A stretch of 64,000 bases of DNA from Candidatus Gastranaerophilales bacterium. GTDB taxonomy: Bacteria > Cyanobacteriota > Vampirovibrionia > Gastranaerophilales > Gastranaerophilaceae. Made by a program: the position numbers and the translations under genes. Under the pieces are notes generated by a model that was not told the DNA's origin, searched no databases, and worked only from the letters and a program-made list of their open reading frames with translations. The stretch is from positions 1 through 64,000 of the forward strand of contig CALVEM010000003.1 in NCBI GenBank assembly GCA_944326605.1. Reading direction: 5' to 3'. How positions within the stretch are numbered: position 1 is the first letter of the stretch; each line of letters starts with the position of its first letter. This document shows, one piece after another, positions 1 through 64,000 of this stretch.

Positions 1-11
1 TAACAGTTTGT

Positions 12-33
12 AGGGGAGTTCTGATACTCCCCT
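12..33. terminator. hairpin downstream of the first glycosyltransferase gene
   Basis: AGGGGAGT and ACTCCCCT form an 8-bp stem with a 6-base loop. It lies just beyond the stop codon of the minus-strand glycosyltransferase. The A/T-rich tail is better on the plus strand (ATAAAAA), so it may instead end a gene lying before the window. Confidence 0.4.
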
Positions 34-50
34 ATAAAAATGGCTATTTA

Positions 51-1607
51 TCAACTGTTTGTTGTGACATAGCCTTTAAAATTTTCCATATCAGTACGAG
101 TATTTTCTATGCTTATATCTTTAACATTTATTTTATTACGCCATAAAATAAATGACAATGATAATTGGTCACGCTTTGAATAATTTTCAATCATTTCCCA
201 CCATTCATTCATAATTTTTTTGATTATAGGATTGTGATGTTTCCTGTACAATATATTTGTTTCATTAAGACCGTAATTTTCAGGCATATTGTTTTTGATT
301 AAATAATCTTTGATTTTTTCCAGTACATCATTATTTTCTTTTCTTTTTTTTCTCAAAACTTTAATTTCTTCAAAAACACAGTCTCTCAGGTTATGTTTTG
401 GAATTAACATAATTGAGTTTTTGTTATTAATTGTTTTAAATAATTGGTCGGTTAGAATGTCTAAATTAGCATCTATCCATAAACTTTCTGTGCTGTCAGG
501 AAATAGATCGTCCGGATGTAATTTATGCCATCTTGCATTTTTTGTATCATCAAGTTTGTTAAATTGCATTTTGTGTATTTCCCACATCCCCAATCGTTTC
601 ATAGCAAGCAGCTTTTTGTTGTTTGTAAAGCATACATAATGCCAATCTTTTGCATAGTATGTTTGAATGACAGGCATAAAATCACATTGACCTGATATAC
701 ATGTATATATTATCTTTTTTCTATCTTCAGGTGTTTGAATTTTTGTGAACAGATTTTTTAAAGTATATAATCTATTTGGCTTTGTAAAAATATTATAAAT
801 CTTAATTATATTTAATGGGATAAAACTAAATATTCCGAATTCCTCTTGTATTATTTCTTTAAATGGTTTTATATCCATAAGTTCAAGTTGATTTATAAAA
901 TATTTCCATCTATCATAGAAAATTTTTTTGTTACGTATCATCAATTCCTGACGCTTAATCCCGAAGCTTTTATTTCTTTTATGCTTTACATATAAATCAT
1001 CAATAAGCACACATTTTTTATTTGACTGTCGGACTTTGAAACAAAAATCAACTTCTTCAAAATATCCCTTATCATAAATTTCATCAAACAATCCATATTT
1101 ATCAATAAAAGATTTTCTAATACAGAAACAAAAACCTTCCGAATTAAATACTTCAGGATAAGTTGCCTTTCTTTTTGATAAAATATTATTCATTAACTTT
1201 AATGGTAGAATTTGCGGGATAAAATATGTAGCACTGTTTGAAGCGATAGGTGAAGCAGTAATAATGTCCGGGGCTGAATTAAAACATTTAAATATTTTAT
1301 CTGTAAAATTCGGCGGTATTTCGCAATCACTGTTTAAAAGAACTACTATTTCTGCATTGGTTTTAGTTACGGCGTTATTGCAGTTTTTTAAATAGCCGAG
1401 ATTATTATTATTTCTTATAAGTGTTAATTTTTCTGGATATTTAGAGCAAATTTTTTTTAGGAATTTTTCTGTTTGAATATTTGAACAATCATCAGCAATT
1501 ATTACATTTCCTCTTTTAAAGTCAAAATTTCTTAAAATACTTTTAATGCAAGCTTTAGTTTCTTTGAGTGCATTAAAAACAGGTATTATAACACATATCT
1601 CTTTCAT
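51..1607 (-). CDS. two-domain glycosyltransferase (GT2 + DUF616-like)
   Basis: A 518-aa protein predicted to transfer sugars onto a surface glycan. Residues 1-230 are a GT2 fold: start CVIIPVFN, then ADDCS, LLNSDCEIP (DxD-like metal site) and EGFCFCIRKSFIDKYGLFDE. Residues about 300-510 resemble DUF616 (the TOD1/MUCI70 glycosyltransferase-like family), with NARWHKLHPDDLFPD, SLWIDANLDI, HNLRDCVFEE and DQLSLSFILW. The start follows AGGAAAAGAG. No membrane segment is evident, so it probably works at the cytoplasmic face. The sugar and acceptor cannot be read from sequence, and domain identities come from memory of the families. Confidence 0.8.
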   Translation of the reverse strand: MKEICVIIPVFNALKETKACIKSILRNFDFKRGNVIIADDCSNIQTEKFLKKICSKYPEKLTLIRNNNNLGYLKNCNNAVTKTNAEIVVLLNSDCEIPPNFTDKIFKCFNSAPDIITASPIASNSATYFIPQILPLKLMNNILSKRKATYPEVFNSEGFCFCIRKSFIDKYGLFDEIYDKGYFEEVDFCFKVRQSNKKCVLIDDLYVKHKRNKSFGIKRQELMIRNKKIFYDRWKYFINQLELMDIKPFKEIIQEEFGIFSFIPLNIIKIYNIFTKPNRLYTLKNLFTKIQTPEDRKKIIYTCISGQCDFMPVIQTYYAKDWHYVCFTNNKKLLAMKRLGMWEIHKMQFNKLDDTKNARWHKLHPDDLFPDSTESLWIDANLDILTDQLFKTINNKNSIMLIPKHNLRDCVFEEIKVLRKKRKENNDVLEKIKDYLIKNNMPENYGLNETNILYRKHHNPIIKKIMNEWWEMIENYSKRDQLSLSFILWRNKINVKDISIENTRTDMENFKGYVTTNS

Positions 1608-1746
1608 CTCTTTTCCTATTTATCTGCTTTAAATGACTATTTTTTTATATATATACTATTATAATGATACTTATATAATTAAAAGTAATTATTTCATGAT
1701 GTTTTATTTTTGTCAATTTATTTTTACTATCTTTATAGGTATATTT

Positions 1747-2070
1747 ATGAAGACTACAAAAGAATTATTGGCAATAAGATTAAAACAATTAAGAAAAAGC
1801 CGCGGGCTTACGCAGGATAAACTTGCAGAACTTATAGGCCGTGATACAAAACATATTTCTAAACTTGAAATAGCAGGTTCTTATCCTTCAATAGAAACTT
1901 TGGATAGAATAGCAGTTGCATTGAATGTTGAAATAAAAGAATTTTTTAATTTTGATGGATTAAAAGATGCAAATTATATAAAAGAGGAATTTAAAAAAAT
2001 GCTAAAATATTCTGATGAGACTCATTTGCAACTCCTTTATAAAATTCATAACGATATAATAAATTTATAA
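1747..2070 (+). CDS. XRE-family helix-turn-helix regulator
   Basis: A 107-aa protein with an HTH_3 domain at residues about 7-62 (LRKSRGLTQDKLAELIGRD, then ISKLE and a proline after the recognition helix). A short C-terminal acidic helix follows. The frame is open further upstream, but the ATG at 1747 begins right at the domain and is preferred. The ribosome binding site is weak. It stands alone between a glycosyltransferase and a tRNA gene, so no target is indicated. It could be a remnant of a mobile element or a general single-domain regulator. Confidence 0.75.
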   Translation: MKTTKELLAIRLKQLRKSRGLTQDKLAELIGRDTKHISKLEIAGSYPSIETLDRIAVALNVEIKEFFNFDGLKDANYIKEEFKKMLKYSDETHLQLLYKIHNDIINL

Positions 2071-2095
2071 ATAAATTTTATTTTTGTAATTATCA

Positions 2096-2121
2096 ATAGC
2101 AATTAAGATTGCTATAATTTA
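2096..2121 (+). terminator. hairpin after the XRE gene
   Basis: ATAGCAAT / ATTGCTAT stem with a TAAG loop followed by AATTTAAT. It lies 26 bases after the XRE stop codon. Confidence 0.5.
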
Positions 2122-2170
2122 ATACTTACACCCTCTGCAAAAATTTCGCTCGAATGGCTGTCAATACATC

Positions 2171-2209
2171 AAAAAAGGTCAATATCACATATTGATATCA
2201 ACCTTTTTT
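2171..2209. terminator. bidirectional terminator beside tRNA-Arg
   Basis: AAAAAAGGT at 2171 pairs with ACCTTTTTT ending at 2209, with further pairing inside (AATAT/ATATT-like). The A and T tracts on both sides make it usable from either strand. It abuts the 3' end of the minus-strand tRNA. Confidence 0.7.
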
Positions 2210-2282
2210 GTGCCTGATGCGATTCGAACGCACGACCTTTTCCTTCGGAGGGAAACGCTCTATCCAACTGAGCTACAGGCAC
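2209..2282 (-). tRNA. tRNA-Arg (anticodon CCG)
   Basis: Read on the minus strand it folds as a cloverleaf. The acceptor stem is GTGCCTG with CAGGCAC, the D-arm GCTCAGTTGGATAGAGC, and the anticodon stem TTTCC/GGAAA around the loop CTCCGAA. The T-arm contains TTCGAAT and the discriminator base is A. The loop gives anticodon CCG, reading codon CGG. CCA is not encoded. Confidence 0.95.
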
Positions 2283-2294
2283 ATAATCAGAGAA

Positions 2295-3632
2295 TTAATT
2301 CCCTGATAATATTATTGTGAAATCTGTTTCGCCGCACTGGTAATTTACCGGATCATAGACAAATTGAAATCCGCCGAATGCTTCATTCTTTTTCTTTAAC
2401 CAGTTGTAGTATTCATTTGTAACCTTAGCAGAATGAGCTACAAATTGTGAGTGTGCCCTTGTTGTTATGCCTGTGCATTTGACCTCAATGTTTGCCGCTC
2501 TGAGATTTTCAGCCATTTGTTCTGCTCTGGCAGAACTTGATGCCATAACTCCCGCACTCATAGGAGCTGTTTCATCAATAGCTACTTTGTCACGATAAAT
2601 TACTCTGTTTACAACTTCCTGTGTCTTTTCCGGATCTAAAATCCAGTAGCTGATATAACCTTTCTGGTTTGGTGCTCCAGGAAGCATTGCAATTTCAATT
2701 TTGTCCATATCAATGTGTTTGGCAAGCGCTGCATACTGTGACATTTCATAGAAGGACATATCTGTTTTTACGTATTTTTTTGCAACCGAAATAATATCAG
2801 GAATTTTAGTTATAGTTTCAGGCTGTTTTAATTTATTTAAAAGACTTCTTAAAAGCCATTGCTGTCTTTGGGTTCTTCCGATGTCACCGAGCGCGTCATG
2901 TCTGAACCTTAAATATTCAACAGCCTGCTGACCGTTCAGGTGATGATCGCCTTTAGTAAAGTTAATGTGCAGGTTGCCCGAATAATCATTATAATGCATC
3001 GGTTTTTCAACATAAATATCTATTCCATCCATTGCATCAACAATTTCTTTTACAGCGTTGTCATGCACCATAATATAACGGTCAATGTGAACACCAAGTG
3101 TGTCTTCAATTGTTTTTTTAGTCATTTCAATTCCGCCGATTGCATGTGCTGCGTTAATTTTATTGACACCGTTGTCGCCCGGCAAGTATACTTTGCTGTC
3201 CCGAGGGATTGAAAGTGCATTAATTGATTTTGTCCGCGGGTCGATATTTACGAGTATTATTGTGTCAGTTCTTGTCCCTGTCCACAGATCATTGGGGTTC
3301 CCGCTTGCGTCAACCCCGAGAAATAAAACATTCTGGCGTCTCAAGCCAAACGGTAGTGCAAAATCTGCGTGTTCTTTGTTAGAATTACTTACTGTTAGTT
3401 TTTGAAAAATTTTTGTAATTAAAGAATTTTCTCCAAAATGATCTTCAATAAAATTTTCGTTACCAAGGACAAACATCCCGAGTAATATCCCGATAAATAC
3501 TATTATCATTCCGATCAAGACTTTTGCAAAAGAAGAACGCTCTTCTCTAACTTCCTTTGCATGTCTTACAAAACTTTCAGCTCTTTCATCTCTTTCGTAG
3601 TTATTTCTGTTTCTTTCGATTTGATTTGTCAT
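2295..3632 (-). CDS. LytR-CpsA-Psr (LCP) family glycopolymer ligase
   Basis: A 445-aa membrane-anchored enzyme that would move lipid-linked glycopolymers onto peptidoglycan or another envelope acceptor. After a charged cytoplasmic tail, one membrane helix spans residues about 38-58 (VLIGMIIVFIGILLGMFVL). The LCP core follows: LFLGVDASG, GTRTDTIILVNID, LSIPRDSKV and YLRFRHDALGDIGRTQRQ, with the Arg/Asp residues that bind the pyrophosphate. Residues about 355-445 look like a LytR_C domain. A plausible AAGG precedes the ATG. It lies 13 bases downstream of mgtE on the same strand. Substrate is unknown; the surface-glycan genes nearby fit an envelope role. Confidence 0.9.
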   Translation of the reverse strand: MTNQIERNRNNYERDERAESFVRHAKEVREERSSFAKVLIGMIIVFIGILLGMFVLGNENFIEDHFGENSLITKIFQKLTVSNSNKEHADFALPFGLRRQNVLFLGVDASGNPNDLWTGTRTDTIILVNIDPRTKSINALSIPRDSKVYLPGDNGVNKINAAHAIGGIEMTKKTIEDTLGVHIDRYIMVHDNAVKEIVDAMDGIDIYVEKPMHYNDYSGNLHINFTKGDHHLNGQQAVEYLRFRHDALGDIGRTQRQQWLLRSLLNKLKQPETITKIPDIISVAKKYVKTDMSFYEMSQYAALAKHIDMDKIEIAMLPGAPNQKGYISYWILDPEKTQEVVNRVIYRDKVAIDETAPMSAGVMASSSARAEQMAENLRAANIEVKCTGITTRAHSQFVAHSAKVTNEYYNWLKKKNEAFGGFQFVYDPVNYQCGETDFTIILSGN

Positions 3633-3645
3633 ATTTTTTACCTTT

Positions 3646-5013
3646 TTACATAACTTTAATTAAATAGGTTGACACAAGGGTAAAGTATATTGCCAACCCT
3701 AAAACGTCAATAGTTGTCGCAATAACCGGCCCTGATGCGACAGCAGGGTCTACTTTCATTGCTTTAAGGGCAAATGGTGTAAATGTCCCGATGATTGTAG
3801 CCATTGTCATATTTATTGCCATTGCAATTCCGACTATGGCTCCGAGCTCTATACTGTGCTGCCAGCCCCATGTAACAAGTGTTACAAGAAGCCCGAATAT
3901 AGAACCTATTACAAATCCTATAAAAGTTTCTCTAAAAATATGGTGTACTGCTGAATTTAGGGTAACCTGACCTGTTGAAAGCCCGCGTACCATAAGAGTA
4001 ATGCTCTGTGTGCCGATATTCCCGCCAAGACCTGCTAATAGCGGCATAAATATGGCGATAATAGGAAGAGCCTGTAATGTATGGTCAAAATGATGTCCCA
4101 CATTAACCGCAACAAATTCTCCTATTAATGTTATAAAAAGCCATGGAGTTCTTGCTCTTATTGCATTTAAAACATTCCCTGTTAAAATTTCGTCTTCGTC
4201 AACTATTTCAGTTGAAATACCTGATGACTGATAGATTTCTTCGGTTGTTTCTTCTTCAAACAAATCATGAACATCATCCCAGGTAATCATCCCTTTTAAT
4301 CTGTTATAAAGATCAACTACAGGAAGCGCATTGTACTGGTATTTCATAAATTCATCAATGATATAGTCACTGTAATCGTCAACATGTAATTTTACTATAT
4401 CAGAAATCATTATATCTTCGACTTTTTGATTTGTTGGAGAAGTTAGAAGTTTTCTCAATGAAACAACGCCTAACAGGTGATTTTGTTTATCAACAACGTA
4501 GACGTAATAAAGTTCCATGTTATCCTGTTCTGCTTTTATTCTTATATGATTTAAAACATCCTGAACGCTCATATCAGAATTTACGGTTAAAACGGAAGGA
4601 TTCATGATACCGCCCGCGGTATCTTCATTGTATGTTAGAAGTTCTCTGACTTCTTCGGAAAATTTATGGGGGAGTTTGTCTAAATAGGTTTCACTTTCAT
4701 CTTCTTCCATGTCTCCCAGAACGTCTGCGGCAGCGTCATGCGGTAATTGAGTTAAAATTTGTGAGGCAAGATTTTCATCTATGTCACTTAAAAGTTCAAC
4801 CTGCATTTGAGGAGGCAAGTATTCCATTAAATCGGCAGCTTTTTCTATTTCAAGAAGTTTGAAGCACTGTAATCTTTCCTCGGGTTTCAACTCCTGAAAA
4901 ATATCAGCCAAATCTGCAACGTGATAGCTGTTCAACTCATCTTTAAGTTGAATAACAGTTTCATCACTCATGATTTCACGTATTCTGTCGATTATGTTTT
5001 GAACGTTCATCAT
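3646..5013 (-). CDS. mgtE: MgtE magnesium transporter
   Basis: A 455-aa Mg2+ channel/transporter of the inner membrane. It has the N-terminal superhelical MgtE_N domain (to about residue 125), two CBS domains (about 130-255), and a five-helix membrane domain with the signature AGLGGNIGTQS. The C-terminal half contains ATIIGTFTPFALKAMKVDPAVASGP in two stretches of the pore region. Length is normal. Two ATGs are adjacent (5013 and 5010). A TATAAT box ends six bases before the first, suggesting a leaderless mRNA starting at 5013. It is divergent from argS. Confidence 0.95.
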   Translation of the reverse strand: MMNVQNIIDRIREIMSDETVIQLKDELNSYHVADLADIFQELKPEERLQCFKLLEIEKAADLMEYLPPQMQVELLSDIDENLASQILTQLPHDAAADVLGDMEEDESETYLDKLPHKFSEEVRELLTYNEDTAGGIMNPSVLTVNSDMSVQDVLNHIRIKAEQDNMELYYVYVVDKQNHLLGVVSLRKLLTSPTNQKVEDIMISDIVKLHVDDYSDYIIDEFMKYQYNALPVVDLYNRLKGMITWDDVHDLFEEETTEEIYQSSGISTEIVDEDEILTGNVLNAIRARTPWLFITLIGEFVAVNVGHHFDHTLQALPIIAIFMPLLAGLGGNIGTQSITLMVRGLSTGQVTLNSAVHHIFRETFIGFVIGSIFGLLVTLVTWGWQHSIELGAIVGIAMAINMTMATIIGTFTPFALKAMKVDPAVASGPVIATTIDVLGLAIYFTLVSTYLIKVM

Positions 5014-5019
5014 ATTAAT

Positions 5020-5025
5020 ATTATA
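5020..5025 (-). promoter_or_regulatory. -10 box of mgtE, leaderless geometry
   Basis: Minus-strand TATAAT, then six bases (ATTAAT), then the ATG. No good -35 hexamer is visible at the expected place. Confidence 0.5.
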
Positions 5026-5097
5026 TTACAAACATCTGATTTCATATAGTTTGTTTATAGTATAATTATCTCACGGATGAATTTTATGGAGAGAAAT

Positions 5098-6840
5098 ATG
5101 ATAAAAGATTATTTTATAAATGAAATAGAGAAAGCAATCGAAAAAGCAGTAAAAGATAATAAATTAGGTGCGATGTCTGTATATGAAAAAGGAACTTTAA
5201 AACCGGAACGCCCTAAAAATGTTGATTTTGGCGACTATGCGGTTAACGTTTCGCAGCTTGCAAGATTTGCAAAAATTGCTCCCCCTCAGATTGCAAACGC
5301 TATCTTAGAATATATTGAAAAAGATGATAATGAATACACTGTTATCGGTGGATTTATAAATTTTAAAGCAGGTAAAAAAATTCTCTCTAATCTTGTTGAA
5401 GAAATCTTTACTGTGAAAAAGAAATTCGGGAAACCTGAAAATGTTGAAACAGAAAAAATAATCTTAGAATACGTATCGGCAAATCCGACAGGTCCTTTTC
5501 ATATCGGGCACGGTCGTTGGGCTGCTATGGGTTCTGTTCTTGCAAATCTTTTAAAATTCTACGGGCATGACGTTTATCAGGAATTTTATATTAATGATGC
5601 AGGCTCACAAATTCAAAAACTCGGGAATTCTCTTGCAATCAGAATTCGTAAGGAGTTGGGTGAAGATGTAGATTTCCCGACAGATGAAACTGAACGAAAA
5701 AATTATTATCCTGGGGATTACTTAATTCCTGTGGCAAAAGAATATCTAAAAACATACCCTGATACAAACCTTTCAACCTTTAAACCTTTAAACCCTTCAA
5801 CTTTGAATAAATTATGTGATTTTGCAAAAGAATACGAAGAAAAGGTTCAGCGTGATTTATTAGATAAATTTAAAGTTCATTTTGACAATTTTTATTCAGA
5901 ATTATCTCTGCACAAATCAGGAAAAGTTGAAGAATGTGTTAATAAATTGAAAGCAAGCGGTAAAATTTATAAAAAAGACGGTGCCGACTGGTTTAAATCT
6001 TCTGACTACGGGGATGATCAAGATAGAGTAATTAAAAAAGCAGATGGCTCAAATACTTACCTTACAGCTGATATCGCTTATCATATAGACAAATTGGAAC
6101 GCGGTTTTGACAGAATGATTAACATCTGGGGCGCTGACCATCACGGTTATGTTGCTCGTGTAAAGGCATCAATTGAGGCTTTAGGATATGATCCGAATAA
6201 ATTAGAAGTTCTTTTAGGTCAGCTTGTTAATCTTGTTGTTGACGGCAACGAAGTCAGAATGGGCAAACGTAAAAATATGGTTACGCTTGAAGATTTGATT
6301 GACGAAGTGGGCGTTGATGCAACGCGTTTCTGGATGTCAATGAGAAATATTGACACAACTCTTGATTTTGATATTGAACTTGCAAAGAAAAATACTGACG
6401 AAAACCCTGTTTTCTATGTTCAATATGCACATGCAAGAGCCTGCTCAATTTTGAGAAATGTTATTGCGGAAAAAATTAATACCGAAACCGGCGAAAAATC
6501 TCCGGCTCCGATGAGTGAAGCTGAATTAAACGAACTCACAAACGGATTTAAAGCAGATATGGTTTTACCGACAATTGATAGTGCAAGATATCTTATATTG
6601 AAGCTTGAAGAATATAAATCTGTTATTAAAAATTCTGCTGAAACCCGTCAGGTTTATACAATTTGCAGATATGTTCAGGAATTAGCAAGTGAATTCCATT
6701 CATTCTACAACGCAAACCGTGTAATATCTGATGATAAAGAAATGATGAAAGCAAGAATTGCTCTTGTTTGGGCTGTAAAAACTGTTCTTCATAACGCATT
6801 GGAAGACATACTTGCGGTTAGTGCACCTGAGAGGATGTGA
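5098..6840 (+). CDS. argS: arginyl-tRNA synthetase
   Basis: A class I aminoacyl-tRNA synthetase of 580 aa that charges tRNA-Arg. It has the N-terminal Arg-tRNA-synt_N domain, the HIGH motif in NPTGPFHIGHGRWAA, the ArgRS-typical EFYINDAG, a KMSKS-equivalent at RMGKRKN, and the C-terminal DALR anticodon-binding domain with SEFHSFYN. The frame opens at 5077, but GGAGA seven bases before the ATG at 5098 makes that the likely start. A TATAAT at 5061 can serve as its promoter. It overlaps the next gene by a few bases. A tRNA-Arg gene lies 3 kb away. Confidence 0.97.
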   Translation: MIKDYFINEIEKAIEKAVKDNKLGAMSVYEKGTLKPERPKNVDFGDYAVNVSQLARFAKIAPPQIANAILEYIEKDDNEYTVIGGFINFKAGKKILSNLVEEIFTVKKKFGKPENVETEKIILEYVSANPTGPFHIGHGRWAAMGSVLANLLKFYGHDVYQEFYINDAGSQIQKLGNSLAIRIRKELGEDVDFPTDETERKNYYPGDYLIPVAKEYLKTYPDTNLSTFKPLNPSTLNKLCDFAKEYEEKVQRDLLDKFKVHFDNFYSELSLHKSGKVEECVNKLKASGKIYKKDGADWFKSSDYGDDQDRVIKKADGSNTYLTADIAYHIDKLERGFDRMINIWGADHHGYVARVKASIEALGYDPNKLEVLLGQLVNLVVDGNEVRMGKRKNMVTLEDLIDEVGVDATRFWMSMRNIDTTLDFDIELAKKNTDENPVFYVQYAHARACSILRNVIAEKINTETGEKSPAPMSEAELNELTNGFKADMVLPTIDSARYLILKLEEYKSVIKNSAETRQVYTICRYVQELASEFHSFYNANRVISDDKEMMKARIALVWAVKTVLHNALEDILAVSAPERM

Positions 6841-7244
6841 GCGTGCAGCATATTCTGATAATAGCTTTATTACTTCTTTATATTCTGCCGGCGGTTAGTG
6901 CTGAAACTTTTCATCTGGATGAATATAATTCAAATGTTGAGCAGATGTTGCAAAGTTCAATAACTAAAGGTAACGATGTTGATTTTGGACCATGGATGAG
7001 AGAATTTATGAGGCGGTGCAAGATGAATTGGGAGCCGCCTAAAGGATGTGAATATCTGCCTGTAACAGTTAGTGTAAAGGTTGACAAAAATGGTAAATTA
7101 CTTGATTGCAAAATATATAAAACTTCAAGGGAACCGCGTGCTGATAAAGCTGCAATGAAAGCTGTTGAAGTAACTCCTTTTAGGCCTTTACCTGATGAAT
7201 ATAAAGGTGAAAGTGTAGAGATTCAAATGACATTTGGGTATTAA
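6837..7244 (+). CDS. secreted TonB C-terminal-like domain protein
   Basis: A 135-aa protein with a signal peptide (ILIIALLLLYILPAVSA). Its C-terminal half resembles the TonB/TolA C-terminal fold: PVTVSVKVDKNGKLLDCKI, followed by a helix (ADKAAMKAVE) and PFRPLPDEYKGESVEIQMTFGY. It starts on GTG, either at 6837 overlapping the argS stop, or at 6843, which has GAGG at better distance. It lacks the membrane anchor and proline linker of a true TonB. It may be a periplasmic partner domain; function unproven. Confidence 0.7.
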   Translation: MSVQHILIIALLLLYILPAVSAETFHLDEYNSNVEQMLQSSITKGNDVDFGPWMREFMRRCKMNWEPPKGCEYLPVTVSVKVDKNGKLLDCKIYKTSREPRADKAAMKAVEVTPFRPLPDEYKGESVEIQMTFGY

Positions 7245-8215
7245 TGTGAATAGCTGATTGCAGTAGTTAGAAGTTTTATAATTTTATTGTAATCTTCTTC
7301 CAGCACAAGCTTTGAACGCAATACTTTTGCATTCTCAAAACTCGATAAATAGTAAGGATAAAATTTGCGCATGAATTTTATCGCAACATTTTCTCCGCGC
7401 AGTTTTATCTCTTCATCAAGATGCCATTTTAACATTTCAATACGTTCATTTAGCGGCGGAACTGAAAGTTTTTCACCTGTGTGCAGGTAATGTTCTATTC
7501 TTCCGATAAGTGTCGGGTCTCCAAGTGCTCCACGCCCGATTGCGACACCGTCAGCGCCTGAAAGTTCAAGACATTCTATTGCTTTTTCAATTGATGTAAT
7601 ATCGCCGTTTGCAAACACAGGAACATCAACGTTTTCTTTTAATTTTCTGATTTTTCCCCAGTCAGCTTTGCCTGAATACATCTGTGAGCGTGTACGCCCG
7701 TGGATTGTAATAAATTCTGCGCCTGCCTCCTGCATTTTTTGTCCGAATTCAACGTAATTCATCTCATCTGCCGTGTAGCCGAGACGAAATTTTACACTTA
7801 CAGGTTTGTCCGTTCCGTCTTTTACTGCTTTAACAAGATCGGCTGCAAGTTCAGGATTTCTCATTAAGGCGCATCCATCCTGCCCGCCTACTACTTTTTT
7901 TACTGGACAACCCATATTAATATCAATCATATCTGCATAATTGTTTAGAAATTCCGCTGCCTGACGCATTAAATGCGGCTTGTGACCGCTTATCTGATAA
8001 GAAATCGGCGAATGATTTTCATCTCTTTTTAAGATTTCAGTTCCGCTTCTTCCGTTAAGAGTTTGGGCTAAGTATTCAGAACTTATCATCTCCGTTGTTA
8101 AAAGACAACTTTTTGAATATTTGCGAACCAAACTTCTTAAAACATAATCTGTTATCCCTGCCATCGGAGCAAGCGATACTCGGCTTTGTATAAGGGGTAA
8201 TGCTTTATTTGCCAT
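7241..8215 (-). CDS. dus: tRNA-dihydrouridine synthase (DusB-like)
   Basis: A 324-aa FMN enzyme reducing uridine in tRNA D-loops. It shows the N-terminal SLAPMAGITDYVLRSL, the signature INMGCPVKKVVGGQDGCALMRN with the catalytic Cys, the phosphate-binding EFITIHGRTRSQMYSGKADW, and GADGVAIGRGALGDP. The ATG at 8215 lies inside the 3' end of the TPR gene (11-base overlap), so it is translationally coupled. It is convergent with the TonB-C-like gene, overlapping it by 4 bases. Which D-loop positions it modifies cannot be told. Confidence 0.93.
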   Translation of the reverse strand: MANKALPLIQSRVSLAPMAGITDYVLRSLVRKYSKSCLLTTEMISSEYLAQTLNGRSGTEILKRDENHSPISYQISGHKPHLMRQAAEFLNNYADMIDINMGCPVKKVVGGQDGCALMRNPELAADLVKAVKDGTDKPVSVKFRLGYTADEMNYVEFGQKMQEAGAEFITIHGRTRSQMYSGKADWGKIRKLKENVDVPVFANGDITSIEKAIECLELSGADGVAIGRGALGDPTLIGRIEHYLHTGEKLSVPPLNERIEMLKWHLDEEIKLRGENVAIKFMRKFYPYYLSSFENAKVLRSKLVLEEDYNKIIKLLTTAISYSH

Positions 8216-10322
8216 TGCTTTCCAGTTCACCTGCCCTTGTTTGTGCGTATTTTAAATATTCATCCTGTTCCGTGTATTTTGATGTGAAAGTTTTGTAATA
8301 AGGTAGTGCATTTTTATACTGCCCTAACGTGTCATAGTCAACCGCAATAAGGTAATTTACTATAGTCAGCTCAGGACTTATATCTATTGCTTTTTTGTAA
8401 TCAGCTATAGCTTCATTATATTTTTTCTGGGTGTCGTATATCATTCCTCTGTAATAGAGTGCATAAGCGTCATTTGGCTCAATAGAAAGTATTTTATTCA
8501 GCAGCGCAAGACTTTCGCTGTATTGTTCACTTTCAAAAAGATTAATAGCTTTTTCCAAATCCTGTGATGCAAGTTGTGCGTTCAGGCTTTCAAGTAATTC
8601 CTGTGCCTGCTTGTTGTCTTTATTTAAGGCTAAAGCTTTATCTGTATATGTTTTAGCATTTGCATAATTCTCTTTATCTGCGTAAAGCGCGCCTATATAA
8701 TACGCTATATCGGAATTATTCGGAGAGAGATTTAGTGCTTTTTTATAATAAACAATTGCATTATCAATATCATTCATATTCTGATAAGCTGAAGCTGCGC
8801 CAAGCATTGAATCAGATGTAGGCGGTTGAATTTTTAAGTATTCATTAACTGCATTCTGGTAATCTTTATTATTGTAATATTCTGCGGCTGCCACAAGTTT
8901 TTCGTCTGTTGATTGCGCCTGAATTGATTTTAGAGCATCTTTTACCTGCGAATTATTCGGAAATTTGGTATTTGCGGTGTTCAATGTCGCAAGTGCATTG
9001 TCATAGTTCTTATTTTGCCCCTGTGCAATTGCAAGGTTTACATATACTTCAGGGTTAGAAGGTGTTAGTTTAATTACTTCATTATAAATTGATATTGAAT
9101 CTGCCAGTTTGTTTTGTTTATGCAGATCAAGTGCATAATTGTACAAAATATCCGAGGCGTTTTGAGGGTTGTTTTTCTTTATATAATCAACGAATTGAGC
9201 TGTTGTCATTGTCCCGCGAACCATATTTATCATTTCGTTTTGTGCTGTTTTATTCCCCGGATCAAGAGATAACACTTTTTTATAAAGTTCTGTTGCTTTT
9301 TTATCCTCGCCGATTGCAGCAAGAGATTGAGCTTTATAAAGATTTGCAAGCACATTATCAGGATAAATTGTCAGTACAGAATCGTAAGCGGTTATTGCTG
9401 TTTTAAAGTCGCCCTTTTGCTGGTATAAAGTGCCGACATTAATTCTTGTATTTACATTTGAAGGATCCAGATATTCAGCTTTTGAATAGTATCTTAAAGC
9501 CTCATCAAGGTTGCCTTCTTTTTGCATAATAGCCCCTAAATTTGCAGTTATTGCAGCATCCTGCGGAGCTTCTTCCAACTTTCTTTTGTAAATTCGCTCT
9601 AAAGAATATAAAATCTCTTTGTTATCTTCTGTTTTTGAAAGGATGTAATTATATTCTTCAACAGCTTCGTCTTCGGAGCCTAATTTATCAAGCATTTTTG
9701 CATAGGATAGTCTCAAATCAATGTCTGATGGAGCAACAGCAACTGCTTTTTTATAATATTCCGCGGCTTTCGGGTCATTGCCCAGAAGTTTCATAATATC
9801 GCCTGTCTGCTGAAAACTGTCTTTAATAAGGTTTTTGTCTGACAGAGATTGGTTAAACTCATATCCTGCAGCAGCAAAATTCCCTTCAGCCCTAAGCTGT
9901 TTTGCCGTGTTAAACCTGTTTTGTGCAGATGTATTAAAGCTTATTTCATTCAAGCATTTGTTAAGATTTGAGGTAACCTGCACAATTGCCTGCGAAGAAT
10001 TTCTTACCTGATTTGCGTTAGGATAATACAAAAGATAGAAAAGTGCAGCTCGATAATCATCTGCGGCTTTGGCATAATCTTTGTCAGTATTTGCATAATA
10101 AGTCCCGCGGGCAAGATATGAATTGATAAGCCCTATTCTTGCAGAATTATCAAGATAATTTATTCTCAATGCACTTTTAAACTCTGTTATTGCGCCTGAA
10201 TATTGATAATTTGACAGATATTGCTGTCCTAAATCAAAATGTTCTTTAAAATCAGCTGCAGCTGGCAGAGTAATAGTTGTTGCTATCGCAAATGCAAAGA
10301 ATAATTTTAGAAATTTGTTCAT
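8205..10322 (-). CDS. secreted tetratricopeptide-repeat protein
   Basis: A 705-aa protein. Residues 1-24 (MNKFLKLFFAFAIATTITLP then AAA) are a signal peptide. The rest is almost entirely TPR units of about 34 aa, for example AEYYKKAVAVAPSDIDLRLS, ALRYYSKAEYLDPSN, AIVYYKKALNLSPNN and AIADYKKAIDISPEL. Roughly 13-15 repeats can be picked out. No catalytic domain is visible, so it is likely a periplasmic or outer-envelope scaffold. GAGGGA seven bases before the ATG at 10322 supports that start over the longer open frame. Confidence 0.85.
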   Translation of the reverse strand: MNKFLKLFFAFAIATTITLPAAADFKEHFDLGQQYLSNYQYSGAITEFKSALRINYLDNSARIGLINSYLARGTYYANTDKDYAKAADDYRAALFYLLYYPNANQVRNSSQAIVQVTSNLNKCLNEISFNTSAQNRFNTAKQLRAEGNFAAAGYEFNQSLSDKNLIKDSFQQTGDIMKLLGNDPKAAEYYKKAVAVAPSDIDLRLSYAKMLDKLGSEDEAVEEYNYILSKTEDNKEILYSLERIYKRKLEEAPQDAAITANLGAIMQKEGNLDEALRYYSKAEYLDPSNVNTRINVGTLYQQKGDFKTAITAYDSVLTIYPDNVLANLYKAQSLAAIGEDKKATELYKKVLSLDPGNKTAQNEMINMVRGTMTTAQFVDYIKKNNPQNASDILYNYALDLHKQNKLADSISIYNEVIKLTPSNPEVYVNLAIAQGQNKNYDNALATLNTANTKFPNNSQVKDALKSIQAQSTDEKLVAAAEYYNNKDYQNAVNEYLKIQPPTSDSMLGAASAYQNMNDIDNAIVYYKKALNLSPNNSDIAYYIGALYADKENYANAKTYTDKALALNKDNKQAQELLESLNAQLASQDLEKAINLFESEQYSESLALLNKILSIEPNDAYALYYRGMIYDTQKKYNEAIADYKKAIDISPELTIVNYLIAVDYDTLGQYKNALPYYKTFTSKYTEQDEYLKYAQTRAGELESNGK

Positions 10323-10405
10323 ATACCAATCCCTCTTCACAACAATTTTAATAAATTTATTATTACATGAACATCGACATTTTACTATATTTTTATTAAA
10401 AAAAT

Positions 10406-10429
10406 AGAAGACTTAAAAATAAGTCTTCT
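10406..10429 (-). terminator. terminator of the 48-aa small gene
   Basis: AGAAGACTTA and TAAGTCTTCT form a 10-bp stem; on the minus strand it is followed by ATTTTTTTAAT. It lies 26 bases past the small-gene stop. Confidence 0.8.
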
Positions 10430-10455
10430 ACTAACAATACAGAAAAATTTTTTAA

Positions 10456-10602
10456 TCATTCAAAATCAGTTTTTGATACAAAATTCATAACATTGTCAAA
10501 TAAGATTTGAATGGGCAGTGTCATATCAAACTGCAAGTATTCGCCGTTATTTAAGTCAATAAATACTTCCGGCTCTTTGTTTTCGACCATTGTTTGATTC
10601 AT
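10456..10602 (-). CDS. small protein, 48 aa, unknown function
   Basis: A complete small ORF with a strong ribosome binding site (AAAAGGAG, eight bases before ATG) and its own intrinsic terminator. The product starts MNQTMVENKEPEVFIDLNN and is acidic. It has hydrophobic patches but no membrane helix or signal peptide. It stands alone between the TPR gene and infC. I recognise no family. The well-formed signals at both ends are the main reason to call it. Confidence 0.6.
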   Translation of the reverse strand: MNQTMVENKEPEVFIDLNNGEYLQFDMTLPIQILFDNVMNFVSKTDFE

Positions 10603-10706
10603 AATGCGTACTCCTTTTATATTTTACAGATATTCTCTGTATATAACTTGTCGGCAGAAATATTTAAAACTTTAATCGATAATTGCTTATGAATTTCTCT
10701 AAATAC

Positions 10707-10735
10707 TTGATACTGTTGAATTTATGCCTTATATT
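10707..10735 (+). promoter_or_regulatory. infC promoter
   Basis: TTGATA, a 17-base spacer, then TATATT. The predicted start of transcription near 10742 gives a leader of about 100 bases before the infC start. Confidence 0.6.
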
Positions 10736-10840
10736 TTTTATATTTACATTTTGTTACATAAAAAAATAATTAATAAATATGGCAAAAATAGAATTTTGTG
10801 CTACCATGACAGTTGTGAGTACAATATAGGAGATACAAAA

Positions 10841-11377
10841 ATAGCACCCAACGACAATAGAAATAATAAAAATCAGGCAATAATGAATGAGCGTATCCGC
10901 TCTAAAGAGGTAAGATTAATTGATCAAGACGGACAAAATCACGGTGTAATGCCGACTTCTAAAGCTTTGCAAATGGCTTATGATGCTGATTTAGATTTAG
11001 TCTTAATTAACCCCAATCAAGAACCGCCGGTAGCAAAAATTTTAAATTACGGTAAATACAAATATGAACAGGAAAAACGTGCAAAAGAAGCCAAGAAAAA
11101 ACAGCATACCGTTGAAGTTAAAGAAATTAAAATAAGATACAAAATAGATACCCATGATTATCAGGTTCGTATAAAAAGTATTGAAAAATTTATTGCTCAG
11201 GGTAATAAGGTAAAAATTGTTGTAATGCTAAGAGGTCGTGAAATGCAGCATTCAAATCTGGCATTTGACCTTGCAAATCGCTTTGTCGCAGATATGGAAC
11301 ACTTACCTGTAACTGTTGAGAAAAAACCGCAGCTTGAAGGTAGAAATGTTACTTTGTATCTTGCTCCTCAATCTTAA
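10841..11377 (+). CDS. infC: translation initiation factor IF-3, apparent AUA start
   Basis: A 178-aa IF-3 that binds the 30S subunit and checks start-codon/initiator-tRNA pairing. It has the IF3_N domain (NERIRSKEVRLIDQDG, NPNQEPPVAKILNYGKYKYE), a lysine-rich linker and IF3_C (EIKIRYKIDTHDYQVRIKS, VVMLRGREMQHSN). The frame extends upstream to 10724, before the predicted transcription start, so that is not the start. AGGAGA at 10828-10833 sits seven bases before an in-frame ATA at 10841. The only downstream ATG (10883) has no ribosome binding site and would begin directly at NERIR. A near-cognate start is known for infC in enterobacteria (AUU), where IF-3 represses its own synthesis. No rpmI or rplT follows. 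Confidence 0.9.
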   Translation: MAPNDNRNNKNQAIMNERIRSKEVRLIDQDGQNHGVMPTSKALQMAYDADLDLVLINPNQEPPVAKILNYGKYKYEQEKRAKEAKKKQHTVEVKEIKIRYKIDTHDYQVRIKSIEKFIAQGNKVKIVVMLRGREMQHSNLAFDLANRFVADMEHLPVTVEKKPQLEGRNVTLYLAPQS

Positions 11378-11388
11378 TAAAAAAGTTC

Positions 11389-11416
11389 TTGACTGAAAAT
11401 TTTCAGCCTGTATAAT
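11389..11416 (+). promoter_or_regulatory. strong promoter for tRNA-Phe and ybaK
   Basis: TTGACT, 16-base spacer, TATAAT. The spacer contains the palindrome CTGAAAATTTTCAG. It lies 100 bases before tRNA-Phe and could drive the tRNA and the following deacylase gene. Confidence 0.75.
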
Positions 11417-11516
11417 AAAAAACGTGGCAATTAAATATTTACAACCATTTATCCCAAAAGAATATTTTTTTGCCTCAACCTTTTAAAAGATTATATTTGA
11501 TAATTTAATAAAAAAT

Positions 11517-11589
11517 GCCGCGTTAGCTCAGTTGGTAGAGCAAGGGACTGAAAATCCCTGTGTCCTTGGTTCGATTCCGAGACGCGGCA
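11517..11589 (+). tRNA. tRNA-Phe (anticodon GAA)
   Basis: Acceptor stem GCCGCGT/ACGCGGC, D-arm GCTCAGTTGGTAGAGC, anticodon stem GGGAC/ATCCC-type around loop CTGAAAA, and T-loop TTCGATT. Anticodon GAA reads UUC/UUU. Discriminator base is A; CCA is not encoded. Confidence 0.96.
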
Positions 11590-11616
11590 TTTTTTGTTTA
11601 TATTAGAGGATGCACG

Positions 11617-12093
11617 ATGTCAATAGAAAGCGTTAAAAAATATTTAAGTTTATATGGAAAAGATAAAGAAATCACAGTGCTCAAATCGTCGAGTGCGACA
11701 GTTAATTTAGCTGCGGCTGCTCTCAATGTTATTCCTGCTCGTATTGCTAAAACTTTGTCATTCTGTAAAGATGATTCCTGTATTCTTGTTGTAACTGCTG
11801 GTGATACAAAAATAGATAATAAAAAATTTAAACAAATCTTTGGAATTAAAGCAAAAATGTTAAACGCTGATGAAGTCATGGAATTAACAGGCCATCCTGT
11901 CGGCGGCGTTTGCCCGTTTGCATTAAAGCGTGACGATATTAAAACTTACTGTGACACTTCATTGCGCAGATTTGATACAATTTTTCCGGCATGCGGAACT
12001 CCTAATTCTGCCATTGAAATGACTTGCGATGAATTATTTTTGGTATCAAAAAGTGAAGCTTGGATTGATGTGTGTAATATTAAAGAAACCTGA
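11617..12093 (+). CDS. YbaK/EbsC-type aminoacyl-tRNA deacylase
   Basis: A 158-aa protein of the YbaK/ProX editing family, which hydrolyses mischarged tRNAs such as Cys-tRNA-Pro. It shows ARIAKTLSFCKDDSCILVVTAGDTKIDNKK (in two parts), the GHPVGGVCPFAL loop typical of the family, and a C-terminal Asn-Ser-Ala-Ile region at PACGTPNSAIEM. The ATG at 11617 has AGAGGA upstream; the longer open frame runs into the tRNA and is rejected. It lies 27 bases after tRNA-Phe and is probably co-transcribed. Confidence 0.88.
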   Translation: MSIESVKKYLSLYGKDKEITVLKSSSATVNLAAAALNVIPARIAKTLSFCKDDSCILVVTAGDTKIDNKKFKQIFGIKAKMLNADEVMELTGHPVGGVCPFALKRDDIKTYCDTSLRRFDTIFPACGTPNSAIEMTCDELFLVSKSEAWIDVCNIKET

Positions 12094-12164
12094 TTTTATT
12101 TGTAAATTTTTATTAATTAATAGCAAATTTTTTTATTTTAGTGTTTCATCTATTCAGGAGAAGT

Positions 12165-15149
12165 ATGATGATAAATAAAATTACTGCGGGTTTTGATAAA
12201 GTTCATTATTTTAAAAATTATTTGTATTCGGATAATAAATCGAATAATAAGCTTACGAATACAACTTATACAGAAATTCCTGCAGGTATGACTATGAATT
12301 ATTTTGTTCCGTTTGGTGCAAAATCTTCTTCCGGCACAAAGCCCGCTCCGAAAATGTCAAAACTTGAGAATATCATGTATTACTCGGATACCCCAACAAA
12401 AAAATTGATAGCTAATTTGAAAAAAGATGCTTTGGATAATGGGTTTAAAAATGTTACTACTCTGCATGTTATAAGACATTCGCTGACCGAACTCAATGAG
12501 TATCTTGCTAAGCTTGATTCCGGCAAGGTGGATTTTAATGACTATAAAGATAGACCGGATACTGCTGAAGTTATTATAGAAGCTATACCGTCAAATATCT
12601 TCAGGGATACTGATTGCCGAAATTCTTTGAAAAAAATTTTAAAGAATAATATAACATCCATTGATACAATTTTAAAGTATTATAAAAAAGATACAGCAAG
12701 CTGTCTTGATGATATTACGCTTACAGAAGATTTAACTGATGCAATCTGGGCAAATAGAAAAGAAGATGAGCCGATTGATACTGCCAAATTTATATTGGGA
12801 GCAATTAACAGTCCTGATGAAATTACATCTGATTTTGTTGAAGATATGTTTAATGAAATTTCAGAGCTTTCAATGCAAAATCATACTCCCGAGAATAAAC
12901 GTACCCCTTTCAGCGTTTACGAAAAGAAAGCTGAAAATATTTTGAAAAACATTTCACTGGGAACAAATATTCTCTTAACTTTTGATCCTGCAAAAGAGGT
13001 TCCTCAGCCTTTTATTGATACTTTTTCTATGATTGTTAGAAGAAGCGGAAAAAATTATTCCTTAACCGAGTTAAATGATACTGCTACACCTGATTATTTT
13101 AAGCTTGTTGTAAATAAATTAAGCAAAGATAAATCAAAAGAACATATAGTCATTGCAAATCCTGTCAATATGATAGTCGCAGGACAAATGACCATGGATG
13201 AGGATGGTAAAGTTGCAATCGGTATACCGAATGATTTTTTGCAAATTATAGCTAATCCGCCATCTAATGTAAAATATCTGTTTTATTCAACAAAGGATAA
13301 TTATTATAACTTATCGGCTAGTTCAAATCTATTTTCTGATTTTGAAGAAGCCTCTTTGCCGCCTTTATCAACTATGCAGATGATTAAGTCTTTTAAAGAA
13401 AATCCAACTTTGATGGAGGGTATTCAAAAACCATTTTCTAAAAATGCTTTGGAAAAAGCAATAGAAGCATCTGTGCAGCTTGACGGTGTTTTTCCTGCTA
13501 AAACAATAAGCCTTATGAAGAAAATTGTAAGTTACTATATTGATAAAAAAGATATTAATGAAGCTGATGTTTCAAATTATTTGAAAGAGGCAACAAATTT
13601 ATTTAAGAAAGCCGGTGATGACAGTTCAATTGTAATGTCTTTTGATACAGGGAAAAAATTGAGTGATCTTATCGGAAAAAGTTCTACCAAAAAAGAAGCT
13701 GCTTCTATTGTAAAGCAGATACGTTCAAATAAGATGGGAACAAAGGGGATTATAATATATTCTCAGGACGGTTCTCCCGGCAGCGGCAGAAGATATACAG
13801 CAAAAGCAATAGCAGGTGAGGCAAGAGTGCCTTACATTGAAATTAATACTATGGATTTTGGGACAAAAGATGTTGATATTTTCGGGGGGGGGGCACTCTC
13901 ACCGGAAGCTTCCATAAAAAAATTGTTCTCAATAGTGAACACTCAGGCAGAAGCTAACCCTAATAAATCTGCTGTTCTTTTCATTGAAAATTTTGAATAT
14001 TTTTCGGTCGGCGAGCTTGTTTCAAATTATCATCAAAAGGCAATGGCTCAACTTTTGAGAGAAATGGATAAGGCGGATAATGCAGGTTTGAATATTCTTG
14101 TTGCAGGCTCTGTGTCTAATCCTGCTCTTATCGGTGAAGCGGCAATGAAATCATTCAAATTTGTTGATAATATTGAAGTATCATCTCCGGCATATAATAA
14201 GGGAGAAAGAGCTGAAATTATCAGGCAAACTTTAAAAGATGAAAGAATAAAACTCACAGGTGACAGCAAGTCACATCAAAATATAATTGACGCTGCAGCT
14301 AACATAACTAACGGATTCCCTTATATTTATTTAAAAAATCTTGTCAAAAAGGCTAAATCAGTAGCAATGGAAAGAGGACATAAATCATTGACAAAAGCTG
14401 ATTTTACTGAAGCATACTTACAAATAACAACAGGGAGGCCTGCTGCAAATCATATAGAAGATCATGAAAAGCGTGTTGTAACTTCTCATGAGTGCGGGCA
14501 TGCAACAAATCTTGAGGTTATGAATAATATTGCAAAAACCTTAGGAAAACCATGGCATATACCGGACAAAGTTAATTTTATAACTCTTGATCCGAGAGGT
14601 GTCTATGGCGGAGCTGTATACCACGGTAAAGACAAAAACAGGGAAATGTCTTTTGAAAATATTTTTGCTTCTATTGTTTGCTCTTTCGGCGGAAATTCAG
14701 CCGAAAATAGATTTTTTGGTATGGATGGCTCATTAGGAATAAGCGGCGATATGGAGACTGTGAGGTATTATGCGGATTTAATGGTAAAATCCTTTGGAAT
14801 GGGAGCAAATACCGGTAAAATGGTTATAGAAGAAAATGAGGAATTGTCAGAAAATTTAAAATCATTAATAGAAAAAGATGAAAGAGTGATTATAAATAAT
14901 GCTAAGATAGTTTCTGATTTGATAACAGAAGTTTATTCGGATTTTAATAAGGGATTTACCGCAAAATATGCACCTCTTGTCGGAACTGGGGAATGTATTC
15001 TTGACGGTGATGATTTCAGAAAAACACTGAATGAATGGAAATCACAGCAAACACCTGAAAAACAAAAAGAATTAAAGCTATGCGATGAGGTGATTAGAAA
15101 AGTTATTGAGGCGACAAAAAAAGGTATTGCAGTAAAAAAAGACCAATAA
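12165..15149 (+). CDS. FtsH-like protein: degenerate AAA+ module with intact M41 peptidase site
   Basis: A 994-aa protein starting after CAGGAG. Residues 1 to about 500 are unrecognised and show no clear membrane helix, unlike FtsH. From about 530 the order follows FtsH, but key ATPase residues are lost. Walker A is GSPGSGRRYT (Lys-Thr replaced), Walker B reads VLFIENFE where FIDEID is expected, and the region of the arginine fingers reads KSFKFVDN. The pore-loop region (FVG in FtsH) is FGGG, encoded by ten consecutive G at 13884-13893. The peptidase part keeps HECGH at about residue 775, and a downstream SGDMETV supplies the expected Asp ligand. A metalloprotease with a non-hydrolysing AAA module is the best reading. 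A one-base change in the G tract in either direction would stop translation within about 30 codons. Confidence 0.75.
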   Translation: MMINKITAGFDKVHYFKNYLYSDNKSNNKLTNTTYTEIPAGMTMNYFVPFGAKSSSGTKPAPKMSKLENIMYYSDTPTKKLIANLKKDALDNGFKNVTTLHVIRHSLTELNEYLAKLDSGKVDFNDYKDRPDTAEVIIEAIPSNIFRDTDCRNSLKKILKNNITSIDTILKYYKKDTASCLDDITLTEDLTDAIWANRKEDEPIDTAKFILGAINSPDEITSDFVEDMFNEISELSMQNHTPENKRTPFSVYEKKAENILKNISLGTNILLTFDPAKEVPQPFIDTFSMIVRRSGKNYSLTELNDTATPDYFKLVVNKLSKDKSKEHIVIANPVNMIVAGQMTMDEDGKVAIGIPNDFLQIIANPPSNVKYLFYSTKDNYYNLSASSNLFSDFEEASLPPLSTMQMIKSFKENPTLMEGIQKPFSKNALEKAIEASVQLDGVFPAKTISLMKKIVSYYIDKKDINEADVSNYLKEATNLFKKAGDDSSIVMSFDTGKKLSDLIGKSSTKKEAASIVKQIRSNKMGTKGIIIYSQDGSPGSGRRYTAKAIAGEARVPYIEINTMDFGTKDVDIFGGGALSPEASIKKLFSIVNTQAEANPNKSAVLFIENFEYFSVGELVSNYHQKAMAQLLREMDKADNAGLNILVAGSVSNPALIGEAAMKSFKFVDNIEVSSPAYNKGERAEIIRQTLKDERIKLTGDSKSHQNIIDAAANITNGFPYIYLKNLVKKAKSVAMERGHKSLTKADFTEAYLQITTGRPAANHIEDHEKRVVTSHECGHATNLEVMNNIAKTLGKPWHIPDKVNFITLDPRGVYGGAVYHGKDKNREMSFENIFASIVCSFGGNSAENRFFGMDGSLGISGDMETVRYYADLMVKSFGMGANTGKMVIEENEELSENLKSLIEKDERVIINNAKIVSDLITEVYSDFNKGFTAKYAPLVGTGECILDGDDFRKTLNEWKSQQTPEKQKELKLCDEVIRKVIEATKKGIAVKKDQ
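13884..13893 (+). repeat. G10 homopolymer inside the FtsH-like gene
   Basis: Ten G in a row, flanked TTC-G10-CACTCTCACC. At this length the reading frame continues through GGGALSP. With 9 or 11 G the shifted frames stop at TAA within the next 75 bases. Confidence 0.9.
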
Positions 15150-15174
15150 CTATTTTGTTCAATAATATTATTCT

Positions 15175-16959
15175 TTAGTTTATCTGTTTTTTTGTTTTAA
15201 TTTTTTTAAATAAAAATCTTATTATATAATAATTTTTATATTCTTTGATTGAAAATATTTTTTGCATTAATGTTAATATTTTAGTGTCAAAAATCTTCTC
15301 ATATAAAATTTTATCATTTTCGCATATAGAATTAAGATTTTCACTTTTAGTTGTAAGAGAACCATAGTGATAAATTTTTGGTTCTGTTATTACGTAATTC
15401 TGTCTTCCTGATTTTTGATTTGTATCAAAGAGCCAGTCATCACCGTTCCAGATTTTTAATTCTTCAGGAATAGCGGTGTAATTATATTTATTAAAAAACA
15501 TTGCTACTCCAAAGTTATAATTCCGGTAATTTATTGGTTTTATTTTAATAGTATCGGCATAAATATTCCCAATATCTTCCTGCGTGTTAATAACATTATT
15601 TTCATCTATTCCGATTATGCCTTTTTGAGGAGTGATATAATTTGATATTAATTCTATGAAGTTTTGCGGTACTAAAATATCATCATTAAGTAATGCTATA
15701 TTATCGAATTGAGCGTTGCTTACGCCCAGATTCCAGCTGGCATTAACAAATAAATTTGTTTTGCTGTTTATAATTTTTATTTTGTCGCAATCATAAGTAA
15801 AAATTTCGTTTGCGTTGTTTATGATTATAATTTCACCGACAATATTGCTTGAAGCAAGCAACGATATTAATTTTACAAGTAATTCTTTATTTTTTTGCAT
15901 AGTCGGAATTATAACGGACAAAGTTTTAGATGAATTATATTGGCGTTTTAATTTTATTTTTATTCCAAGGATATTAATTACTTTGTATTGATTTTTATTT
16001 TTAATATAAAATATTTTTTGCCGCAATGATAAGGTACTTGTGGCTTTTGCTATATTATTATTTTTAATTGCTTTAATTCTGGCATTTTTATATTCAAAAC
16101 CTGTTGAGGCAATTATATTTTGTGCTATCTGAATTACCTTATTATAATTTTCCGGTTTTGTAAAATGTAAAACAAAATCAAAACATTTCAAAAATATATT
16201 TTCAATTTGTCCTTTATCTTTTATTATAAGGTTATTTTGTTTGTAAAAATTATATATAACTTCAAATATGTATAAATGATCAAATACGTAGTCCGCTGTA
16301 CCTTTAAAAGTTTTATTAAGTATTGAACCGTTACGTCTCACATATTTATAAAATTTTTCCTGTACAAAAAGAATTTTTGAACAATAAGGATAATACATCC
16401 AGCAAAATCCAAAATCTTCGTAATTTAAATTTTGTGGAAATTTTATATTATATTTTTTTACTATTTCGGTTTTAAATATTTTGTTAGATGCAGATACATT
16501 TAAGTTATTCAAAATTTTGGGACTTGTTGTATGTTTTCCTTTATATTTTATCTTGTAATATTTTTCAGAAATTCGTTTGCGCTCTGTATCAATATCTCCG
16601 ACAATTTCAGTTCCGAAACATATTAAATCAATATCTGAGAGATTTTGGTTTAAGATAAATTCAAATGTTGTAGTGTCAATGTAATCATCAGAGTCGATAA
16701 AACTTAAATATTGCCCTTGCGCAATACTTATTCCAATATTCCGCGCGTTAGAAACCCCTTTGTTGCTTTGATTGATTATTTTGATTCTCGGATCTTTTTT
16801 TGCAAATTCTTCTAGTATATCTCCTGATCTGTCAGTTGAGCCGTCATTTATACATATTATTTCAAGATCTTTATAAGTCTGGTTTATAACACTGTTAAGA
16901 CATCTTTCAAGATAATTTTCAACGTTATAAACAGGAATAATAACACTAATCGCAGGCAT
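15175..16959 (-). CDS. tandem GT2 glycosyltransferase
   Basis: A 594-aa protein with two GT2-like domains. The first (residues 1 to about 230) has ISVIIPVYNVENYLERCLNS, CINDGSTD and SFIDSDD. The second (about 345-540) begins LSVIIPTMQKNKELLVKL and has NDDILVPQNF as its DxD-like site and NGDDWLFDTN later. The start ATG overlaps the preceding stop as TAATG, so it is translationally coupled to the GT2 gene upstream. Together with glf this forms a three-gene surface-glycan operon. The linkages made cannot be read. Confidence 0.88.
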   Translation of the reverse strand: MPAISVIIPVYNVENYLERCLNSVINQTYKDLEIICINDGSTDRSGDILEEFAKKDPRIKIINQSNKGVSNARNIGISIAQGQYLSFIDSDDYIDTTTFEFILNQNLSDIDLICFGTEIVGDIDTERKRISEKYYKIKYKGKHTTSPKILNNLNVSASNKIFKTEIVKKYNIKFPQNLNYEDFGFCWMYYPYCSKILFVQEKFYKYVRRNGSILNKTFKGTADYVFDHLYIFEVIYNFYKQNNLIIKDKGQIENIFLKCFDFVLHFTKPENYNKVIQIAQNIIASTGFEYKNARIKAIKNNNIAKATSTLSLRQKIFYIKNKNQYKVINILGIKIKLKRQYNSSKTLSVIIPTMQKNKELLVKLISLLASSNIVGEIIIINNANEIFTYDCDKIKIINSKTNLFVNASWNLGVSNAQFDNIALLNDDILVPQNFIELISNYITPQKGIIGIDENNVINTQEDIGNIYADTIKIKPINYRNYNFGVAMFFNKYNYTAIPEELKIWNGDDWLFDTNQKSGRQNYVITEPKIYHYGSLTTKSENLNSICENDKILYEKIFDTKILTLMQKIFSIKEYKNYYIIRFLFKKIKTKKQIN

Positions 16960-18026
16960 TATATAATTTCTCTCCCGAATAAAGTCATTTCAATTTTTCC
17001 GCTTCTGAAATTCATCGTAATTATATTTTGTCTTATTTGTTTAAATTTTCTGTTTCGTTCAATTCTTTTTAGTACTCTCAAATATTTTTGCGGGTTATTT
17101 ATCAGCGTCATAAAGTCTTTTTTATTAACTTTTTTGAAAAATTCGTTTCCCAGCAGGCCTGTATTGTATTCCTGTTTAAAATGGTCTGAAAAAACTTTTA
17201 CGAATTCTTCTCTGACTGAATCATCAAGCCTTAGAACCGAACTGACATAACCTGTATAGCGTGTAATTTCTTCCTGAACTCTGAATTCAAACCTCAACTG
17301 CGGATGTGCATCCAGAAATCTGTCTATTTCATCGTACTCGTCGCAAACACAGTAAACTTTTGTTTTACTTTTAACAGATGAATTCATGTTATCCTGTCTG
17401 TAGTATAGATATGCTTTATCGGTTAAAATTACCCGCTCAGCAAGCGCGAAAACTTTGAATGTAAATGCCAGATCCTGATAACTGGCCCCAGGAGTTTCAA
17501 GAAATCTTATGTTGTTTTTATTTAAGAATTCTCTTTTGTAAATCGCACTCCAGACAGACGGGTTCAGGCGCATGAGGTCTTTATCCAGTTTAGAATTCGT
17601 AAGTTTAAACGTTTTGTCTGATGAAATATTGTTGCGTTTTCTTGAAAACTTATTTTTACTCCAGTAAAGATACCAGTTGCTTTTTGCAATATCTGCGTCA
17701 TATTCTTTTGCAAGATTGTATAAATCTTCAAACATGTGAGCATCAGCAAAATCATCTGATTCAATAATACCTATGTATTCTCCTGTTGCTGCATTAAGCC
17801 CCATATTCATAGTATGTCCGTAGCCTGAATTTGACTTATTTATTACAATTATCCGGTTATCTTTTTTTGCGTAGTCATTTAAAATTTGAAGCGATGAGTC
17901 TGTAGAACCGTCGTTCACACAAATAATTTCAATATCCTGTAAGGTTTGTTTAATTATACTTTCAAGACATTCCTGCAAAAATTTTTCTACATTGTAAACG
18001 GGAACTACAATACTGACTTTAGCCAT
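16959..18026 (-). CDS. GT2 family glycosyltransferase
   Basis: A 355-aa enzyme with a single GT2 domain: VSIVVPVYNVEKFLQECLES, CVNDGSTDSS, GIIESDDFAD and a C-terminal basic region (RIERNRKFKQIRQ). It resembles capsule/LPS glycosyltransferases of the EpsJ/WcaA type. It overlaps the end of glf by 8 bases and the next gene by one, so all three should be co-translated. Acceptor and donor are unknown; the glf neighbour suggests a galactofuranose-containing glycan. Confidence 0.88.
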   Translation of the reverse strand: MAKVSIVVPVYNVEKFLQECLESIIKQTLQDIEIICVNDGSTDSSLQILNDYAKKDNRIIVINKSNSGYGHTMNMGLNAATGEYIGIIESDDFADAHMFEDLYNLAKEYDADIAKSNWYLYWSKNKFSRKRNNISSDKTFKLTNSKLDKDLMRLNPSVWSAIYKREFLNKNNIRFLETPGASYQDLAFTFKVFALAERVILTDKAYLYYRQDNMNSSVKSKTKVYCVCDEYDEIDRFLDAHPQLRFEFRVQEEITRYTGYVSSVLRLDDSVREEFVKVFSDHFKQEYNTGLLGNEFFKKVNKKDFMTLINNPQKYLRVLKRIERNRKFKQIRQNIITMNFRSGKIEMTLFGREII

Positions 18027-19143
18027 TAATTATCTCCTCAAATAAATTTATTGCTCTTTCAGCAGCTTTATCCATATCGTAATATTTGTAATCCCCAAGA
18101 CGTCCTAAAAAATATACGTTTTGCTGTGTATCTTTCAAATATTGTTGATAAAGCGTTTTATTATCCTCATTTACAATAGGATAATATCTTTCATTTTTGC
18201 CGTTTTCAAAATATTCGGAATATTCTTTTGCAATTACGGTTTTGTCGGATTTATCATTGAGATAGTATTTGTATTCATGAATTCTTGTAAAATCATAGTT
18301 GCAGGGATAATTTACGACTGCATTTGATTGATAAAATTCTCTGTCATAAGTTTCAAATTTGAAATTAACACTGCGGTAAGGCAGTTCCCCGTATTTATAA
18401 TTGAAGTATTCATCAATTGAGCCGGTATAAAATATTCTACATTTTTTAATAAAGTCAGGATTTGCAGTTGCAAATGTTTTGAAATCAGTGTTCAATTTAA
18501 CTTCAATATTCGGGTGGTTAAGAATATTTTCTACCATTTTTGTATAGCCGTTTAATGGGATACCCTGATATTTGTCCTGAAAATATCTGTCATCTTTACT
18601 TATATATACGGGCACACGAGCAGTTACGGCACTATCAATTTCATCGGGATTTTTGCCCCATTGTTTGGCTGTATATTGCAGAAAAACCTTTTCGTAGATA
18701 TAATCTGAAAGGAATTTTAAATCACTGTCATTGTATTTTTGAAATTCCAGAATAGGAACTTTTGTATTGTATTTAAATTTTTCGAGCAGCTTTTCTTCAA
18801 GACGTTTTGCAAGTGTCTGCGGAAAGACATCATAAAGAGTATTTATATTAAAAGGTATTGTTGTTTCAATTCCGTCGATTACCGCAATAACTTTGTGCAT
18901 GTATGTGTTAAAAGATGTAAATCTGTTTAAAAAATTCCAGACCTTTTCGTTGTTTGTGTGAAAAATGTGCGAGCCGTATTTGTGGATAAATATTCCGTTT
19001 TCATCCCTGTAATCGTATATATTTCCTGCAATATGATTTTTTTTATCAATTACAAGAACTTTTTCTCCTTTATCTGCAAGAAGTCGTGCAATTACCGCAC
19101 CTGACAACCCGCAGCCTGTAACTAAATTATCAATACTCATCAT
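18019..19143 (-). CDS. glf: UDP-galactopyranose mutase
   Basis: A 374-aa flavoenzyme converting UDP-galactopyranose to UDP-galactofuranose. Evidence is the FAD-binding start (VTGCGLSGAVIARLLADKG), RNHIAGN-like KKNHIAGNIYDY, the substrate-site YGSHIFHTNN, YTAKQWG, and C-terminal YKYYDMDKA. Length fits the bacterial family. It is first in the operon with two GT2 genes. Two ATGs are adjacent (19143, 19140); GAGAG lies about ten bases before. It implies galactofuranose in a surface polysaccharide. Confidence 0.95.
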   Translation of the reverse strand: MMSIDNLVTGCGLSGAVIARLLADKGEKVLVIDKKNHIAGNIYDYRDENGIFIHKYGSHIFHTNNEKVWNFLNRFTSFNTYMHKVIAVIDGIETTIPFNINTLYDVFPQTLAKRLEEKLLEKFKYNTKVPILEFQKYNDSDLKFLSDYIYEKVFLQYTAKQWGKNPDEIDSAVTARVPVYISKDDRYFQDKYQGIPLNGYTKMVENILNHPNIEVKLNTDFKTFATANPDFIKKCRIFYTGSIDEYFNYKYGELPYRSVNFKFETYDREFYQSNAVVNYPCNYDFTRIHEYKYYLNDKSDKTVIAKEYSEYFENGKNERYYPIVNEDNKTLYQQYLKDTQQNVYFLGRLGDYKYYDMDKAAERAINLFEEIING

Positions 19144-19614
19144 TATATACTCTCAAATATTATAATATTACAAAAATGCATTTAAGGCAAGCCTTCCGGA
19201 CTTCTGTTGTTCCGATTGCACCCCACCCCTCCCCATTCGGGGAGGAAGTAAAAATTCCCTCTCCTCGTGAGATGGTTAGGTAGAGGGTGCGATTGCGGGT
19301 TAAGCCCGCAATGATGAAAATATAGTAAAGCCTTCCCTTATTAGGGAAGGTTTGGATGGGTGACAATTAGAGGCAAAGATGCAAAGAGGCAAAGTTGTTA
19401 TCAAAACAAATTTTGTTGCAATTTTACCAAAATAGTAATAAATGAATACAGCTTGCCCTCATGCCCTCTGAACTTCTGTCCCTCCGACAGTTACCCACCC
19501 CTGTCCCCTCCCTGATCAGGGAGGGAGACCAAATTATCCCTTCTCTTTATTAAAGAGAAGGGATAATTTGGTCTGATAATCTCCGCTTCCATAGAAGACG
19601 GAGTAAAGCAATAT
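19144..19614. other. repeat-rich intergenic region without genes
   Basis: A 471-base spacer with no convincing ORF. It holds several small G/C-rich palindromes: CCCCTCCCC/GGGGAGG near 19208, CCTTCCC/GGGAAGG near 19330, and CCCTCCCTGATCAGGGAGGG near 19506. A copy of a GGCAAAGATGCAAAGAGGCA-type repeat is at about 19373. A long perfect palindrome is at 19526. It separates glf from two prepilin genes. Confidence 0.8.
19526..19574. repeat. 49-base perfect palindrome
   Basis: A 24-bp stem with a single central base: AGACCAAATTATCCCTTCTC on the left arm, with an exact inverted copy ending in TTTGGTCT. It lacks a T tract in either direction, so it looks more like a repeat element than a plain terminator, though it could end the prepilin transcript. 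Confidence 0.85.
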
Positions 19615-20364
19615 CTAATAATCCATTTTCCAGTTGCTGCTAATTAGTGTATTAAAGCATTCTGCTCCAAGCGGAGATGCTTTGCACCGATCAACCTGAG
19701 TAGGACAGTCACAATCTTCTCCAAGTCTACAAATGCAAGCGCTGAATCGCTGGTCGGGACTAGAACCTTGAACCTCGCCTTTTTTAGTTATATAGAACGT
19801 AAACATATCACGACCGCCGATATTCGGCTTTTCTGCTCCGTTTGTATCCATAAGAACAGTTAAGTATGGTTTGCCCCAATTGTTTAAAATAGGTCTATTA
19901 TTAAGATCCGGATTCCAACCGGAAATTCCTCCATCTTCATCCTCATCATCATTTACTACAATAGCTAAAACTTCATTTATACAAATAGCAGCGGAATTTG
20001 CTAATACATAGGAATTACCGTTGCAGTTTACTGTACCAGTTTGACTGTTGTCAATTGATCTGTAGCTTGTCGCGAAGCAGGATGTATCATTTGAAGCACA
20101 AGTTTTTACAACTTTCAAATTTGATGTAATAAAAGCATCCACATTATCAAATATGCCTGTTGCAACAAGTGAAGTTTTTCCCTCTGCTGTTATAAACATG
20201 TCAATTGCATTGGCAAGTTCCTGTGATGCTTTTCGTATTTGTACAGTCTGAGCTTCTTTCTGATACTTACTCATCAATGTCGGAACGGTCATTGCTGCAA
20301 TTACACCGACAATACTCAGTGTAACAAGCATCTCTGTTAAAGTAAATCCGAATTTTTTAATCAT
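19615..20364 (-). CDS. prepilin-like protein (type IV pilin/pseudopilin N-terminus)
   Basis: A 249-aa protein with a short leader and class III signal: KKFGFTLTEMLVTLSIVGV, with cleavage expected after Gly and Glu at +5. A hydrophobic helix runs to about residue 28. The C-terminal domain is Cys-rich and carries DTNGAEKPNIGGRDMFTFYI, the family's conserved D-x-NG...KPN...GxDxF element. AGGGGAT precedes the ATG. It follows another prepilin gene by 19 bases, probably in one operon. It is either a minor pilin or a type II secretion pseudopilin. It lacks the G tract found in three paralogues. Confidence 0.85.
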   Translation of the reverse strand: MIKKFGFTLTEMLVTLSIVGVIAAMTVPTLMSKYQKEAQTVQIRKASQELANAIDMFITAEGKTSLVATGIFDNVDAFITSNLKVVKTCASNDTSCFATSYRSIDNSQTGTVNCNGNSYVLANSAAICINEVLAIVVNDDEDEDGGISGWNPDLNNRPILNNWGKPYLTVLMDTNGAEKPNIGGRDMFTFYITKKGEVQGSSPDQRFSACICRLGEDCDCPTQVDRCKASPLGAECFNTLISSNWKMDY

Positions 20365-20383
20365 AACTTATCCCCTTTTATTA

Positions 20384-21097
20384 TTAATAGTTCATTTTCC
20401 AGTCGTCTGCAAATATTCTTGCAAAGCAGCCCTCGCCTGTTGTTGATCCTGTACATCCGGCAGCCTGCTCTGTTCTTAATGTTTGTTTATTCGATTCGTC
20501 CAGTGCTTCTTCAACATTCTCACCCAGATCATCTATTGTGTGGTAGTCATATATATAGAATGAAAACATATCTCGTCCGCCGATATTAGGTTTGTCAGAA
20601 CCGTTAACGTCAAGATAAACGTGTGCAGGTTTTGCATCCGCCGCTTCTATTCCGGCTTCATCATCCGCGCTGACTGCAGCTTCTGCTGGTTCAATACACA
20701 TAGCTGCTCCGCCCTTTAAAATAACTGAGTAACCGTCATTGCATGAAAAATCTGTTCTTGCTGCGGAATCAACACTTCTGTATGAATCAGCAAAACAAGG
20801 CTGTGCTGTATTATCACAATTTCGGGTTGTTGTATAGTAGGTTGAGAAAAATTCAGATACATTGTCTGTATCTTCGCCGAGCATTGTTCTGTAAAAACTT
20901 GTTTTAAAATTATCTGCATATAAAAGCTGCATATTTTCCTGCAGCTCTACATAATTCTTCTTTAAAATAGCCAGCATTGATTGATGCTGATATCTGGTGA
21001 TAACTATAGGTATAGTCATTGCAGCTATTACTCCGACTATTGCCATTGCCATCATTACTTCCGAAACAGTAAATCCTAAAAAAGCCTCACTTTTCAT
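20384..21097 (-). CDS. prepilin-like protein
   Basis: A 237-aa paralogue of the next gene. The N-terminus is LGFTVSEVMMAMAIVGVIAA with Glu at +5 of the predicted mature protein. The C-terminal part has DVNGSDKPNIGGRDMFSFYI and several Cys. A consensus sigma-70-type promoter precedes it, so the pair is likely well expressed. No homopolymer is present, in contrast to the prepilins at 33346, 39561 and 45042. Assembly or substrate role is unknown. Confidence 0.85.
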   Translation of the reverse strand: MKSEAFLGFTVSEVMMAMAIVGVIAAMTIPIVITRYQHQSMLAILKKNYVELQENMQLLYADNFKTSFYRTMLGEDTDNVSEFFSTYYTTTRNCDNTAQPCFADSYRSVDSAARTDFSCNDGYSVILKGGAAMCIEPAEAAVSADDEAGIEAADAKPAHVYLDVNGSDKPNIGGRDMFSFYIYDYHTIDDLGENVEEALDESNKQTLRTEQAAGCTGSTTGEGCFARIFADDWKMNY

Positions 21098-21134
21098 AAA
21101 TTAAATAATTTCCCTATGTAACTTATTACTATTA

Positions 21135-21163
21135 TTATAACCCTTTTTCCGGCAAATGTCAAT
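21135..21163 (-). promoter_or_regulatory. consensus promoter of the prepilin pair
   Basis: Minus strand: TTGACA, exactly 17 bases, TATAAT, all 12 hexamer bases matching consensus. Transcription would begin near 21128, about 30 bases before the first prepilin ATG. Confidence 0.85.
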
Positions 21164-21177
21164 TGTTTGAGGCGAAA

Positions 21178-21208
21178 CTTATCATACTGAACTAGTTTCG
21201 GCATCTCA
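21178..21208. repeat. short palindromic repeat, degenerate copy
   Basis: ATCATACTGAACTAGTTTCG followed by GCATCTC resembles the dispersed GTCAT-CCTGAACTxGTTTCAGGATCTC family, with mismatches in the arms. Confidence 0.55.
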
Positions 21209-21224
21209 CTCAGCCAATTGCTGT

Positions 21225-21452
21225 TTAAACTTCGATAAATAGACGCTGCCCGACAATATTTTGTTTTCCATTATAGTATCCTGCAAAATACCCGCCTCTG
21301 ACAGGTGAATTTTTTGCATAATTATTCAGGCTGTTGCCGTTATAACTTACAAACGGGTTGTTGCTGTACGGATTATAGTTCCTAACCGGAGCAGTAACCT
21401 GTGTTGACTGGGGGATAAACATCTGTGATAATAAATTTACAATACCTGCCAT
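21225..21452 (-). CDS. small Asn/Tyr/Gly-rich protein, 75 aa
   Basis: A 75-aa protein with a low-complexity middle rich in Asn, Tyr, Ser and Gly (for example YNPYSNNPFVSYNGNSLNNY). GAGAGGTAG precedes the ATG at a suitable distance. There is no signal peptide or membrane segment beyond a short hydrophobic start (MAGIVNLLSQMF). No family is recognised. It lies alone upstream of the prepilin pair, on the same strand. Confidence 0.6.
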   Translation of the reverse strand: MAGIVNLLSQMFIPQSTQVTAPVRNYNPYSNNPFVSYNGNSLNNYAKNSPVRGGYFAGYYNGKQNIVGQRLFIEV

Positions 21453-21575
21453 TTCTACCTCTCTTATAAAAAGTTATTAATTATCAATTTAATTATGTCA
21501 TTATAATAGCACAATTTTTATAAAAATCTTAATTTTTCTTAATAAAATCGTATATTAAGATGAATTTATTTGTTA

Positions 21576-21581
21576 TATAAT
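21576..21581 (+). promoter_or_regulatory. -10 box of the PurD-like gene, leaderless geometry
   Basis: TATAAT, six bases (ATTTTT), then ATG at 21588. No ribosome binding site fits between. Confidence 0.55.
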
Positions 21582-21587
21582 ATTTTT

Positions 21588-22835
21588 ATGACAGACGGTA
21601 TTAAAAAAGTTTTAATAGTCGGTGCATCAGCAAAAGAATACGCTCTAGCAAAAAAGATTAAAAGCTACGGGTGTGAACTTTTCGTCGCTCCCGGTAATTC
21701 TGTCATAGCTGAAATAGCTGACTGCGTTGATATAAGAGAAGATAATGTTGATGAACTGTTAACCTTTGCAGTGCAAAATTCAATTGATTTAACAATCGTA
21801 CCTTCTGAAATTGCAATAAAGAATAATATCGCTGAACTGTTTCAGGCAAATGAACAACTGATATTTGCACCGTCTGCTAAAAGTGCAGAATTTGCTTTAA
21901 GCAGAGCAGCAGCAAAAAAATTTCTGTATAAATTGAGAATTCCAACGCCGCGTTTTGCAATTTTTGACAAACCGCAAATGGCTGCAGATTATCTAAAAAC
22001 TGCTGTTATGCCTCAGGTTATAAGAACAGACGAAAACACATCCGGCAAGGACAGGTTAGTTTGTACTACATTTATTAATGCAAAAACATTTGTTGATGAT
22101 TTATTTGCAAGAAATGAAAAAAAAGTTGTTTTAGAAGATTATGTCTATGGTCATGAATTTACTCTTTATGTTGTCACTGACGGATATAATGCCTTGCCTC
22201 TTGCGGTTGTTGCGAATTATAAATTTATGGAAAACGGAGAAGGCGGTATTTTGACTGACGGAATTGGCGCTTTTACTCCTGATTATAAAGTGTCCAAAGA
22301 AGTTGAATGTTCCGTTATGTCTGATGTTGTAGACAGCGTTCTTGCTTCTCTTCAAAAGAAAGATATTCCATATCTTGGTATACTCGGAATTAATTGTGTG
22401 TTGAAAGATGACGGCAGCTATGTTGTTCTTGATTTTAAACCGTTTTTATCCGATCACGACAGTGAGGCTGTTTTAAATCTTGTAGATGAAAACTTGCTTA
22501 ATTTATTTCATGCCTGTGCAATAGGCTCATTTGCTGATGATTACAGTATGATTAATGTTTCGGATAATGCTTCTGTATCCTGTGTGCTTTCGTCAAGAAC
22601 TGCCGGAAAGATAATAAAAGGGCTTGATTTAGTCGATTGTGATATTACTCATTTTCCGGTTAAGAGAAATAAGTATCTTGAATATGAGACTATTGCCGGT
22701 AAAACTATTGTTTTGACAAAAACCGCAAAAACTCTTTCAAGGGCAAGAAAATATTTATATGAAGATATAGAACAAATTGAATTTGACGGTAAAAAGTACC
22801 GTACTGATATTTGTATGCAGGTTGAAAATTTTTAA
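21588..22835 (+). CDS. divergent PurD-like ATP-grasp protein
   Basis: A 415-aa protein with the fold order of phosphoribosylamine-glycine ligase. It has an N-terminal GARS_N start (KKVLIVGASAKEYALAKKI, FVAPGN), IDLTIVPSE, an ATP-grasp middle (EDYVYGHEFTLYVVTDG) and a GARS_C-like end. Catalytic parts have drifted. The usual IEFNxRFGDPE reads LDFKPFLSDHDSE, and the glycine-rich AAGKG segment reads NTSGKD. It may have lost or changed activity, so I do not name it purD. It begins a run of six co-directional genes. TATAAT six bases before ATG suggests a leaderless mRNA. Confidence 0.7.
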   Translation: MTDGIKKVLIVGASAKEYALAKKIKSYGCELFVAPGNSVIAEIADCVDIREDNVDELLTFAVQNSIDLTIVPSEIAIKNNIAELFQANEQLIFAPSAKSAEFALSRAAAKKFLYKLRIPTPRFAIFDKPQMAADYLKTAVMPQVIRTDENTSGKDRLVCTTFINAKTFVDDLFARNEKKVVLEDYVYGHEFTLYVVTDGYNALPLAVVANYKFMENGEGGILTDGIGAFTPDYKVSKEVECSVMSDVVDSVLASLQKKDIPYLGILGINCVLKDDGSYVVLDFKPFLSDHDSEAVLNLVDENLLNLFHACAIGSFADDYSMINVSDNASVSCVLSSRTAGKIIKGLDLVDCDITHFPVKRNKYLEYETIAGKTIVLTKTAKTLSRARKYLYEDIEQIEFDGKKYRTDICMQVENF

Positions 22836-22856
22836 ATCTTCATTATATATAAGAAT

Positions 22857-23855
22857 ATGAAAAACTATTATTCTATTCTTGGAGTTACACCCGACAGCGA
22901 TGATGCGGAAATAAAATCAGCATACAGACGTCTTGCGCGGAAATTCCATCCTGATGTTAATCCGTCGGGTGCGGAAATGTTCAAGGATATTTCAGAGGCT
23001 TATGAAACTCTTTCTGATCCTAAAAAACGTCTGCAATATGATACAATAAACGGTTTCTTTAAGTCTTCTAAACAGCAGGAAAAACAGCATACTTCTCCGA
23101 AACAGTCACAGAATGAGTACAAAAAACAGACATCTTATAATAAGAGTTCAAAGGCTGAATTCTCCAAAAAAATTAATGATTTATTTGAGGAGTTTGTAAA
23201 ACAAAAACCGACAAAAGAAAAGCCAACACCTAAAAATGGTGATGATATTTTTGAAGAAATCTCTATATCTTTAAGAGATGCCATTAAAGGAACTGAGCGT
23301 GTTGTAAATGTTATGCACACTACTCAGTGCAGCAAATGTAAAGGCAGAAAATTTATCAACGGCGCAAAATGTTCTCTTTGTAAAGGCTCCGGCGAAAGAT
23401 GCGAACACCGAAAAATTACGGTTAAAATTCCTAAAAATGTAAAAAACAATACAAAACTTCGTATATCGGGCGAAGGTAATCCGGGTGAAAACGGCGGTAA
23501 AAATGGTGACTTATATATAAAAATAAAAATCAAGCAGAATTCAAGGATGAATTTTGAAGGCTGCAATGTAATTTATAATGTTCCTATTACCCCTTTTGAG
23601 GCAGTCCTTGGAGGAAACATTTCAGTGCCTGCATTTGAAGGTGATTTATCTTTAAAAATTCCGTCGCAAACGCATTCCGGTCAAAAGTTCCGCCTTGCAG
23701 GACAGGGGTTAAAGCAAAACGGAAAAACAGGAGACTTAATTGTCGTAGTGCATATTGAAATTCCGTGTTCTTTGTCGGATGATGAAATCAGGCTTTATGA
23801 AAAGCTTAAAAAATTATCGGCACAGAATATAAGAGAGAATTTGTTGAATGAATAA
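22857..23855 (+). CDS. DnaJ-like co-chaperone with reduced zinc domain
   Basis: A 332-aa Hsp40. The J domain (residues 1-65) has YYSILGVTPDSDDAEIKSAY and the HPD motif in KFHPDVN. A charged linker follows. The zinc region keeps only CSKCKGR and CSLCKGSG, two CxxCxGx-type motifs instead of the four of DnaJ. Substrate-binding beta domains follow (NTKLRISGEGNPGENGG, KFRLAGQGL). It would deliver clients to DnaK. The 3' end overlaps queE by 8 bases. The canonical dnaJ is probably elsewhere. Confidence 0.88.
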   Translation: MKNYYSILGVTPDSDDAEIKSAYRRLARKFHPDVNPSGAEMFKDISEAYETLSDPKKRLQYDTINGFFKSSKQQEKQHTSPKQSQNEYKKQTSYNKSSKAEFSKKINDLFEEFVKQKPTKEKPTPKNGDDIFEEISISLRDAIKGTERVVNVMHTTQCSKCKGRKFINGAKCSLCKGSGERCEHRKITVKIPKNVKNNTKLRISGEGNPGENGGKNGDLYIKIKIKQNSRMNFEGCNVIYNVPITPFEAVLGGNISVPAFEGDLSLKIPSQTHSGQKFRLAGQGLKQNGKTGDLIVVVHIEIPCSLSDDEIRLYEKLKKLSAQNIRENLLNE

Positions 23856-24516
23856 AGTTAAAATAAAAGAAATCTTTAGATCAATACAGGGCGAAGGACC
23901 TTATGTCGGTTACGAACAGTTATTTATCCGATTTTGCAATTGCAATTTAAAATGTAATTATTGCGACACTGAATTTTCGTCATCTTCTGACTTCTCTGAA
24001 TATGATCCGTGTGAACTCGCTCAAATTGTCAACGAATACAAATATATTCATTCTGTTTCGCTAACAGGCGGAGAACCTCTTTTATCTGTTGATTTCCTGA
24101 AAGATTTTTTGCCGCGTGTTAACAAAAAGATTTATCTGGAAACAAATGCTACACTTGCTGATAAATTTTTAGAAGTAAAACCATTTATTGATATTGTTTC
24201 CGCAGATATAAAGCTCGAAAGTGCAACAGGTATTAAAAACTCATATAAATTTCATGACAAATTCTTTGAAAGCTGCAAAGGGGTTGAGACTTTTGCAAAA
24301 ATAGTTTTTAATTCAAATATTACAGATATGGAAATAAAGTCTTGCTGTGAACTTGGTTTAAAATATGATATTGAATTGATTTTGCAGCCTGAAATGATTG
24401 AAGAAAAAATGTCTGTAAATTCCGAATTCACCTCTCAGATCCTTGAAAAATTCCTTGAACAATATGAAAAAGTCAGATTAATCCCCCAGGTGCACAAATT
24501 TTTAGATGTAAGATAA
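23848..24516 (+). CDS. queE: 7-carboxy-7-deazaguanine synthase
   Basis: A 222-aa radical SAM enzyme of queuosine biosynthesis. It shows the N-terminal IKEIFRSIQGEGPYVG, the 4Fe-4S motif CNLKCNYC (CxxxCxxC), and SLTGGEPLL for SAM binding. It makes CDG from carboxytetrahydropterin. It overlaps the DnaJ-like gene by 8 bases, so it is translated from the same message. Other queuosine genes are not in the window. Confidence 0.93.
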   Translation: MNKVKIKEIFRSIQGEGPYVGYEQLFIRFCNCNLKCNYCDTEFSSSSDFSEYDPCELAQIVNEYKYIHSVSLTGGEPLLSVDFLKDFLPRVNKKIYLETNATLADKFLEVKPFIDIVSADIKLESATGIKNSYKFHDKFFESCKGVETFAKIVFNSNITDMEIKSCCELGLKYDIELILQPEMIEEKMSVNSEFTSQILEKFLEQYEKVRLIPQVHKFLDVR

Positions 24517-24567
24517 CTTTTTTTATTGTATAATAATGTGTGTAAGGTTATATAAAAGGATATTAAA

Positions 24568-25137
24568 ATGTCTGTAAAAAGAGTTTTACAATATGGAGAA
24601 AAAAGTTTAAGAGAACCTTCAAAGGAAGTTCATAAAGTTTCAAGAAAAATACAGGAGCTTGTTCAGGATCTTCTTGATACTATGTATGCTAAAAACGGTG
24701 TTGGTATGGCTGCTCCGCAGATTGGCGTAAATTACAGAGTATTTGTCGTTGATGTTTCAAAAAATGATGAGCCTCTTAATCCTCTTGTTTTCATAAATCC
24801 GAAAATAATTAAAAAATCGGGTGCAATTATTGCGCAGGAGGGGTGTATAAGTTTTCCTGAAGCCTATACAGATGTAAAACGCTATAAAAATATTATGGTT
24901 AAAGCTCTTGATGTTCACGGTCGACCTTTTGTTATGGAAGCTAAAGACGGATGTTTGCTTGCCCGCGCAATTCAACATGAAAACGACCATCTTGACGGAA
25001 TTTTGTTTATAGATCACTGTGTTAACCGCTTTGAAACTGATGAAATTTTAGCCAAGCATCACCTTCCGCCGGTTGAACCCGACAAGCTTGTAAACGAACC
25101 TGATATTGATGAGGAGCTTGAAAAGAAACATGATTAA
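24568..25137 (+). CDS. def: peptide deformylase
   Basis: A 189-aa metalloenzyme removing the formyl group from nascent proteins. The three family motifs are present: GVGMAAPQIG, EGCISFP (metal Cys), and QHENDHLDG (HExxH). AAAGGA precedes the ATG. It overlaps fmt by 8 bases, the common def-fmt pairing, so formylation and deformylation are made together. Confidence 0.97.
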   Translation: MSVKRVLQYGEKSLREPSKEVHKVSRKIQELVQDLLDTMYAKNGVGMAAPQIGVNYRVFVVDVSKNDEPLNPLVFINPKIIKKSGAIIAQEGCISFPEAYTDVKRYKNIMVKALDVHGRPFVMEAKDGCLLARAIQHENDHLDGILFIDHCVNRFETDEILAKHHLPPVEPDKLVNEPDIDEELEKKHD

Positions 25138-26041
25138 TATTGTTTTTTTCGGAACCCCGCAGATTTCATTGAAATCTCTTGAATATCTTTATAATTCAAA
25201 AAATATTAATGTGCTGGCTGTTGTGACGCAGCCTGACAAACCTGCTGGCAGAGGACATAAACTTTCCATGTCCCCTGTAAAACAGTTTGCTCTTGAAAAA
25301 GGACTGCCGGTTTTTCAGCCGAAATCAATAAGGAAAGAGCCGAATATTCAAGCGGAATTAAAGAAATTAAATCCTGATTTCTTTGTAACATTTGCTTTTG
25401 GACAAATTTTATCACAGGAGGTTTTAGATATTCCAAAATATGAAACAATAAATCTTCATGCCTCCTTATTACCAAAATATAGAGGGGCTAACCCTATTCA
25501 GCGTGCAATTATTAACGGTGACAGGCAGACAGGAATTTGTACAATGATAACGGAATTGGGGCTTGACTGCGGCGATATTTGCATGAAAGAAGTTATTGAT
25601 ATTCCGGATGATATGACCTGTGTTGATTTATCTGAAATTATCAGTGAAAGATCGCCTGAGTTGATTGAACGAACTCTTTTGGGACTGGTGAATAAATCTA
25701 TTGTACCTCAAAAGCAAAGTGAAGATGGCGTTTGTTTGGCCAATAAATTATCAAAAGAAGAATTTCAAATTGACTGGTCAAAATCTGCGGATGAAATTCA
25801 TAATCTGGTCCGAGGAATTTATAAATCACCTTCAGCTTACTTTATGCATAACGGGAAAATAATAAAAGTTATGGAAACTCGTGTTTTAAACGGCTCAGGT
25901 AATGCCGGAGAATTTATCAATTTCTCAAAAGAGGGAGTAGAGATCGCCTGCGGAAAAGGTTCGCTTTTGCTTGTAAAAGTTCAACCTGAAGGCAAAGGGG
26001 AAATGCCCGCAAAAGATTGGGCAAATGGATTACACATATAA
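25130..26041 (+). CDS. fmt: methionyl-tRNA formyltransferase
   Basis: A 303-aa enzyme adding the formyl group to initiator Met-tRNA. It shows INIVFFGTPQISLKSLEYL, the catalytic NLHASLLPKYRGANPIQRAI (Asn-His...), and a C-terminal OB-like domain. The ATG at 25130 lies inside def and matches the usual N-terminus. The frame opens earlier but that part belongs to def. Confidence 0.97.
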   Translation: MINIVFFGTPQISLKSLEYLYNSKNINVLAVVTQPDKPAGRGHKLSMSPVKQFALEKGLPVFQPKSIRKEPNIQAELKKLNPDFFVTFAFGQILSQEVLDIPKYETINLHASLLPKYRGANPIQRAIINGDRQTGICTMITELGLDCGDICMKEVIDIPDDMTCVDLSEIISERSPELIERTLLGLVNKSIVPQKQSEDGVCLANKLSKEEFQIDWSKSADEIHNLVRGIYKSPSAYFMHNGKIIKVMETRVLNGSGNAGEFINFSKEGVEIACGKGSLLLVKVQPEGKGEMPAKDWANGLHI

Positions 26042-26050
26042 GGAGTTTTT

Positions 26051-26401
26051 ATGATTACGAAAGGTATAAGAGGTGCTGTAACGGTAAATTCTAATACTGA
26101 TTGTAGTATTAAAAAAGCTACACTTGAATTACTTTCAGAACTTGTTAAAGTAAATAATATTCAAAAAGATAAAATATCTCATGTTATTTTTACTTTGACG
26201 GATGATTTGAACGCTGCATTCCCTGCGAAATTTGCCCGCCTTGATTTTGGCTGGACAGATGTTGCAATGATGTGTTTTCATGAATTAGATGTTCCTGCGT
26301 CCTTGCCTATGTGTCTGAGAGTGCTTGTTGTTGTGAATTGTGAGGAAGATTTTGCCCCTCAATTTGTTTATTTAAAAGGTGCGCAAAAATTAAGAAATTA
26401 A
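26051..26401 (+). CDS. aroH: chorismate mutase, AroH class
   Basis: A 116-aa trimeric-type chorismate mutase converting chorismate to prephenate for Phe/Tyr synthesis. It matches the Bacillus AroH pattern: KGIRGAVTVNSNT with the N-terminal Arg, FTLTDDLNAAFPAKFAR and CLRVLVVVN with the active-site Arg. AAGGAG precedes the ATG. It ends the co-directional run and is convergent with the next gene, overlapping it by 4 bases. Confidence 0.93.
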   Translation: MITKGIRGAVTVNSNTDCSIKKATLELLSELVKVNNIQKDKISHVIFTLTDDLNAAFPAKFARLDFGWTDVAMMCFHELDVPASLPMCLRVLVVVNCEEDFAPQFVYLKGAQKLRN

Positions 26402-28572
26402 GATAATTTAGTAATATCAGTCATCGCCGGATCAAGCAGTCTGCGTCCGATATTTGGAAATTCAATAGAACAGAGCATTTTATTTCCGTATTTAATCATT
26501 TTTTCGACAACACCTTCTCCGTATTTCGGAGTAGAAACTCTGTCACCGGGTTCAAGTTTTTGATCCGCTTCCGCTTCGAGATCTTCTCCGGGATAAATCG
26601 GCAGAACCGGAGGATTTTCGTCACTGAAATCAGTAATTTCCAAATGATTTTCTTCTGGATTTTCTGAATTTATATCATCAATTAAATTCAAATCATCTTC
26701 GGTTAACTCATCAATTTCAGCATTCTCAAACGAGAGGTCACCGTCTACGTCAATTTTTTCATATAAAGCTTTATCAACATCTTTTGCTGCCTGTTGAATA
26801 AGAGCATCTTCATCTGTATTTTGTTCTTTTTCAGGCATCGGTTCAGCTTTTGAAGCTTCAAGCGGATACTCCTGTGCGTCCTGTATAGTAATGTCTTCAG
26901 AACTTGTTAAATCATCTATTAATGTATCATCGTAAAGCGGTTCTACTTTAATATCATCTATTTGTGTATCCTCACTGTTTGGAATAAGAGTTTCATCAAC
27001 GGTTGTATCTTCTTCCGGTTCTGGATCTTCAAGTATATTCGGAATTTCCGGATCTTCAGACTCTGTTATTTCTAATTCAGAAGAATTTTCTATAATCTCA
27101 GGTTCTGTTATATCAGGATATTCAATTGTTTCAGGATATTCTTCTATTTCGGCTGTTTCTATTATATTATTACTATTTTCTTCGCCTTCTTCAATAACTG
27201 GTTCTTCTATCGGCGGTTCTTCTTCAATAGGAGGTTCAATATCAAGTTGCGATTCAAAAACCGTATTATCTTGAGAAGTAACTGTTGTTATTATTTCATC
27301 CTGTTTTGAAATATCCCCTTGTGGTGAAAGTTCCTCTCTATTTAAATTATGTTCAGCTTTTTCAGGCTCTGGTGCCTCCTCTTTAAAACTGTCCTCTAAT
27401 ATTGCTATAAGCGGAATATTTTGAGTATGAGCACCATATATTATAAATTCATCCGCGTTAAGTTTATTTAAATATGTGTTGTAGCTTGCAAAATCATGCT
27501 GCAGTGTCAGCGGCGCAAACAAAATCATATTTTGTGCATTTTCTTTCAATAGATTTATGTATTTGTATTCATGAGGGCATATAATGGTTGTGAACACATG
27601 GTCATTTTGTAAAAATGTTTTTAGTAGTTTTTTATCAGAGTTAGAATTATCTATTTTTACAAAAGAATAAATTGTTTCTTTAATTCCTGACATAACACGG
27701 TATGCATAAGATATTATTTCTTTTTGCAATACTGAAGATAATCCGGAAAGGTCAATAACAGACAAATCGGATTTTTCTATTGTCATGCTAAAACTTAGTA
27801 TATCTTTTAGAGTTTGAGCAAAAACCTCTATCTCTTTGTATTTCAACAATTTGTTTTTGAGAAGTACGAGTTGAGGGATTTGTGTTTCTTTGTATTGCTG
27901 GTCAACTACACTTAAAAAAGTGTCAAAAGGCAGATAACCTTCAGGCAGAGTTTTTGTATATTCCTGAAGTTCAATAAAAATATCTTGAATTATTGCTTTA
28001 CTTGTTGCGTCGACGTCATCAAGATCATTTTCATATATAAAATTTATTGTGTCATAATTCAAAGGCAGTTTATAGTCTTTCCCCAAATTTATTGTATTTT
28101 TAAATCCGAGTGTACCTTCAGTATCAAAAATAACTACTTTTTCTTTTAGCTGGGAAGCAATATTATTAATTAATCTTGATGTGTTTTCTGTGTTGTCGGA
28201 ACAAATCAACAAATTATTATTAACAATTGATTTATCAACTTTTAATATAGTATCTTGTTCCGCAAGAACGCCTATTTTTAACGCATTGTCAATCGGGATA
28301 ATGTCAAGGAGTTCATTTGCCGGAAGTTTTGTAACTGTTGATTTAAGTGAAGGAATAGTTCCGTTGTAATTTTTTAAAATACCTTCCTCATTGAAAGTAA
28401 AAAGCAATTTTACAATAGCATAATTAGAAGTAATATCTGCTTTGAGGTTCATAACCTGAGCAACGTATGGAGTGTTAACATCTTGAATTACAACAAAGCT
28501 GGAAAGAGCCAGATTATCCGCTGCATCGTATGCTATTTTTACTAAATTATTCTTAATTTCCAATACTTTCAT
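26398..28572 (-). CDS. HerA-like HAS-barrel protein with degenerate P-loop, acidic linker and C-terminal Tudor-like domain
   Basis: A 724-aa protein of unknown role. Residues 1-95 look like a HAS-barrel, as found before HerA-type ATPases. Next comes an ATPase-like sheet order (NNLLICSDNTENTSRLINNI, then VVIFDTEGTL), but the GxxGxGKS loop is replaced by SDNTENTS, so ATP hydrolysis is unlikely. Residues about 410-660 are extremely acidic (runs of Glu/Asp with Pro and Ile), probably disordered. The last 55 residues (LEPGDRVSTPKYGEGVVEKM, then IEFPNIGRRLL) resemble the RNA-polymerase-binding Tudor domain at the C-terminus of PcrA/UvrD. GGGAG precedes the ATG. An RNA-polymerase-linked adaptor is one inference. 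Confidence 0.55.
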   Translation of the reverse strand: MKVLEIKNNLVKIAYDAADNLALSSFVVIQDVNTPYVAQVMNLKADITSNYAIVKLLFTFNEEGILKNYNGTIPSLKSTVTKLPANELLDIIPIDNALKIGVLAEQDTILKVDKSIVNNNLLICSDNTENTSRLINNIASQLKEKVVIFDTEGTLGFKNTINLGKDYKLPLNYDTINFIYENDLDDVDATSKAIIQDIFIELQEYTKTLPEGYLPFDTFLSVVDQQYKETQIPQLVLLKNKLLKYKEIEVFAQTLKDILSFSMTIEKSDLSVIDLSGLSSVLQKEIISYAYRVMSGIKETIYSFVKIDNSNSDKKLLKTFLQNDHVFTTIICPHEYKYINLLKENAQNMILFAPLTLQHDFASYNTYLNKLNADEFIIYGAHTQNIPLIAILEDSFKEEAPEPEKAEHNLNREELSPQGDISKQDEIITTVTSQDNTVFESQLDIEPPIEEEPPIEEPVIEEGEENSNNIIETAEIEEYPETIEYPDITEPEIIENSSELEITESEDPEIPNILEDPEPEEDTTVDETLIPNSEDTQIDDIKVEPLYDDTLIDDLTSSEDITIQDAQEYPLEASKAEPMPEKEQNTDEDALIQQAAKDVDKALYEKIDVDGDLSFENAEIDELTEDDLNLIDDINSENPEENHLEITDFSDENPPVLPIYPGEDLEAEADQKLEPGDRVSTPKYGEGVVEKMIKYGNKMLCSIEFPNIGRRLLDPAMTDITKLS

Positions 28573-28613
28573 TTGAACTCCCTCACTTTGTAATATATTT
28601 TACCATAAACATG

Positions 28614-29189
28614 CTATTTTTGAACTAAATCTTGAAGTTTGTTGTAAATTTTAACGGTCAGCAGGCATATTTTTAAGTCGCGGTTTACAAGGCTTTTTAG
28701 TGTTTCTTTATAACATATTAGCAATGCTTTGTTTAATCCGTTTTCTTCGTTAAGTATTGTAATAATTTTTTTAGAATACTCTTTATCTCTTGTATTAGGC
28801 TCTATTTTATCTGCAAGAAAGACGATTTTTTCAAAAGTGCTCATATCAAGTTTGCCTAGTGTGTGCCACCTTATTGCGGATAAAATTTCTTCATCTTTTA
28901 TACCGAATTCAGTTTGTGCAATAAATGCGCTGACAGGAGCGTGCAAAGTCTTGTAATTAAGCATTTCGCTTTCTTCGACTTCCAAATTTTTGTTTATAAT
29001 TTCGAGTAATTTTTCTTTGCTTAAACATTTTGCACAATCATGAAGCAATCCTGCTAAATATGCTTTTTCTTCATCAAGTTTAAATCTTTGCGCAAGTCCT
29101 TTGGCACAATCTGCAGTTCCTAATGTATGTAGATAGCGTTCTTCATTTAAATTTTCTTTAAGCCATTGCTTTATTTTGGTATAATCCAT
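28614..29189 (-). CDS. yqeK: YqeK-type HD-domain hydrolase (Ap4A phosphatase)
   Basis: A 191-aa HD-domain protein. It shows RYLHTLGTADCAKGLA, the metal site LLHDCAK, and AIRWHTLGK with LADKIEPNTRD. The YqeK family hydrolyses diadenosine tetraphosphate. It overlaps the end of nadD by 32 bases, and nadD-yqeK is a very common gene order, which supports the call. It probably shares the nadD transcript. Confidence 0.92.
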   Translation of the reverse strand: MDYTKIKQWLKENLNEERYLHTLGTADCAKGLAQRFKLDEEKAYLAGLLHDCAKCLSKEKLLEIINKNLEVEESEMLNYKTLHAPVSAFIAQTEFGIKDEEILSAIRWHTLGKLDMSTFEKIVFLADKIEPNTRDKEYSKKIITILNEENGLNKALLICYKETLKSLVNRDLKICLLTVKIYNKLQDLVQK

Positions 29190-29754
29190 TTTCTTTTATG
29201 TACTCCTCAACTTTCATCGGAACAAATCCTGTAATTGATGTTCCGTTAGCTATTTTCTCTCTTAATACAGTTGATGAAATGTCTATGAATTCCATTTGGG
29301 CAATCTGAAAATTGTATCCTTTATTCTTCAGAGATGTCAAATCAACATTTTCATTTTGCCTTACAAATACAATAAAATCAACAAGTTTTTTTAATTTTTC
29401 GGTTTCGTGCCAGCTTTCAATCTGCTTGAATGCATCAGTTCCGATTATAAGGTTAATTTTTCCGTCCGTATTGTACTGCTTATATAAATCTGTGACAGTA
29501 TCGTATGTGTAAGATTTAGTTTCTCTTTTAAATTCAATATCGGATATTTCAAAATGCGGATTGTTTTTTATTGCAAGTTTTACCATATTAAAGCGGTGTG
29601 TACTGAAATTTGGGTCATAATTTTTATGAGGCGGTTTGTACGCAGGAATAAAAAGTATTTTATCAAAGCCGAAATTATTTAAAACATACTCTGCGATTTT
29701 TATATGCGCGTTATGTATCGGATTAAAAGTGCCGGCAAATATGCATAGTTTCAT
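29158..29754 (-). CDS. nadD: nicotinate-nucleotide adenylyltransferase
   Basis: A 198-aa enzyme making deamido-NAD from NaMN and ATP. It shows the nucleotidyltransferase start IFAGTFNPIHNAHIKIAEYV (HxGH-like HNAH), the substrate loop FIPAYKPPHK, LIIGTDAF and the C-terminal ISSTVLREKI (SxTxxR motif). An extended -10 (TGGTATAAT) ends six bases before the ATG, predicting a leaderless mRNA. It is first in an operon with yqeK. Confidence 0.95.
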   Translation of the reverse strand: MKLCIFAGTFNPIHNAHIKIAEYVLNNFGFDKILFIPAYKPPHKNYDPNFSTHRFNMVKLAIKNNPHFEISDIEFKRETKSYTYDTVTDLYKQYNTDGKINLIIGTDAFKQIESWHETEKLKKLVDFIVFVRQNENVDLTSLKNKGYNFQIAQMEFIDISSTVLREKIANGTSITGFVPMKVEEYIKENGLYQNKAMA

Positions 29755-29760
29755 AACCTG

Positions 29761-29769
29761 ATTATACCA
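29761..29769 (-). promoter_or_regulatory. extended -10 of nadD, leaderless geometry
   Basis: Minus strand TGGTATAAT, then CAGGTT, then ATG. The six-base gap puts the transcription start at or next to the A of ATG. Confidence 0.65.
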
Positions 29770-29777
29770 TAAAGAAA

Positions 29778-29803
29778 ACCTGATTTCTTTTAAGAAATCA
29801 GGT
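29778..29803 (-). terminator. terminator of the 54-aa small gene
   Basis: ACCTGATTTCTT and AAGAAATCAGGT form a 12-bp stem with a 2-base loop; TTTTCTTTAT follows on the minus strand. It lies between the small gene and the nadD promoter. Confidence 0.75.
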
Positions 29804-29842
29804 AAAAAATTTGTAGGGGAAAAATTAATTGGAGTTAAATTG

Positions 29843-30007
29843 TTAGATTAAATGTAAAGCTTGTTTGTTTGCCATTGCGATGAAATTCATCTGTGCAAAT
29901 AATAATTCCGAACGATCTTCAAACGGCTGATTATTGTTGACTGTTACTTCGTTTTCATAAATGCTTTTTAACTTGTCATCAATTTTTTTTAAATTTGCAA
30001 CTGCCAT
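29843..30007 (-). CDS. small protein, 54 aa, unknown function
   Basis: A complete ORF whose ATG is preceded by GAGAGG and which ends 40 bases before a good terminator. The product begins MAVANLKKIDDKLKSIYE and has a predicted amphipathic helix followed by SELLFAQMNFIAMANKQALH. There is no membrane helix. It lies alone and is divergent from the following large gene. I recognise no family. It resembles the other orphan small proteins here (10456, 60084) in size and gene structure, not in sequence. Confidence 0.6.
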   Translation of the reverse strand: MAVANLKKIDDKLKSIYENEVTVNNNQPFEDRSELLFAQMNFIAMANKQALHLI

Positions 30008-30176
30008 TTAGTGCCTCTCATTCTTATTATTTACTTCTGATGTATATATAAAGTATATAAAAAGTATTGAATTTCACAAAAGCATATATTTGTTACATTT
30101 CTTTACATATATTTTTAAAAAGCAATTATTAAGCCGTTTTCGTTTTTATATTTATATAGGGGAAAATAGGAATATT

Positions 30177-32342
30177 ATGCTCGAAAACAATGTAAACAAT
30201 CAACAGCAAATTCCGCAGTTTCAGGCAATTAACCCGCAGGCGGTTCAAGGACAGCAGGTACCTATGCAGGCTGTAAATCCTGAACTTTTGAAACAAAATG
30301 TTCAGGACAGTTATGTGAGCAACAGAGTATCAGAAACTACTGATGACCCGAAAGGCATGATGTATACCGGCTTGCTTGCAATTCCTTCATGGTTCGCAAT
30401 TGCAAAAGGTATGGATAAGTTTGCCGAGAAAACAAGAGGGGACTATGACAAAACAATTTATCATAAAATCGGTCAGTTCGGAGATGATTTAACAACGCGC
30501 GTAAAAGGCAGTTCGTTCGGCAAATCTTCTTTTGCTTATTCTTTAAATGACGGATATAAAAATTTTAAGAATTTTGTAAGAAAAAATGTAATTGATAAAT
30601 TTAAAATTGCCCGTGCTATGGCATATACACCCTCACGCCCCGAAAATCCTATGGTATTAACTCAGGCTGATGGTATGCTTGGATTTTTTGGCGGAGATTA
30701 TCCTCAAGTCGTTGACAGTTTTTTAAGACGGTCTGTTGTTATTGATGATCTTGAGCGTTATGGCGCTGATGCTAAAGATATTCAAAAATTTAAAGATTTG
30801 TATGCAAAAGCAGCAACTCCTGGAGAACGTCTCCTTGTATTGGAGAAAGCGGAATTTGAATGTTTATCAAAATACAGCAGGGGAGCGCAATTAAAAGGTA
30901 CTGCACTTGATACTGCCGTTAATGATTTCGCAAAACTTGATGTAAAAGCACGTGCTGCCAAATTGAAAGATATGAAAGCTTTTGAATGGGGGGCGGCTGA
31001 TTTAAAAGAACTTGAAAATTTAAAGACAAATATTCACAGCAATCCTGCAAAAATCATTGAAGTCTCATCTCAGGCAAATCCAAAGATGTTTTCCAGAGCT
31101 TTCGCCAAAAAACAGGGAATGTTAAACTGGATTAAGTCCAATTTATTAAACCGTGATGTTTATGGCTCGGAATTTGCAAACAAAATGGCTGCTTCAATAG
31201 GTAATATGGATTTGAATGCTCATCCTGAATACAAGCAGGCATTGCAAAAAGCAGGTTTGCTGAATAAAATCCCTAAATCAGCTCTCGGAAGAATTTTAAA
31301 TAAATATACAAACATTATTCTTGAAGGGGCTACTAATAGAGTTGCCGGCGGAAAACTTGTTGCTTTAATGCAGGCATTTTACTTTGCTGATGTTCTTTAT
31401 AAGAGTATGAAAGCAGATGGTGTCAGTGAAAAATTTAAATCTTTTGCTGAACGTTTTACTGAAATGGTTGCTTTCTTCGTAGCAATGCCTGTTGCTATTA
31501 AATTGATGCACAGTATAGGCGGTTTGCAGTACGCAGGCATGGGTAAAACCCCTGAAGAAATGAAAAAAGCTGTTGAAGCATACCGTGCTCATTTGAATGC
31601 TCATAATATGAAAGCTATGTCAGGTAAATTCGCAAATAAAGCTGAATGGAAAGCAAGTAAAAAAGCATTACAAAAGGAATTGAATGCAGGAGTAAGAAAT
31701 CCGTTCACTAAATTGCTCAAAAAAATCGGTCGTATTGTAACAGTCGGACTTGAACAAATAAGACCATACGACAAGACCGATATCGGCGTAATGAAAGACG
31801 GCGTAAAAACTTATAGAAAAGGAATAATGAGCAAAATAAAAGATTTGTTCAGACATCCGAAATTCGGTATCAAGCAGATGGCAGGTTATCCGGTGAGAAT
31901 TATTCTCGGTATGATGATAATACTTCCGTTCTTAAGCAAGCTTGCGGTAAAAGGTTCGCATTTGATATTTGGCAAACCTAAAAATTCTTTACTTGATGAA
32001 GGAAAAGAACCCGAACAGGTTAAAAATAACAACCAGACACAAATCCCTCAACAACTGCAGCCGCAACCTGTTCAACAGACGACTACAACTCAAATAACAA
32101 CTTCCAAGCAGGAGCAAAGTTCATCCAATCTGCTGGACAGATATAAAAATAACAATACAACAACTACTGTTCAAACGGTAAAACAGCAGAATAATCCGCA
32201 AGAACCTGTCAGAACTTATATCCCCTCTCCTGTAGGAGTTCAAATTGTAAATCAGCGGGAAGATACATCTTCTGCCGATCAGGCAATGATGCGTGCTGAT
32301 AATGCTGCAAAACTTGCCATGCAAACCTTGAAGATGAATTAA
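30177..32342 (+). CDS. large lineage-specific membrane-associated protein, 721 aa
   Basis: No family recognised. The N-terminus is Gln/Asn-rich (NNVNNQQQIPQFQAINPQA). A possible membrane stretch lies at about residues 60-80 (MMYTGLLAIPSWFAIAKG). A basic helical middle follows, with hydrophobic segments at about 425 (MVAFFVAMPVAIKLM) and about 575 (VRIILGMMIILPFLSKLA). The last 110 residues are a Gln/Thr/Asn-rich low-complexity tail. The ATG at 30177 follows TAGGAAT; the upstream open frame has no start signal. It is probably an envelope or cytoskeleton-like protein. One G6 run at about 30988 sits inside the gene. Confidence 0.6.
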   Translation: MLENNVNNQQQIPQFQAINPQAVQGQQVPMQAVNPELLKQNVQDSYVSNRVSETTDDPKGMMYTGLLAIPSWFAIAKGMDKFAEKTRGDYDKTIYHKIGQFGDDLTTRVKGSSFGKSSFAYSLNDGYKNFKNFVRKNVIDKFKIARAMAYTPSRPENPMVLTQADGMLGFFGGDYPQVVDSFLRRSVVIDDLERYGADAKDIQKFKDLYAKAATPGERLLVLEKAEFECLSKYSRGAQLKGTALDTAVNDFAKLDVKARAAKLKDMKAFEWGAADLKELENLKTNIHSNPAKIIEVSSQANPKMFSRAFAKKQGMLNWIKSNLLNRDVYGSEFANKMAASIGNMDLNAHPEYKQALQKAGLLNKIPKSALGRILNKYTNIILEGATNRVAGGKLVALMQAFYFADVLYKSMKADGVSEKFKSFAERFTEMVAFFVAMPVAIKLMHSIGGLQYAGMGKTPEEMKKAVEAYRAHLNAHNMKAMSGKFANKAEWKASKKALQKELNAGVRNPFTKLLKKIGRIVTVGLEQIRPYDKTDIGVMKDGVKTYRKGIMSKIKDLFRHPKFGIKQMAGYPVRIILGMMIILPFLSKLAVKGSHLIFGKPKNSLLDEGKEPEQVKNNNQTQIPQQLQPQPVQQTTTTQITTSKQEQSSSNLLDRYKNNNTTTTVQTVKQQNNPQEPVRTYIPSPVGVQIVNQREDTSSADQAMMRADNAAKLAMQTLKMN

Positions 32343-32396
32343 TGAAAGACTTGCCCGAATATATCCGGCATGGTATAATTATTGAAGGAGGGTTTT

Positions 32397-33089
32397 ATGA
32401 CAGCTACATTTGATTATAAAGGCTTTGCTAAAGATTTGACTAAACAGGCTGAAGGAATTATGCCGGAAGATATTGCATTAAAGCATAAAAAAGACTTCCT
32501 GGATAAAATATATAATTTTACTTATGTCGCAGGTGAAGCTTTTTCAAAAGATGACACCATAGAAAGCTCTCATACTGCAATGATACTTACTCAGGTTATT
32601 TCGGAATGGACTTTCCATAAATATGTTGATTTGCTGCGCTCTGGTATACCTGAAATTTATCATGAAGGAATATTGCAAAAACTAGCTTTTGTAACTTTTG
32701 AAATGACAAAAGAATCTGTTTTAAGCAATCTTTCTGAAGACAGGATGTTAAAGCTTGTAGAGGTTCAGCTAAATAAAGCCTATGAAAGGGCGTGCAAACA
32801 TCTGCTTGAAAACGGACAAATTTCTCAAACGATTTTTGATAAAGCAATGAGTCTTTCAAATGTTGATGCCATGCGAGATGTTACGATGTCTCATAATATA
32901 AAGGTTGTAAAGATGAATAAAAGTACATTGAAATTTACTGTTATAGCACTAATATTAGCGGTAATTACTGCGGTATTAAATATTTTGTATCCGGATAATT
33001 TGAATTTAGCGGTATTTAATCCAATCGCTTTAATTCTTTTATCTGTATATATTGGTTTTTATTTTGGTGCGAATAAATATTCCAAATAG
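32397..33089 (+). CDS. hypothetical protein with C-terminal membrane hairpin, 230 aa
   Basis: A strong ribosome binding site (GAAGGAGGG) sits before the ATG at 32397, and TATAAT at 32373 can be its promoter. Residues 1-175 are helical and soluble. Two membrane helices lie at the end (FTVIALILAVITAVLNILYP and FNPIALILLSVYIGFYFGAN), separated by a short turn, so the protein is tail-anchored. No family is recognised. It lies between a lineage-specific gene and the 6S-like RNA. Confidence 0.65.
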   Translation: MTATFDYKGFAKDLTKQAEGIMPEDIALKHKKDFLDKIYNFTYVAGEAFSKDDTIESSHTAMILTQVISEWTFHKYVDLLRSGIPEIYHEGILQKLAFVTFEMTKESVLSNLSEDRMLKLVEVQLNKAYERACKHLLENGQISQTIFDKAMSLSNVDAMRDVTMSHNIKVVKMNKSTLKFTVIALILAVITAVLNILYPDNLNLAVFNPIALILLSVYIGFYFGANKYSK

Positions 33090-33104
33090 TCAGATCGGTT
33101 AATA

Positions 33105-33132
33105 TTGAATTAGAAAAAATATATGTTATAAT
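33105..33132 (+). promoter_or_regulatory. promoter of the 6S-like RNA
   Basis: TTGAAT, 16-base spacer, TATAAT; the -10 ends seven bases before the first base of the RNA's closing stem at 33140. Confidence 0.8.
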
Positions 33133-33139
33133 AAGATTA

Positions 33140-33312
33140 GTTCTGTGCGGATGTTTATTTTGTTCCTACATTTATTTTAAAAGGGAGAATTTGACTCCGA
33201 CAGGATGTGAAGTATACCCGCCGATTAATAATCGCCAGCGGGAAACGGATAATCCGGGGCGTTCACCCACCTGCGAGACCACGCAGGCAACAAAATCACA
33301 TTCGTACAGGGC
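33140..33312 (+). ncRNA. ssrS: 6S-like RNA
   Basis: A 173-base structured RNA. Its ends pair perfectly over 15 bp (33140-33154 with 33298-33312, G-U pairs included), followed by a second stem (ATTTTGTT at 33157 with AACAAAAT at 33289). A large central open region follows, whose 3' side has a small hairpin CCTGCG/CGCAGG (33270-33287). A terminal arm is capped by CGATT-AAT-AATCG (33222-33234). This end-stem, bubble and terminal-arm plan is that of 6S RNA, which binds RNA polymerase holoenzyme as a promoter mimic. A T tract follows the last stem. I rely on structure and length, not a family search. Confidence 0.7.
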
Positions 33313-33345
33313 TTTTTATACATATTAAATAAAGGAGTTAAAAGT

Positions 33346-34259
33346 ATGAAGAGATTGTTAGAATTATTCCGGAACTTCGGGGGGGGGGCACTCCTCAGCT
33401 AACCAGAAGCAAAGATGCTAAGAGGCATAGATACAAAGCTAATATCAATAATAAATTAGAAATCTGTCATCCCGAACTCGTTTCGGGATCTCAAGAGAAG
33501 CAGAAAACAAGATGTCAATCTGACATTCAACATGACAAAAATAATAACCCTTGCCTTCAATCCCTCCCCCGAGGGAGGGAAGTTAAAAAAAACTCGCTTC
33601 ACTCTTCACTAAAAAGAAAAGCCGCATTTACCTTGGCAGAGGTTTTAGTCACTCTTGGTATAATCGGTGTTGTTTCTGCAATGACTCTTCCTACTCTGAT
33701 TTCAAATCATAGAAATAAGGTGCTGGAAGCTCAGTTTAAAAAGGAATATAGTTTTATAATGCAAACACTTGATACATTTCTTCAGAGAACATCTTGTGCA
33801 GAAGCTTTTTGTATAAAATCTGATAATTTTATCAAGGAGTTTGAAAAATTTACTAAATTTGTACATAAATGTACTCCTACATCAATTGATGAAAAACTTT
33901 GTTTTACTCGTATTAACGATTGTAGTTATACTGACCTTCAGCGAAAATTAGATTGTGTTAGAGTTCAAGTACTTGATGATTATCAATATGTTCTCCCAGA
34001 TGGCGCGCTTATAACTTTTAATAATACAACAATAGGTATGGATGTAAATGGAAAAACAAAACGGCCTAATGCTATTGGGCAAGATGTATTTTTATTTGAA
34101 CTTAAAGCTGAAAATTTTTCTGTAAAACTTGTTCCATGGGGTGCTGAAGGTACTCCCTCTCAAGAATGTCAAATTACAGGTAGAACTTCTGCGTATAATG
34201 GAGAGGGGTGTGCCTATAGAGCGTTGACAGAAGCAGATTATTTTAAAAAGCTTCCATAA
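33346..34259 (+). CDS. prepilin-like protein, phase-OFF by a G10 tract
   Basis: AAAGGAG leads to ATG at 33346 and MKRLLELFRNF, then ten G. At ten G the frame ends after GGGALLS. With 11 (or 8) G the frame runs without a stop through 94 leader residues into KRKAAFTLAEVLVTLGIIGV, a class III prepilin signal, and on to the stop at 34257 (304 aa in all). The mature part is 210 aa, Cys-rich, with GMDVNGKTKRPNAIGQDVFL, the family's conserved element. The leader between tract and signal is built from dispersed repeats, including one read as HPELVSGS. It starts 34 bases after the 6S-like RNA. I see a phase-variable prepilin; a plain broken gene is the alternative. Confidence 0.75.
33379..33388 (+). 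repeat. G10 tract in prepilin gene 1
   Basis: Ten G, flanked AACTTC-G10-CACTCCTCAGCT. It lies at codons 12-15 of the frame beginning at 33346. Lengths of 8, 11 or 14 would open the prepilin frame. Confidence 0.9.
33466..33492. repeat. short palindromic repeat inside prepilin leader
   Basis: GTCATCCCGAACTCGTTTCG followed by GGATCTC: an imperfect palindrome with CCCGAA/TTCGGG arms. In the phase-ON frame it encodes CHPELVSGS. The same family occurs between genes elsewhere in the window. Confidence 0.8.
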
Positions 34260-34344
34260 TAAATAAGTTAAATGCTATTGTATTTGAAATATGTTCCTGA
34301 TAAAATTTCTTTAAGTAGAGAAATATAAATAGAGGACATAGATT

Positions 34345-35871
34345 ATGACACAGAGAGTATTATTATGTATTATGGATGGTTGGGGAATTAGCAAAAATCA
34401 CCCCGAATATGATGCAACAAAACTTGCTCATCCCGTTCACGTTGACAGGTTGGAAAAAGAATATCCGACAATATCAATTCATGCAGACGGGCAATATGTA
34501 GGTCTGCCTGAAGGTCAGATGGGCAACAGTGAAGTAGGACACTTGAATTTAGGCGCAGGTCGTGTTGTTCATCAGGATTTGTCCAGAATTAACAGGGCAA
34601 TAAAAGACGGCTCATTTTTCAAAAATGAACGTTTCTTGATGGCAATGAACCATGTTAAAGAAAATAATTCAGCTCTTCATATTTTCGGTCTTGTTTCAAC
34701 AGGCGGCGTTCATTCATCCTTAGATCATCTTTTAGCCTTAATAAAAATGGCGGCTGATAACGGTTTGAAAAAAGTTTATGTTCACGCATTTTTAGACGGT
34801 AGAGACACTCCACCGCAGAGCGCATGTACGTTTATTCAGCCTGTTGAAGATGAATTGAAAAAATTCGGTCTGCCTCCTGTTGCAACGATTATTGGTCGTT
34901 ACTATATTATGGACAGAGACAATCGCTGGGACAGAGTTGAAAAAGGCTACAATGCTTTACTGTTTGGAGAAGGTGAGCATGCAGCTACTGCATGTGAAGG
35001 TGTAAAAGCATCTTATGCAAGAGGCGATAACGATGAATTTGTGCTCCCGACAGTTATCGGCGGTGAAGAATCAAGAATTCATGACAATGATTCAATTATC
35101 TTTATTAATTTCAGACCTGACAGAGCAAGAGAAATTTCAAAGGCTCTTAATTTTAAAGATTTTGACGGCTTTGAAAGAAAGAAGGTTCTTAAAAATCTTT
35201 GTTATGTAACAATGACAAGCTATAATGAAGATTTCACATTTCCTGTTGCTTTCCCGAAAGAACATCTTGTGAATATACTCGGTGATGTTCTGGAAGCAAA
35301 CGGAGTTCATCAGTTCAGAACTGCTGAAACTGAAAAATATGCTCACGTTACATTTTTCTTTAACGGCGGAATTGATGAACCTCAGCCTCACGAAACCCGT
35401 GTGCTCGTTCCTTCTCCTAAAGTGCCAACATACGATATGCAGCCGGAGATGAGCGCTCCTGAGGTTTGTGAGAATGTTCTGAAAGCAATCGCAAATCCTG
35501 AATACGGATTTATCTTGGTTAACTTTGCAAACCCTGATATGGTAGGTCATACAGGGGTTCTTGAAGCAGCTGAAAAAGCATGCCACACAGTTGATGAGTG
35601 TGTCGGCAAAATTGCTGATGCCTGCATTAAAAACAATATAATAATGCTTTTGACAGCCGACCATGGTAACTCTGAAGTTATGGTTAATCCTGATACAGGT
35701 AAACCTCAGACCGCGCATACTACGAATAAGGTGCCGTTTGTTCTTATTAATGCTCCGAAAGATATGCAGCTGAAAGACGACGGTGCTTTATGCAATATCG
35801 CACCGACTGTTTTGCAGCTGATGGGTATTCCAAAGCCTGCAGAAATGGATTGCGAATCCTTAATTAAATAA
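34345..35871 (+). CDS. gpmI: 2,3-bisphosphoglycerate-independent phosphoglycerate mutase
   Basis: A 508-aa Mn-dependent glycolytic enzyme interconverting 3- and 2-phosphoglycerate. It has CIMDGWG, the phosphoserine loop GNSEVGHLNLGAGRVV, FLDGRDTPP, GRYYIMDRDNRW and the metal site LTADHGNSEVM. Length is typical. GAGGACA precedes the ATG. It is monocistronic, ended by a terminator. Confidence 0.97.
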   Translation: MTQRVLLCIMDGWGISKNHPEYDATKLAHPVHVDRLEKEYPTISIHADGQYVGLPEGQMGNSEVGHLNLGAGRVVHQDLSRINRAIKDGSFFKNERFLMAMNHVKENNSALHIFGLVSTGGVHSSLDHLLALIKMAADNGLKKVYVHAFLDGRDTPPQSACTFIQPVEDELKKFGLPPVATIIGRYYIMDRDNRWDRVEKGYNALLFGEGEHAATACEGVKASYARGDNDEFVLPTVIGGEESRIHDNDSIIFINFRPDRAREISKALNFKDFDGFERKKVLKNLCYVTMTSYNEDFTFPVAFPKEHLVNILGDVLEANGVHQFRTAETEKYAHVTFFFNGGIDEPQPHETRVLVPSPKVPTYDMQPEMSAPEVCENVLKAIANPEYGFILVNFANPDMVGHTGVLEAAEKACHTVDECVGKIADACIKNNIIMLLTADHGNSEVMVNPDTGKPQTAHTTNKVPFVLINAPKDMQLKDDGALCNIAPTVLQLMGIPKPAEMDCESLIK

Positions 35872-35878
35872 CTATTTT

Positions 35879-35905
35879 TGACAGATGCTTTTATAGCATC
35901 TGTCA
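35879..35905 (+). terminator. gpmI terminator
   Basis: TGACAGATGC and GCATCTGTCA form a 10-bp stem, followed by ATTTT. Confidence 0.8.
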
Positions 35906-35936
35906 ATTTTAAAGAATTGAATAAGATTGGAAATAT

Positions 35937-38909
35937 ATGACTGATATTAAAAACTTGGATATAGATTTTTCATTTAAAAAGAATAATGTGGATGAACTTT
36001 TCTTTAATTTGTCGGAAAATCCTGACGGGTTCAAGAATAAGGACTTCCGGTATACGTTGAGTTTGATATATCAGACTGTGGAAGATGAGTTTGCGGGAAT
36101 ATTTTTAAGTCCTAATGCTCCTGCGAGAAATACAAATTTTTATCTTGTTAATAATAATGATAAATTATCCTTTTTTGTAACTCCGACAAATAATTTTCAA
36201 TATTACTTGAAGTCTAAAGGTTCTTTGTTCCGTTTTAAATCCGAAGTAATGGATGACAAAGTAGGGTATTCAATGAGCCTTGATCTTGTTATGGATTATT
36301 TTGGCGGTTTCGGTAATGTGGTGGATCTGGAAGCTCTAACGCCTACGTTTATTTACCTGAATAAGCTTACATATTTTGTTATGAAGCTTATTGAAAAGCT
36401 ATATTTTATTCCGACTATAAAAAAACATGGCACAATGTTTAAGATTGTGTATGAGCCGATTATTAATTCACAGCAGCTTGCTCGTATTATTAATTTGTTT
36501 GAAGAAAATATTCCTGACGATTTATTTATAAAAGGCGAAAAACCTAAAAACTTTATAAATGATTTCGTTTATAACTATTTAAATTATGTTATTTATAAAT
36601 TCTTAAGCATAAAAGCATATAAGTTTAAGGATGTAAAATCAGGAACTTATATGATTAAAGATCTTGAACAGCGTTCTGTTATGAAAGGTCATGATATTGC
36701 AGAGAGCTTTGCACAGTGGTTTGACGAACTTTATCTCGGTAAATATGATGTTATACCTTTCTTCAAAATAGATAAACTCGAAAATCAGGAGCTTTTCAGA
36801 TTAAAAGTATATATTAAAAATAGAAAAACAGATGAGGATATTCTTGTTGACAGATTATACACTGATGAAGAAGTTTTCGGTGCTAATTCTTCTGATATTG
36901 CAAGAATTGTAGAAAAACAGCTTAACTATGCAATCAGATATATGCCTGAACTTGAAGATTTATTTGAAGATGAAGAAAAATTGTATCTTGATTTAGACTT
37001 AAATCAGGTTTATCAGATTATTACAAAGACTGCTTATTATCTTCAAAAAGCTCAAATTGAAGTTATTCTGCCCAAAGAACTAACAAATATAGTTGTGCCG
37101 AGAGCTTCTATAAATGCAAAAGTTAAAAATTCTAGATCTAAAGAACTTGCCGACATATTCAACAATACAACTTCTTCAAAAATTTCTCTTGATGATATTC
37201 TTGATTTTTCTTATGAGATAGCTATCGGTAATGATAAATTATCTGTTGAAGAATTTAATAAGCTTGTTGAAGGGCAAAACGGGCTTATAAAATACAAAAA
37301 TAAATATGTCTTGATTGATAAAGATGACACGAAAAAGATTTTTGAACAGATTGCAAAAGCTAACTTAAAATCAATGACAAGAATGGAGTTGATTCACGCA
37401 TCAATGTCCGGTCAGCTTGCTCAGTATGATTTTGATTATGATGAGGCTTTTGCAAAAGTGATACAGGATTTTAATAAACCTGTTGAGGTTACACCGCCGG
37501 AAACATTAAACGGGGAACTGAGACCTTATCAGCAGACAGGTTTAAAATGGCTATGGACAAATGTTTCAAAAGGCTTTGGCGCTTGTATGGCTGACGATAT
37601 GGGACTGGGTAAAACAATTCAAGTAATAAGTCTCATATTGAAATTAAAAGAAGAAAATAAACTTGATAAACCGGTTCTTGTTATATGCCCTACAACCCTG
37701 ATGGGTAACTGGATGAAGGAATTGCAGATGTTTGCGCCTTCTCTGGATGCTGTTATATACCACGGAGCAGAAAGAAAACTTGATTTAAAACATGATGTAA
37801 TTCTTACAACTTATGCAATTATGCGTATAGATGTTGAAGAATTGAAGAAAAATGAGTGGGGCATGATAATAGTTGATGAGGCTCAAAACATTAAAAATCC
37901 TGATACTGCTCAAACAATTGCGGTTAAAATGCTTAAATCAAATATAAAAATTGCTATGACAGGTACTCCTGTTGAAAACAGATTAACTGAATTATGGTCG
38001 ATATTTGACTTTATAAATCAGGGATATCTCGGAACACTCAGAGAATTCCAAAAAAGTTATGCAATTCCTATTGAACGCTTCAAGGAAAATTCACGTGCAG
38101 CCAAATTAAAGATGTCTGTTTCTCCGTTTGTTCTGAGACGTTTAAAAACAGACAAGCATGTTATTACTGACCTGCCTGAAAAAATGGTTATTAACGATTA
38201 CTGCTACCTGTCTAAGCCTCAAGCTGTACTTTATGAAAAAACTCTTAATGAAATGATGGAGAAAATCTCCGGCTTTACAGGTATAAACAGACGCGGAAAT
38301 ATATTCAAACTTATTACCGCATTGAAACAAATTTGTAACCATCCTTATCAATTCTTAAAAGGCGGAGAGATGAATAAAGAATTGTCAGGTAAGATGGACA
38401 AATGTATTTCAACAGTGCAGAGCATTCTTGATAATAACGAAAAAACGCTTATTTTTACCCAGTATAAAGAAATGGGCGATATTTTGTGCAAAGTTATTCC
38501 TGATGAATGTGAAACAGAACCTCTATTTTTCCACGGTTCATTGACAGTGCCGCAGAGAGAAGATTTGATAAATCGTTTTCAAAACGATGATGACGCTAAA
38601 ATTATGGTTCTGTCATTAAAAGCCGGCGGAACAGGTTTGAACCTGACAAGTGCAACAAATGTTATTCACTACGATTTGTGGTGGAACCCGGCTGTTGAAG
38701 ATCAGGCTACAGACAGAACTTATCGTATAGGTCAGGATAAGAATGTAATGGTTCACAGAATGATAACTCTCGGGACTTTTGAAGAAAAAATTGACGAAAT
38801 GCTCAAATCTAAAAAGGAATTAGCTGATCTTGCAGTTTACGAGGGTGAAAAAATTATCACAGAACTTTCTGACGAGGAAATTTATCAGATATTTACACTG
38901 ACAGCTTAA
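35937..38909 (+). CDS. SNF2-family helicase
   Basis: A 990-aa ATP-dependent DNA translocase of the Swi2/Snf2 (RapA/HepA-like) class. Residues 1-520 are unrecognised, with no SWIM zinc motif. Motor domain 1 has RPYQQTGLKWL, Walker A DDMGLGKTIQ, VICPTTLMGNW, the DExx box VDEAQNIKNP, and MTGTPVENRLTELWSIFDF. Domain 2 has FFHGSLTVPQRE, SLKAGGTGLNLTSAT and DQATDRTYRIGQ. It probably remodels protein-DNA complexes or recycles RNA polymerase. It is convergent with the next prepilin, overlapping by 4 bases. Confidence 0.93.
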   Translation: MTDIKNLDIDFSFKKNNVDELFFNLSENPDGFKNKDFRYTLSLIYQTVEDEFAGIFLSPNAPARNTNFYLVNNNDKLSFFVTPTNNFQYYLKSKGSLFRFKSEVMDDKVGYSMSLDLVMDYFGGFGNVVDLEALTPTFIYLNKLTYFVMKLIEKLYFIPTIKKHGTMFKIVYEPIINSQQLARIINLFEENIPDDLFIKGEKPKNFINDFVYNYLNYVIYKFLSIKAYKFKDVKSGTYMIKDLEQRSVMKGHDIAESFAQWFDELYLGKYDVIPFFKIDKLENQELFRLKVYIKNRKTDEDILVDRLYTDEEVFGANSSDIARIVEKQLNYAIRYMPELEDLFEDEEKLYLDLDLNQVYQIITKTAYYLQKAQIEVILPKELTNIVVPRASINAKVKNSRSKELADIFNNTTSSKISLDDILDFSYEIAIGNDKLSVEEFNKLVEGQNGLIKYKNKYVLIDKDDTKKIFEQIAKANLKSMTRMELIHASMSGQLAQYDFDYDEAFAKVIQDFNKPVEVTPPETLNGELRPYQQTGLKWLWTNVSKGFGACMADDMGLGKTIQVISLILKLKEENKLDKPVLVICPTTLMGNWMKELQMFAPSLDAVIYHGAERKLDLKHDVILTTYAIMRIDVEELKKNEWGMIIVDEAQNIKNPDTAQTIAVKMLKSNIKIAMTGTPVENRLTELWSIFDFINQGYLGTLREFQKSYAIPIERFKENSRAAKLKMSVSPFVLRRLKTDKHVITDLPEKMVINDYCYLSKPQAVLYEKTLNEMMEKISGFTGINRRGNIFKLITALKQICNHPYQFLKGGEMNKELSGKMDKCISTVQSILDNNEKTLIFTQYKEMGDILCKVIPDECETEPLFFHGSLTVPQREDLINRFQNDDDAKIMVLSLKAGGTGLNLTSATNVIHYDLWWNPAVEDQATDRTYRIGQDKNVMVHRMITLGTFEEKIDEMLKSKKELADLAVYEGEKIITELSDEEIYQIFTLTA

Positions 38910-39561
38910 TTATAAGGGAAATCCTTTTTTATCTCCCAGTTATCGATTTGCAAAAGTCTTGAACAGTACAAAGGAGCACTTTGACATAGGGTTATTGCTT
39001 CATCTCTATTTGAAGCAAGTCCTTCGTATGTTCCAAATGTTTTATCTTTGCTGCCGTGCCAAATTTTTCTGCTTGCTTCTGTAAAACACATGGGAAAGTA
39101 AAATCTGTCCTTTCCGTCGACGTTTGGTTGTTTACTTCCGTTTATGTCAAATTTAAAATCTAAACAATCACCATCAAGCAATTCAAAAAATGAACCGTCT
39201 TCAAAGTATATTGTTGGTCTAGATGAATTCTCATTTTCAATTTTTAGAATTGTTATGTAGGGCGCAAGATATTCTTTGAAAGTATCAATACCTTTTGTCG
39301 AGCGTATCCAGTATTGTGACGGACCAAAATCAATTTCTGCTCTTATTATTGCCTGCTCCATTGTAGTGTAAAATTTTTTTGCACGTACACTTGCTTCCTG
39401 TTTTCTATAACTGGCAATTAAAGAAGGTATTGTCAAAGCAGCCGCAACACCGATAACTCCAAGCGTGATTAAAACTTCTGCTAATGTAAATCCTCCAAAA
39501 TTCTTGTATATTGCTAATTTTTCGGGGGGGGGGCAATTCTCAGCTTTTTATTTTTTTTCAT
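38906..39561 (-). CDS. prepilin-like protein, phase-OFF by a C10 tract
   Basis: On the minus strand GAGGAG leads to ATG at 39561 and MKKNKKLRIA, then the C tract. At ten C the frame hits TAG seven codons on. With 11 (or 8) C it continues as APPPEKLAIYKNFGG into FTLAEVLITLGVIGVAAALT, a class III prepilin signal with a 24-aa leader, and to the stop at 38906 (218 aa). The C-terminal part has DINGSKQPNVDGKDRFYF and paired Cys. The promoter has the same TTGACA-N17-AATAAT layout as the prepilin at 45042. This is the cleanest of the three switch candidates, because the leader is short and has no inserted repeat. Confidence 0.8.
39524..39533 (-). repeat. C10 tract (G10 on plus strand) in prepilin gene 2
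   Basis: Plus strand TTTTTC-G10-CAATTCTCAGCT. It lies at codons 10-13 from the ATG at 39561. Lengths of 8, 11 or 14 open the prepilin frame. Confidence 0.9.
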
Positions 39562-39595
39562 AAAGAAACTCCTCAATAAATAATAATGTATTTAT

Positions 39596-39624
39596 ATTAT
39601 TTATTATTTTTTTTATTTTGTCAA
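39596..39624 (-). promoter_or_regulatory. promoter of prepilin gene 2
   Basis: Minus strand TTGACA, 17 bases, AATAAT. The gene at 45042 has the same hexamers and spacing, and both are preceded by an ATATTGACAAAA-like context. Confidence 0.6.
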
Positions 39625-39646
39625 TATAAGTTTAATATAACAATAC

Positions 39647-39674
39647 TTGAATTTATTTTTATTTAAGTTATAAT
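39647..39674 (+). promoter_or_regulatory. rpsU promoter
   Basis: TTGAAT, 16-base spacer, TATAAT, about 45 bases before the rpsU ATG. Confidence 0.75.
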
Positions 39675-39719
39675 CAGGTTATGATAGTACAAATGACCAT
39701 AAAGGTGGTGAAAATATAA

Positions 39720-39893
39720 ATGGCAGAAGTTAAAGTAGGCGAAAACGAATCTATTGAAAGCGCTCTCAGACGTTTCAAGAAAAAAATTCAAAAAGCCGGT
39801 ATCCTTTCAGAAGTTAAAAAACGTGAAAGATACGAAAAACCAAGCGTAAAAAGAAAACGTAAATCTGAAGCTGCAAGAAAAAGAAAAGTGTAG
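39720..39893 (+). CDS. rpsU: 30S ribosomal protein S21
   Basis: A 57-aa basic ribosomal protein: start [20 protein letters not shown], then [20 protein letters not shown], and an Arg/Lys-rich tail ending RKRKV. This is the full S21 pattern. AAAGGTGGTG precedes the ATG. It is monocistronic, with its own promoter and terminator. S21 sits near the anti-Shine-Dalgarno region of 16S rRNA and helps start-site selection. Confidence 0.97.
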
Positions 39894-39912
39894 TCAGATT
39901 TAAATATATTGT

Positions 39913-39978
39913 AACAGCGTCTTTGTTATTATAGATCCTGAAACAAGTCCAGGATGACAAATTAACAAAGACGTTGTT
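39913..39978 (+). terminator. rpsU terminator with a repeat element in its loop
   Basis: AACAGCGTCTTTGTTA pairs over 16 bp with TAACAAAGACGTTGTT, followed by TTTAT. The loop holds a copy of the dispersed palindromic repeat (39934-39958), giving a two-hairpin structure. Confidence 0.8.
39934..39958. repeat. short palindromic repeat in terminator loop
   Basis: GATCCTGAAACAAGTCCAGG followed by ATGAC; arms CCTG/CAGG. Same family as the copies at 49825 and 53889. Confidence 0.8.
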
Positions 39979-39979
39979 T

Positions 39980-40906
39980 TTATAATACACAGGCAAGTAT
40001 CATAAGCAATAGTGTCCCTATCTGCATTGCTGTTGCCATGTTTTGCGAAAATTTATTGGAATCATATTTACTTGCTGTTTTAAGTGCTTTGTAAGCGCTG
40101 GAAATTCGTCTTAACCTGTCGCTTTCCGTATCAGAATCGAATGTTGTTCCAAACATTGTGCTTTCTAATCTGGCAAGCCTGTCATCCATTGAATCCTGAT
40201 TAAAACTCTGCTTAAATATTGTTTTTTCAACAGAAGCAAGGTTTATTCTGACAGGTTTTTGATTTCGGGCATTGTAAGCATCATAATCAAATTCAGGCGG
40301 CTGGTATTCCGAGAGATTATAATTTTTGTCTAACGGTACAGAACTGCCGTCATAATATTCGTTAGAATCTTGAGCGATGCTGTTATCCATCAAGGAAGCA
40401 GGCTTTATTTTTGCCTGAAGCCTTTCAACTCTTGATGAAAATGCATCATTGTCATATGTCTGTCCGAATGTTTCTTTTTCAAGTTTTGCAAGTCTGCTGT
40501 TCAGATCCTGATTTTTGAATTCCTGTTTAAACACTTTTTGCTCAAGTTCATTAATTGATGGATAATCAACATTTGCACCTGCAGGCGGCATTTTTTCTTC
40601 TGCTATTGTTTCTCTGTAGTCATCTTCTTCCATAAAAGTATCTTCTTTGGGTTCAATTTCTTTGCCGATTTGTTCTGCTGACATATCATTGTTCAGCGCC
40701 GCAATTCTTTGCTGAATAGATTGATTCGTTTTTGCCTGTCCGTAAACACTTTCTTCAATTCTTGAAAGTCTTGAAGCGTCATCAGATGTTGTATATGTGA
40801 AGCCGTATAAAGAATTTTCGATATTATCAAGTATTGCTCCGTACTGGCTTGCAATACAAGGATTAGAGATGATTAATAAACTAAAAATTAATATAAATTT
40901 TTTCAT
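39980..40906 (-). CDS. secreted repeat protein with (F/Y)G...RL..(L/I)E motif, 308 aa
   Basis: It has a signal peptide (KKFILIFSLLIISNPCIA). The rest contains about six copies of a roughly 23-residue motif in pairs: IENSLYG...ASRLSRIEESVYG, LEQKVFKQEF...SRLAKLEKETFG, and VEKTIFKQSF...DRLARLESTMFG. Acidic linkers lie between pairs. A hydrophobic segment at the very end (AMQIGTLLLMILACVL) could anchor it. I do not know a named function. The motif is one I associate with proteins of this lineage. The gene is monocistronic, behind the nifUS terminator. Confidence 0.65.
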   Translation of the reverse strand: MKKFILIFSLLIISNPCIASQYGAILDNIENSLYGFTYTTSDDASRLSRIEESVYGQAKTNQSIQQRIAALNNDMSAEQIGKEIEPKEDTFMEEDDYRETIAEEKMPPAGANVDYPSINELEQKVFKQEFKNQDLNSRLAKLEKETFGQTYDNDAFSSRVERLQAKIKPASLMDNSIAQDSNEYYDGSSVPLDKNYNLSEYQPPEFDYDAYNARNQKPVRINLASVEKTIFKQSFNQDSMDDRLARLESTMFGTTFDSDTESDRLRRISSAYKALKTASKYDSNKFSQNMATAMQIGTLLLMILACVL

Positions 40907-40997
40907 AGCCGTAAACTCCTTAAAGACAGGATAATGTTGAACGTTATGAAAAACTATTCAACACGGTCGGGATTTGAAAAAAATTATATTTAAGTAA

Positions 40998-41030
40998 AAA
41001 ATCGTAGAACTTAAGTACTACGATTTTTTT
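40998..41030 (-). terminator. nifUS operon terminator
   Basis: AAATCGTAG/CTACGATTT stem with an inner palindrome (ACTTAAGT); the minus strand continues TTTTACTTAA. Confidence 0.8.
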
Positions 41031-41072
41031 TTTATAAGTATAAAGTATTAAATTCGGGAGTTAAATTCAAAA

Positions 41073-42269
41073 TTAATGTCTTAATTTTTTCAAGGCTTCA
41101 AGTTCGTCTTGAAAGGGCGATAAATTAGTTAATTTTTCAATAATTCCCGGCAGTTTTTCACATACATAATCAATTTCAGCTTCTGTTGTAAATTTACTCA
41201 GAGAAAATCTTATGCTTCCATGGATTGCTGTGAAAGGTACGTTCATAGCTCTTAATACGTGGCTTGGTTCTAAAGAACCAGATGTGCAGGCACTGCCTGA
41301 ACTTGCACAGATACCTAAATCGCTCAGGTGAAGAAGAATTAATTCTCCTTCAATATATTCAAACCCTATGTTTGTCGTGTTAGGAACCCTGTTTACGATA
41401 CCTGTGTTTAGTCTTGCATTAAATACATTTTTGACAATATTTTTTTCCAATTTATCACGAAGTCTTTTAACTTCGGTTGCCTCGTATTTTAAATGATCCT
41501 GAGCAAGTTCCGCTGCTTTTGCAATACCTACAATATACGGAACATTTTCGGTCCCCGCACGTTTCCCGCGTTCCTGATGCCCGCCGATAATCAGAGGGGT
41601 TATAAGCGTTTTTGAATTTACGTATAATGCGCCGATACCTTTCGGAGCGTGGAATTTATGCCCTGAAATTCCCATCAAGTCAACACCGAGTGCCTGAACA
41701 TCAATCGGAATTTTGCCTGATACCTGTACTGCATCTACGAAAAATTTTGTTTCTTTGTTTTTAGATTTAATAATTTCCGAGATTTTTTCTATCGGGAAAA
41801 TTACTCCTGTTTCGTTGTTGGCGTACATTATTGAAACAAGTGCGGTATCATCGTTTATTGCTTCTTCTAATTGTGCAAGATCAAGTTCACCGTTTGAATT
41901 TACCCCGATATAATCAACGTTATAGCCTTCTTTTTCAAGTGTTTGGTAGAGATTTAAAACGCATGGATGTTCAACTTTTGTCGTTATAATATGTCTTTTA
42001 TTTTTGTTCATATTCAAGACGCCGCGGATTGCGGTATTTGCGCTTTCTGAACCGCAGGAAGTGAAGATAATTTCTTTTTCATCTTTTGCGTTAAAAAAAT
42101 CTTTCATAACCCCGCGGGCTTCTTTTACGGCATGGTTGGCGCGTTTCGCAAAATCGTAAACGCTTGAAGGGTTTGCGTATTCTTCCTGTAAGTATGGAAG
42201 CATTGCATCCAATACCTGCGGGTCAACTTTTGTTGTTGCGTTATTATCAAGATATATTAAATTACCCAT
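41073..42269 (-). CDS. nifS: cysteine desulfurase, NifS type
   Basis: A 398-aa PLP enzyme that supplies sulfur from cysteine to the NifU scaffold. It has YLDNNATTKVDPQVLDAM, the PLP lysine in SGHKFHAPKGIGALY and the catalytic Cys loop in ASSGSACTSGSLEPSHVL. It follows nifU by 3 bases on the same strand. No nitrogenase genes are nearby, so the pair is probably the general Fe-S assembly system. Confidence 0.95.
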   Translation of the reverse strand: MGNLIYLDNNATTKVDPQVLDAMLPYLQEEYANPSSVYDFAKRANHAVKEARGVMKDFFNAKDEKEIIFTSCGSESANTAIRGVLNMNKNKRHIITTKVEHPCVLNLYQTLEKEGYNVDYIGVNSNGELDLAQLEEAINDDTALVSIMYANNETGVIFPIEKISEIIKSKNKETKFFVDAVQVSGKIPIDVQALGVDLMGISGHKFHAPKGIGALYVNSKTLITPLIIGGHQERGKRAGTENVPYIVGIAKAAELAQDHLKYEATEVKRLRDKLEKNIVKNVFNARLNTGIVNRVPNTTNIGFEYIEGELILLHLSDLGICASSGSACTSGSLEPSHVLRAMNVPFTAIHGSIRFSLSKFTTEAEIDYVCEKLPGIIEKLTNLSPFQDELEALKKLRH

Positions 42270-42272
42270 GTC

Positions 42273-43124
42273 TTAAACCTCCACAACTTCAATATTAGCA
42301 TCAACCGTATCTCTCAAAGTTTTTTCTACAAAAGCTTTAAGAGTAAGATGTGAATTTTTGCAGCCCGAGCACTTCCCGCGAAGTTTTACCATAACTTTAT
42401 TTCCGTCAATATCGACTAAAGTTATGTCTCCGCCGTCTTTTCTCAATTCAGGTGAAATTTGATTTTCTATAACATTGTTAATTTTCAAAATCTTTTGAGC
42501 AGGGCTGAGAGTTGATGCTGTCTTTTCTTCCTGCTCTTCTTTTTTATAGTAAGTGTCAATAATATCCTGAATTAAGCCCTTACATTTACCGCAGGCTCCG
42601 CCGGCTTTTGTGTAGTTTGTAATTTCTTCAACAGTTTTCAGTCCGTTCATTTTGATTGCATCCCAAATTACGTTTTCGGTAATTCCAAAACAGGTGCAGA
42701 CAATTTTTTCACGCTGTTTGTTTGCTTCTTCTTCGTTTCTTATGTCGTCTAAATCTGTGTAATCATCGTAATTTTTTAGAGCATCTTCGAGAGCTTCATA
42801 ACCCATAACAGAGCAGTGCATTTTTTCCGGAGGAAGTCCGCCTAGTTGGTCTGCAATATCTTTGTTTGTAATTTTTTTGACTTCATCAATTGTTTTGCCG
42901 ATAATCATTTCGGTCAGAATACTTGAGCTTGCAACGGCAGAGCCGCATCCGAAAGTCTGGAATTTAGCATCCGTTACAATTCCGTTGTTAATTTTTAAAT
43001 ATATTTTTAAAGAATCTCCGCATGCTAAAGAGCCTGCTTCGCCGATTGCGTCGGCATTATCAATTTTACCCACGTTTCTGGGGTTTCTGTAATGATCTAT
43101 AACTTTATCCGAGTAATCCCACAT
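42273..43124 (-). CDS. nifU: NifU Fe-S scaffold, full modular form
   Basis: A 283-aa protein with three modules. Residues 1-125 are the IscU-like scaffold (SLACGDSLKIYLKI, FGCGSAVASSS, KMHCSVMG) with its three Cys. About 140-190 is the BFD-like 2Fe-2S module (CTCFGITENV, CGKCKG). About 205-283 is the NifU C-terminal module with LRGKCSGCKNSHLTLK (CxxC). AAGGA precedes the ATG. It forms an operon with nifS. Confidence 0.96.
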   Translation of the reverse strand: MWDYSDKVIDHYRNPRNVGKIDNADAIGEAGSLACGDSLKIYLKINNGIVTDAKFQTFGCGSAVASSSILTEMIIGKTIDEVKKITNKDIADQLGGLPPEKMHCSVMGYEALEDALKNYDDYTDLDDIRNEEEANKQREKIVCTCFGITENVIWDAIKMNGLKTVEEITNYTKAGGACGKCKGLIQDIIDTYYKKEEQEEKTASTLSPAQKILKINNVIENQISPELRKDGGDITLVDIDGNKVMVKLRGKCSGCKNSHLTLKAFVEKTLRDTVDANIEVVEV

Positions 43125-43151
43125 AGTCTTTATCCTTATTATCTAATACAT

Positions 43152-43190
43152 AATCCTGAACGTCGGATTGACCTCCGTGTTTCGGGATCT
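43152..43190. repeat. palindromic repeat, 40-base subtype
   Basis: ATCCTGAACGTCGGATTGAC then CTCCGTGTTTCGGGATCT. The copy at 44876 shares the same central GGATTGACCT insertion, so these two form a longer subtype. Confidence 0.7.
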
Positions 43191-43277
43191 TAATATAATT
43201 ATATTTTATCTCAAAAACTTTTGAGGGCATACATACTTAATATAAAATTAATTATTTTATATTAACTTATGTTTTTT

Positions 43278-43304
43278 GTCATGCTGAATTTATTTCAGCA
43301 TCTC
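43278..43304. repeat. short palindromic repeat
   Basis: GTCATGCTGAATTTATTTCA followed by GCATCTC; arms GCTGAA/TTCAGC. It lies just past the 3' end of the S66 peptidase gene. Confidence 0.75.
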
Positions 43305-43324
43305 TAACGCATTATGAAACGAGT

Positions 43325-44131
43325 TCAGAATGTCGATGTAAAGCCGTAAGGTATAGTGGCTTTTTTATCAGAATGCGATGCGGGAAAATTTTTTATTAGA
43401 GGAAAATTCAAGTCTTCAAAGATATAATCAATGTCATCAGCACCTAAAAAATCGCCAATTGCTATTGCTTTAGTATTCTCGCGAATTTTGTCTATATTGA
43501 ATAACTGTGTAACCATTTTGTCTATTTTATAAGGCGGTTCGTTCAAATCCTCCAGAAAGAGCGTGAATTCAAAATCAGGGATAAAATCCTGCCCGCAGAG
43601 TGAAACAAGAGTTGATAAATTCCCGCCCCAGAATACTCCTTCATATTCAAATCTGCCAGTCATTGCGGTTTCAAAAAACTTGTTAATTGTATATTCGCAT
43701 AAATTTTCCTGCCCGAAGTCGCTTAAAATCATCGGACCAGAAAAAGTTGCAAGTCCGGCGCGTTTTAGAAACATCGCGTTGAGTGCAGTGATATCCGAAT
43801 ATCCGCAGAAAATTTTCGGGTTTTGACGGATTAAACCATAATTGATTTTATTTATAAGCCTTATTGCCCCGTAACCGCCGCGCAGACAAATGATTACATT
43901 TACGGATGTATCCGCAAACATTTTATGAAGTGCGTCAAGTCTTTCTTCATCAGTTCCTGCAAGATATCTGTTTTTTGAATAGAGATTATCGGATAATTTA
44001 ACCTTATAGCCTCTGTGTTCAAAAAACTCTATTGCTCGTTTAAGATTTGTGTCATCTTCCATTGCACCTGACGGCGCGAGTATTCCTATTGTATCGCCTT
44101 CTTTTAATAAACGCGGTTTAATAATTTCCAT
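43325..44131 (-). CDS. LD-carboxypeptidase family (S66, LdcA/MccF-like)
   Basis: A 268-aa serine peptidase. It has GDTIGILAPSG, the nucleophile elbow region ICLRGGYGAIRL with GYSDITALN, EDLNEPPYKIDKM (catalytic Glu) and a C-terminal ASHSDKKATIPYG with the catalytic His. LdcA trims tetrapeptides in peptidoglycan recycling; MccF cleaves microcin C-like compounds. At 268 aa it is shorter than the usual 300 or so. An extended -10 (TGTTAGAAT) six bases before ATG suggests a leaderless mRNA. Confidence 0.88.
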   Translation of the reverse strand: MEIIKPRLLKEGDTIGILAPSGAMEDDTNLKRAIEFFEHRGYKVKLSDNLYSKNRYLAGTDEERLDALHKMFADTSVNVIICLRGGYGAIRLINKINYGLIRQNPKIFCGYSDITALNAMFLKRAGLATFSGPMILSDFGQENLCEYTINKFFETAMTGRFEYEGVFWGGNLSTLVSLCGQDFIPDFEFTLFLEDLNEPPYKIDKMVTQLFNIDKIRENTKAIAIGDFLGADDIDYIFEDLNFPLIKNFPASHSDKKATIPYGFTSTF

Positions 44132-44137
44132 AATGTT

Positions 44138-44146
44138 ATTCTAACA
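44138..44146 (-). promoter_or_regulatory. extended -10 of the S66 gene, leaderless geometry
   Basis: Minus strand TGTTAGAAT, then AACATT, then ATG. Confidence 0.55.
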
Positions 44147-44152
44147 CAAATA

Positions 44153-45042
44153 TTAGTACGGATAATCTTTAGGAAACTGCCATCCGTTCATAATAATTCT
44201 TTGAGCGCAGCAGTTACCTTTACCGGTACTGCTGCAGTCTGCATCTATATCTCTTTTACTCTTTTCATAACATTGTGGTAGTATGCCTTTGCCGGCAACT
44301 CTCGTGAAGATAAAATAGTCCTTTCCGATTATATTTGGTCCTTTTGAGCCATTTATGTCAATAAAAATAGATGAGTCTTTAGTCGCATCGTTCCCTGCTC
44401 TTACTGAAATAGAATACAAAATTCCGTCTGTAGTAATAAATGGTATACGTAGGATTTGATATGTCAGAGTGTTGTCTGCTTTTTGCCCATTCATGTATGT
44501 ATATGGCTGATTGTTTTCATAGCCGCATTCTGAATGTGTATTACATACCTTTAAAACATTAAAATATGGAAGCCAGTATTTCTCAATATAAGCTTTTGGA
44601 CCCAGAGAATAACTGGTGTCCCAGTATACATATTCACCATTTTCGGTTTCAGATAATTTCAAAGCCTGATTAATTGTAGTGTATGCCTTTTTTAATCTCG
44701 ATAAAGTTTCCTGCCTTTTGTAGTGTCCAATAACAGAAGGCATTGTCATTGCGGCAACCACACCTATTATGCCGAGGGTGATTAAAACCTCTGCTAGCGT
44801 AAACGCTGGGCGTTTATGAGGTGAATAAGAAAATAAGTGAATAGGTGAATAAGTTCGTTTCAGGAAAATATTAATGTCATCCTGAACGCCGGATTGACCT
44901 TTGCGTTTCAGACTCTTATCCTTCCCTAATAATGGAAGGAAGTCTGTCAAAAAATTAATAAAACCTGAAAACGTGCTAACTTCGCGGATCAAGTGGCTAC
45001 GCTTGCGGGGGGGGGGCAACTCAAAGCTTCTCTGTTAAACAT
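44153..45042 (-). CDS. prepilin-like protein, phase-OFF by a C10 tract
   Basis: On the minus strand AGAAGGAG leads to ATG at 45042 and MFNREALS, then the C tract. At ten C the frame stops after CPPPASVAT. With 11 (or 8) C it continues as CPPPRKRSHL into an 80-residue leader, then FTLAEVLITLGIIGVVAAMT, and on to the stop at 44153 (296 aa). The C-terminal part has DINGSKGPNIIGKDYFIF and several Cys. The leader includes a dispersed palindromic repeat read as SLKRKGQSGVQDD. Length and tract position match the prepilins at 33346 and 39561. Confidence 0.78.
44876..44916. repeat. palindromic repeat, 40-base subtype, inside prepilin leader
   Basis: GTCATCCTGAACGCCGGATT then GACCTTTGCGTTTCAGACTCT. 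It is in the coding part of the phase-ON leader. Near 44931 a CCTTCCCT...GGAAGG palindrome follows. Confidence 0.7.
45007..45016 (-). repeat. C10 tract (G10 on plus strand) in prepilin gene 3
   Basis: Plus strand CTTGC-G10-CAACTCAAAGCT. It lies at codons 9-12 from the ATG at 45042. Lengths of 8, 11 or 14 open the prepilin frame. Confidence 0.9.
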
Positions 45043-45067
45043 ATTCCAACTCCTTCTTTTTTATTTT

Positions 45068-45096
45068 ATTATTTACGATTTTTTAATTTTTGTCAA
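45068..45096 (-). promoter_or_regulatory. promoter of prepilin gene 3
   Basis: Minus strand TTGACA, 17 bases, AATAAT, identical in layout to the promoter at 39596-39624. Confidence 0.6.
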
Positions 45097-45134
45097 TATT
45101 AATTTTACTATTGTTTTTATTTTTTGTTTGAGTT

Positions 45135-45143
45135 TGCTATAAT
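45135..45143 (+). promoter_or_regulatory. extended -10 of dnaX, leaderless geometry
   Basis: TGCTATAAT, then CAAATT, then ATG at 45150. No ribosome binding site fits. Confidence 0.65.
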
Positions 45144-45149
45144 CAAATT

Positions 45150-47024
45150 ATGAACGAAAAATACATACCTTTATACAGAAAATACCGTCCGCAGAAATTA
45201 GAGGAAGTTGTAGGACAGGATCATATTAAAAAAGCTTTAAAAAATGCAATTGAGCTTAATAAAATTTCTCATGCATATTTATTTACAGGTCCGAGAGGAA
45301 CAGGAAAAACCTCAACTGCAAGAATTTTTGCCAAATCTTTGAACTGTAAGGAAGGTCCGACAATCAACCCTTGCGGAGTTTGTGAAAACTGTATCGATAT
45401 AACTAATTCAACTCCGATGGATGTTATAGAAATCGATGCTGCCAGTAACAGAAAAGTTGAAGATGCGCAGAATATTCTTGAAAAGGTTATGTATGCGCCT
45501 GTAAACAGCAGGTATAAGATCTATATAATCGATGAAGTTCATATGCTGTCTACTACGGCGTTTAATGCGTTATTAAAAACTCTTGAAGAGCCGCCGAAAA
45601 ATGTTATTTTTATTCTGGCGACAACAGAAGTACATAAAGTTCTTGATACTATCAAAAGCCGCTGCCAGAGATTTGATTTTAAACGTATAACAACTGATGA
45701 TATTGTTAAACATCTGAGATATATTGCAGATAACGAAAAAATTAATATTACCGACGATGCACTTTTTACTATCGCTAAAAATTCAGCTGGCGGAATGCGT
45801 GACAGTATAGCTCTTCTTGATCAATTAAGCGTACTTGACGGTGGTGAAGCTATTTCAACGGATGATATAAACAATCTTCTCGGTCGTCTTTCATTTGATA
45901 CGCTGAATTCTCTTGCTGATAAAATTGTTAATTCAAAACCGCAGGAAGCTATTGAAGAATTGGAAAATATTTACAATTCCGGCAATGAACCTGTTCAAAT
46001 CCTGACAAATTTGATGGATTATTTAAAAAATCTCTTAATTGTAAAAAATTGCAGAAAAGAAATTGCGTTTGAATTAACGCAGGCAAATGATGCTCAGGTG
46101 AAAGCTCTTTCTTCTCAGGCTGAAAATGTCGAAACTCATCAGATTGTATTTTTGATAGATAAGTGTTCGGAATATATAAAAGAATTGAAACTTACAAACA
46201 ATCCGCGTCTGTGGCTGGAAGTCGCAGTAATTGATCTTGCGAATTTGACGGAAAACACATCTCTGGTTGAACTTCAAAACAGAATAGCCAGATTGGAAAG
46301 CGGAAATGTTCAGCCTGCTAAAGTTTCGGCTTATAAAACTTCTCCGGCTCCTGTTATGAAGCCTGAAATGCAAAGAGCGGAACATGCAAAACCTGATATA
46401 GTAGTGCACAAAGATGTAGAAAGCATACCGGTTCAACAGAAGCCTCTGGAAAAAGTGCCTGTTGAAGCAAAAGTTGAAAATATTTCAAATGATAATGATT
46501 TTTCTCCGATGCCGAAATCAAAACATTCGGACGGCGCTGATATTTCCGTTCTGTGGAGCAGACTGCTGGAAAATGTTCACAGCGCTCCGACCAGAGCTTT
46601 ATTAAAACAGTGGGCTAATCCTGTAAAAATCGCTCCTGATGAGACAATTTTGACAATGAAAAATGAAATTTTCTTAAATCAGGTGCAGTCAGGCTCTAAA
46701 AAACAGGCAGTTGTTGATGCCGTAAATGCCCTGTTTGCGCAGGAAAATTCAAATGTAATAGTAAGGCTTCCGCATGCAGATGATGTTCAAGTTCAACCTG
46801 CATCTGTTCCAGAAGTTCATCAAGAACAGCCAAAGCCTAAACCTTCTCCGGTCATGAAGCCTGTGCAAATGGAGCCTGAGGTACAGCCTGAGGAAGTTGA
46901 AAAATTGAAAGAAGAAATTCATAAACCTGCGAAAAGTGAAAGTGCTTCAAAAATTGCTGACTCTTTGCATTCTGATAATGTGAATATGGTAATGGAAATT
47001 TTTGAAGGAAAAGTTATTGATTAA
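45150..47024 (+). CDS. dnaX: DNA polymerase III subunits gamma/tau
   Basis: A 624-aa clamp-loader ATPase. It has YRKYRPQKLEEVVGQDHIKK, Walker A TGPRGTGKTSTAR, the zinc module (CGVCENC with an earlier Cys), IIDEVHMLSTTAFNALLKTLEEPP and the sensor ATTEVHKVLDTIKSRCQRFDF. Residues about 400-624 are a Pro/Lys/Glu-rich tail with a small folded part (SRLLENVHSAPTRALLKQW). No dnaX frameshift signal is obvious. The following small gene lies 11 bases on, with its own AAAGGAG. Confidence 0.96.
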   Translation: MNEKYIPLYRKYRPQKLEEVVGQDHIKKALKNAIELNKISHAYLFTGPRGTGKTSTARIFAKSLNCKEGPTINPCGVCENCIDITNSTPMDVIEIDAASNRKVEDAQNILEKVMYAPVNSRYKIYIIDEVHMLSTTAFNALLKTLEEPPKNVIFILATTEVHKVLDTIKSRCQRFDFKRITTDDIVKHLRYIADNEKINITDDALFTIAKNSAGGMRDSIALLDQLSVLDGGEAISTDDINNLLGRLSFDTLNSLADKIVNSKPQEAIEELENIYNSGNEPVQILTNLMDYLKNLLIVKNCRKEIAFELTQANDAQVKALSSQAENVETHQIVFLIDKCSEYIKELKLTNNPRLWLEVAVIDLANLTENTSLVELQNRIARLESGNVQPAKVSAYKTSPAPVMKPEMQRAEHAKPDIVVHKDVESIPVQQKPLEKVPVEAKVENISNDNDFSPMPKSKHSDGADISVLWSRLLENVHSAPTRALLKQWANPVKIAPDETILTMKNEIFLNQVQSGSKKQAVVDAVNALFAQENSNVIVRLPHADDVQVQPASVPEVHQEQPKPKPSPVMKPVQMEPEVQPEEVEKLKEEIHKPAKSESASKIADSLHSDNVNMVMEIFEGKVID

Positions 47025-47035
47025 AGGAGTAAATT

Positions 47036-47398
47036 ATGAAAATTCAAAATATTAATTCTGTTAATTTCGGAAAACATCCTGTAACCAGAAAAGTTGAATC
47101 AGGCGAAGAGGATTTCATTTTTCTAAATCAGTCTGATAAGTTAACCGTTATTTATGATATGCTCTGCGAACAGAAAGATTCTTTGAAAAGTTTATCAGAC
47201 CGTCAGTATGACAGACACAGTGCGTTGAAAAGTGATTTAAAAACTTTATCTTTAAATCAGAAAAAGATGCATGATTTTAATAAAAATGCATTCGATTATT
47301 TAGTATTTTATTCTTTTGAAAATTCAAAGGATGCTAATATTGTTTATGATAAAATTTGGCATCAATATAAAAATAACAAGCTTGATATAATAGGTTAA
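47036..47398 (+). CDS. hypothetical protein with N-terminal NFGK motif, 120 aa
   Basis: A 120-aa soluble protein beginning MKIQNINSVNFGKHPVTRK. The N-terminal I-x-x-(V/I)-NF-G-K type motif is one I associate with many proteins of gut Melainabacteria. The rest is helical and charged, with a likely coiled coil (residues 40-85). AAAGGAG precedes the ATG and the gene is 11 bases after dnaX, so probably co-transcribed. It overlaps the convergent Memo-AMMECR1 gene by 4 bases. Function unknown. Confidence 0.6.
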   Translation: MKIQNINSVNFGKHPVTRKVESGEEDFIFLNQSDKLTVIYDMLCEQKDSLKSLSDRQYDRHSALKSDLKTLSLNQKKMHDFNKNAFDYLVFYSFENSKDANIVYDKIWHQYKNNKLDIIG

Positions 47399-48717
47399 AT
47401 CTTTGTTGTATTAAATTTAAAGGCTTCCAAACTTTCAGAAAAATAATCTTTTGGTAAGCCGGCTTTGAGTTTCAACTGCTCAAGGAATTCTTGTTTATCC
47501 GGCAGCTGTTCCCATACATCAGGTAAAAATACGGATTGGTAATTGCCATCTCGGATTATCAGTCCGTCAACGGCAGGTACTAAATTTTCAAGAAGCTCCT
47601 CTTCCGTTTCAAATTCAATTCTTTCAGGTTTTGAAAGAAGCGACACTCCTATTGTTATTCTGTTGTACTCATTTAGTGTCAGTGCTGGAAACCTCGGGTC
47701 AGAAAAAGCTGCTGAGTGTGCATTATGTATCAAATCTTTAATCAGCGTTTTGTGTGCAATAATTGAGCCGATGCATCCGCGTAAAATTCCGTCAAGCTCA
47801 AGCGTTACAAAGGATGCGCCGTATTCTTCAAACACGCAGTCATAATTGCTTATTCGTGGTTGACCTAGCTGTAAACCTGACAGAATACTGTCTTTGCAGA
47901 CTTTTTTAACAAAATCTGAGTAATATTCTTTTATATAATTATTTTTTTGACCTTCATACAAAAACCAGCTTCCGTAGCCTACAACGCGCGATGAATCTCC
48001 TGTCGCAGCGGAAGAGTTTGTAAGCCCTGTTCTTATCAGCGAAAAATTTTTCTTTTTAGCAAATTCAATAAGTCCGCAAATTCCGACAGCACCGCATGCC
48101 TGCTCCTGTTCAAAGTTTGAAAAGTTATTTTCTTCAATCATTCTTGCAGTGTAGCTGTCAATTTTAAGGGCTTCTTTTTCAGGATAAAAATGACTTAAAT
48201 CACTTGATATAACAAATACATTATCTTCATCTGCCCAAAAATGTTCAAGAGTTCCGCATAAATTTTTAAAATTTTCACATCCGTATAAAACAGGTACAAT
48301 TCTTGCAGAGGGAAGAAAATATTTTATTAAAGGAAGCTGAACCTCTATGGAATGTTCTTTTTCAAAAGCAAAATTTCCTGTAGAGCAGTCGCATAATTCT
48401 TTAACTTTTTGTACAAGCTCTTTATTTATTTCAATATCTCCGAGTGGAGTTTCAAACGCGTCATATTCGCATACTGTGCAGCCAAAAATTCTTTCGTAAT
48501 GCGCAGGTGCAAATATAAATACATTTTTAGCATTTCTTTTAAGATGCTGCACACCTTTTGCCGCAAGCTTTCCTGAATAAATATACCCTGCATGCGGAAC
48601 TATTACCGCACGAGAAAAATAGGACGGAGGTTCAATTTCAAAGTTTCTGATTAAATTTGTGAGTTCCTCTTTATCTGACGGATAAAATGTTCCTGCTGAT
48701 GCTGATTTTTTCTTCAT
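47395..48717 (-). CDS. Memo-AMMECR1 fusion (AmmeMemoRadiSam system proteins B and A)
   Basis: A 440-aa fusion of two domains. Residues 1-265 are Memo-like (SAGTFYPSDKEEL, VPHAGYIYSGKLA, PAHYERIFG, SSDLSHFYP), related to ring-opening dioxygenases. Residues about 275-440 are AMMECR1-like (FVTLELDGILRGCIGSI, SAAFSDPRFPALT). The two are usually adjacent genes together with a radical SAM gene; no radical SAM partner is in this window. The biochemical role is unsettled. TATAAT lies seven bases before ATG, close to leaderless geometry. Confidence 0.9.
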   Translation of the reverse strand: MKKKSASAGTFYPSDKEELTNLIRNFEIEPPSYFSRAVIVPHAGYIYSGKLAAKGVQHLKRNAKNVFIFAPAHYERIFGCTVCEYDAFETPLGDIEINKELVQKVKELCDCSTGNFAFEKEHSIEVQLPLIKYFLPSARIVPVLYGCENFKNLCGTLEHFWADEDNVFVISSDLSHFYPEKEALKIDSYTARMIEENNFSNFEQEQACGAVGICGLIEFAKKKNFSLIRTGLTNSSAATGDSSRVVGYGSWFLYEGQKNNYIKEYYSDFVKKVCKDSILSGLQLGQPRISNYDCVFEEYGASFVTLELDGILRGCIGSIIAHKTLIKDLIHNAHSAAFSDPRFPALTLNEYNRITIGVSLLSKPERIEFETEEELLENLVPAVDGLIIRDGNYQSVFLPDVWEQLPDKQEFLEQLKLKAGLPKDYFSESLEAFKFNTTKI

Positions 48718-48741
48718 AAAATTTATTATACAACTTTTTTC

Positions 48742-49785
48742 TTATTTTGAAATAGGATAGTAAGTTAATAAAATATCAGAACCAAACATTTTTTGATCCG
48801 TAATTTTGAAATTATAACTTTCATTTATATTTTCGATATGTCTGAAATCAAAACAGGATAAAGAAGAGTTGTCGCCAGTGATTTTGGGTGCAATGAAATG
48901 ATAAATTTTATCAGTGTATTTTAAAATCTCTCCGTTCAAATGACCGCCGCATTCGACAAGAATACTTTTTATCCCTAAATCAAATGCTTTTTTTAAAATA
49001 AATTCAAGGTCAAGTTTTTCGTTTATAACAGGTGTTTTTATGAAGTTTATTCCGCCTTCAAACATATCAAGAGAGGCATTGAAAAGATAGATTTCCCCTT
49101 CTTTATATATAGGCGCTTCAAGATTTGTTTTGAGTTCTCTGTCCAGAATAATTTTTTTTCTATGAGCCATTGTCGGATTGTCTGCAAGAATAGTTGAAGA
49201 TGTTGTCAAAATTGCATCATATCTGTTTCTTATTTTTTTTACTTCTTCACGGGCTTTATCTGATGTTATCCATTTGGAAGACCCGTTTTGTGCCGCAATT
49301 TTCCCGTCAAGTGTGGTGGCAGTTTTTAGAGCAACAAACACTTCATTTTTTGTCATATTTTTAATAAATATTTCATTTAATGCTTTGCATTCATTTTCAA
49401 GCACATTTTCAATTACTTCAATTCCTGCATTTTTTAATTTTCGAATTCCGTTTCCACCAACAATAGGATTAACATCGCGCATTCCGATAACAACTTTTTT
49501 TATCCCGCGTTCAATAATCAAGTCAGCGCAGGGCGGAGTTTTGCCGTAATGCGAGCAGGGCTCAAGGTTAACAATCAGCGTTCCGCCATTTTCTTCCCCG
49601 TTGTGAAGTTTTAAAAGGGCATCACGTTCTGCATGATTATCCCCGTATTTGTGGTGATAACCTGTTGAAATTTCATTCCCGTATTTATCAAGGATTACAC
49701 AGCCTACAAGCGGATTTGGAGAAGTTTGACCTTCCGCCTGTTTTGCAAGCTCTATACATTTTTGCATTAATAAGTTATATTGCAT
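48742..49785 (-). CDS. ribD: riboflavin biosynthesis deaminase/reductase
   Basis: A 347-aa bifunctional enzyme. The N-terminal deaminase domain (1-145) has NPLVGCVI, the zinc site DNHAERDAL and LEPCSHYGKTPPC. The C-terminal reductase domain has VFVALKTATTLDGKIAAQNG, SSKWITSDKAR and VECGGHLNGEIL. It carries out the second and third steps of riboflavin synthesis. No ribE or ribBA is adjacent and no FMN riboswitch is seen. A TAAAAT box ends six bases before the ATG. Confidence 0.95.
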   Translation of the reverse strand: MQYNLLMQKCIELAKQAEGQTSPNPLVGCVILDKYGNEISTGYHHKYGDNHAERDALLKLHNGEENGGTLIVNLEPCSHYGKTPPCADLIIERGIKKVVIGMRDVNPIVGGNGIRKLKNAGIEVIENVLENECKALNEIFIKNMTKNEVFVALKTATTLDGKIAAQNGSSKWITSDKAREEVKKIRNRYDAILTTSSTILADNPTMAHRKKIILDRELKTNLEAPIYKEGEIYLFNASLDMFEGGINFIKTPVINEKLDLEFILKKAFDLGIKSILVECGGHLNGEILKYTDKIYHFIAPKITGDNSSLSCFDFRHIENINESYNFKITDQKMFGSDILLTYYPISK

Positions 49786-49824
49786 ATTTGTATTTTACTA
49801 TAAAATCTGGTATATTAAAGTAAA

Positions 49825-49933
49825 AGATCCCGAAACAAGTTCGGGATGACGTAAACATGAATATAGTCGTCATGCTGAACTCGGTTCAGTATCTATTAAA
49901 CAAGTACGACCCTGATACAAGTTCAGGGTGACG
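49825..49933. repeat. cluster of three short palindromic repeats
   Basis: Three copies in about 110 bases: GATCCCGAAACAAGTTCGGG (49825-49851), GTCATGCTGAACTCGGTTCA (49869-49894, opposite orientation) and GACCCTGATACAAGTTCAGG (49908-49933). They fill the spacer between ribD and the hydrolase gene. Confidence 0.85.
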
Positions 49934-49984
49934 TTAGTCTTAGGTGAAATTTGTATAAAGGACAGAGAAAAAGGGGAGTAAGTT

Positions 49985-50644
49985 ATGGATTTAAAATACA
50001 TCGGACACAGTGCTTTTGAAATTAAATTAAAAGATAATTCAATAATGGTTGATCCTTATGTCAGTATTAATCCGAAATATGACTGGCATAAAGCTAATAT
50101 CACTGACATATTTTTAACTCATGCTCACGGAGACCATCTTGGGCAAGCAATAGAAATTGCTAAAGAAAAAGATGCAACGATTACTGCTATTGTTGAACTG
50201 GCGCAGTATTGTAAAGAACATGGCTGCAAGGTCCGTTCCGTAAATTTTGGCGGATGGATTAACTATGACTGGGGCAGAGCTGTTTTTGTCCCTGCATCTC
50301 ATACAAGTGTTCTGCCTGACGGTCGTTATGCCGGGGAACCTGCAGGTATAGTTTTTGATACTGAAAATGTCAGAATTTATCACGCCGGCGATACAGGTTT
50401 GACGTCTGAAATGAAAACAATTAAAGAATTGTACAGACCGAATATCGCAATGCTTCCGATAGGAGGGCATTATACAATGGATATTGAGCATGCTGCTGTT
50501 GCCGCAGACTGGCTCGGAGCTCAGACGGTAATTCCGATGCATTATAATACTTTCCCTGAAATTAAAGCTGATATAGAAAAATTTGCAGCACTTTTACAGA
50601 TTAATAATTCGCGCTGTGTGGTTCTTGATCCGGATAAGGTTTAG
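49985..50644 (+). CDS. UPF0173-type metal-dependent hydrolase (metallo-beta-lactamase fold)
   Basis: A 219-aa protein. It has LKYIGHSAFEIKLKD, the metal motif LTHAHGDHLGQA (HxHxDH), a second site at IYHAGDTGL, and PIGGHYTMD with MHYNTFPEI near the end. This is the standard UPF0173/YtkL pattern; the physiological substrate is not known. AAGGGGAG precedes the ATG. Monocistronic with a terminator. Confidence 0.92.
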   Translation: MDLKYIGHSAFEIKLKDNSIMVDPYVSINPKYDWHKANITDIFLTHAHGDHLGQAIEIAKEKDATITAIVELAQYCKEHGCKVRSVNFGGWINYDWGRAVFVPASHTSVLPDGRYAGEPAGIVFDTENVRIYHAGDTGLTSEMKTIKELYRPNIAMLPIGGHYTMDIEHAAVAADWLGAQTVIPMHYNTFPEIKADIEKFAALLQINNSRCVVLDPDKV

Positions 50645-50660
50645 TGAAATATTTTGAATA

Positions 50661-50690
50661 AAAATGGCTGAATGAAATTCAGCCATTTTT
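50661..50690 (+). terminator. terminator after the UPF0173 gene
   Basis: AAAATGGCTGAAT and ATTCAGCCATTTT form a 13-bp stem with loop GAA, followed by TT. It can serve both strands. Confidence 0.85.
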
Positions 50691-50719
50691 TGTATATAAG
50701 GTATTTTTATGTCTTTTAA

Positions 50720-51529
50720 TTATGCTTGCTTTTTGTTGCCGCCTAGAACTAATCCTGCAGCCAATCCTACTGCTGCTGCAATACCGCCCCAGATAGCTGC
50801 TGCTTTGCCTTTTCCTTCTTTCGGGAACAATTTTTTAATTTTTTCAAAAGCAGCTTTCATTTTTTCATCGCCAACAAGAGCTGTGATTTTTTCTTTCTTT
50901 TTAGTTTTAGCGGCTTCTACAGCTTCATCAAATTCGTTTACAATATTTTTGACTTTGTCATCTGCAGATTCTCTTACTAATTTTTCTTTTGCTGAACGGA
51001 CATTATTTTCAGCAGTTTTTACAGCTTTAGCTTCATCTGATTCTTTTAAAGCTTCTTTGGCTGTTTTACGTGCATCTTCCGGTGCATCTGCTGTTTTTGC
51101 GAACTTTTCTCCGTCTTTTTTATCTTTGTTTAATTCTTCTAAAAGTTTTTTATCATAATTCTCGTTAGCTTCTTTTAAAGCTTTTGTTTCTGCTGCATCA
51201 TCTGCAAGTTTTTGGTTTTTGACTTCAGTGTCAAATGCCTCTTTTTTAGCTTTGTCAGGAGTGAATTCACCATTTTCATCGTTTAAGTTTTTAATTTCAG
51301 CTCCAATTTTATCGGCTTCTGTTTTCACATCGCCTTCGGCAGCTTTAACATGTGATTCAAATTTGTCAGGCTCCATTGCAAAAACTTGTTCTAATGAAGG
51401 TCTTTTGCCGCCTGCCAAATAACCTGCACCTGCACCTACAACACCGAGACCAATTGTTGGAGCCGCAACAGATGTCCCTTTTTTCTTTTGAACTTCAGCT
51501 GGAGCTGAATTGACTGCATTAACTGACAT
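50720..51529 (-). CDS. Lys/Glu/Ala-rich coiled-coil protein with glycine-zipper ends
   Basis: A 269-aa protein with a hydrophobic Gly-rich stretch near the N-terminus (TIGLGVVGAGAGYLAGG), a long charged helical middle (residues 45-235, Ala/Lys/Glu/Asp) and a C-terminal Gly/Ala membrane helix (AAIWGGIAAAVGLAAGLVLG) followed by NKKQA. Both ends could insert in a membrane with the coil between them. No family recognised. GAAAGGTAG precedes the ATG. It shares its general plan with the proteins at 60308 and 61814. Confidence 0.6.
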   Translation of the reverse strand: MSVNAVNSAPAEVQKKKGTSVAAPTIGLGVVGAGAGYLAGGKRPSLEQVFAMEPDKFESHVKAAEGDVKTEADKIGAEIKNLNDENGEFTPDKAKKEAFDTEVKNQKLADDAAETKALKEANENYDKKLLEELNKDKKDGEKFAKTADAPEDARKTAKEALKESDEAKAVKTAENNVRSAKEKLVRESADDKVKNIVNEFDEAVEAAKTKKKEKITALVGDEKMKAAFEKIKKLFPKEGKGKAAAIWGGIAAAVGLAAGLVLGGNKKQA

Positions 51530-51705
51530 AATTTCTACCTTTCTTTTTAAAAGTTACACACACTTTATTATATTTATAATAACACCTGTGAGAAATTTTT
51601 TTTGCTTTTTAATGTGAAAATATTAAGAATTATTACGAAGAATATACTTTTTGCTTATTGAAAAATTTATGTTATAGTTATAATCTCATTGAAAAGAGGC
51701 TATAT

Positions 51706-52662
51706 ATGGATATTTTATTTGTTATTGACAGATTAGAACTTAAGTATTTTGAATTCAATAATCTCGTTACAAATTTCTGGTTAATCAGAGAGTTGTTAAG
51801 AAATAATAACAATGTTTATATAACGACGATTGATTATTTATCTGTAATTGCAGGCAAGGCTTATACACATTGTTTTAAGTCGTTTGAAAATGATGAAAAT
51901 ATTTATTATGAAAAAGAGGAAATTTTAAGAGAAATAGAAGGTTTCAGGCTTGTCATATTTAGACCTGACCCTCCTGTCGACATTGATTATATAAATGCAA
52001 CTTATGTTTTTGATTTTGTTGACAGAAATAAAACACAGATATTGAATGATCCAAAAGCAATACGTAATTTTAATGAAAAATTACATACATTATATTTTTC
52101 GGATTTAATGCCGGAAAATATTGTAACTTCGTCAAAGTCAGATATTATAAAGTTTTTAAATCTGCATGAAGAAATTGTTTTGAAGCCGCTTAACGGCTGT
52201 TTTGGCGCAGGTGTTATGACATTGAAAAAAGGCGATAAAAATACTGCCGTTATAATAAATACAATGACACGTAATCAAAAGCAGTTGATAATGGTGCAGA
52301 AATATATTTCTCAAGCAAGATTTGGGGACAAACGTGTTATGTTTTTAGGTGATGAAGTTTTAGATGTTTGTGTAAGGAAACTTCCTTCAAATGATGATTT
52401 TAAGTTTAATGAACATTGTGATTCTAATATTGTGAAGGCAGAATTGACGGAAGAAGAAAAACATAATTTTATACCTGTCGCAAAAGAATTAAACAAGCTC
52501 GGGCTTCCTATGGCAGGACTTGATGTTATAGACGGAAAAATTATTGAGATAAATATTACAAGTCCTTGTTATTTTATAAAGGAAGTTAATAATCATTTTG
52601 GCTGCAATCTTGAAAAGAAAATTACCGATTTTATTTTATCAAGAGTGCCTGTTGCTGTTTAA
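51706..52662 (+). CDS. gshB: glutathione synthetase (GshB type)
   Basis: A 318-aa ATP-grasp ligase joining gamma-glutamylcysteine and glycine. It matches bacterial GshB along its length: FRPDPPVDIDYINATYVFD, NEKLHTLYFSDLMPENIVTS, VLKPLNGCFGAGV (glycine-rich loop), YISQARFGDKRVMFLG and GLDVIDGKIIEINITSP. The ATG at 51706 follows AGAGG; the longer frame has no signal. gshA is not in the window. Its presence fits a cyanobacterial-type thiol metabolism. Confidence 0.92.
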   Translation: MDILFVIDRLELKYFEFNNLVTNFWLIRELLRNNNNVYITTIDYLSVIAGKAYTHCFKSFENDENIYYEKEEILREIEGFRLVIFRPDPPVDIDYINATYVFDFVDRNKTQILNDPKAIRNFNEKLHTLYFSDLMPENIVTSSKSDIIKFLNLHEEIVLKPLNGCFGAGVMTLKKGDKNTAVIINTMTRNQKQLIMVQKYISQARFGDKRVMFLGDEVLDVCVRKLPSNDDFKFNEHCDSNIVKAELTEEEKHNFIPVAKELNKLGLPMAGLDVIDGKIIEINITSPCYFIKEVNNHFGCNLEKKITDFILSRVPVAV

Positions 52663-52672
52663 ACAATAATAA

Positions 52673-52699
52673 TGCGGAACTATAATTTAAGGTTCCGCA
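52673..52699 (+). terminator. gshB terminator
   Basis: TGCGGAAC/GTTCCGCA stem around a 10-base A/T loop. The T tract is weak, so confidence is moderate. Confidence 0.55.
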
Positions 52700-52808
52700 A
52701 GAAGATTTCATAGTATAGTTACTTTCCCAAGATGTTTTACTATACTACTAAGTATGTAACAAAAATTTTTTTGCTAATTTTTAGTGTAAAATTTACAATT
52801 TTTAAAAT

Positions 52809-53864
52809 TTATTTTACTCTCGAAAATACTTCTGTATTTACATCGTCAAAGGTATTTGTATTGAAATACGCGCATGACGCAACCATTGCGGCATTATCCG
52901 TACAGTATTTCATAGGAGGGGCAAAAACTTTGTAACCTTCATTTTCAAGTGCGAATATTTTTTTACGGATTTCAGAGTTCGCAGCAACACCGCCGGCTAT
53001 GACAACCTGTTTGTAACCTGAATGTTCAAGAGCTGTTTTTAATTTGTGTAAAAGAGTTGAGGATACACATTCCTGAAAGCTTGCGCAAATGTCTTTTACA
53101 GGCATTTCTTTTCCGTCAAAGGATTTAACAAGGCGTAAAACTGCTGTTTTCAGTCCGCTAAAGCTAAAATTATACCCATCAACTTTTGCTTCAGGAAGTT
53201 TGAACGCATAAGGATTGCCTTCCTGAGCAAGTTTATCAAGCTTTGGTCCTCCGGGGTAAGGCAGCCCTATAAGTCTTGCAACTTTGTCATAAGCTTCGCC
53301 GACAGCATCATCTATAGTTTCTCCCAAAATATTCTGCTCTGAATAGGATTTAACATCGATAATCTGAGTGTGGCCTCCGCTGACTAAAAGCGCCATAAAA
53401 GGAGGTTTTAAGTCTGTATCAAGATAGTTTCCGCAAAGGTGTGCGTTAAGATGGTTTACCCCGATAAAAGGTTTGTCATAAGTTAATGCAAGTGTTTTTG
53501 CAGCATTAAGACCGACAAGCAGACAGCCGACAAGTCCGGGGCCTACAGTCCCTGCAAAAGCCGTTATATCTTCCGGATTAATGTTCGCATTTTCTTTTGC
53601 CTGTTTAAAAGCCTCATCTATAACAATGTTTATAGAAGCAAGATGTTCTCTTGCTGCAATTTCAGGGATTACACCTCCAAATTGTGCATGGGTTTTGATT
53701 TGTGATGCAACAACATTTGCAATGACTTCACGACCGTTTTTTACTATTGCACAGGCTGTTTCATCACAGCTTGATTCTATTGCCATTATATAATTGTCAT
53801 ATCCGCTTTCAGGTCCGATTGTTACAGGTTCTTTAGAGAATAATTTATTTTTTATATTTTTCAT
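52809..53864 (-). CDS. tsaD: tRNA threonylcarbamoyladenosine (t6A) synthase subunit TsaD
   Basis: A 351-aa Kae1/Qri7-family protein transferring the threonylcarbamoyl group to A37 of ANN-decoding tRNAs. It has IMAIESSCDETACAIVKNGR, the metal-binding HLNAHLCG (HxxxH), FMALLVSGGHTQI, PYPGGPKLD and IAGGVAANSEIR. About 25 residues precede the normal N-terminus. The start at 53864 is supported by TATAAT nine bases upstream (very short leader) rather than by a ribosome binding site. It is divergent from obgE. Confidence 0.95.
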   Translation of the reverse strand: MKNIKNKLFSKEPVTIGPESGYDNYIMAIESSCDETACAIVKNGREVIANVVASQIKTHAQFGGVIPEIAAREHLASINIVIDEAFKQAKENANINPEDITAFAGTVGPGLVGCLLVGLNAAKTLALTYDKPFIGVNHLNAHLCGNYLDTDLKPPFMALLVSGGHTQIIDVKSYSEQNILGETIDDAVGEAYDKVARLIGLPYPGGPKLDKLAQEGNPYAFKLPEAKVDGYNFSFSGLKTAVLRLVKSFDGKEMPVKDICASFQECVSSTLLHKLKTALEHSGYKQVVIAGGVAANSEIRKKIFALENEGYKVFAPPMKYCTDNAAMVASCAYFNTNTFDDVNTEVFSRVK

Positions 53865-53888
53865 AGTAGTATTATTATATTACAAAGA

Positions 53889-53913
53889 GATTCTGAAACA
53901 AGTTCAGAATGAC
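53889..53913. repeat. short palindromic repeat at the obgE 5' end
   Basis: GATTCTGAAACAAGTTCAGA followed by ATGAC; arms TTCTGAA/TTCAGAA. Its ATGAC end creates a spurious in-frame ATG 21 bases before the true obgE start. Confidence 0.8.
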
Positions 53914-53929
53914 AAAAACCGGTGTAAAG

Positions 53930-55213
53930 ATGAAATTTATTGATAAGTGCAAGATTAGGGTAGTATCAGGACGTGGCGGCAACGGAATGGTTGCGTGGCG
54001 CAGAGAAAAATATGTTGATAAAGGCGGTCCGGCAGGCGGTGACGGCGGCAGGGGCGGTGCTGTATATCTTGTTGCAGATGAAAATATGTCTACATTAATG
54101 GATTTTAAGCACAAATCAGTATTTAAAGCCGAATGTGGCGAAAACGGCGGCATTAAAAATATGAACGGTGCATGCGCTAAGGATTTATACATAAAAGTTC
54201 CTGTCGGCACAGTTGTAAAAGATATAAAAACAGATAAGATAATTGCTGATTTAACAGAAAACGGACAAAAAGTCTTAGTTGCAAAAGGCGGCAGAGGAGG
54301 CAGAGGAAATGCAAGATTTGCAACAGCTCAAAAGCGTGCTCCGCAATTTTGTGAACCAGGTGAACCGTCAATTGAACGTGAATTGTTTCTTGAATTAAAA
54401 CTAATTGCAGATGTCGGATTGCTTGGAATGCCGAATGCAGGAAAATCTACTCTCATCAGCCGTATTAGTTCTGCAAAACCCAAAATTGCTGATTATCCTT
54501 TTACAACGTTAATTCCTAATCTGGGTGTTGTTAAAAAACGTTCCGGAGACGGTTACGTTGTGGCAGATATCCCTGGTCTTATCGAGGGAGCTTCGGAAGG
54601 CGTAGGGCTTGGTCATGATTTTTTAAGACATGTGGAAAGATGCCGTTTTCTTGTTCATCTTGTTGATATAACAGAGCAAGAACCTCTGGATAATTATAAA
54701 AAAATTAATACAGAGCTTGAAAAATATTCGGAACGGCTTTCTAAGCTCTATCAGATAGTAGTTCTTAATAAAATTGATGCTGTTGATGAAGAAAGACGCC
54801 TGCAAATTTATAAAAAATTTAAAGAAACTACGTCTGATGTTTTTGAGATATCTGCTGTAACAGGTGAAAATCTAACTGAACTTACTGATTTTATATCTCA
54901 AAAAGTTGATGAAATTGATAAGGTTCAATCAGATATTGTTGTAGAAGAAGATACAGGTGCTTACAACAATGATGATAGCAGTTTTGAGATATTTAAAGTC
55001 GCAAAAGATACATTTATTGTTCAAGGCGGAAAAATATCCCGTCTTGCATCAGTTACTGATGAGAGAAATTCAGAGCAGGTTATAAGACTTCAAAATATCT
55101 TAAAAGGCATGGGAGTATTTGATGAACTTTCTAAAAAAGGTATTAAAGACGGCGACACTGTTATAATAAATCATCTTGAATTTGCTTTTTATTCGGATGA
55201 AATATACGGTTAA
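53930..55213 (+). CDS. obgE: Obg GTPase
   Basis: A 427-aa ribosome-associated GTPase. The glycine-rich Obg fold is at residues 1-158 (SGRGGNGMVAWRREKYVDKG and GGRGGRGNARFAT). The G domain has P-loop GMPNAGKSTLIS, switch TTLIPNLGVV, DIPGLIEGA and NKID. The C-terminal OCT domain has GDTVIINHLEFAF. The start MKFIDKCKIRV matches the family; the upstream ATG at 53909 is created by a repeat. The gene is followed by a YjbQ-type gene 20 bases on. Confidence 0.96.
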   Translation: MKFIDKCKIRVVSGRGGNGMVAWRREKYVDKGGPAGGDGGRGGAVYLVADENMSTLMDFKHKSVFKAECGENGGIKNMNGACAKDLYIKVPVGTVVKDIKTDKIIADLTENGQKVLVAKGGRGGRGNARFATAQKRAPQFCEPGEPSIERELFLELKLIADVGLLGMPNAGKSTLISRISSAKPKIADYPFTTLIPNLGVVKKRSGDGYVVADIPGLIEGASEGVGLGHDFLRHVERCRFLVHLVDITEQEPLDNYKKINTELEKYSERLSKLYQIVVLNKIDAVDEERRLQIYKKFKETTSDVFEISAVTGENLTELTDFISQKVDEIDKVQSDIVVEEDTGAYNNDDSSFEIFKVAKDTFIVQGGKISRLASVTDERNSEQVIRLQNILKGMGVFDELSKKGIKDGDTVIINHLEFAFYSDEIYG

Positions 55214-55233
55214 AATTCAGTTAAGAGGTATAT

Positions 55234-55650
55234 ATGACGGTTATAAATGAAAAATTTACTATAAATACTCAAGGCTTCACAGATATTATAGATATAACTC
55301 AAAAAGTAAAAAATGCTGTTTATAATCACTCTTTGCAGTCTGCGGTTGTACATGTTTATGTTGCAGGCAGCACTGTTTCAATAACAAATATAGAATTTGA
55401 ACCGGGCTTGCTTGTTGATTTGCCGGAGGCTCTTGAAAAGATTGCTCCTCTTGCTGCTCAATATCATCATGATGAAACATGGCACGACGGCAATGGTTAT
55501 GCACATGTAAGAGCTTCAATTGTAGGCAATAACACTATTGTCCCCTTGATTGACGGTGCATTGCAGCTGGGTCAATGGCAGCAGATTGTATTAATTGATT
55601 TTGATAATAAAGCTCGAACAAGAACAGTTTATGTTCAAATTGTTTATTAG
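55234..55650 (+). CDS. YjbQ/UPF0047 family protein
   Basis: A 138-aa small beta protein. It has VVHVYVAGSTVSITNIEFE, the conserved YHHDETWHDGNGYAHVRASI with clustered His, and GALQLGQWQQIVLIDFDN. Some family members have weak thiamine-phosphate synthase activity, but the true role is unsettled. AAGAGG precedes the ATG. It is probably co-transcribed with obgE and shares a bidirectional terminator with pyk. Confidence 0.92.
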   Translation: MTVINEKFTINTQGFTDIIDITQKVKNAVYNHSLQSAVVHVYVAGSTVSITNIEFEPGLLVDLPEALEKIAPLAAQYHHDETWHDGNGYAHVRASIVGNNTIVPLIDGALQLGQWQQIVLIDFDNKARTRTVYVQIVY

Positions 55651-55651
55651 T

Positions 55652-55690
55652 AAGCAAAAAGTCCCGAAATAATTTCGGGACTTTTTGCTT
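55652..55690. terminator. bidirectional terminator between the obgE operon and pyk
   Basis: AAGCAAAAAGTCCCGAAAT faces its inverted copy ATTTCGGGACTTTTTGCTT. The A and T runs flank the G/C core on both sides, so either transcript can end here. Confidence 0.92.
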
Positions 55691-55701
55691 GTTGTTTAGC
55701 T

Positions 55702-57138
55702 TTAATTTTTGCCGATTTCGTGAATTTTAATAAAGTTTGTCCCGCCAACAAGGAGCTCTGGTACGGAACCTGTAATTACCACGTAATCACCTTTTTCAAG
55801 TTTCAGTTCATTTATTAAAAATTCATCAAGCAGAGCGATAGATGCTTTATCAATTGAACCGTTAAAGTCAAGTGATATCGGATAAACCCCCCTGAATAAT
55901 TTAACATCGCGGCAGATATGTCTGTTCGGACAGCAAGCAAAAATAGGAACGCTCAATTTTGCTTCCGCAAGCATTGCTGCTGTAAATCCGCTGCCTGTAA
56001 GAGCGATTGCAGCTTTAATATGCATTTTTCTTGCCATGTCAGCGATAGACATACCGATTGCCATTGCCTGAGAATCCTTTTCTTCTTCAATCATTTTACG
56101 AGGAAATTTATTTTTTCTCATAAACGGAGATTCTTCGACTGTATCGGCAATTTTTTTCATCATTGCTACAGCTTCAACCGGATAAGCACCTGCGGCAGTT
56201 TCTCCCGAAAGCATAATTGCGTCGGTTCCGTCAAGAATTGCGTTTGCAACGTCTGATGTTTCAGCACGTGTCGGGATCGGATTTTCAATCATACTGTCAA
56301 GCATTTGGGTTGCTACAATTACTACTTTTCTTTTTGCATTTGCTTTTCTAATAATTGTTTTTTGTACAATAGGCACTTTTTCAGTTGAAATTTCAATACC
56401 TAAATCTCCTCTGGCAACCATAATACCGTCAGAAACCTCAATAATACTGTCAATATTTTCAACAGCCTGAGGCTTTTCAATTTTAGAAATAATTTTTGCG
56501 GTTTTATTTCCGTGATTTTCAAGTAATTCGCGGAGTTTAACAACATCTGAAGCATTTCTGACAAATGAAAGCCCAAGATAATCAATATCATTATGAGCAG
56601 CAAAGTCAACAAAGGTTATATCTCTTGCGGTTAAGACATCTAAGCTGCCCTGACTGCCCGGAATATTAATACCTTTTCTTTGTTTTAAAAGCCCGTCTGT
56701 TAAAACTTTTGCAAAAATAACTCTGTCTTCAACTTTAACAACTTCAAGCTGAATTTTTCCGTCATCAATCATAATTTTTTCGCCGGGAGTGACATCGTCA
56801 GCCATGCCTTTGTAATCAACAGGTAAAATATCTCCTGTAACTTCGGGCTGGTGGCGGAATTTAAGGATTTCACCCTTTTTAATCTCAATAGATTCCGGTA
56901 AATTCCCTATTCTGATTTTTGGCCCCTGTAAGTCTAATAGTACAGGTATCAAAGTTTTTTCTTCTTTTTCAATTTCTCTTATGTAAGATAAATTTGTTTT
57001 GTGCATTTCAATGTCGCCATGCGAAGAATTTAATCTGAACATGGTAACACCTGCGTGAAAAAGATCTCTAATCTTTTCTTTTGTTGACGTTGCCGGTCCA
57101 AGCGTTGCAACGATTTTGGTCATAGTGTAACTATCCAT
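55702..57138 (-). CDS. pyk: pyruvate kinase
   Basis: A 478-aa glycolytic enzyme making pyruvate and ATP. It has KIVATLGPATSTKEKIRDLF, RLNSSHGD, the active-site IEKPQAVENIDSI, DGIMVARGDLGIE and DAIMLSGETAAGAYP. The length is that of the short bacterial type, without an extra C-terminal PEP-utiliser domain. AAAGGAA precedes ATG 57138; a second ATG at 57123 is possible. Confidence 0.97.
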   Translation of the reverse strand: MDSYTMTKIVATLGPATSTKEKIRDLFHAGVTMFRLNSSHGDIEMHKTNLSYIREIEKEEKTLIPVLLDLQGPKIRIGNLPESIEIKKGEILKFRHQPEVTGDILPVDYKGMADDVTPGEKIMIDDGKIQLEVVKVEDRVIFAKVLTDGLLKQRKGINIPGSQGSLDVLTARDITFVDFAAHNDIDYLGLSFVRNASDVVKLRELLENHGNKTAKIISKIEKPQAVENIDSIIEVSDGIMVARGDLGIEISTEKVPIVQKTIIRKANAKRKVVIVATQMLDSMIENPIPTRAETSDVANAILDGTDAIMLSGETAAGAYPVEAVAMMKKIADTVEESPFMRKNKFPRKMIEEEKDSQAMAIGMSIADMARKMHIKAAIALTGSGFTAAMLAEAKLSVPIFACCPNRHICRDVKLFRGVYPISLDFNGSIDKASIALLDEFLINELKLEKGDYVVITGSVPELLVGGTNFIKIHEIGKN

Positions 57139-57186
57139 AATTTTCCTTTCTTTATTGGGTAAATAATTAAATTTTTAAATTACATG

Positions 57187-57215
57187 TTTACAAATATGTA
57201 AATGTACGTTATAAT
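57187..57215 (+). promoter_or_regulatory. promoter of the SLH-protein gene with a -35 dyad
   Basis: TTTACA, exactly 17 bases, TATAAT. The -35 forms half of a dyad TTTACA-AATA-TGTAAA, which may be an operator. Confidence 0.7.
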
Positions 57216-57258
57216 CATACACGAAAAAGGTTTACTAGTAAATATGAGGAAGTAGAAA

Positions 57259-58533
57259 ATGAAGAAAATTATTTCAGGAGTTATGGCCTTATGCTTTGTA
57301 GCATTTAATGCCGTATCTGTTTTTGCTGCATCAATAGCTGATGTAAATCAGAATTATTGGGCAAGCAAAGAAATTAATACTGTTGTTGATAACAATATTA
57401 TGACTTTATCAGGAGATCGTTTCAATCCTGAAAAAACTATCACAAGGGTTGAATTTGTTAATGCTTTGTTGAAAGTTTTGTCTGACGAAAATATTAATGT
57501 AAATATTTCAAACAAATTTACAGATGTTTCAAAAAGCAACCCTGACTATGAAAATATTTTAAGATCTCAACAATTAGGTTTGGTTTACGGTTATCCTGAC
57601 AATACATTTAAACCTTACAAACCCGTTTTAAGATCAGAAGCTCAGTCTGTTATCAGCCATATTACAAAAGATATGAATGCTGATACATCTGTTCTTAATC
57701 AGTTTAAAGATGCTTCTGCTATTCCGGCGTGGGCAAAAAAAGTTTATGCTAAAACAATTAATTACGGTATTTACGTAAACTACCCTGATTCAAGAGAACT
57801 CAGACCTAATGACAATTTGTCAAGAGCTGAAGCAGCTGTTCTTTTAGCAAGATTAAAAGAAAAACTCGATCTTGTAAAAGAACAGTACTTAGGCAAAACA
57901 AGAGTTGAACACCTTGATGTTAAGCGTAATGCTCCTAACAATGAAGTTATGGTAAATAATGTTGAAAGCGTTATTGCGGAAGGTAACGTTCTTGCTGTAG
58001 CTTTCACAGAAAAATTTAAATCTGAAAACCATAAAGCAGGTGACATTGTTACTTTTGTTGCACCTGAAGCTATTTACACAAAAGAAGGTACTCTTGTTAT
58101 TCCTGAAGGAACAAAATTTATTGCACAAATCAATGAAATCAAAGACCAAAGATGGTTCAACAAAAATGCAAGAGTTTATCCACAGTTAACAAAAGTTGTT
58201 TTACCTAACGGCAAACAGCTTGCATTCAATGCAAAACCCTTCTCTAAGGATTATTCATTAAAAGAAGGTCCATGGATGACTGCTGGTAAATTGGCATTAT
58301 ATACGGTTACAGGCGGTGCTATCGGTACTGGTGCTGGTGTTGGTTTCGCATTTATTCCAAGCCCTGACAAAATCGGTACTGGTGTTGCAATCGGTACTCC
58401 GGTTGGTGCAGCTGTTGGTTTAATAACGGGCTTGGTTACTCCGGGCTTGAAATACCATGCAAAAGCCGGTGAAGAAGTATATGTAATTTTGCTTGACGAT
58501 GCTTCAATTTGCAGAGTTCAGCAGGCTCTTTAA
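57259..58533 (+). CDS. SLH-domain envelope protein with C-terminal glycine zipper
   Basis: A 424-aa exported protein. Residues 1-24 form a signal peptide (KKIISGVMALCFVAFNAVSV). Three SLH repeats span about 26-200 (VNQNYWASKEINTVVDNN, RVEFVNALLKVL; YGYPDNTFKPYKPVLRSEA; LSRAEAAVLLARL). A beta-type middle follows, then a Gly-rich hydrophobic stretch at about 345-400 (VTGGAIGTGAGVGFAFIP, GAAVGLITGLVTPG). SLH domains bind cell-wall glycans, linking peptidoglycan and outer layers. AGGAAG precedes the ATG. Confidence 0.88.
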   Translation: MKKIISGVMALCFVAFNAVSVFAASIADVNQNYWASKEINTVVDNNIMTLSGDRFNPEKTITRVEFVNALLKVLSDENINVNISNKFTDVSKSNPDYENILRSQQLGLVYGYPDNTFKPYKPVLRSEAQSVISHITKDMNADTSVLNQFKDASAIPAWAKKVYAKTINYGIYVNYPDSRELRPNDNLSRAEAAVLLARLKEKLDLVKEQYLGKTRVEHLDVKRNAPNNEVMVNNVESVIAEGNVLAVAFTEKFKSENHKAGDIVTFVAPEAIYTKEGTLVIPEGTKFIAQINEIKDQRWFNKNARVYPQLTKVVLPNGKQLAFNAKPFSKDYSLKEGPWMTAGKLALYTVTGGAIGTGAGVGFAFIPSPDKIGTGVAIGTPVGAAVGLITGLVTPGLKYHAKAGEEVYVILLDDASICRVQQAL

Positions 58534-58561
58534 TGCATTTTATTTCTTAATTTAATCTTTT

Positions 58562-58589
58562 AAGAGGACTACTTTCGGGTAGCCCTCTT
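58562..58589 (+). terminator. terminator of the SLH-protein gene
   Basis: AAGAGGACTAC and GTAGCCCTCTT pair with one mismatch; ATTATTTTG follows. Confidence 0.75.
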
Positions 58590-58678
58590 ATTATTTTGTC
58601 TATAGTAAACATAAGTTTTAAAGTTTAAAATAAATTTGGTGACAGATTTGTAACTGTCAGAATTTATGGGAGTATTTT

Positions 58679-59038
58679 ATGAAAAATTTATGTATTACTT
58701 TAGCACTGATAGGTGCATTTTCGTTTTCTACGCAGGGTGCATTTGCCGCATGGCAAGGTATGCAATCATTGAATCCAATGCCTTATATTTCGTATCTTAA
58801 TCCCCTGCCTTATATCGGTATTGGTGAAAATAAGACAAATTTCAGTCTAAATCCATTCACCGGATTTAAAAATTGCAATAAATGCAAAGTTAAAAAAGTA
58901 AAATGTGATGAATGTACGCGTGTTACACTAAATACGTGCCCTACATGTACAAGGACTTTCAATGAGACCTGTGATACCTGTAATCAAATTTATTTGCAGC
59001 CTGTTCAGCCGAAATGTCCTTGCATGATTAATCATTAA
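58679..59038 (+). CDS. small secreted Cys-rich protein, 119 aa
   Basis: It has a signal peptide (KNLCITLALIGAFSFSTQGAF then AA). A Pro/Tyr/Asn-rich segment (NPMPYISYLNPLPYIGIG) is followed by a run of CxxC or CxC pairs in the last 55 residues: CNKCK, CDEC, CPTC, CDTC and CPC. The even spacing suggests a metal-binding or disulfide-linked surface protein. No family recognised. TGGGAG precedes the ATG. It has its own terminator. Confidence 0.65.
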   Translation: MKNLCITLALIGAFSFSTQGAFAAWQGMQSLNPMPYISYLNPLPYIGIGENKTNFSLNPFTGFKNCNKCKVKKVKCDECTRVTLNTCPTCTRTFNETCDTCNQIYLQPVQPKCPCMINH

Positions 59039-59045
59039 GAAAATA

Positions 59046-59073
59046 AAAAGAGTCTGTTTTTCAGACTCTTTTT
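59046..59073. terminator. terminator after the Cys-rich protein gene
   Basis: AAAAGAGTCTG and CAGACTCTTTT form an 11-bp stem with a TTTTT loop, followed by TT. Symmetric enough to serve the convergent gene. Confidence 0.85.
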
Positions 59074-59909
59074 TAATATTCAACAATATTTTTTAACGTA
59101 TTAAATATTACGTCTGTTATTTCTTGAATATATTTTTGAGAAACCATTCCGTTAATAACTGCGTCTGAAATTTGATAAGCCGGACGAATATACTGCTGTG
59201 CTGTTTTATTCACATCCTGAAATTGAAGATCTGCAGCAGCACCTGTTTTCCCTCTCAAAGCAGCTCTTTTATACCATCTGTCTTTGATAACTTCCAGAGG
59301 TGTGTAAACATAGACTTTTACGTCCATGATATCTCTTATGCCTTCGTTTAAAACATACAGTCCTTCAGTTAATACAACTTTTGCAGGTTTTTTTATGTCC
59401 CCTTGAGGATCAGAAACACACGTAACAAAATCATATTTAGGTGAAACAATTTCTTTACCTGCTTTAAGTTTCATCAAATGCTTTTTCATCAGCTCTAAAT
59501 CAATTGCATCAGGTGTATCAAAGCTGAAGCCTGTTTTAAAAAGCTCTTCGTAGCTTCCTGCTTGTAGTAATTCTTTTGAAGTGTCTTTGTAGTAATCATC
59601 ACAGCGGATTACAGTATAAATTCCTTCTTTTTTGTCTTTGATACAGGCTTTTATAGTGTTGTCAACAAAGACAGTTTTTCCTGAGGCACTTTCACCGGTA
59701 ATTCCGATTAAAAAAGTTTTCTTCTTTTCCTGAACAACTTTTCTTGCTATATTCAGGATAAGATTTTCTGATGTTTTCAAGAAAAGCGGCTGTGTCTGGA
59801 GTTTGTCTTCTGCCAGAATTTTTTTTAAAGACTCAACAATGTTTGATATGACCTCCATATCACGTCTGCTTGAATAATAATCATAACTTGTTAGAAAATC
59901 AGTAGCCAT
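59073..59909 (-). CDS. uridine kinase/phosphoribulokinase-like P-loop kinase
   Basis: A 278-aa kinase. The P-loop is GITGESASGKTVFVDN; IRCDDYYKDTS follows, then FDTPDAIDLELMKKHL, VVLTEGLYVLNEG and a lid (RWYKRAALRGKTG). This is the Udk/PRK superfamily pattern. About 60 extra residues precede the P-loop compared with Udk. The exact substrate, uridine or another small molecule, cannot be fixed. GGGGAAAAAG precedes the ATG. Confidence 0.82.
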   Translation of the reverse strand: MATDFLTSYDYYSSRRDMEVISNIVESLKKILAEDKLQTQPLFLKTSENLILNIARKVVQEKKKTFLIGITGESASGKTVFVDNTIKACIKDKKEGIYTVIRCDDYYKDTSKELLQAGSYEELFKTGFSFDTPDAIDLELMKKHLMKLKAGKEIVSPKYDFVTCVSDPQGDIKKPAKVVLTEGLYVLNEGIRDIMDVKVYVYTPLEVIKDRWYKRAALRGKTGAAADLQFQDVNKTAQQYIRPAYQISDAVINGMVSQKYIQEITDVIFNTLKNIVEY

Positions 59910-60083
59910 TCTTTTTCCCCTGTATTTTAATATTCTACATTAAAATATTTGCTTTTGACAGAAATAATAAATTTTGTAACAATATTGTGATTTATATTAA
60001 AGAAAGTTTTTAAATATGCCGTAACAGGGAATATGTGAAGTAGTTTTTGCATTATTTGCAAAGGTATTTTAAGGAGATTTGAT

Positions 60084-60257
60084 ATGTATCATGATGAAAT
60101 TTTTGAAAATGCACTAAGGGATGTTAAAGAAGAAAATTACAAAGCTTTAAAAAATGAAATATCTTCAATGGAAGCTTCAATTGAGCGTTTTTTGAAAGCA
60201 ATTTTTGAATCTAATTCCAGTATGGCGGAAAGAGATTTTAATATTTCTTCAATTTAA
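60084..60257 (+). CDS. small helical protein, 57 aa, unknown function
   Basis: AAGGAGA six bases before ATG, and an 18-bp terminator directly after the stop, support this gene. The product starts MYHDEIFENALRDVKEEN. It is mostly a charged amphipathic helix (YKALKNEISSMEASIERFLK) and could form a coiled coil. No membrane segment. It is an orphan of unknown family. Confidence 0.65.
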   Translation: MYHDEIFENALRDVKEENYKALKNEISSMEASIERFLKAIFESNSSMAERDFNISSI

Positions 60258-60260
60258 AAA

Positions 60261-60298
60261 TTAAAGAAGCGAAAGTTATTTAACTTTCGCTTCTTTAA
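60261..60298. terminator. strong terminator after the 57-aa gene
   Basis: TTAAAGAAGCGAAAGTTA and TAACTTTCGCTTCTTTAA pair over 18 bp with a 2-base loop. It may also serve the convergent gene ending at 60308. Confidence 0.85.
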
Positions 60299-60307
60299 TA
60301 GTATCTT

Positions 60308-61639
60308 TTATGCTGCATATTCCATATTAGCAATATTTGAGAGTGTATCTAGTATTCTGTTTTCTCTGTTATTAATTAAATATTCATAAGCTGCTATAAC
60401 ATCTTCTGGTGCATCTCCGTTTTCAATACCTTGTTCTGCAGCTGCCGCAAGAATTTCATCTTGGACATCTCCGCTTAGTGCTGCGAGATTTGCAGCTTCT
60501 TCGGATTGTTCGGCTGCGATTTTATTTTGTTCTTCCGCATATAGTTGTGTTTCTGTTTTATCCAGTGAGTCTTTTTCGCCCATTGCTGCATCCATAACTT
60601 TTCCTGCAGCTTTGGTTGCCAGAAAACCTCCGACAAGACCGCCTACAAAGCCTATTACTCCTCCGACAACATTGCCTATGCCCGGACATACCGAGCCGAG
60701 TACAGCACCTGTTGCCGCTGCACCTGCAGCATAGCCCAGGACACTTGCTCCGACTTTTACTCCTGATTTTAGGAGTTGTTTATTACCTCTGTTTGATTCT
60801 CTGCCGGCAGCTTTTTCTGCTTTGTCAATTTTATATGCTGATATAACCTCTGGAATTTCAAGAACTCCTTGAATTGCAGCCATCCAGCCCGCACCTTTTA
60901 CGCATTTTGATGCGCATTTTAATGCTGATGCGCCTCTGGCGGATTTTAATAGCGCACCGTTTACTTTATATCCGCCTGTTTTCAATTTTACTTGATGTTT
61001 TGCTTTCCCTAATAAGGATGTTGGTTTAATTTCTCCGTTTCTAATTGCCAAATTGACTTTTGCATCTCCTTGTCGAACTGCTTCTCTGATTTTATTTAAC
61101 TGGGCTTTCAATTGCTCTTTAGAGACAGTTGTGCCGTTTCTTTTTGCATTTTCCAGCATTTGTTTTGTTTCTTCAATATAGCGTTTTGCTTCACTGTAAT
61201 ACGCACTTTTTGCTGCAGTATTCTGATATTTCAAAAGTTGTTTTGGTTTTAGTTTTGAAATATCTTGATTTGTATTAACCGACGGAATTTCAGCACCCAT
61301 TCTTTGAATTTGGCTATACATTCTTCTGTTGTTGTATGATTGCCATATATTATTTCCTCTCAAGGCTGCTTTGTCTGCTTTTGCTTGATTTGTGAGCTCT
61401 TGCCATGCCTGAAAATAACTTTTTCCATCTTTACCTTTTGCTTTAAATGCACTAATCGGCTTTTTAAAAGATGTACCCAGCAGCGGAATGGCTAACATAA
61501 AGCCGCTTCCATATAAAGCTTCGGTGCCTAAATCTTTCATCTCATCCTTTGTAGTTCTCTCCGGTATTGGAGCCTGAACACCGTTCAACCAATTAGCTAA
61601 TACCAGATTTTGGGCTTGAATATTTTCTGTTCCAGCCAT
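60308..61639 (-). CDS. glycine-zipper membrane protein, 443 aa
   Basis: No named family. The N-terminal 70 residues include a hydrophobic patch (YGSGFMLAIPLLG). A basic helical middle is followed by LEIPEVISAYKIDKAE and a long Gly/Ala membrane region at about 300-355 (GYAAGAAATGAVLGSVCPG, GNVVGGVIGFVGGLVGGFLA). The last 85 residues are acidic. The motif L(E/P)xxxSA(Y/F)K(I/D) before the zipper recurs in the gene at 61814, so the two are probably paralogues. Glycine zippers occur in membrane-inserting and pore-forming proteins, but nothing here proves that. AAGGGGAA precedes the ATG. Confidence 0.6.
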   Translation of the reverse strand: MAGTENIQAQNLVLANWLNGVQAPIPERTTKDEMKDLGTEALYGSGFMLAIPLLGTSFKKPISAFKAKGKDGKSYFQAWQELTNQAKADKAALRGNNIWQSYNNRRMYSQIQRMGAEIPSVNTNQDISKLKPKQLLKYQNTAAKSAYYSEAKRYIEETKQMLENAKRNGTTVSKEQLKAQLNKIREAVRQGDAKVNLAIRNGEIKPTSLLGKAKHQVKLKTGGYKVNGALLKSARGASALKCASKCVKGAGWMAAIQGVLEIPEVISAYKIDKAEKAAGRESNRGNKQLLKSGVKVGASVLGYAAGAAATGAVLGSVCPGIGNVVGGVIGFVGGLVGGFLATKAAGKVMDAAMGEKDSLDKTETQLYAEEQNKIAAEQSEEAANLAALSGDVQDEILAAAAEQGIENGDAPEDVIAAYEYLINNRENRILDTLSNIANMEYAA

Positions 61640-61813
61640 AAATTCCCCTTAATTATTCTTTTATTTTCCCCGTGTATATATATAAAAATTTTTTGACTTA
61701 CAAAATTGCTTTATTGTAACGAAATGTAAAATTAAATTTATAAGGCGAAGATGCAAAGCCTCTGCAGACCTTGCATCATATATGTATTGCCTCACACTAT
61801 ATGTGTTATTTGT
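61640..61813. other. A/T-rich spacer with a repeat remnant
   Basis: No gene is seen. It contains GATGCAA/TTGCATC as a small hairpin near 61750 and a GCGAAGATGCAAAG stretch like the repeats near 19373 and 33405. Confidence 0.6.
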
Positions 61814-62605
61814 TTAGCACATGTAATTAAGTTTGTTAATACCTGATGTCATTGCCATAAAATCTTGATCCATAGGATTTCCGAAACCGCCGCTGTATAA
61901 CATTTGGTTTAATGACATGAGCTGCTGCGGCGTCATAGTTGGCTGAGCATAATTTATATTGGTTCCCTGTTGAAAAGGTTGAACCCCTTGTAAATATGGA
62001 TTATTAAACTGCTGTGAAATCTGACTTTGTTGTTCTATTTCTGCCTGAGCCTCCGCTTTTTTTTCAGAATGACTTTTGCCTACGATTTTACTCATAACCC
62101 AATCGCCGACAAAACCGCCTATCAAACCTCCTACTAATGGAATAGGAATTAATGCCTGGCCTATTGCAAAACCGGCAGTTGCTCCGGCAAGTCTAACTGT
62201 TGATTTTCCTGTTTCTAATACTCCGCCTACCAGCCCTTCGTCTTTGAATGCTGAAAATATATTTGGCAATTCAATTGCAGCAGTTAAAAGTACACCGAGT
62301 AACGGCATTCTCTTGCCCAGTTGGCCGACTACAGCTTTACTTTTTGCCCCTATACCCTTTGCAGCTTGCCAGCTGTTTTTGATATCAGGTCCCAGGCTGG
62401 TCAATGAAGTTTTCATATTGCTGAAAAATGGAGTATTAACAGTTGCCTTATCTGCTTTTACAAAAGCATCTCCAATTTGTTTATGCAAATTTTTATAGCC
62501 GAGAGTTTTTTTTGAAGCAGCAATTGAAGTAGTGACCGTATCTTGAAACTTAGGGTCAAAAAGAAGTCTGCCGCCTGCTTTCAATATTCTTGAAATACCA
62601 ACCAT
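61814..62605 (-). CDS. glycine-zipper membrane protein, 263 aa
   Basis: Probable paralogue of the preceding protein. A basic N-terminal half leads into LPLLGVLLTAAIELPNIFSA and a Gly-rich membrane stretch (AGATAGFAIGQALIPIPLVG, GLIGGFVGDWVMSKIVG), then a Lys/Glu/Gln-rich helix (KKAEAQAEIEQQSQISQQF) and a Gln/Asn/Gly/Met-rich tail. A TATAAT box and CAGGTAAAA lie before the ATG. No signal peptide. Function unknown. Confidence 0.6.
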   Translation of the reverse strand: MVGISRILKAGGRLLFDPKFQDTVTTSIAASKKTLGYKNLHKQIGDAFVKADKATVNTPFFSNMKTSLTSLGPDIKNSWQAAKGIGAKSKAVVGQLGKRMPLLGVLLTAAIELPNIFSAFKDEGLVGGVLETGKSTVRLAGATAGFAIGQALIPIPLVGGLIGGFVGDWVMSKIVGKSHSEKKAEAQAEIEQQSQISQQFNNPYLQGVQPFQQGTNINYAQPTMTPQQLMSLNQMLYSGGFGNPMDQDFMAMTSGINKLNYMC

Positions 62606-62714
62606 TTTTACCTGCCTGATTATAAACTAACCTACCTTACTTACATAAAAAATTTTTTGTTTTATAAATTGCTTTTTTTATTAATTATGTTAAGAAATAT
62701 TAATTTCTGCTTTA

Positions 62715-62743
62715 TTTACAAAGCAGACTCAAAGGTGTATAAT
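62715..62743 (+). promoter_or_regulatory. promoter of the 72-aa gene, leaderless geometry
   Basis: TTTACA, exactly 17 bases, TATAAT, then six bases (TTTTTG) and ATG at 62750. No ribosome binding site. Confidence 0.75.
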
Positions 62744-62749
62744 TTTTGT

Positions 62750-62968
62750 ATGTATTCTTGTGACGGTAAAATATTTATAGAAGATGATGACCAGTGCATG
62801 GATTGTAAATACTATGCGGAAGGCGTATCTTGCCCTTTGCTTACCGCTTTAGGTATAGGTGTTGTTTATTTAGAGGATAGTTTAACCGTCACTAATTGCG
62901 GATTTTTTAAAAAATTTGAGAGAAAGCTTCATATTGTGAGGAATAATGAAACAGATTACATTGATTAA
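62750..62968 (+). CDS. small Cys-containing protein, 72 aa
   Basis: A 72-aa protein with Cys arranged as MYSCDG, DQCMDCKYYAEGVSCPLL and TNCGFF, suggesting a metal or Fe-S site. The promoter lies so close that the ATG itself is the likely transcription start; the longer open frame begins upstream of the promoter and is rejected. It overlaps the dehydrogenase gene by 23 bases, so both share one message. No family recognised. Confidence 0.7.
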   Translation: MYSCDGKIFIEDDDQCMDCKYYAEGVSCPLLTALGIGVVYLEDSLTVTNCGFFKKFERKLHIVRNNETDYID

Positions 62969-63944
62969 CGGAGACGGTATAGGCCCTGAGATTTGTGATG
63001 CAGTTGTAAAAATTATTGAGGCTTCAGGACTAAAAATTAATTGGGATATACAAACGGCAGGTGCTGATGTTATAGAAAGCGAAGGGACCCCTTTACCTGA
63101 AAGAGTTATAAATTCTATTAAGAAAAATAAAGTGGCCTTAAAGGCGCCTGTAACAACTCCAATTGGTAAAGGTTTTCGTTCTGTTAATGTTCAACTGCGC
63201 AAAGAATTGGATTTATATGCTAATTTGCGTCCCTGCAAAAATCTGCCTAATGTCAATACAAAATTCAGCAATGTTGATATTGTTGTTGTTCGCGAAAATA
63301 CGGAAGATTTGTATGCGGGAATTGAACGTCAGATTGATGCTGATACTGCTGAAAGTATAAAATTAATTACACGAAAAGCATCGGAGCGTATTTGCCGTTT
63401 TGCGTTTGATTATGCTGTTAAAAATAATAGAAAAGAGGTTTGTGTAGTAACCAAGGCAAATATTATGAAGCTTTCTGACGGTTTGTTCCTTGATTGTTTT
63501 AGAAATATTGCGCTCAGCTATCCTGATATAAATAAGCGGGAAATATTAGTTGATAATTTATGTATGCAGCTTGTTCAAAATCCTGCGCAGTTTGATGTCC
63601 TTGTATTGCCGAATTTATACGGCGACATTGTGTCGGATTTATGTGCCGGCTTAGTCGGCGGTTTAGGAATTGCTCAGGGTGCCAATATCGGGGCTGATTG
63701 CGCTGTATTTGAACCGGTTCATGGTTCTGCTCCTGATATAAAAGGACAGAATAAAGCTAATCCGACAGCTCTTCTTTTATCCGCTGTTGAAATGTTAAAG
63801 TATATTAATGAAAACCATTATGCAGTTAAAATAGAGCGTGCTTTATTCAAAACTTTTGAGCAGGGAATATACACATGTGATCTGGGCGGACAGGCTTCTA
63901 CCACGGAATTTGCTGATGCTGTAATAAAAAATCTTAATCAATAA
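62946..63944 (+). CDS. NAD-type isocitrate dehydrogenase (isocitrate/isopropylmalate dehydrogenase family)
   Basis: A 332-aa beta-decarboxylating dehydrogenase. It has ITLINGDGIGPEICDAVVKI, the substrate loop FRSVNVQLRKELDLYANLRP (Ser and Arg pattern of NAD-dependent isocitrate dehydrogenase), VVRENTEDLYAGIE, NLYGDIVSDLCAGLVGGLG and FEPVHGSAPDIKGQ. Size fits the short NAD-linked type, not the 45-kDa NADP enzyme. Isopropylmalate or homoisocitrate are less likely substrates. The ATG overlaps the 72-aa gene. Confidence 0.88.
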   Translation: MKQITLINGDGIGPEICDAVVKIIEASGLKINWDIQTAGADVIESEGTPLPERVINSIKKNKVALKAPVTTPIGKGFRSVNVQLRKELDLYANLRPCKNLPNVNTKFSNVDIVVVRENTEDLYAGIERQIDADTAESIKLITRKASERICRFAFDYAVKNNRKEVCVVTKANIMKLSDGLFLDCFRNIALSYPDINKREILVDNLCMQLVQNPAQFDVLVLPNLYGDIVSDLCAGLVGGLGIAQGANIGADCAVFEPVHGSAPDIKGQNKANPTALLLSAVEMLKYINENHYAVKIERALFKTFEQGIYTCDLGGQASTTEFADAVIKNLNQ

Positions 63945-64000
63945 GACCTAAATCTCTTAAAAAACGTCTGTTATCAGACAGTTCAAGTAATTTTTCATCA
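63934..64000 (-). CDS. partial CDS, C-terminal end only
   Basis: On the minus strand the window edge holds an open frame ending ...EKLLELSDNRRFLRDLGLID before a TAA at 63934-63936. It overlaps the 3' end of the dehydrogenase gene by 11 bases, convergently. Too short to name. Confidence 0.45.
   Translation of the reverse strand, partial: DEKLLELSDNRRFLRDLGLID

Follow-up and report, generated by a model that had tools for sequence, protein, structure and literature searches.

AAA proteases are defined by an ATP motor coupled to a protease, and one gene of a member of the Gastranaerophilales, an order of gut bacteria, raises the question of how such an enzyme could work once its motor residues are gone. 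The gene lies at 12165-15149 (+) of the window, by which we mean the whole 64,000-nucleotide stretch of DNA analysed here, and encodes a protein of 994 residues, in whose translation the motifs GSPGSGRR (residues 536-543), FIENFE (606-611), HECGH (775-779) and D862 are found. A first-pass annotation had described the product as a soluble FtsH-like protein with a dead-looking ATPase and an intact metalloprotease site, preceded by 500 residues of unknown nature. The features of the locus are as follows.

12165..15149, + strand: whole gene, predicted Hsp100-FtsH chimera and pseudo-ATPase M41 protease (994 aa; homologues in ~117 of 383 genomes of the order)
12156..12160, + strand: AGGAG ribosome-binding site, 4 nt before the ATG at 12165
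12165..12344, + strand: residues 1-60, disordered leader (pLDDT < 50 over 1-60)
12297-12320, + strand: NYFVPFGA, a lineage motif in the leader (pattern in 59 of 78 members)
12360..12680, + strand: residues ~66-172, Clp N-domain-like helical region (ClpC profile matches; full-span ClpC/ClpB structural matches)
12867..13610, + strand: residues ~235-482, Hsp100 NBD1-like AAA domain lacking Walker A and B (VIA Z 18.0 to Hsp104 NBD1)
13632..14435, + strand: residues ~490-757, FtsH-type AAA domain with the hydrolysis residues gone (Pfam AAA; Z 20.9 to FtsH AAA 1iy2)
13770..13793, + strand: degenerate Walker A GSPGSGRR, R542 in place of Lys (Arg in 78/78 clade members)
13980..13997, + strand: degenerate Walker B FIENFE, N609 in place of Glu (Asn 73, Lys 3, His 2 among 78)
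14148..14159, + strand: arginine-finger positions, here K662 and K665 (alignment columns)
14448..15044, + strand: residues ~762-960, M41 metalloprotease domain (Pfam M41; Z 30.6 to 3kds_F over 495-956, including the AAA domain)
14487..14501, + strand: HECGH zinc site (H, E, G and H each in 77/77)
14748..14750, + strand: D862, third zinc ligand position (Asp in 77/77)

Structure prediction of both halves, which the first-pass annotation had suggested, gave an Hsp100-like N-terminal and an FtsH-like C-terminal half. In the latter, Pfam recognised an AAA domain (43.3 bits, cut-off 21.2) and the M41 domain PF01434 (55.4 bits, gathering score 29.9), and phmmer matched the protein to FtsH crystal structures at E 5.5e-23. 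Residues 485-961 of the model superpose on FtsH, and residues 495-956 align with apo-FtsH 3kds_F over 414 residues (Z 30.6, 4.5 Å), as expected for an AAA plus M41 fold. The score against the FtsH equivalog TIGR01241 was 117.8 bits, below the curated cut-off of 600, and the Walker A Lys, Walker B DE pair and arginine fingers of that family are missing. The full-length model reached a pLDDT of 82 and a pTM of 0.47, so that its domain arrangement is tentative and a ring of such subunits conjectural.

To place the substitutions, we used an alignment of 108 proteins, comprising 78 pseudo-ATPase members, 17 relatives with an intact Walker A and 13 canonical FtsH. The canonical FtsH of the same genome (L001) reads GPPGTGKT, FIDEID and RPGRFD, and it is on these functional columns that the substitutions fall. 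The Walker A Lys is Arg in all 78 members of the clade and Lys in 17/17 intact relatives and 13/13 FtsH, while the catalytic Glu, present in 13/13 FtsH, is replaced throughout the clade (Asn in 73, Lys in 3 and His in 2). The two arginine-finger columns mostly hold Lys, and the Walker A Thr/Ser, sensor-1 Asn, Walker B Asp and both finger arginines are all lost or variable. G539, G541 and R542 are invariant and are preceded by a three-residue insertion just before the P-loop; the residue after R542, the position that should hold Mg2+, varies freely, and the pore-loop phenylalanine is retained in 46 of the 78 members. By contrast with the motor, the H, E, G, H and D of the zinc site are all invariant in the 77 members that cover it. 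The motif losses read by the first-pass annotation (Walker A without Lys, Walker B without its DE pair, here EN, and the arginine-finger region, correctly for the arginines themselves) are therefore borne out across the clade, as is the survival of HECGH and the downstream Asp. An alignment slip masking a Lys or Asp was rejected, because the columns agree between canonical FtsH and the intact relatives and hold no other invariant Lys or Asp; a functional residue supplied from elsewhere, which that annotation had named as a finding that would overturn it, was likewise not found in the alignment.

The first-pass annotation was right that the first 500 residues lack a membrane helix: the maximum 19-residue hydropathy in the whole protein is 1.13, against 2.71 in the genome's canonical FtsH, and an FtsH-like membrane helix is found in none of the pseudo-ATPase members. 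It had also called this half unknown, which no longer holds. A profile of residues 60-494 built from 52 members matches ClpC over the N-domain and the NBD1 lid (E 1.7e-9), and profile positions ~11-52 match ClpC N-domains, with E down to ~1e-9 for the whole chain; Pfam Clp_N was matched, with weak E, in 3 of the 52. The AlphaFold2 model of the N-terminal half (pLDDT 92, pTM 0.86) retrieved ClpC, Hsp104, ClpA and ClpB first in Foldseek, and VIA-align placed it on Hsp104 NBD1 5vy8_A with a Z of 18.0 over 229 residues (2.8 Å), establishing the NBD1 fold, and on ClpC1 8a8u_A with a Z of 16.8, values for ClpB being similar. Full-span structural matches to ClpC and ClpB begin at residues 13-18 of this model. 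The Walker A and B motifs are absent from the NBD1-like domain, with TFDPAKEVP at the P-loop place and IVIANP at that of Walker B, and since this domain lacks them too, neither AAA domain of the protein can plausibly hydrolyse ATP, as far as its sequence tells. No Hsp100-type NBD2 follows, its place being taken by the FtsH-type AAA and M41 domains.

The protein thus resembles ClpC with the second ring swapped for an FtsH AAA-M41 unit. It shares with ClpC, ClpB and Hsp104 the NBD1-like AAA fold and, probably, an N-domain-like region, but its NBD1 has no Walker motifs and its second ring is of the FtsH type, with an M41 domain of its own. With FtsH it has in common the AAA plus M41 fold and HExGH with the downstream Asp, whereas it lacks the membrane helices and the Walker and finger residues, and has gained the Hsp100-like half.

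Genome-wide searches found a pseudo-ATPase homologue in ~117 of 383 sampled Gastranaerophilales genomes, a figure that rests on a manual tally of the matches. Within the window's genus it is carried by 12 of 33 genomes, and the named records are mostly Candidatus Gastranaerophilales MAGs. At a strict threshold, among 292 genomes of the phylum, the homologue occurs only in the window's own family; a wider occurrence in the phylum was rejected, strong matches being restricted to the order-level relatives sampled. Two members come from MAG records titled Clostridiaceae and Acinetobacter (L049, L057), labels that are probably wrong, since both nest within the Gastranaerophilales clade. In four copies (G182, G200, G217 and G317) the reading frame is broken or interrupted by internal stops, so some species are in the course of losing the gene.

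In a tree of 106 rows, built with a quick method and midpoint-rooted, a fully supported branch (SH-aLRT 100) separates 77 pseudo-ATPase members from 16 soluble relatives that retain Walker A and the 13 canonical FtsH. Because the more distant soluble relatives retain a normal FtsH ATPase, the loss is derived. The Walker and finger substitutions are real and arose once, in a single clade, within which, judged from the aligned residues, they are old and uniform. The first-pass annotation had proposed searching relatives for the same substitutions, which recur uniformly in the 78 aligned members, and had reasoned that homologues with ordinary Walker motifs could expose a decaying copy; such homologues exist, only outside the clade. 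Ten close pairs gave overall dN/dS values of 0.05-0.14, and of 0-0.07 for the AAA domain (canonical FtsH, 0.04-0.05), so that the family is under purifying selection and the disabled FtsH-type AAA domain, where the ratio is lowest, is its most constrained part. Of the original reading, a soluble M41 protein with a dead motor and a kept protease site thus stands, as a combination fixed throughout a large clade that is under purifying selection, and the view of the N-terminal half gives way to an Hsp100-like one.

The soluble relatives from the order (L018-L020, L022, L128, L139 and L140) also lack a membrane helix and share a layout of leader, degenerate AAA-like segment, AAA and M41, and L018-L020 match ClpA, as does the Hsp100-like half of the window protein. 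They differ in an intact Walker A and a shorter N-terminal part, and most retain Walker B and the arginine fingers, unlike the window protein. As L018-L020 combine FtsH ATPase motifs with a ClpA match in the N-region, the Hsp100-FtsH fusion is probably older than the loss of the FtsH ATPase. L022, L139 and L140 keep Walker A but have Asp in place of the Walker B Glu and no finger Arg, which may be a second, incomplete loss of the motor. A second soluble M41 group (L129-L136, ~725-770 aa), whose ATPase motifs are intact and whose N-terminal half differs, occurs in genomes of the window's family, often beside the pseudo-ATPase form.

In the window the gene stands alone, with infC and a YbaK-type tRNA-editing gene upstream and glycosyltransferase-like genes (named from their translations) downstream on the opposite strand. 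An operon partner was rejected, the neighbours varying between clades and the gene itself being the sole element common to all loci, and so was a defence role, PADLOC giving no match for the window protein. The genome retains an ordinary 640-aa membrane FtsH, its sole other M41 protein, together with two ClpP and with ClpC and two ClpB, whose Walker motifs are ordinary, and the 994-residue protein is therefore an addition and not a substitute. Lon_C gave weak matches in ORFs of 477 and 507 aa (G000:C8:56340-56591 and G000:C5:107221-107478), and as these are the only ones, the genome seems to be without an ordinary Lon protease. Another gene (L163 1285-2646; G000:C3 ~127.8-129.1 kb), directly upstream of a tilS-like gene, encodes a 453-aa protein made almost throughout of some six Clp_N repeats, with no ATPase. 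Finally, a short N-terminal pattern of approximately M-K-I..N.. followed by VSFKA, VNFGK or LSFRG starts unrelated proteins of the order as well as the pseudo-ATPase family (window 12297-12320 and 47036-47398; L162 657-1400; L110 6229-7476; L138 1489-1998; L105 6836-7636; L060 8411-11107). It is denser in the first 60 residues than beyond, much of the count coming from pseudo-ATPase family members, and may serve across the lineage as a motif for sorting or interaction.

Since neither AAA layer has its hydrolysis residues, while the FtsH-type layer is strongly conserved and the protease site strictly so, a motor-free degradation chamber is the simplest reading. We infer, with a rough probability of 0.55, a soluble M41 zinc protease, most likely located in the cytoplasm, in which the AAA domains serve as a non-hydrolysing scaffold and gate of an ATP-independent chamber for unfolded proteins. 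Both the Hsp100 NBD1-like and the FtsH-type domain, having lost hydrolysis, would be fixed in this role, the Clp-like N-domain would recruit substrates or adaptors, and the ring or chamber would admit already unfolded or loosely folded proteins to the zinc sites without ATP, so that in working principle the protein would stand to FtsH as LonC does to Lon. Some observations count against this reading: the copies with internal stops; the pore-loop phenylalanine of 46/78 members, which may mean that some threading is left; and the invariant GxGR P-loop, which exceeds the needs of a mere scaffold and may hold a bound phosphate or nucleotide.

This last point leads to a less likely alternative, in which the Arg P-loop would bind a phosphorylated ligand (ADP, ATP or another) but not hydrolyse it, binding opening or closing the protease. 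Such a sensor would account for the constancy of G539, G541 and R542 beside a freely varying Mg2+-holding position and for an AAA domain that evolves slowest within the protein, and the LonC hexamer indeed binds six nucleotides without hydrolysis (PMC3391209). Against it, the loss or variability of the Walker A Thr/Ser, sensor-1 Asn, Walker B Asp and finger Arg, and the insertion before the P-loop, make ordinary Mg-ATP binding look unlikely. We regard as rather improbable a composite in which a two-layer Hsp100-FtsH fusion has abandoned ATP in both layers and its invariant-Arg P-loop would sense ADP, ppGpp or polyphosphate to gate a cytoplasmic, motor-free M41 chamber.

It is also possible, though rather improbable, that the protein is a regulatory subunit of mixed rings in which a partner AAA protein (canonical FtsH, ClpC or another) hydrolyses ATP and gives the power stroke. 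Canonical FtsH is found in nearly every sampled genome of the order, the N-terminal half is ClpC-like, and mixed rings of active and inactive FtsH occur in chloroplasts (PMC9020784, PMC8197885). However, the window protein lacks the FtsH membrane helices, the only other M41 protein of its genome is the membrane FtsH, no conserved genomic partner was seen among the compared loci, and the FtsHi subunits show the opposite pattern, losing the protease. That motor and protease are both inactive, in a pseudo-enzyme or decaying paralogue, is very unlikely: the patchy distribution in the genus and the few copies with stops would fit, but the five zinc-site residues invariant in 77/77 and the dN/dS of 0.05-0.14 do not, and on conservation and dN/dS we rejected decay. 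An unorthodox working ATPase borrowing a Lys or Asp from elsewhere, to which the invariant P-loop Arg might point, is highly improbable, the invariant AAA residues including no other Lys or acidic pair near the pocket and the catalytic Glu being substituted in 78/78.

For the motor-free chamber that we favour, the closest precedent is LonC (MtaLonC), an AAA protease that, like the window clade, lost the motor and kept the protease. It has no ATPase activity, binds nucleotide, is hexameric and, without ATP, degrades proteins that are unfolded but not those that are folded (PMC3391209), a mode of action shown there and proposed here. LonC is a Ser-Lys Lon protease unrelated to M41, with only one AAA layer, whereas the window protein is an M41 protein with no Lon domain. 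The chloroplast FtsHi are FtsH paralogues in which, as in the window clade, one of two activities is lost; they lose the zinc site (PMC8197885), whereas the clade keeps HECGH and loses the motor, and the first-pass annotation had aptly called them the reverse case. In the open-licence literature we found neither an FtsH-type protein described as combining an intact protease with a fixed dead ATPase nor a Clp-FtsH fusion, and no paper on Gastranaerophilales AAA proteases.

The FtsH family is described as membrane-anchored (PMC8943139), and against this the protein would be a soluble, Clp-fused FtsH. If our reading is true, a natural M41 clade that dropped the motor, with the remainder under strong selection, would be the second independent case after LonC, and would allow a direct test of whether, ATP consumption aside, the FtsH AAA layer is needed for folding, assembly and gating.
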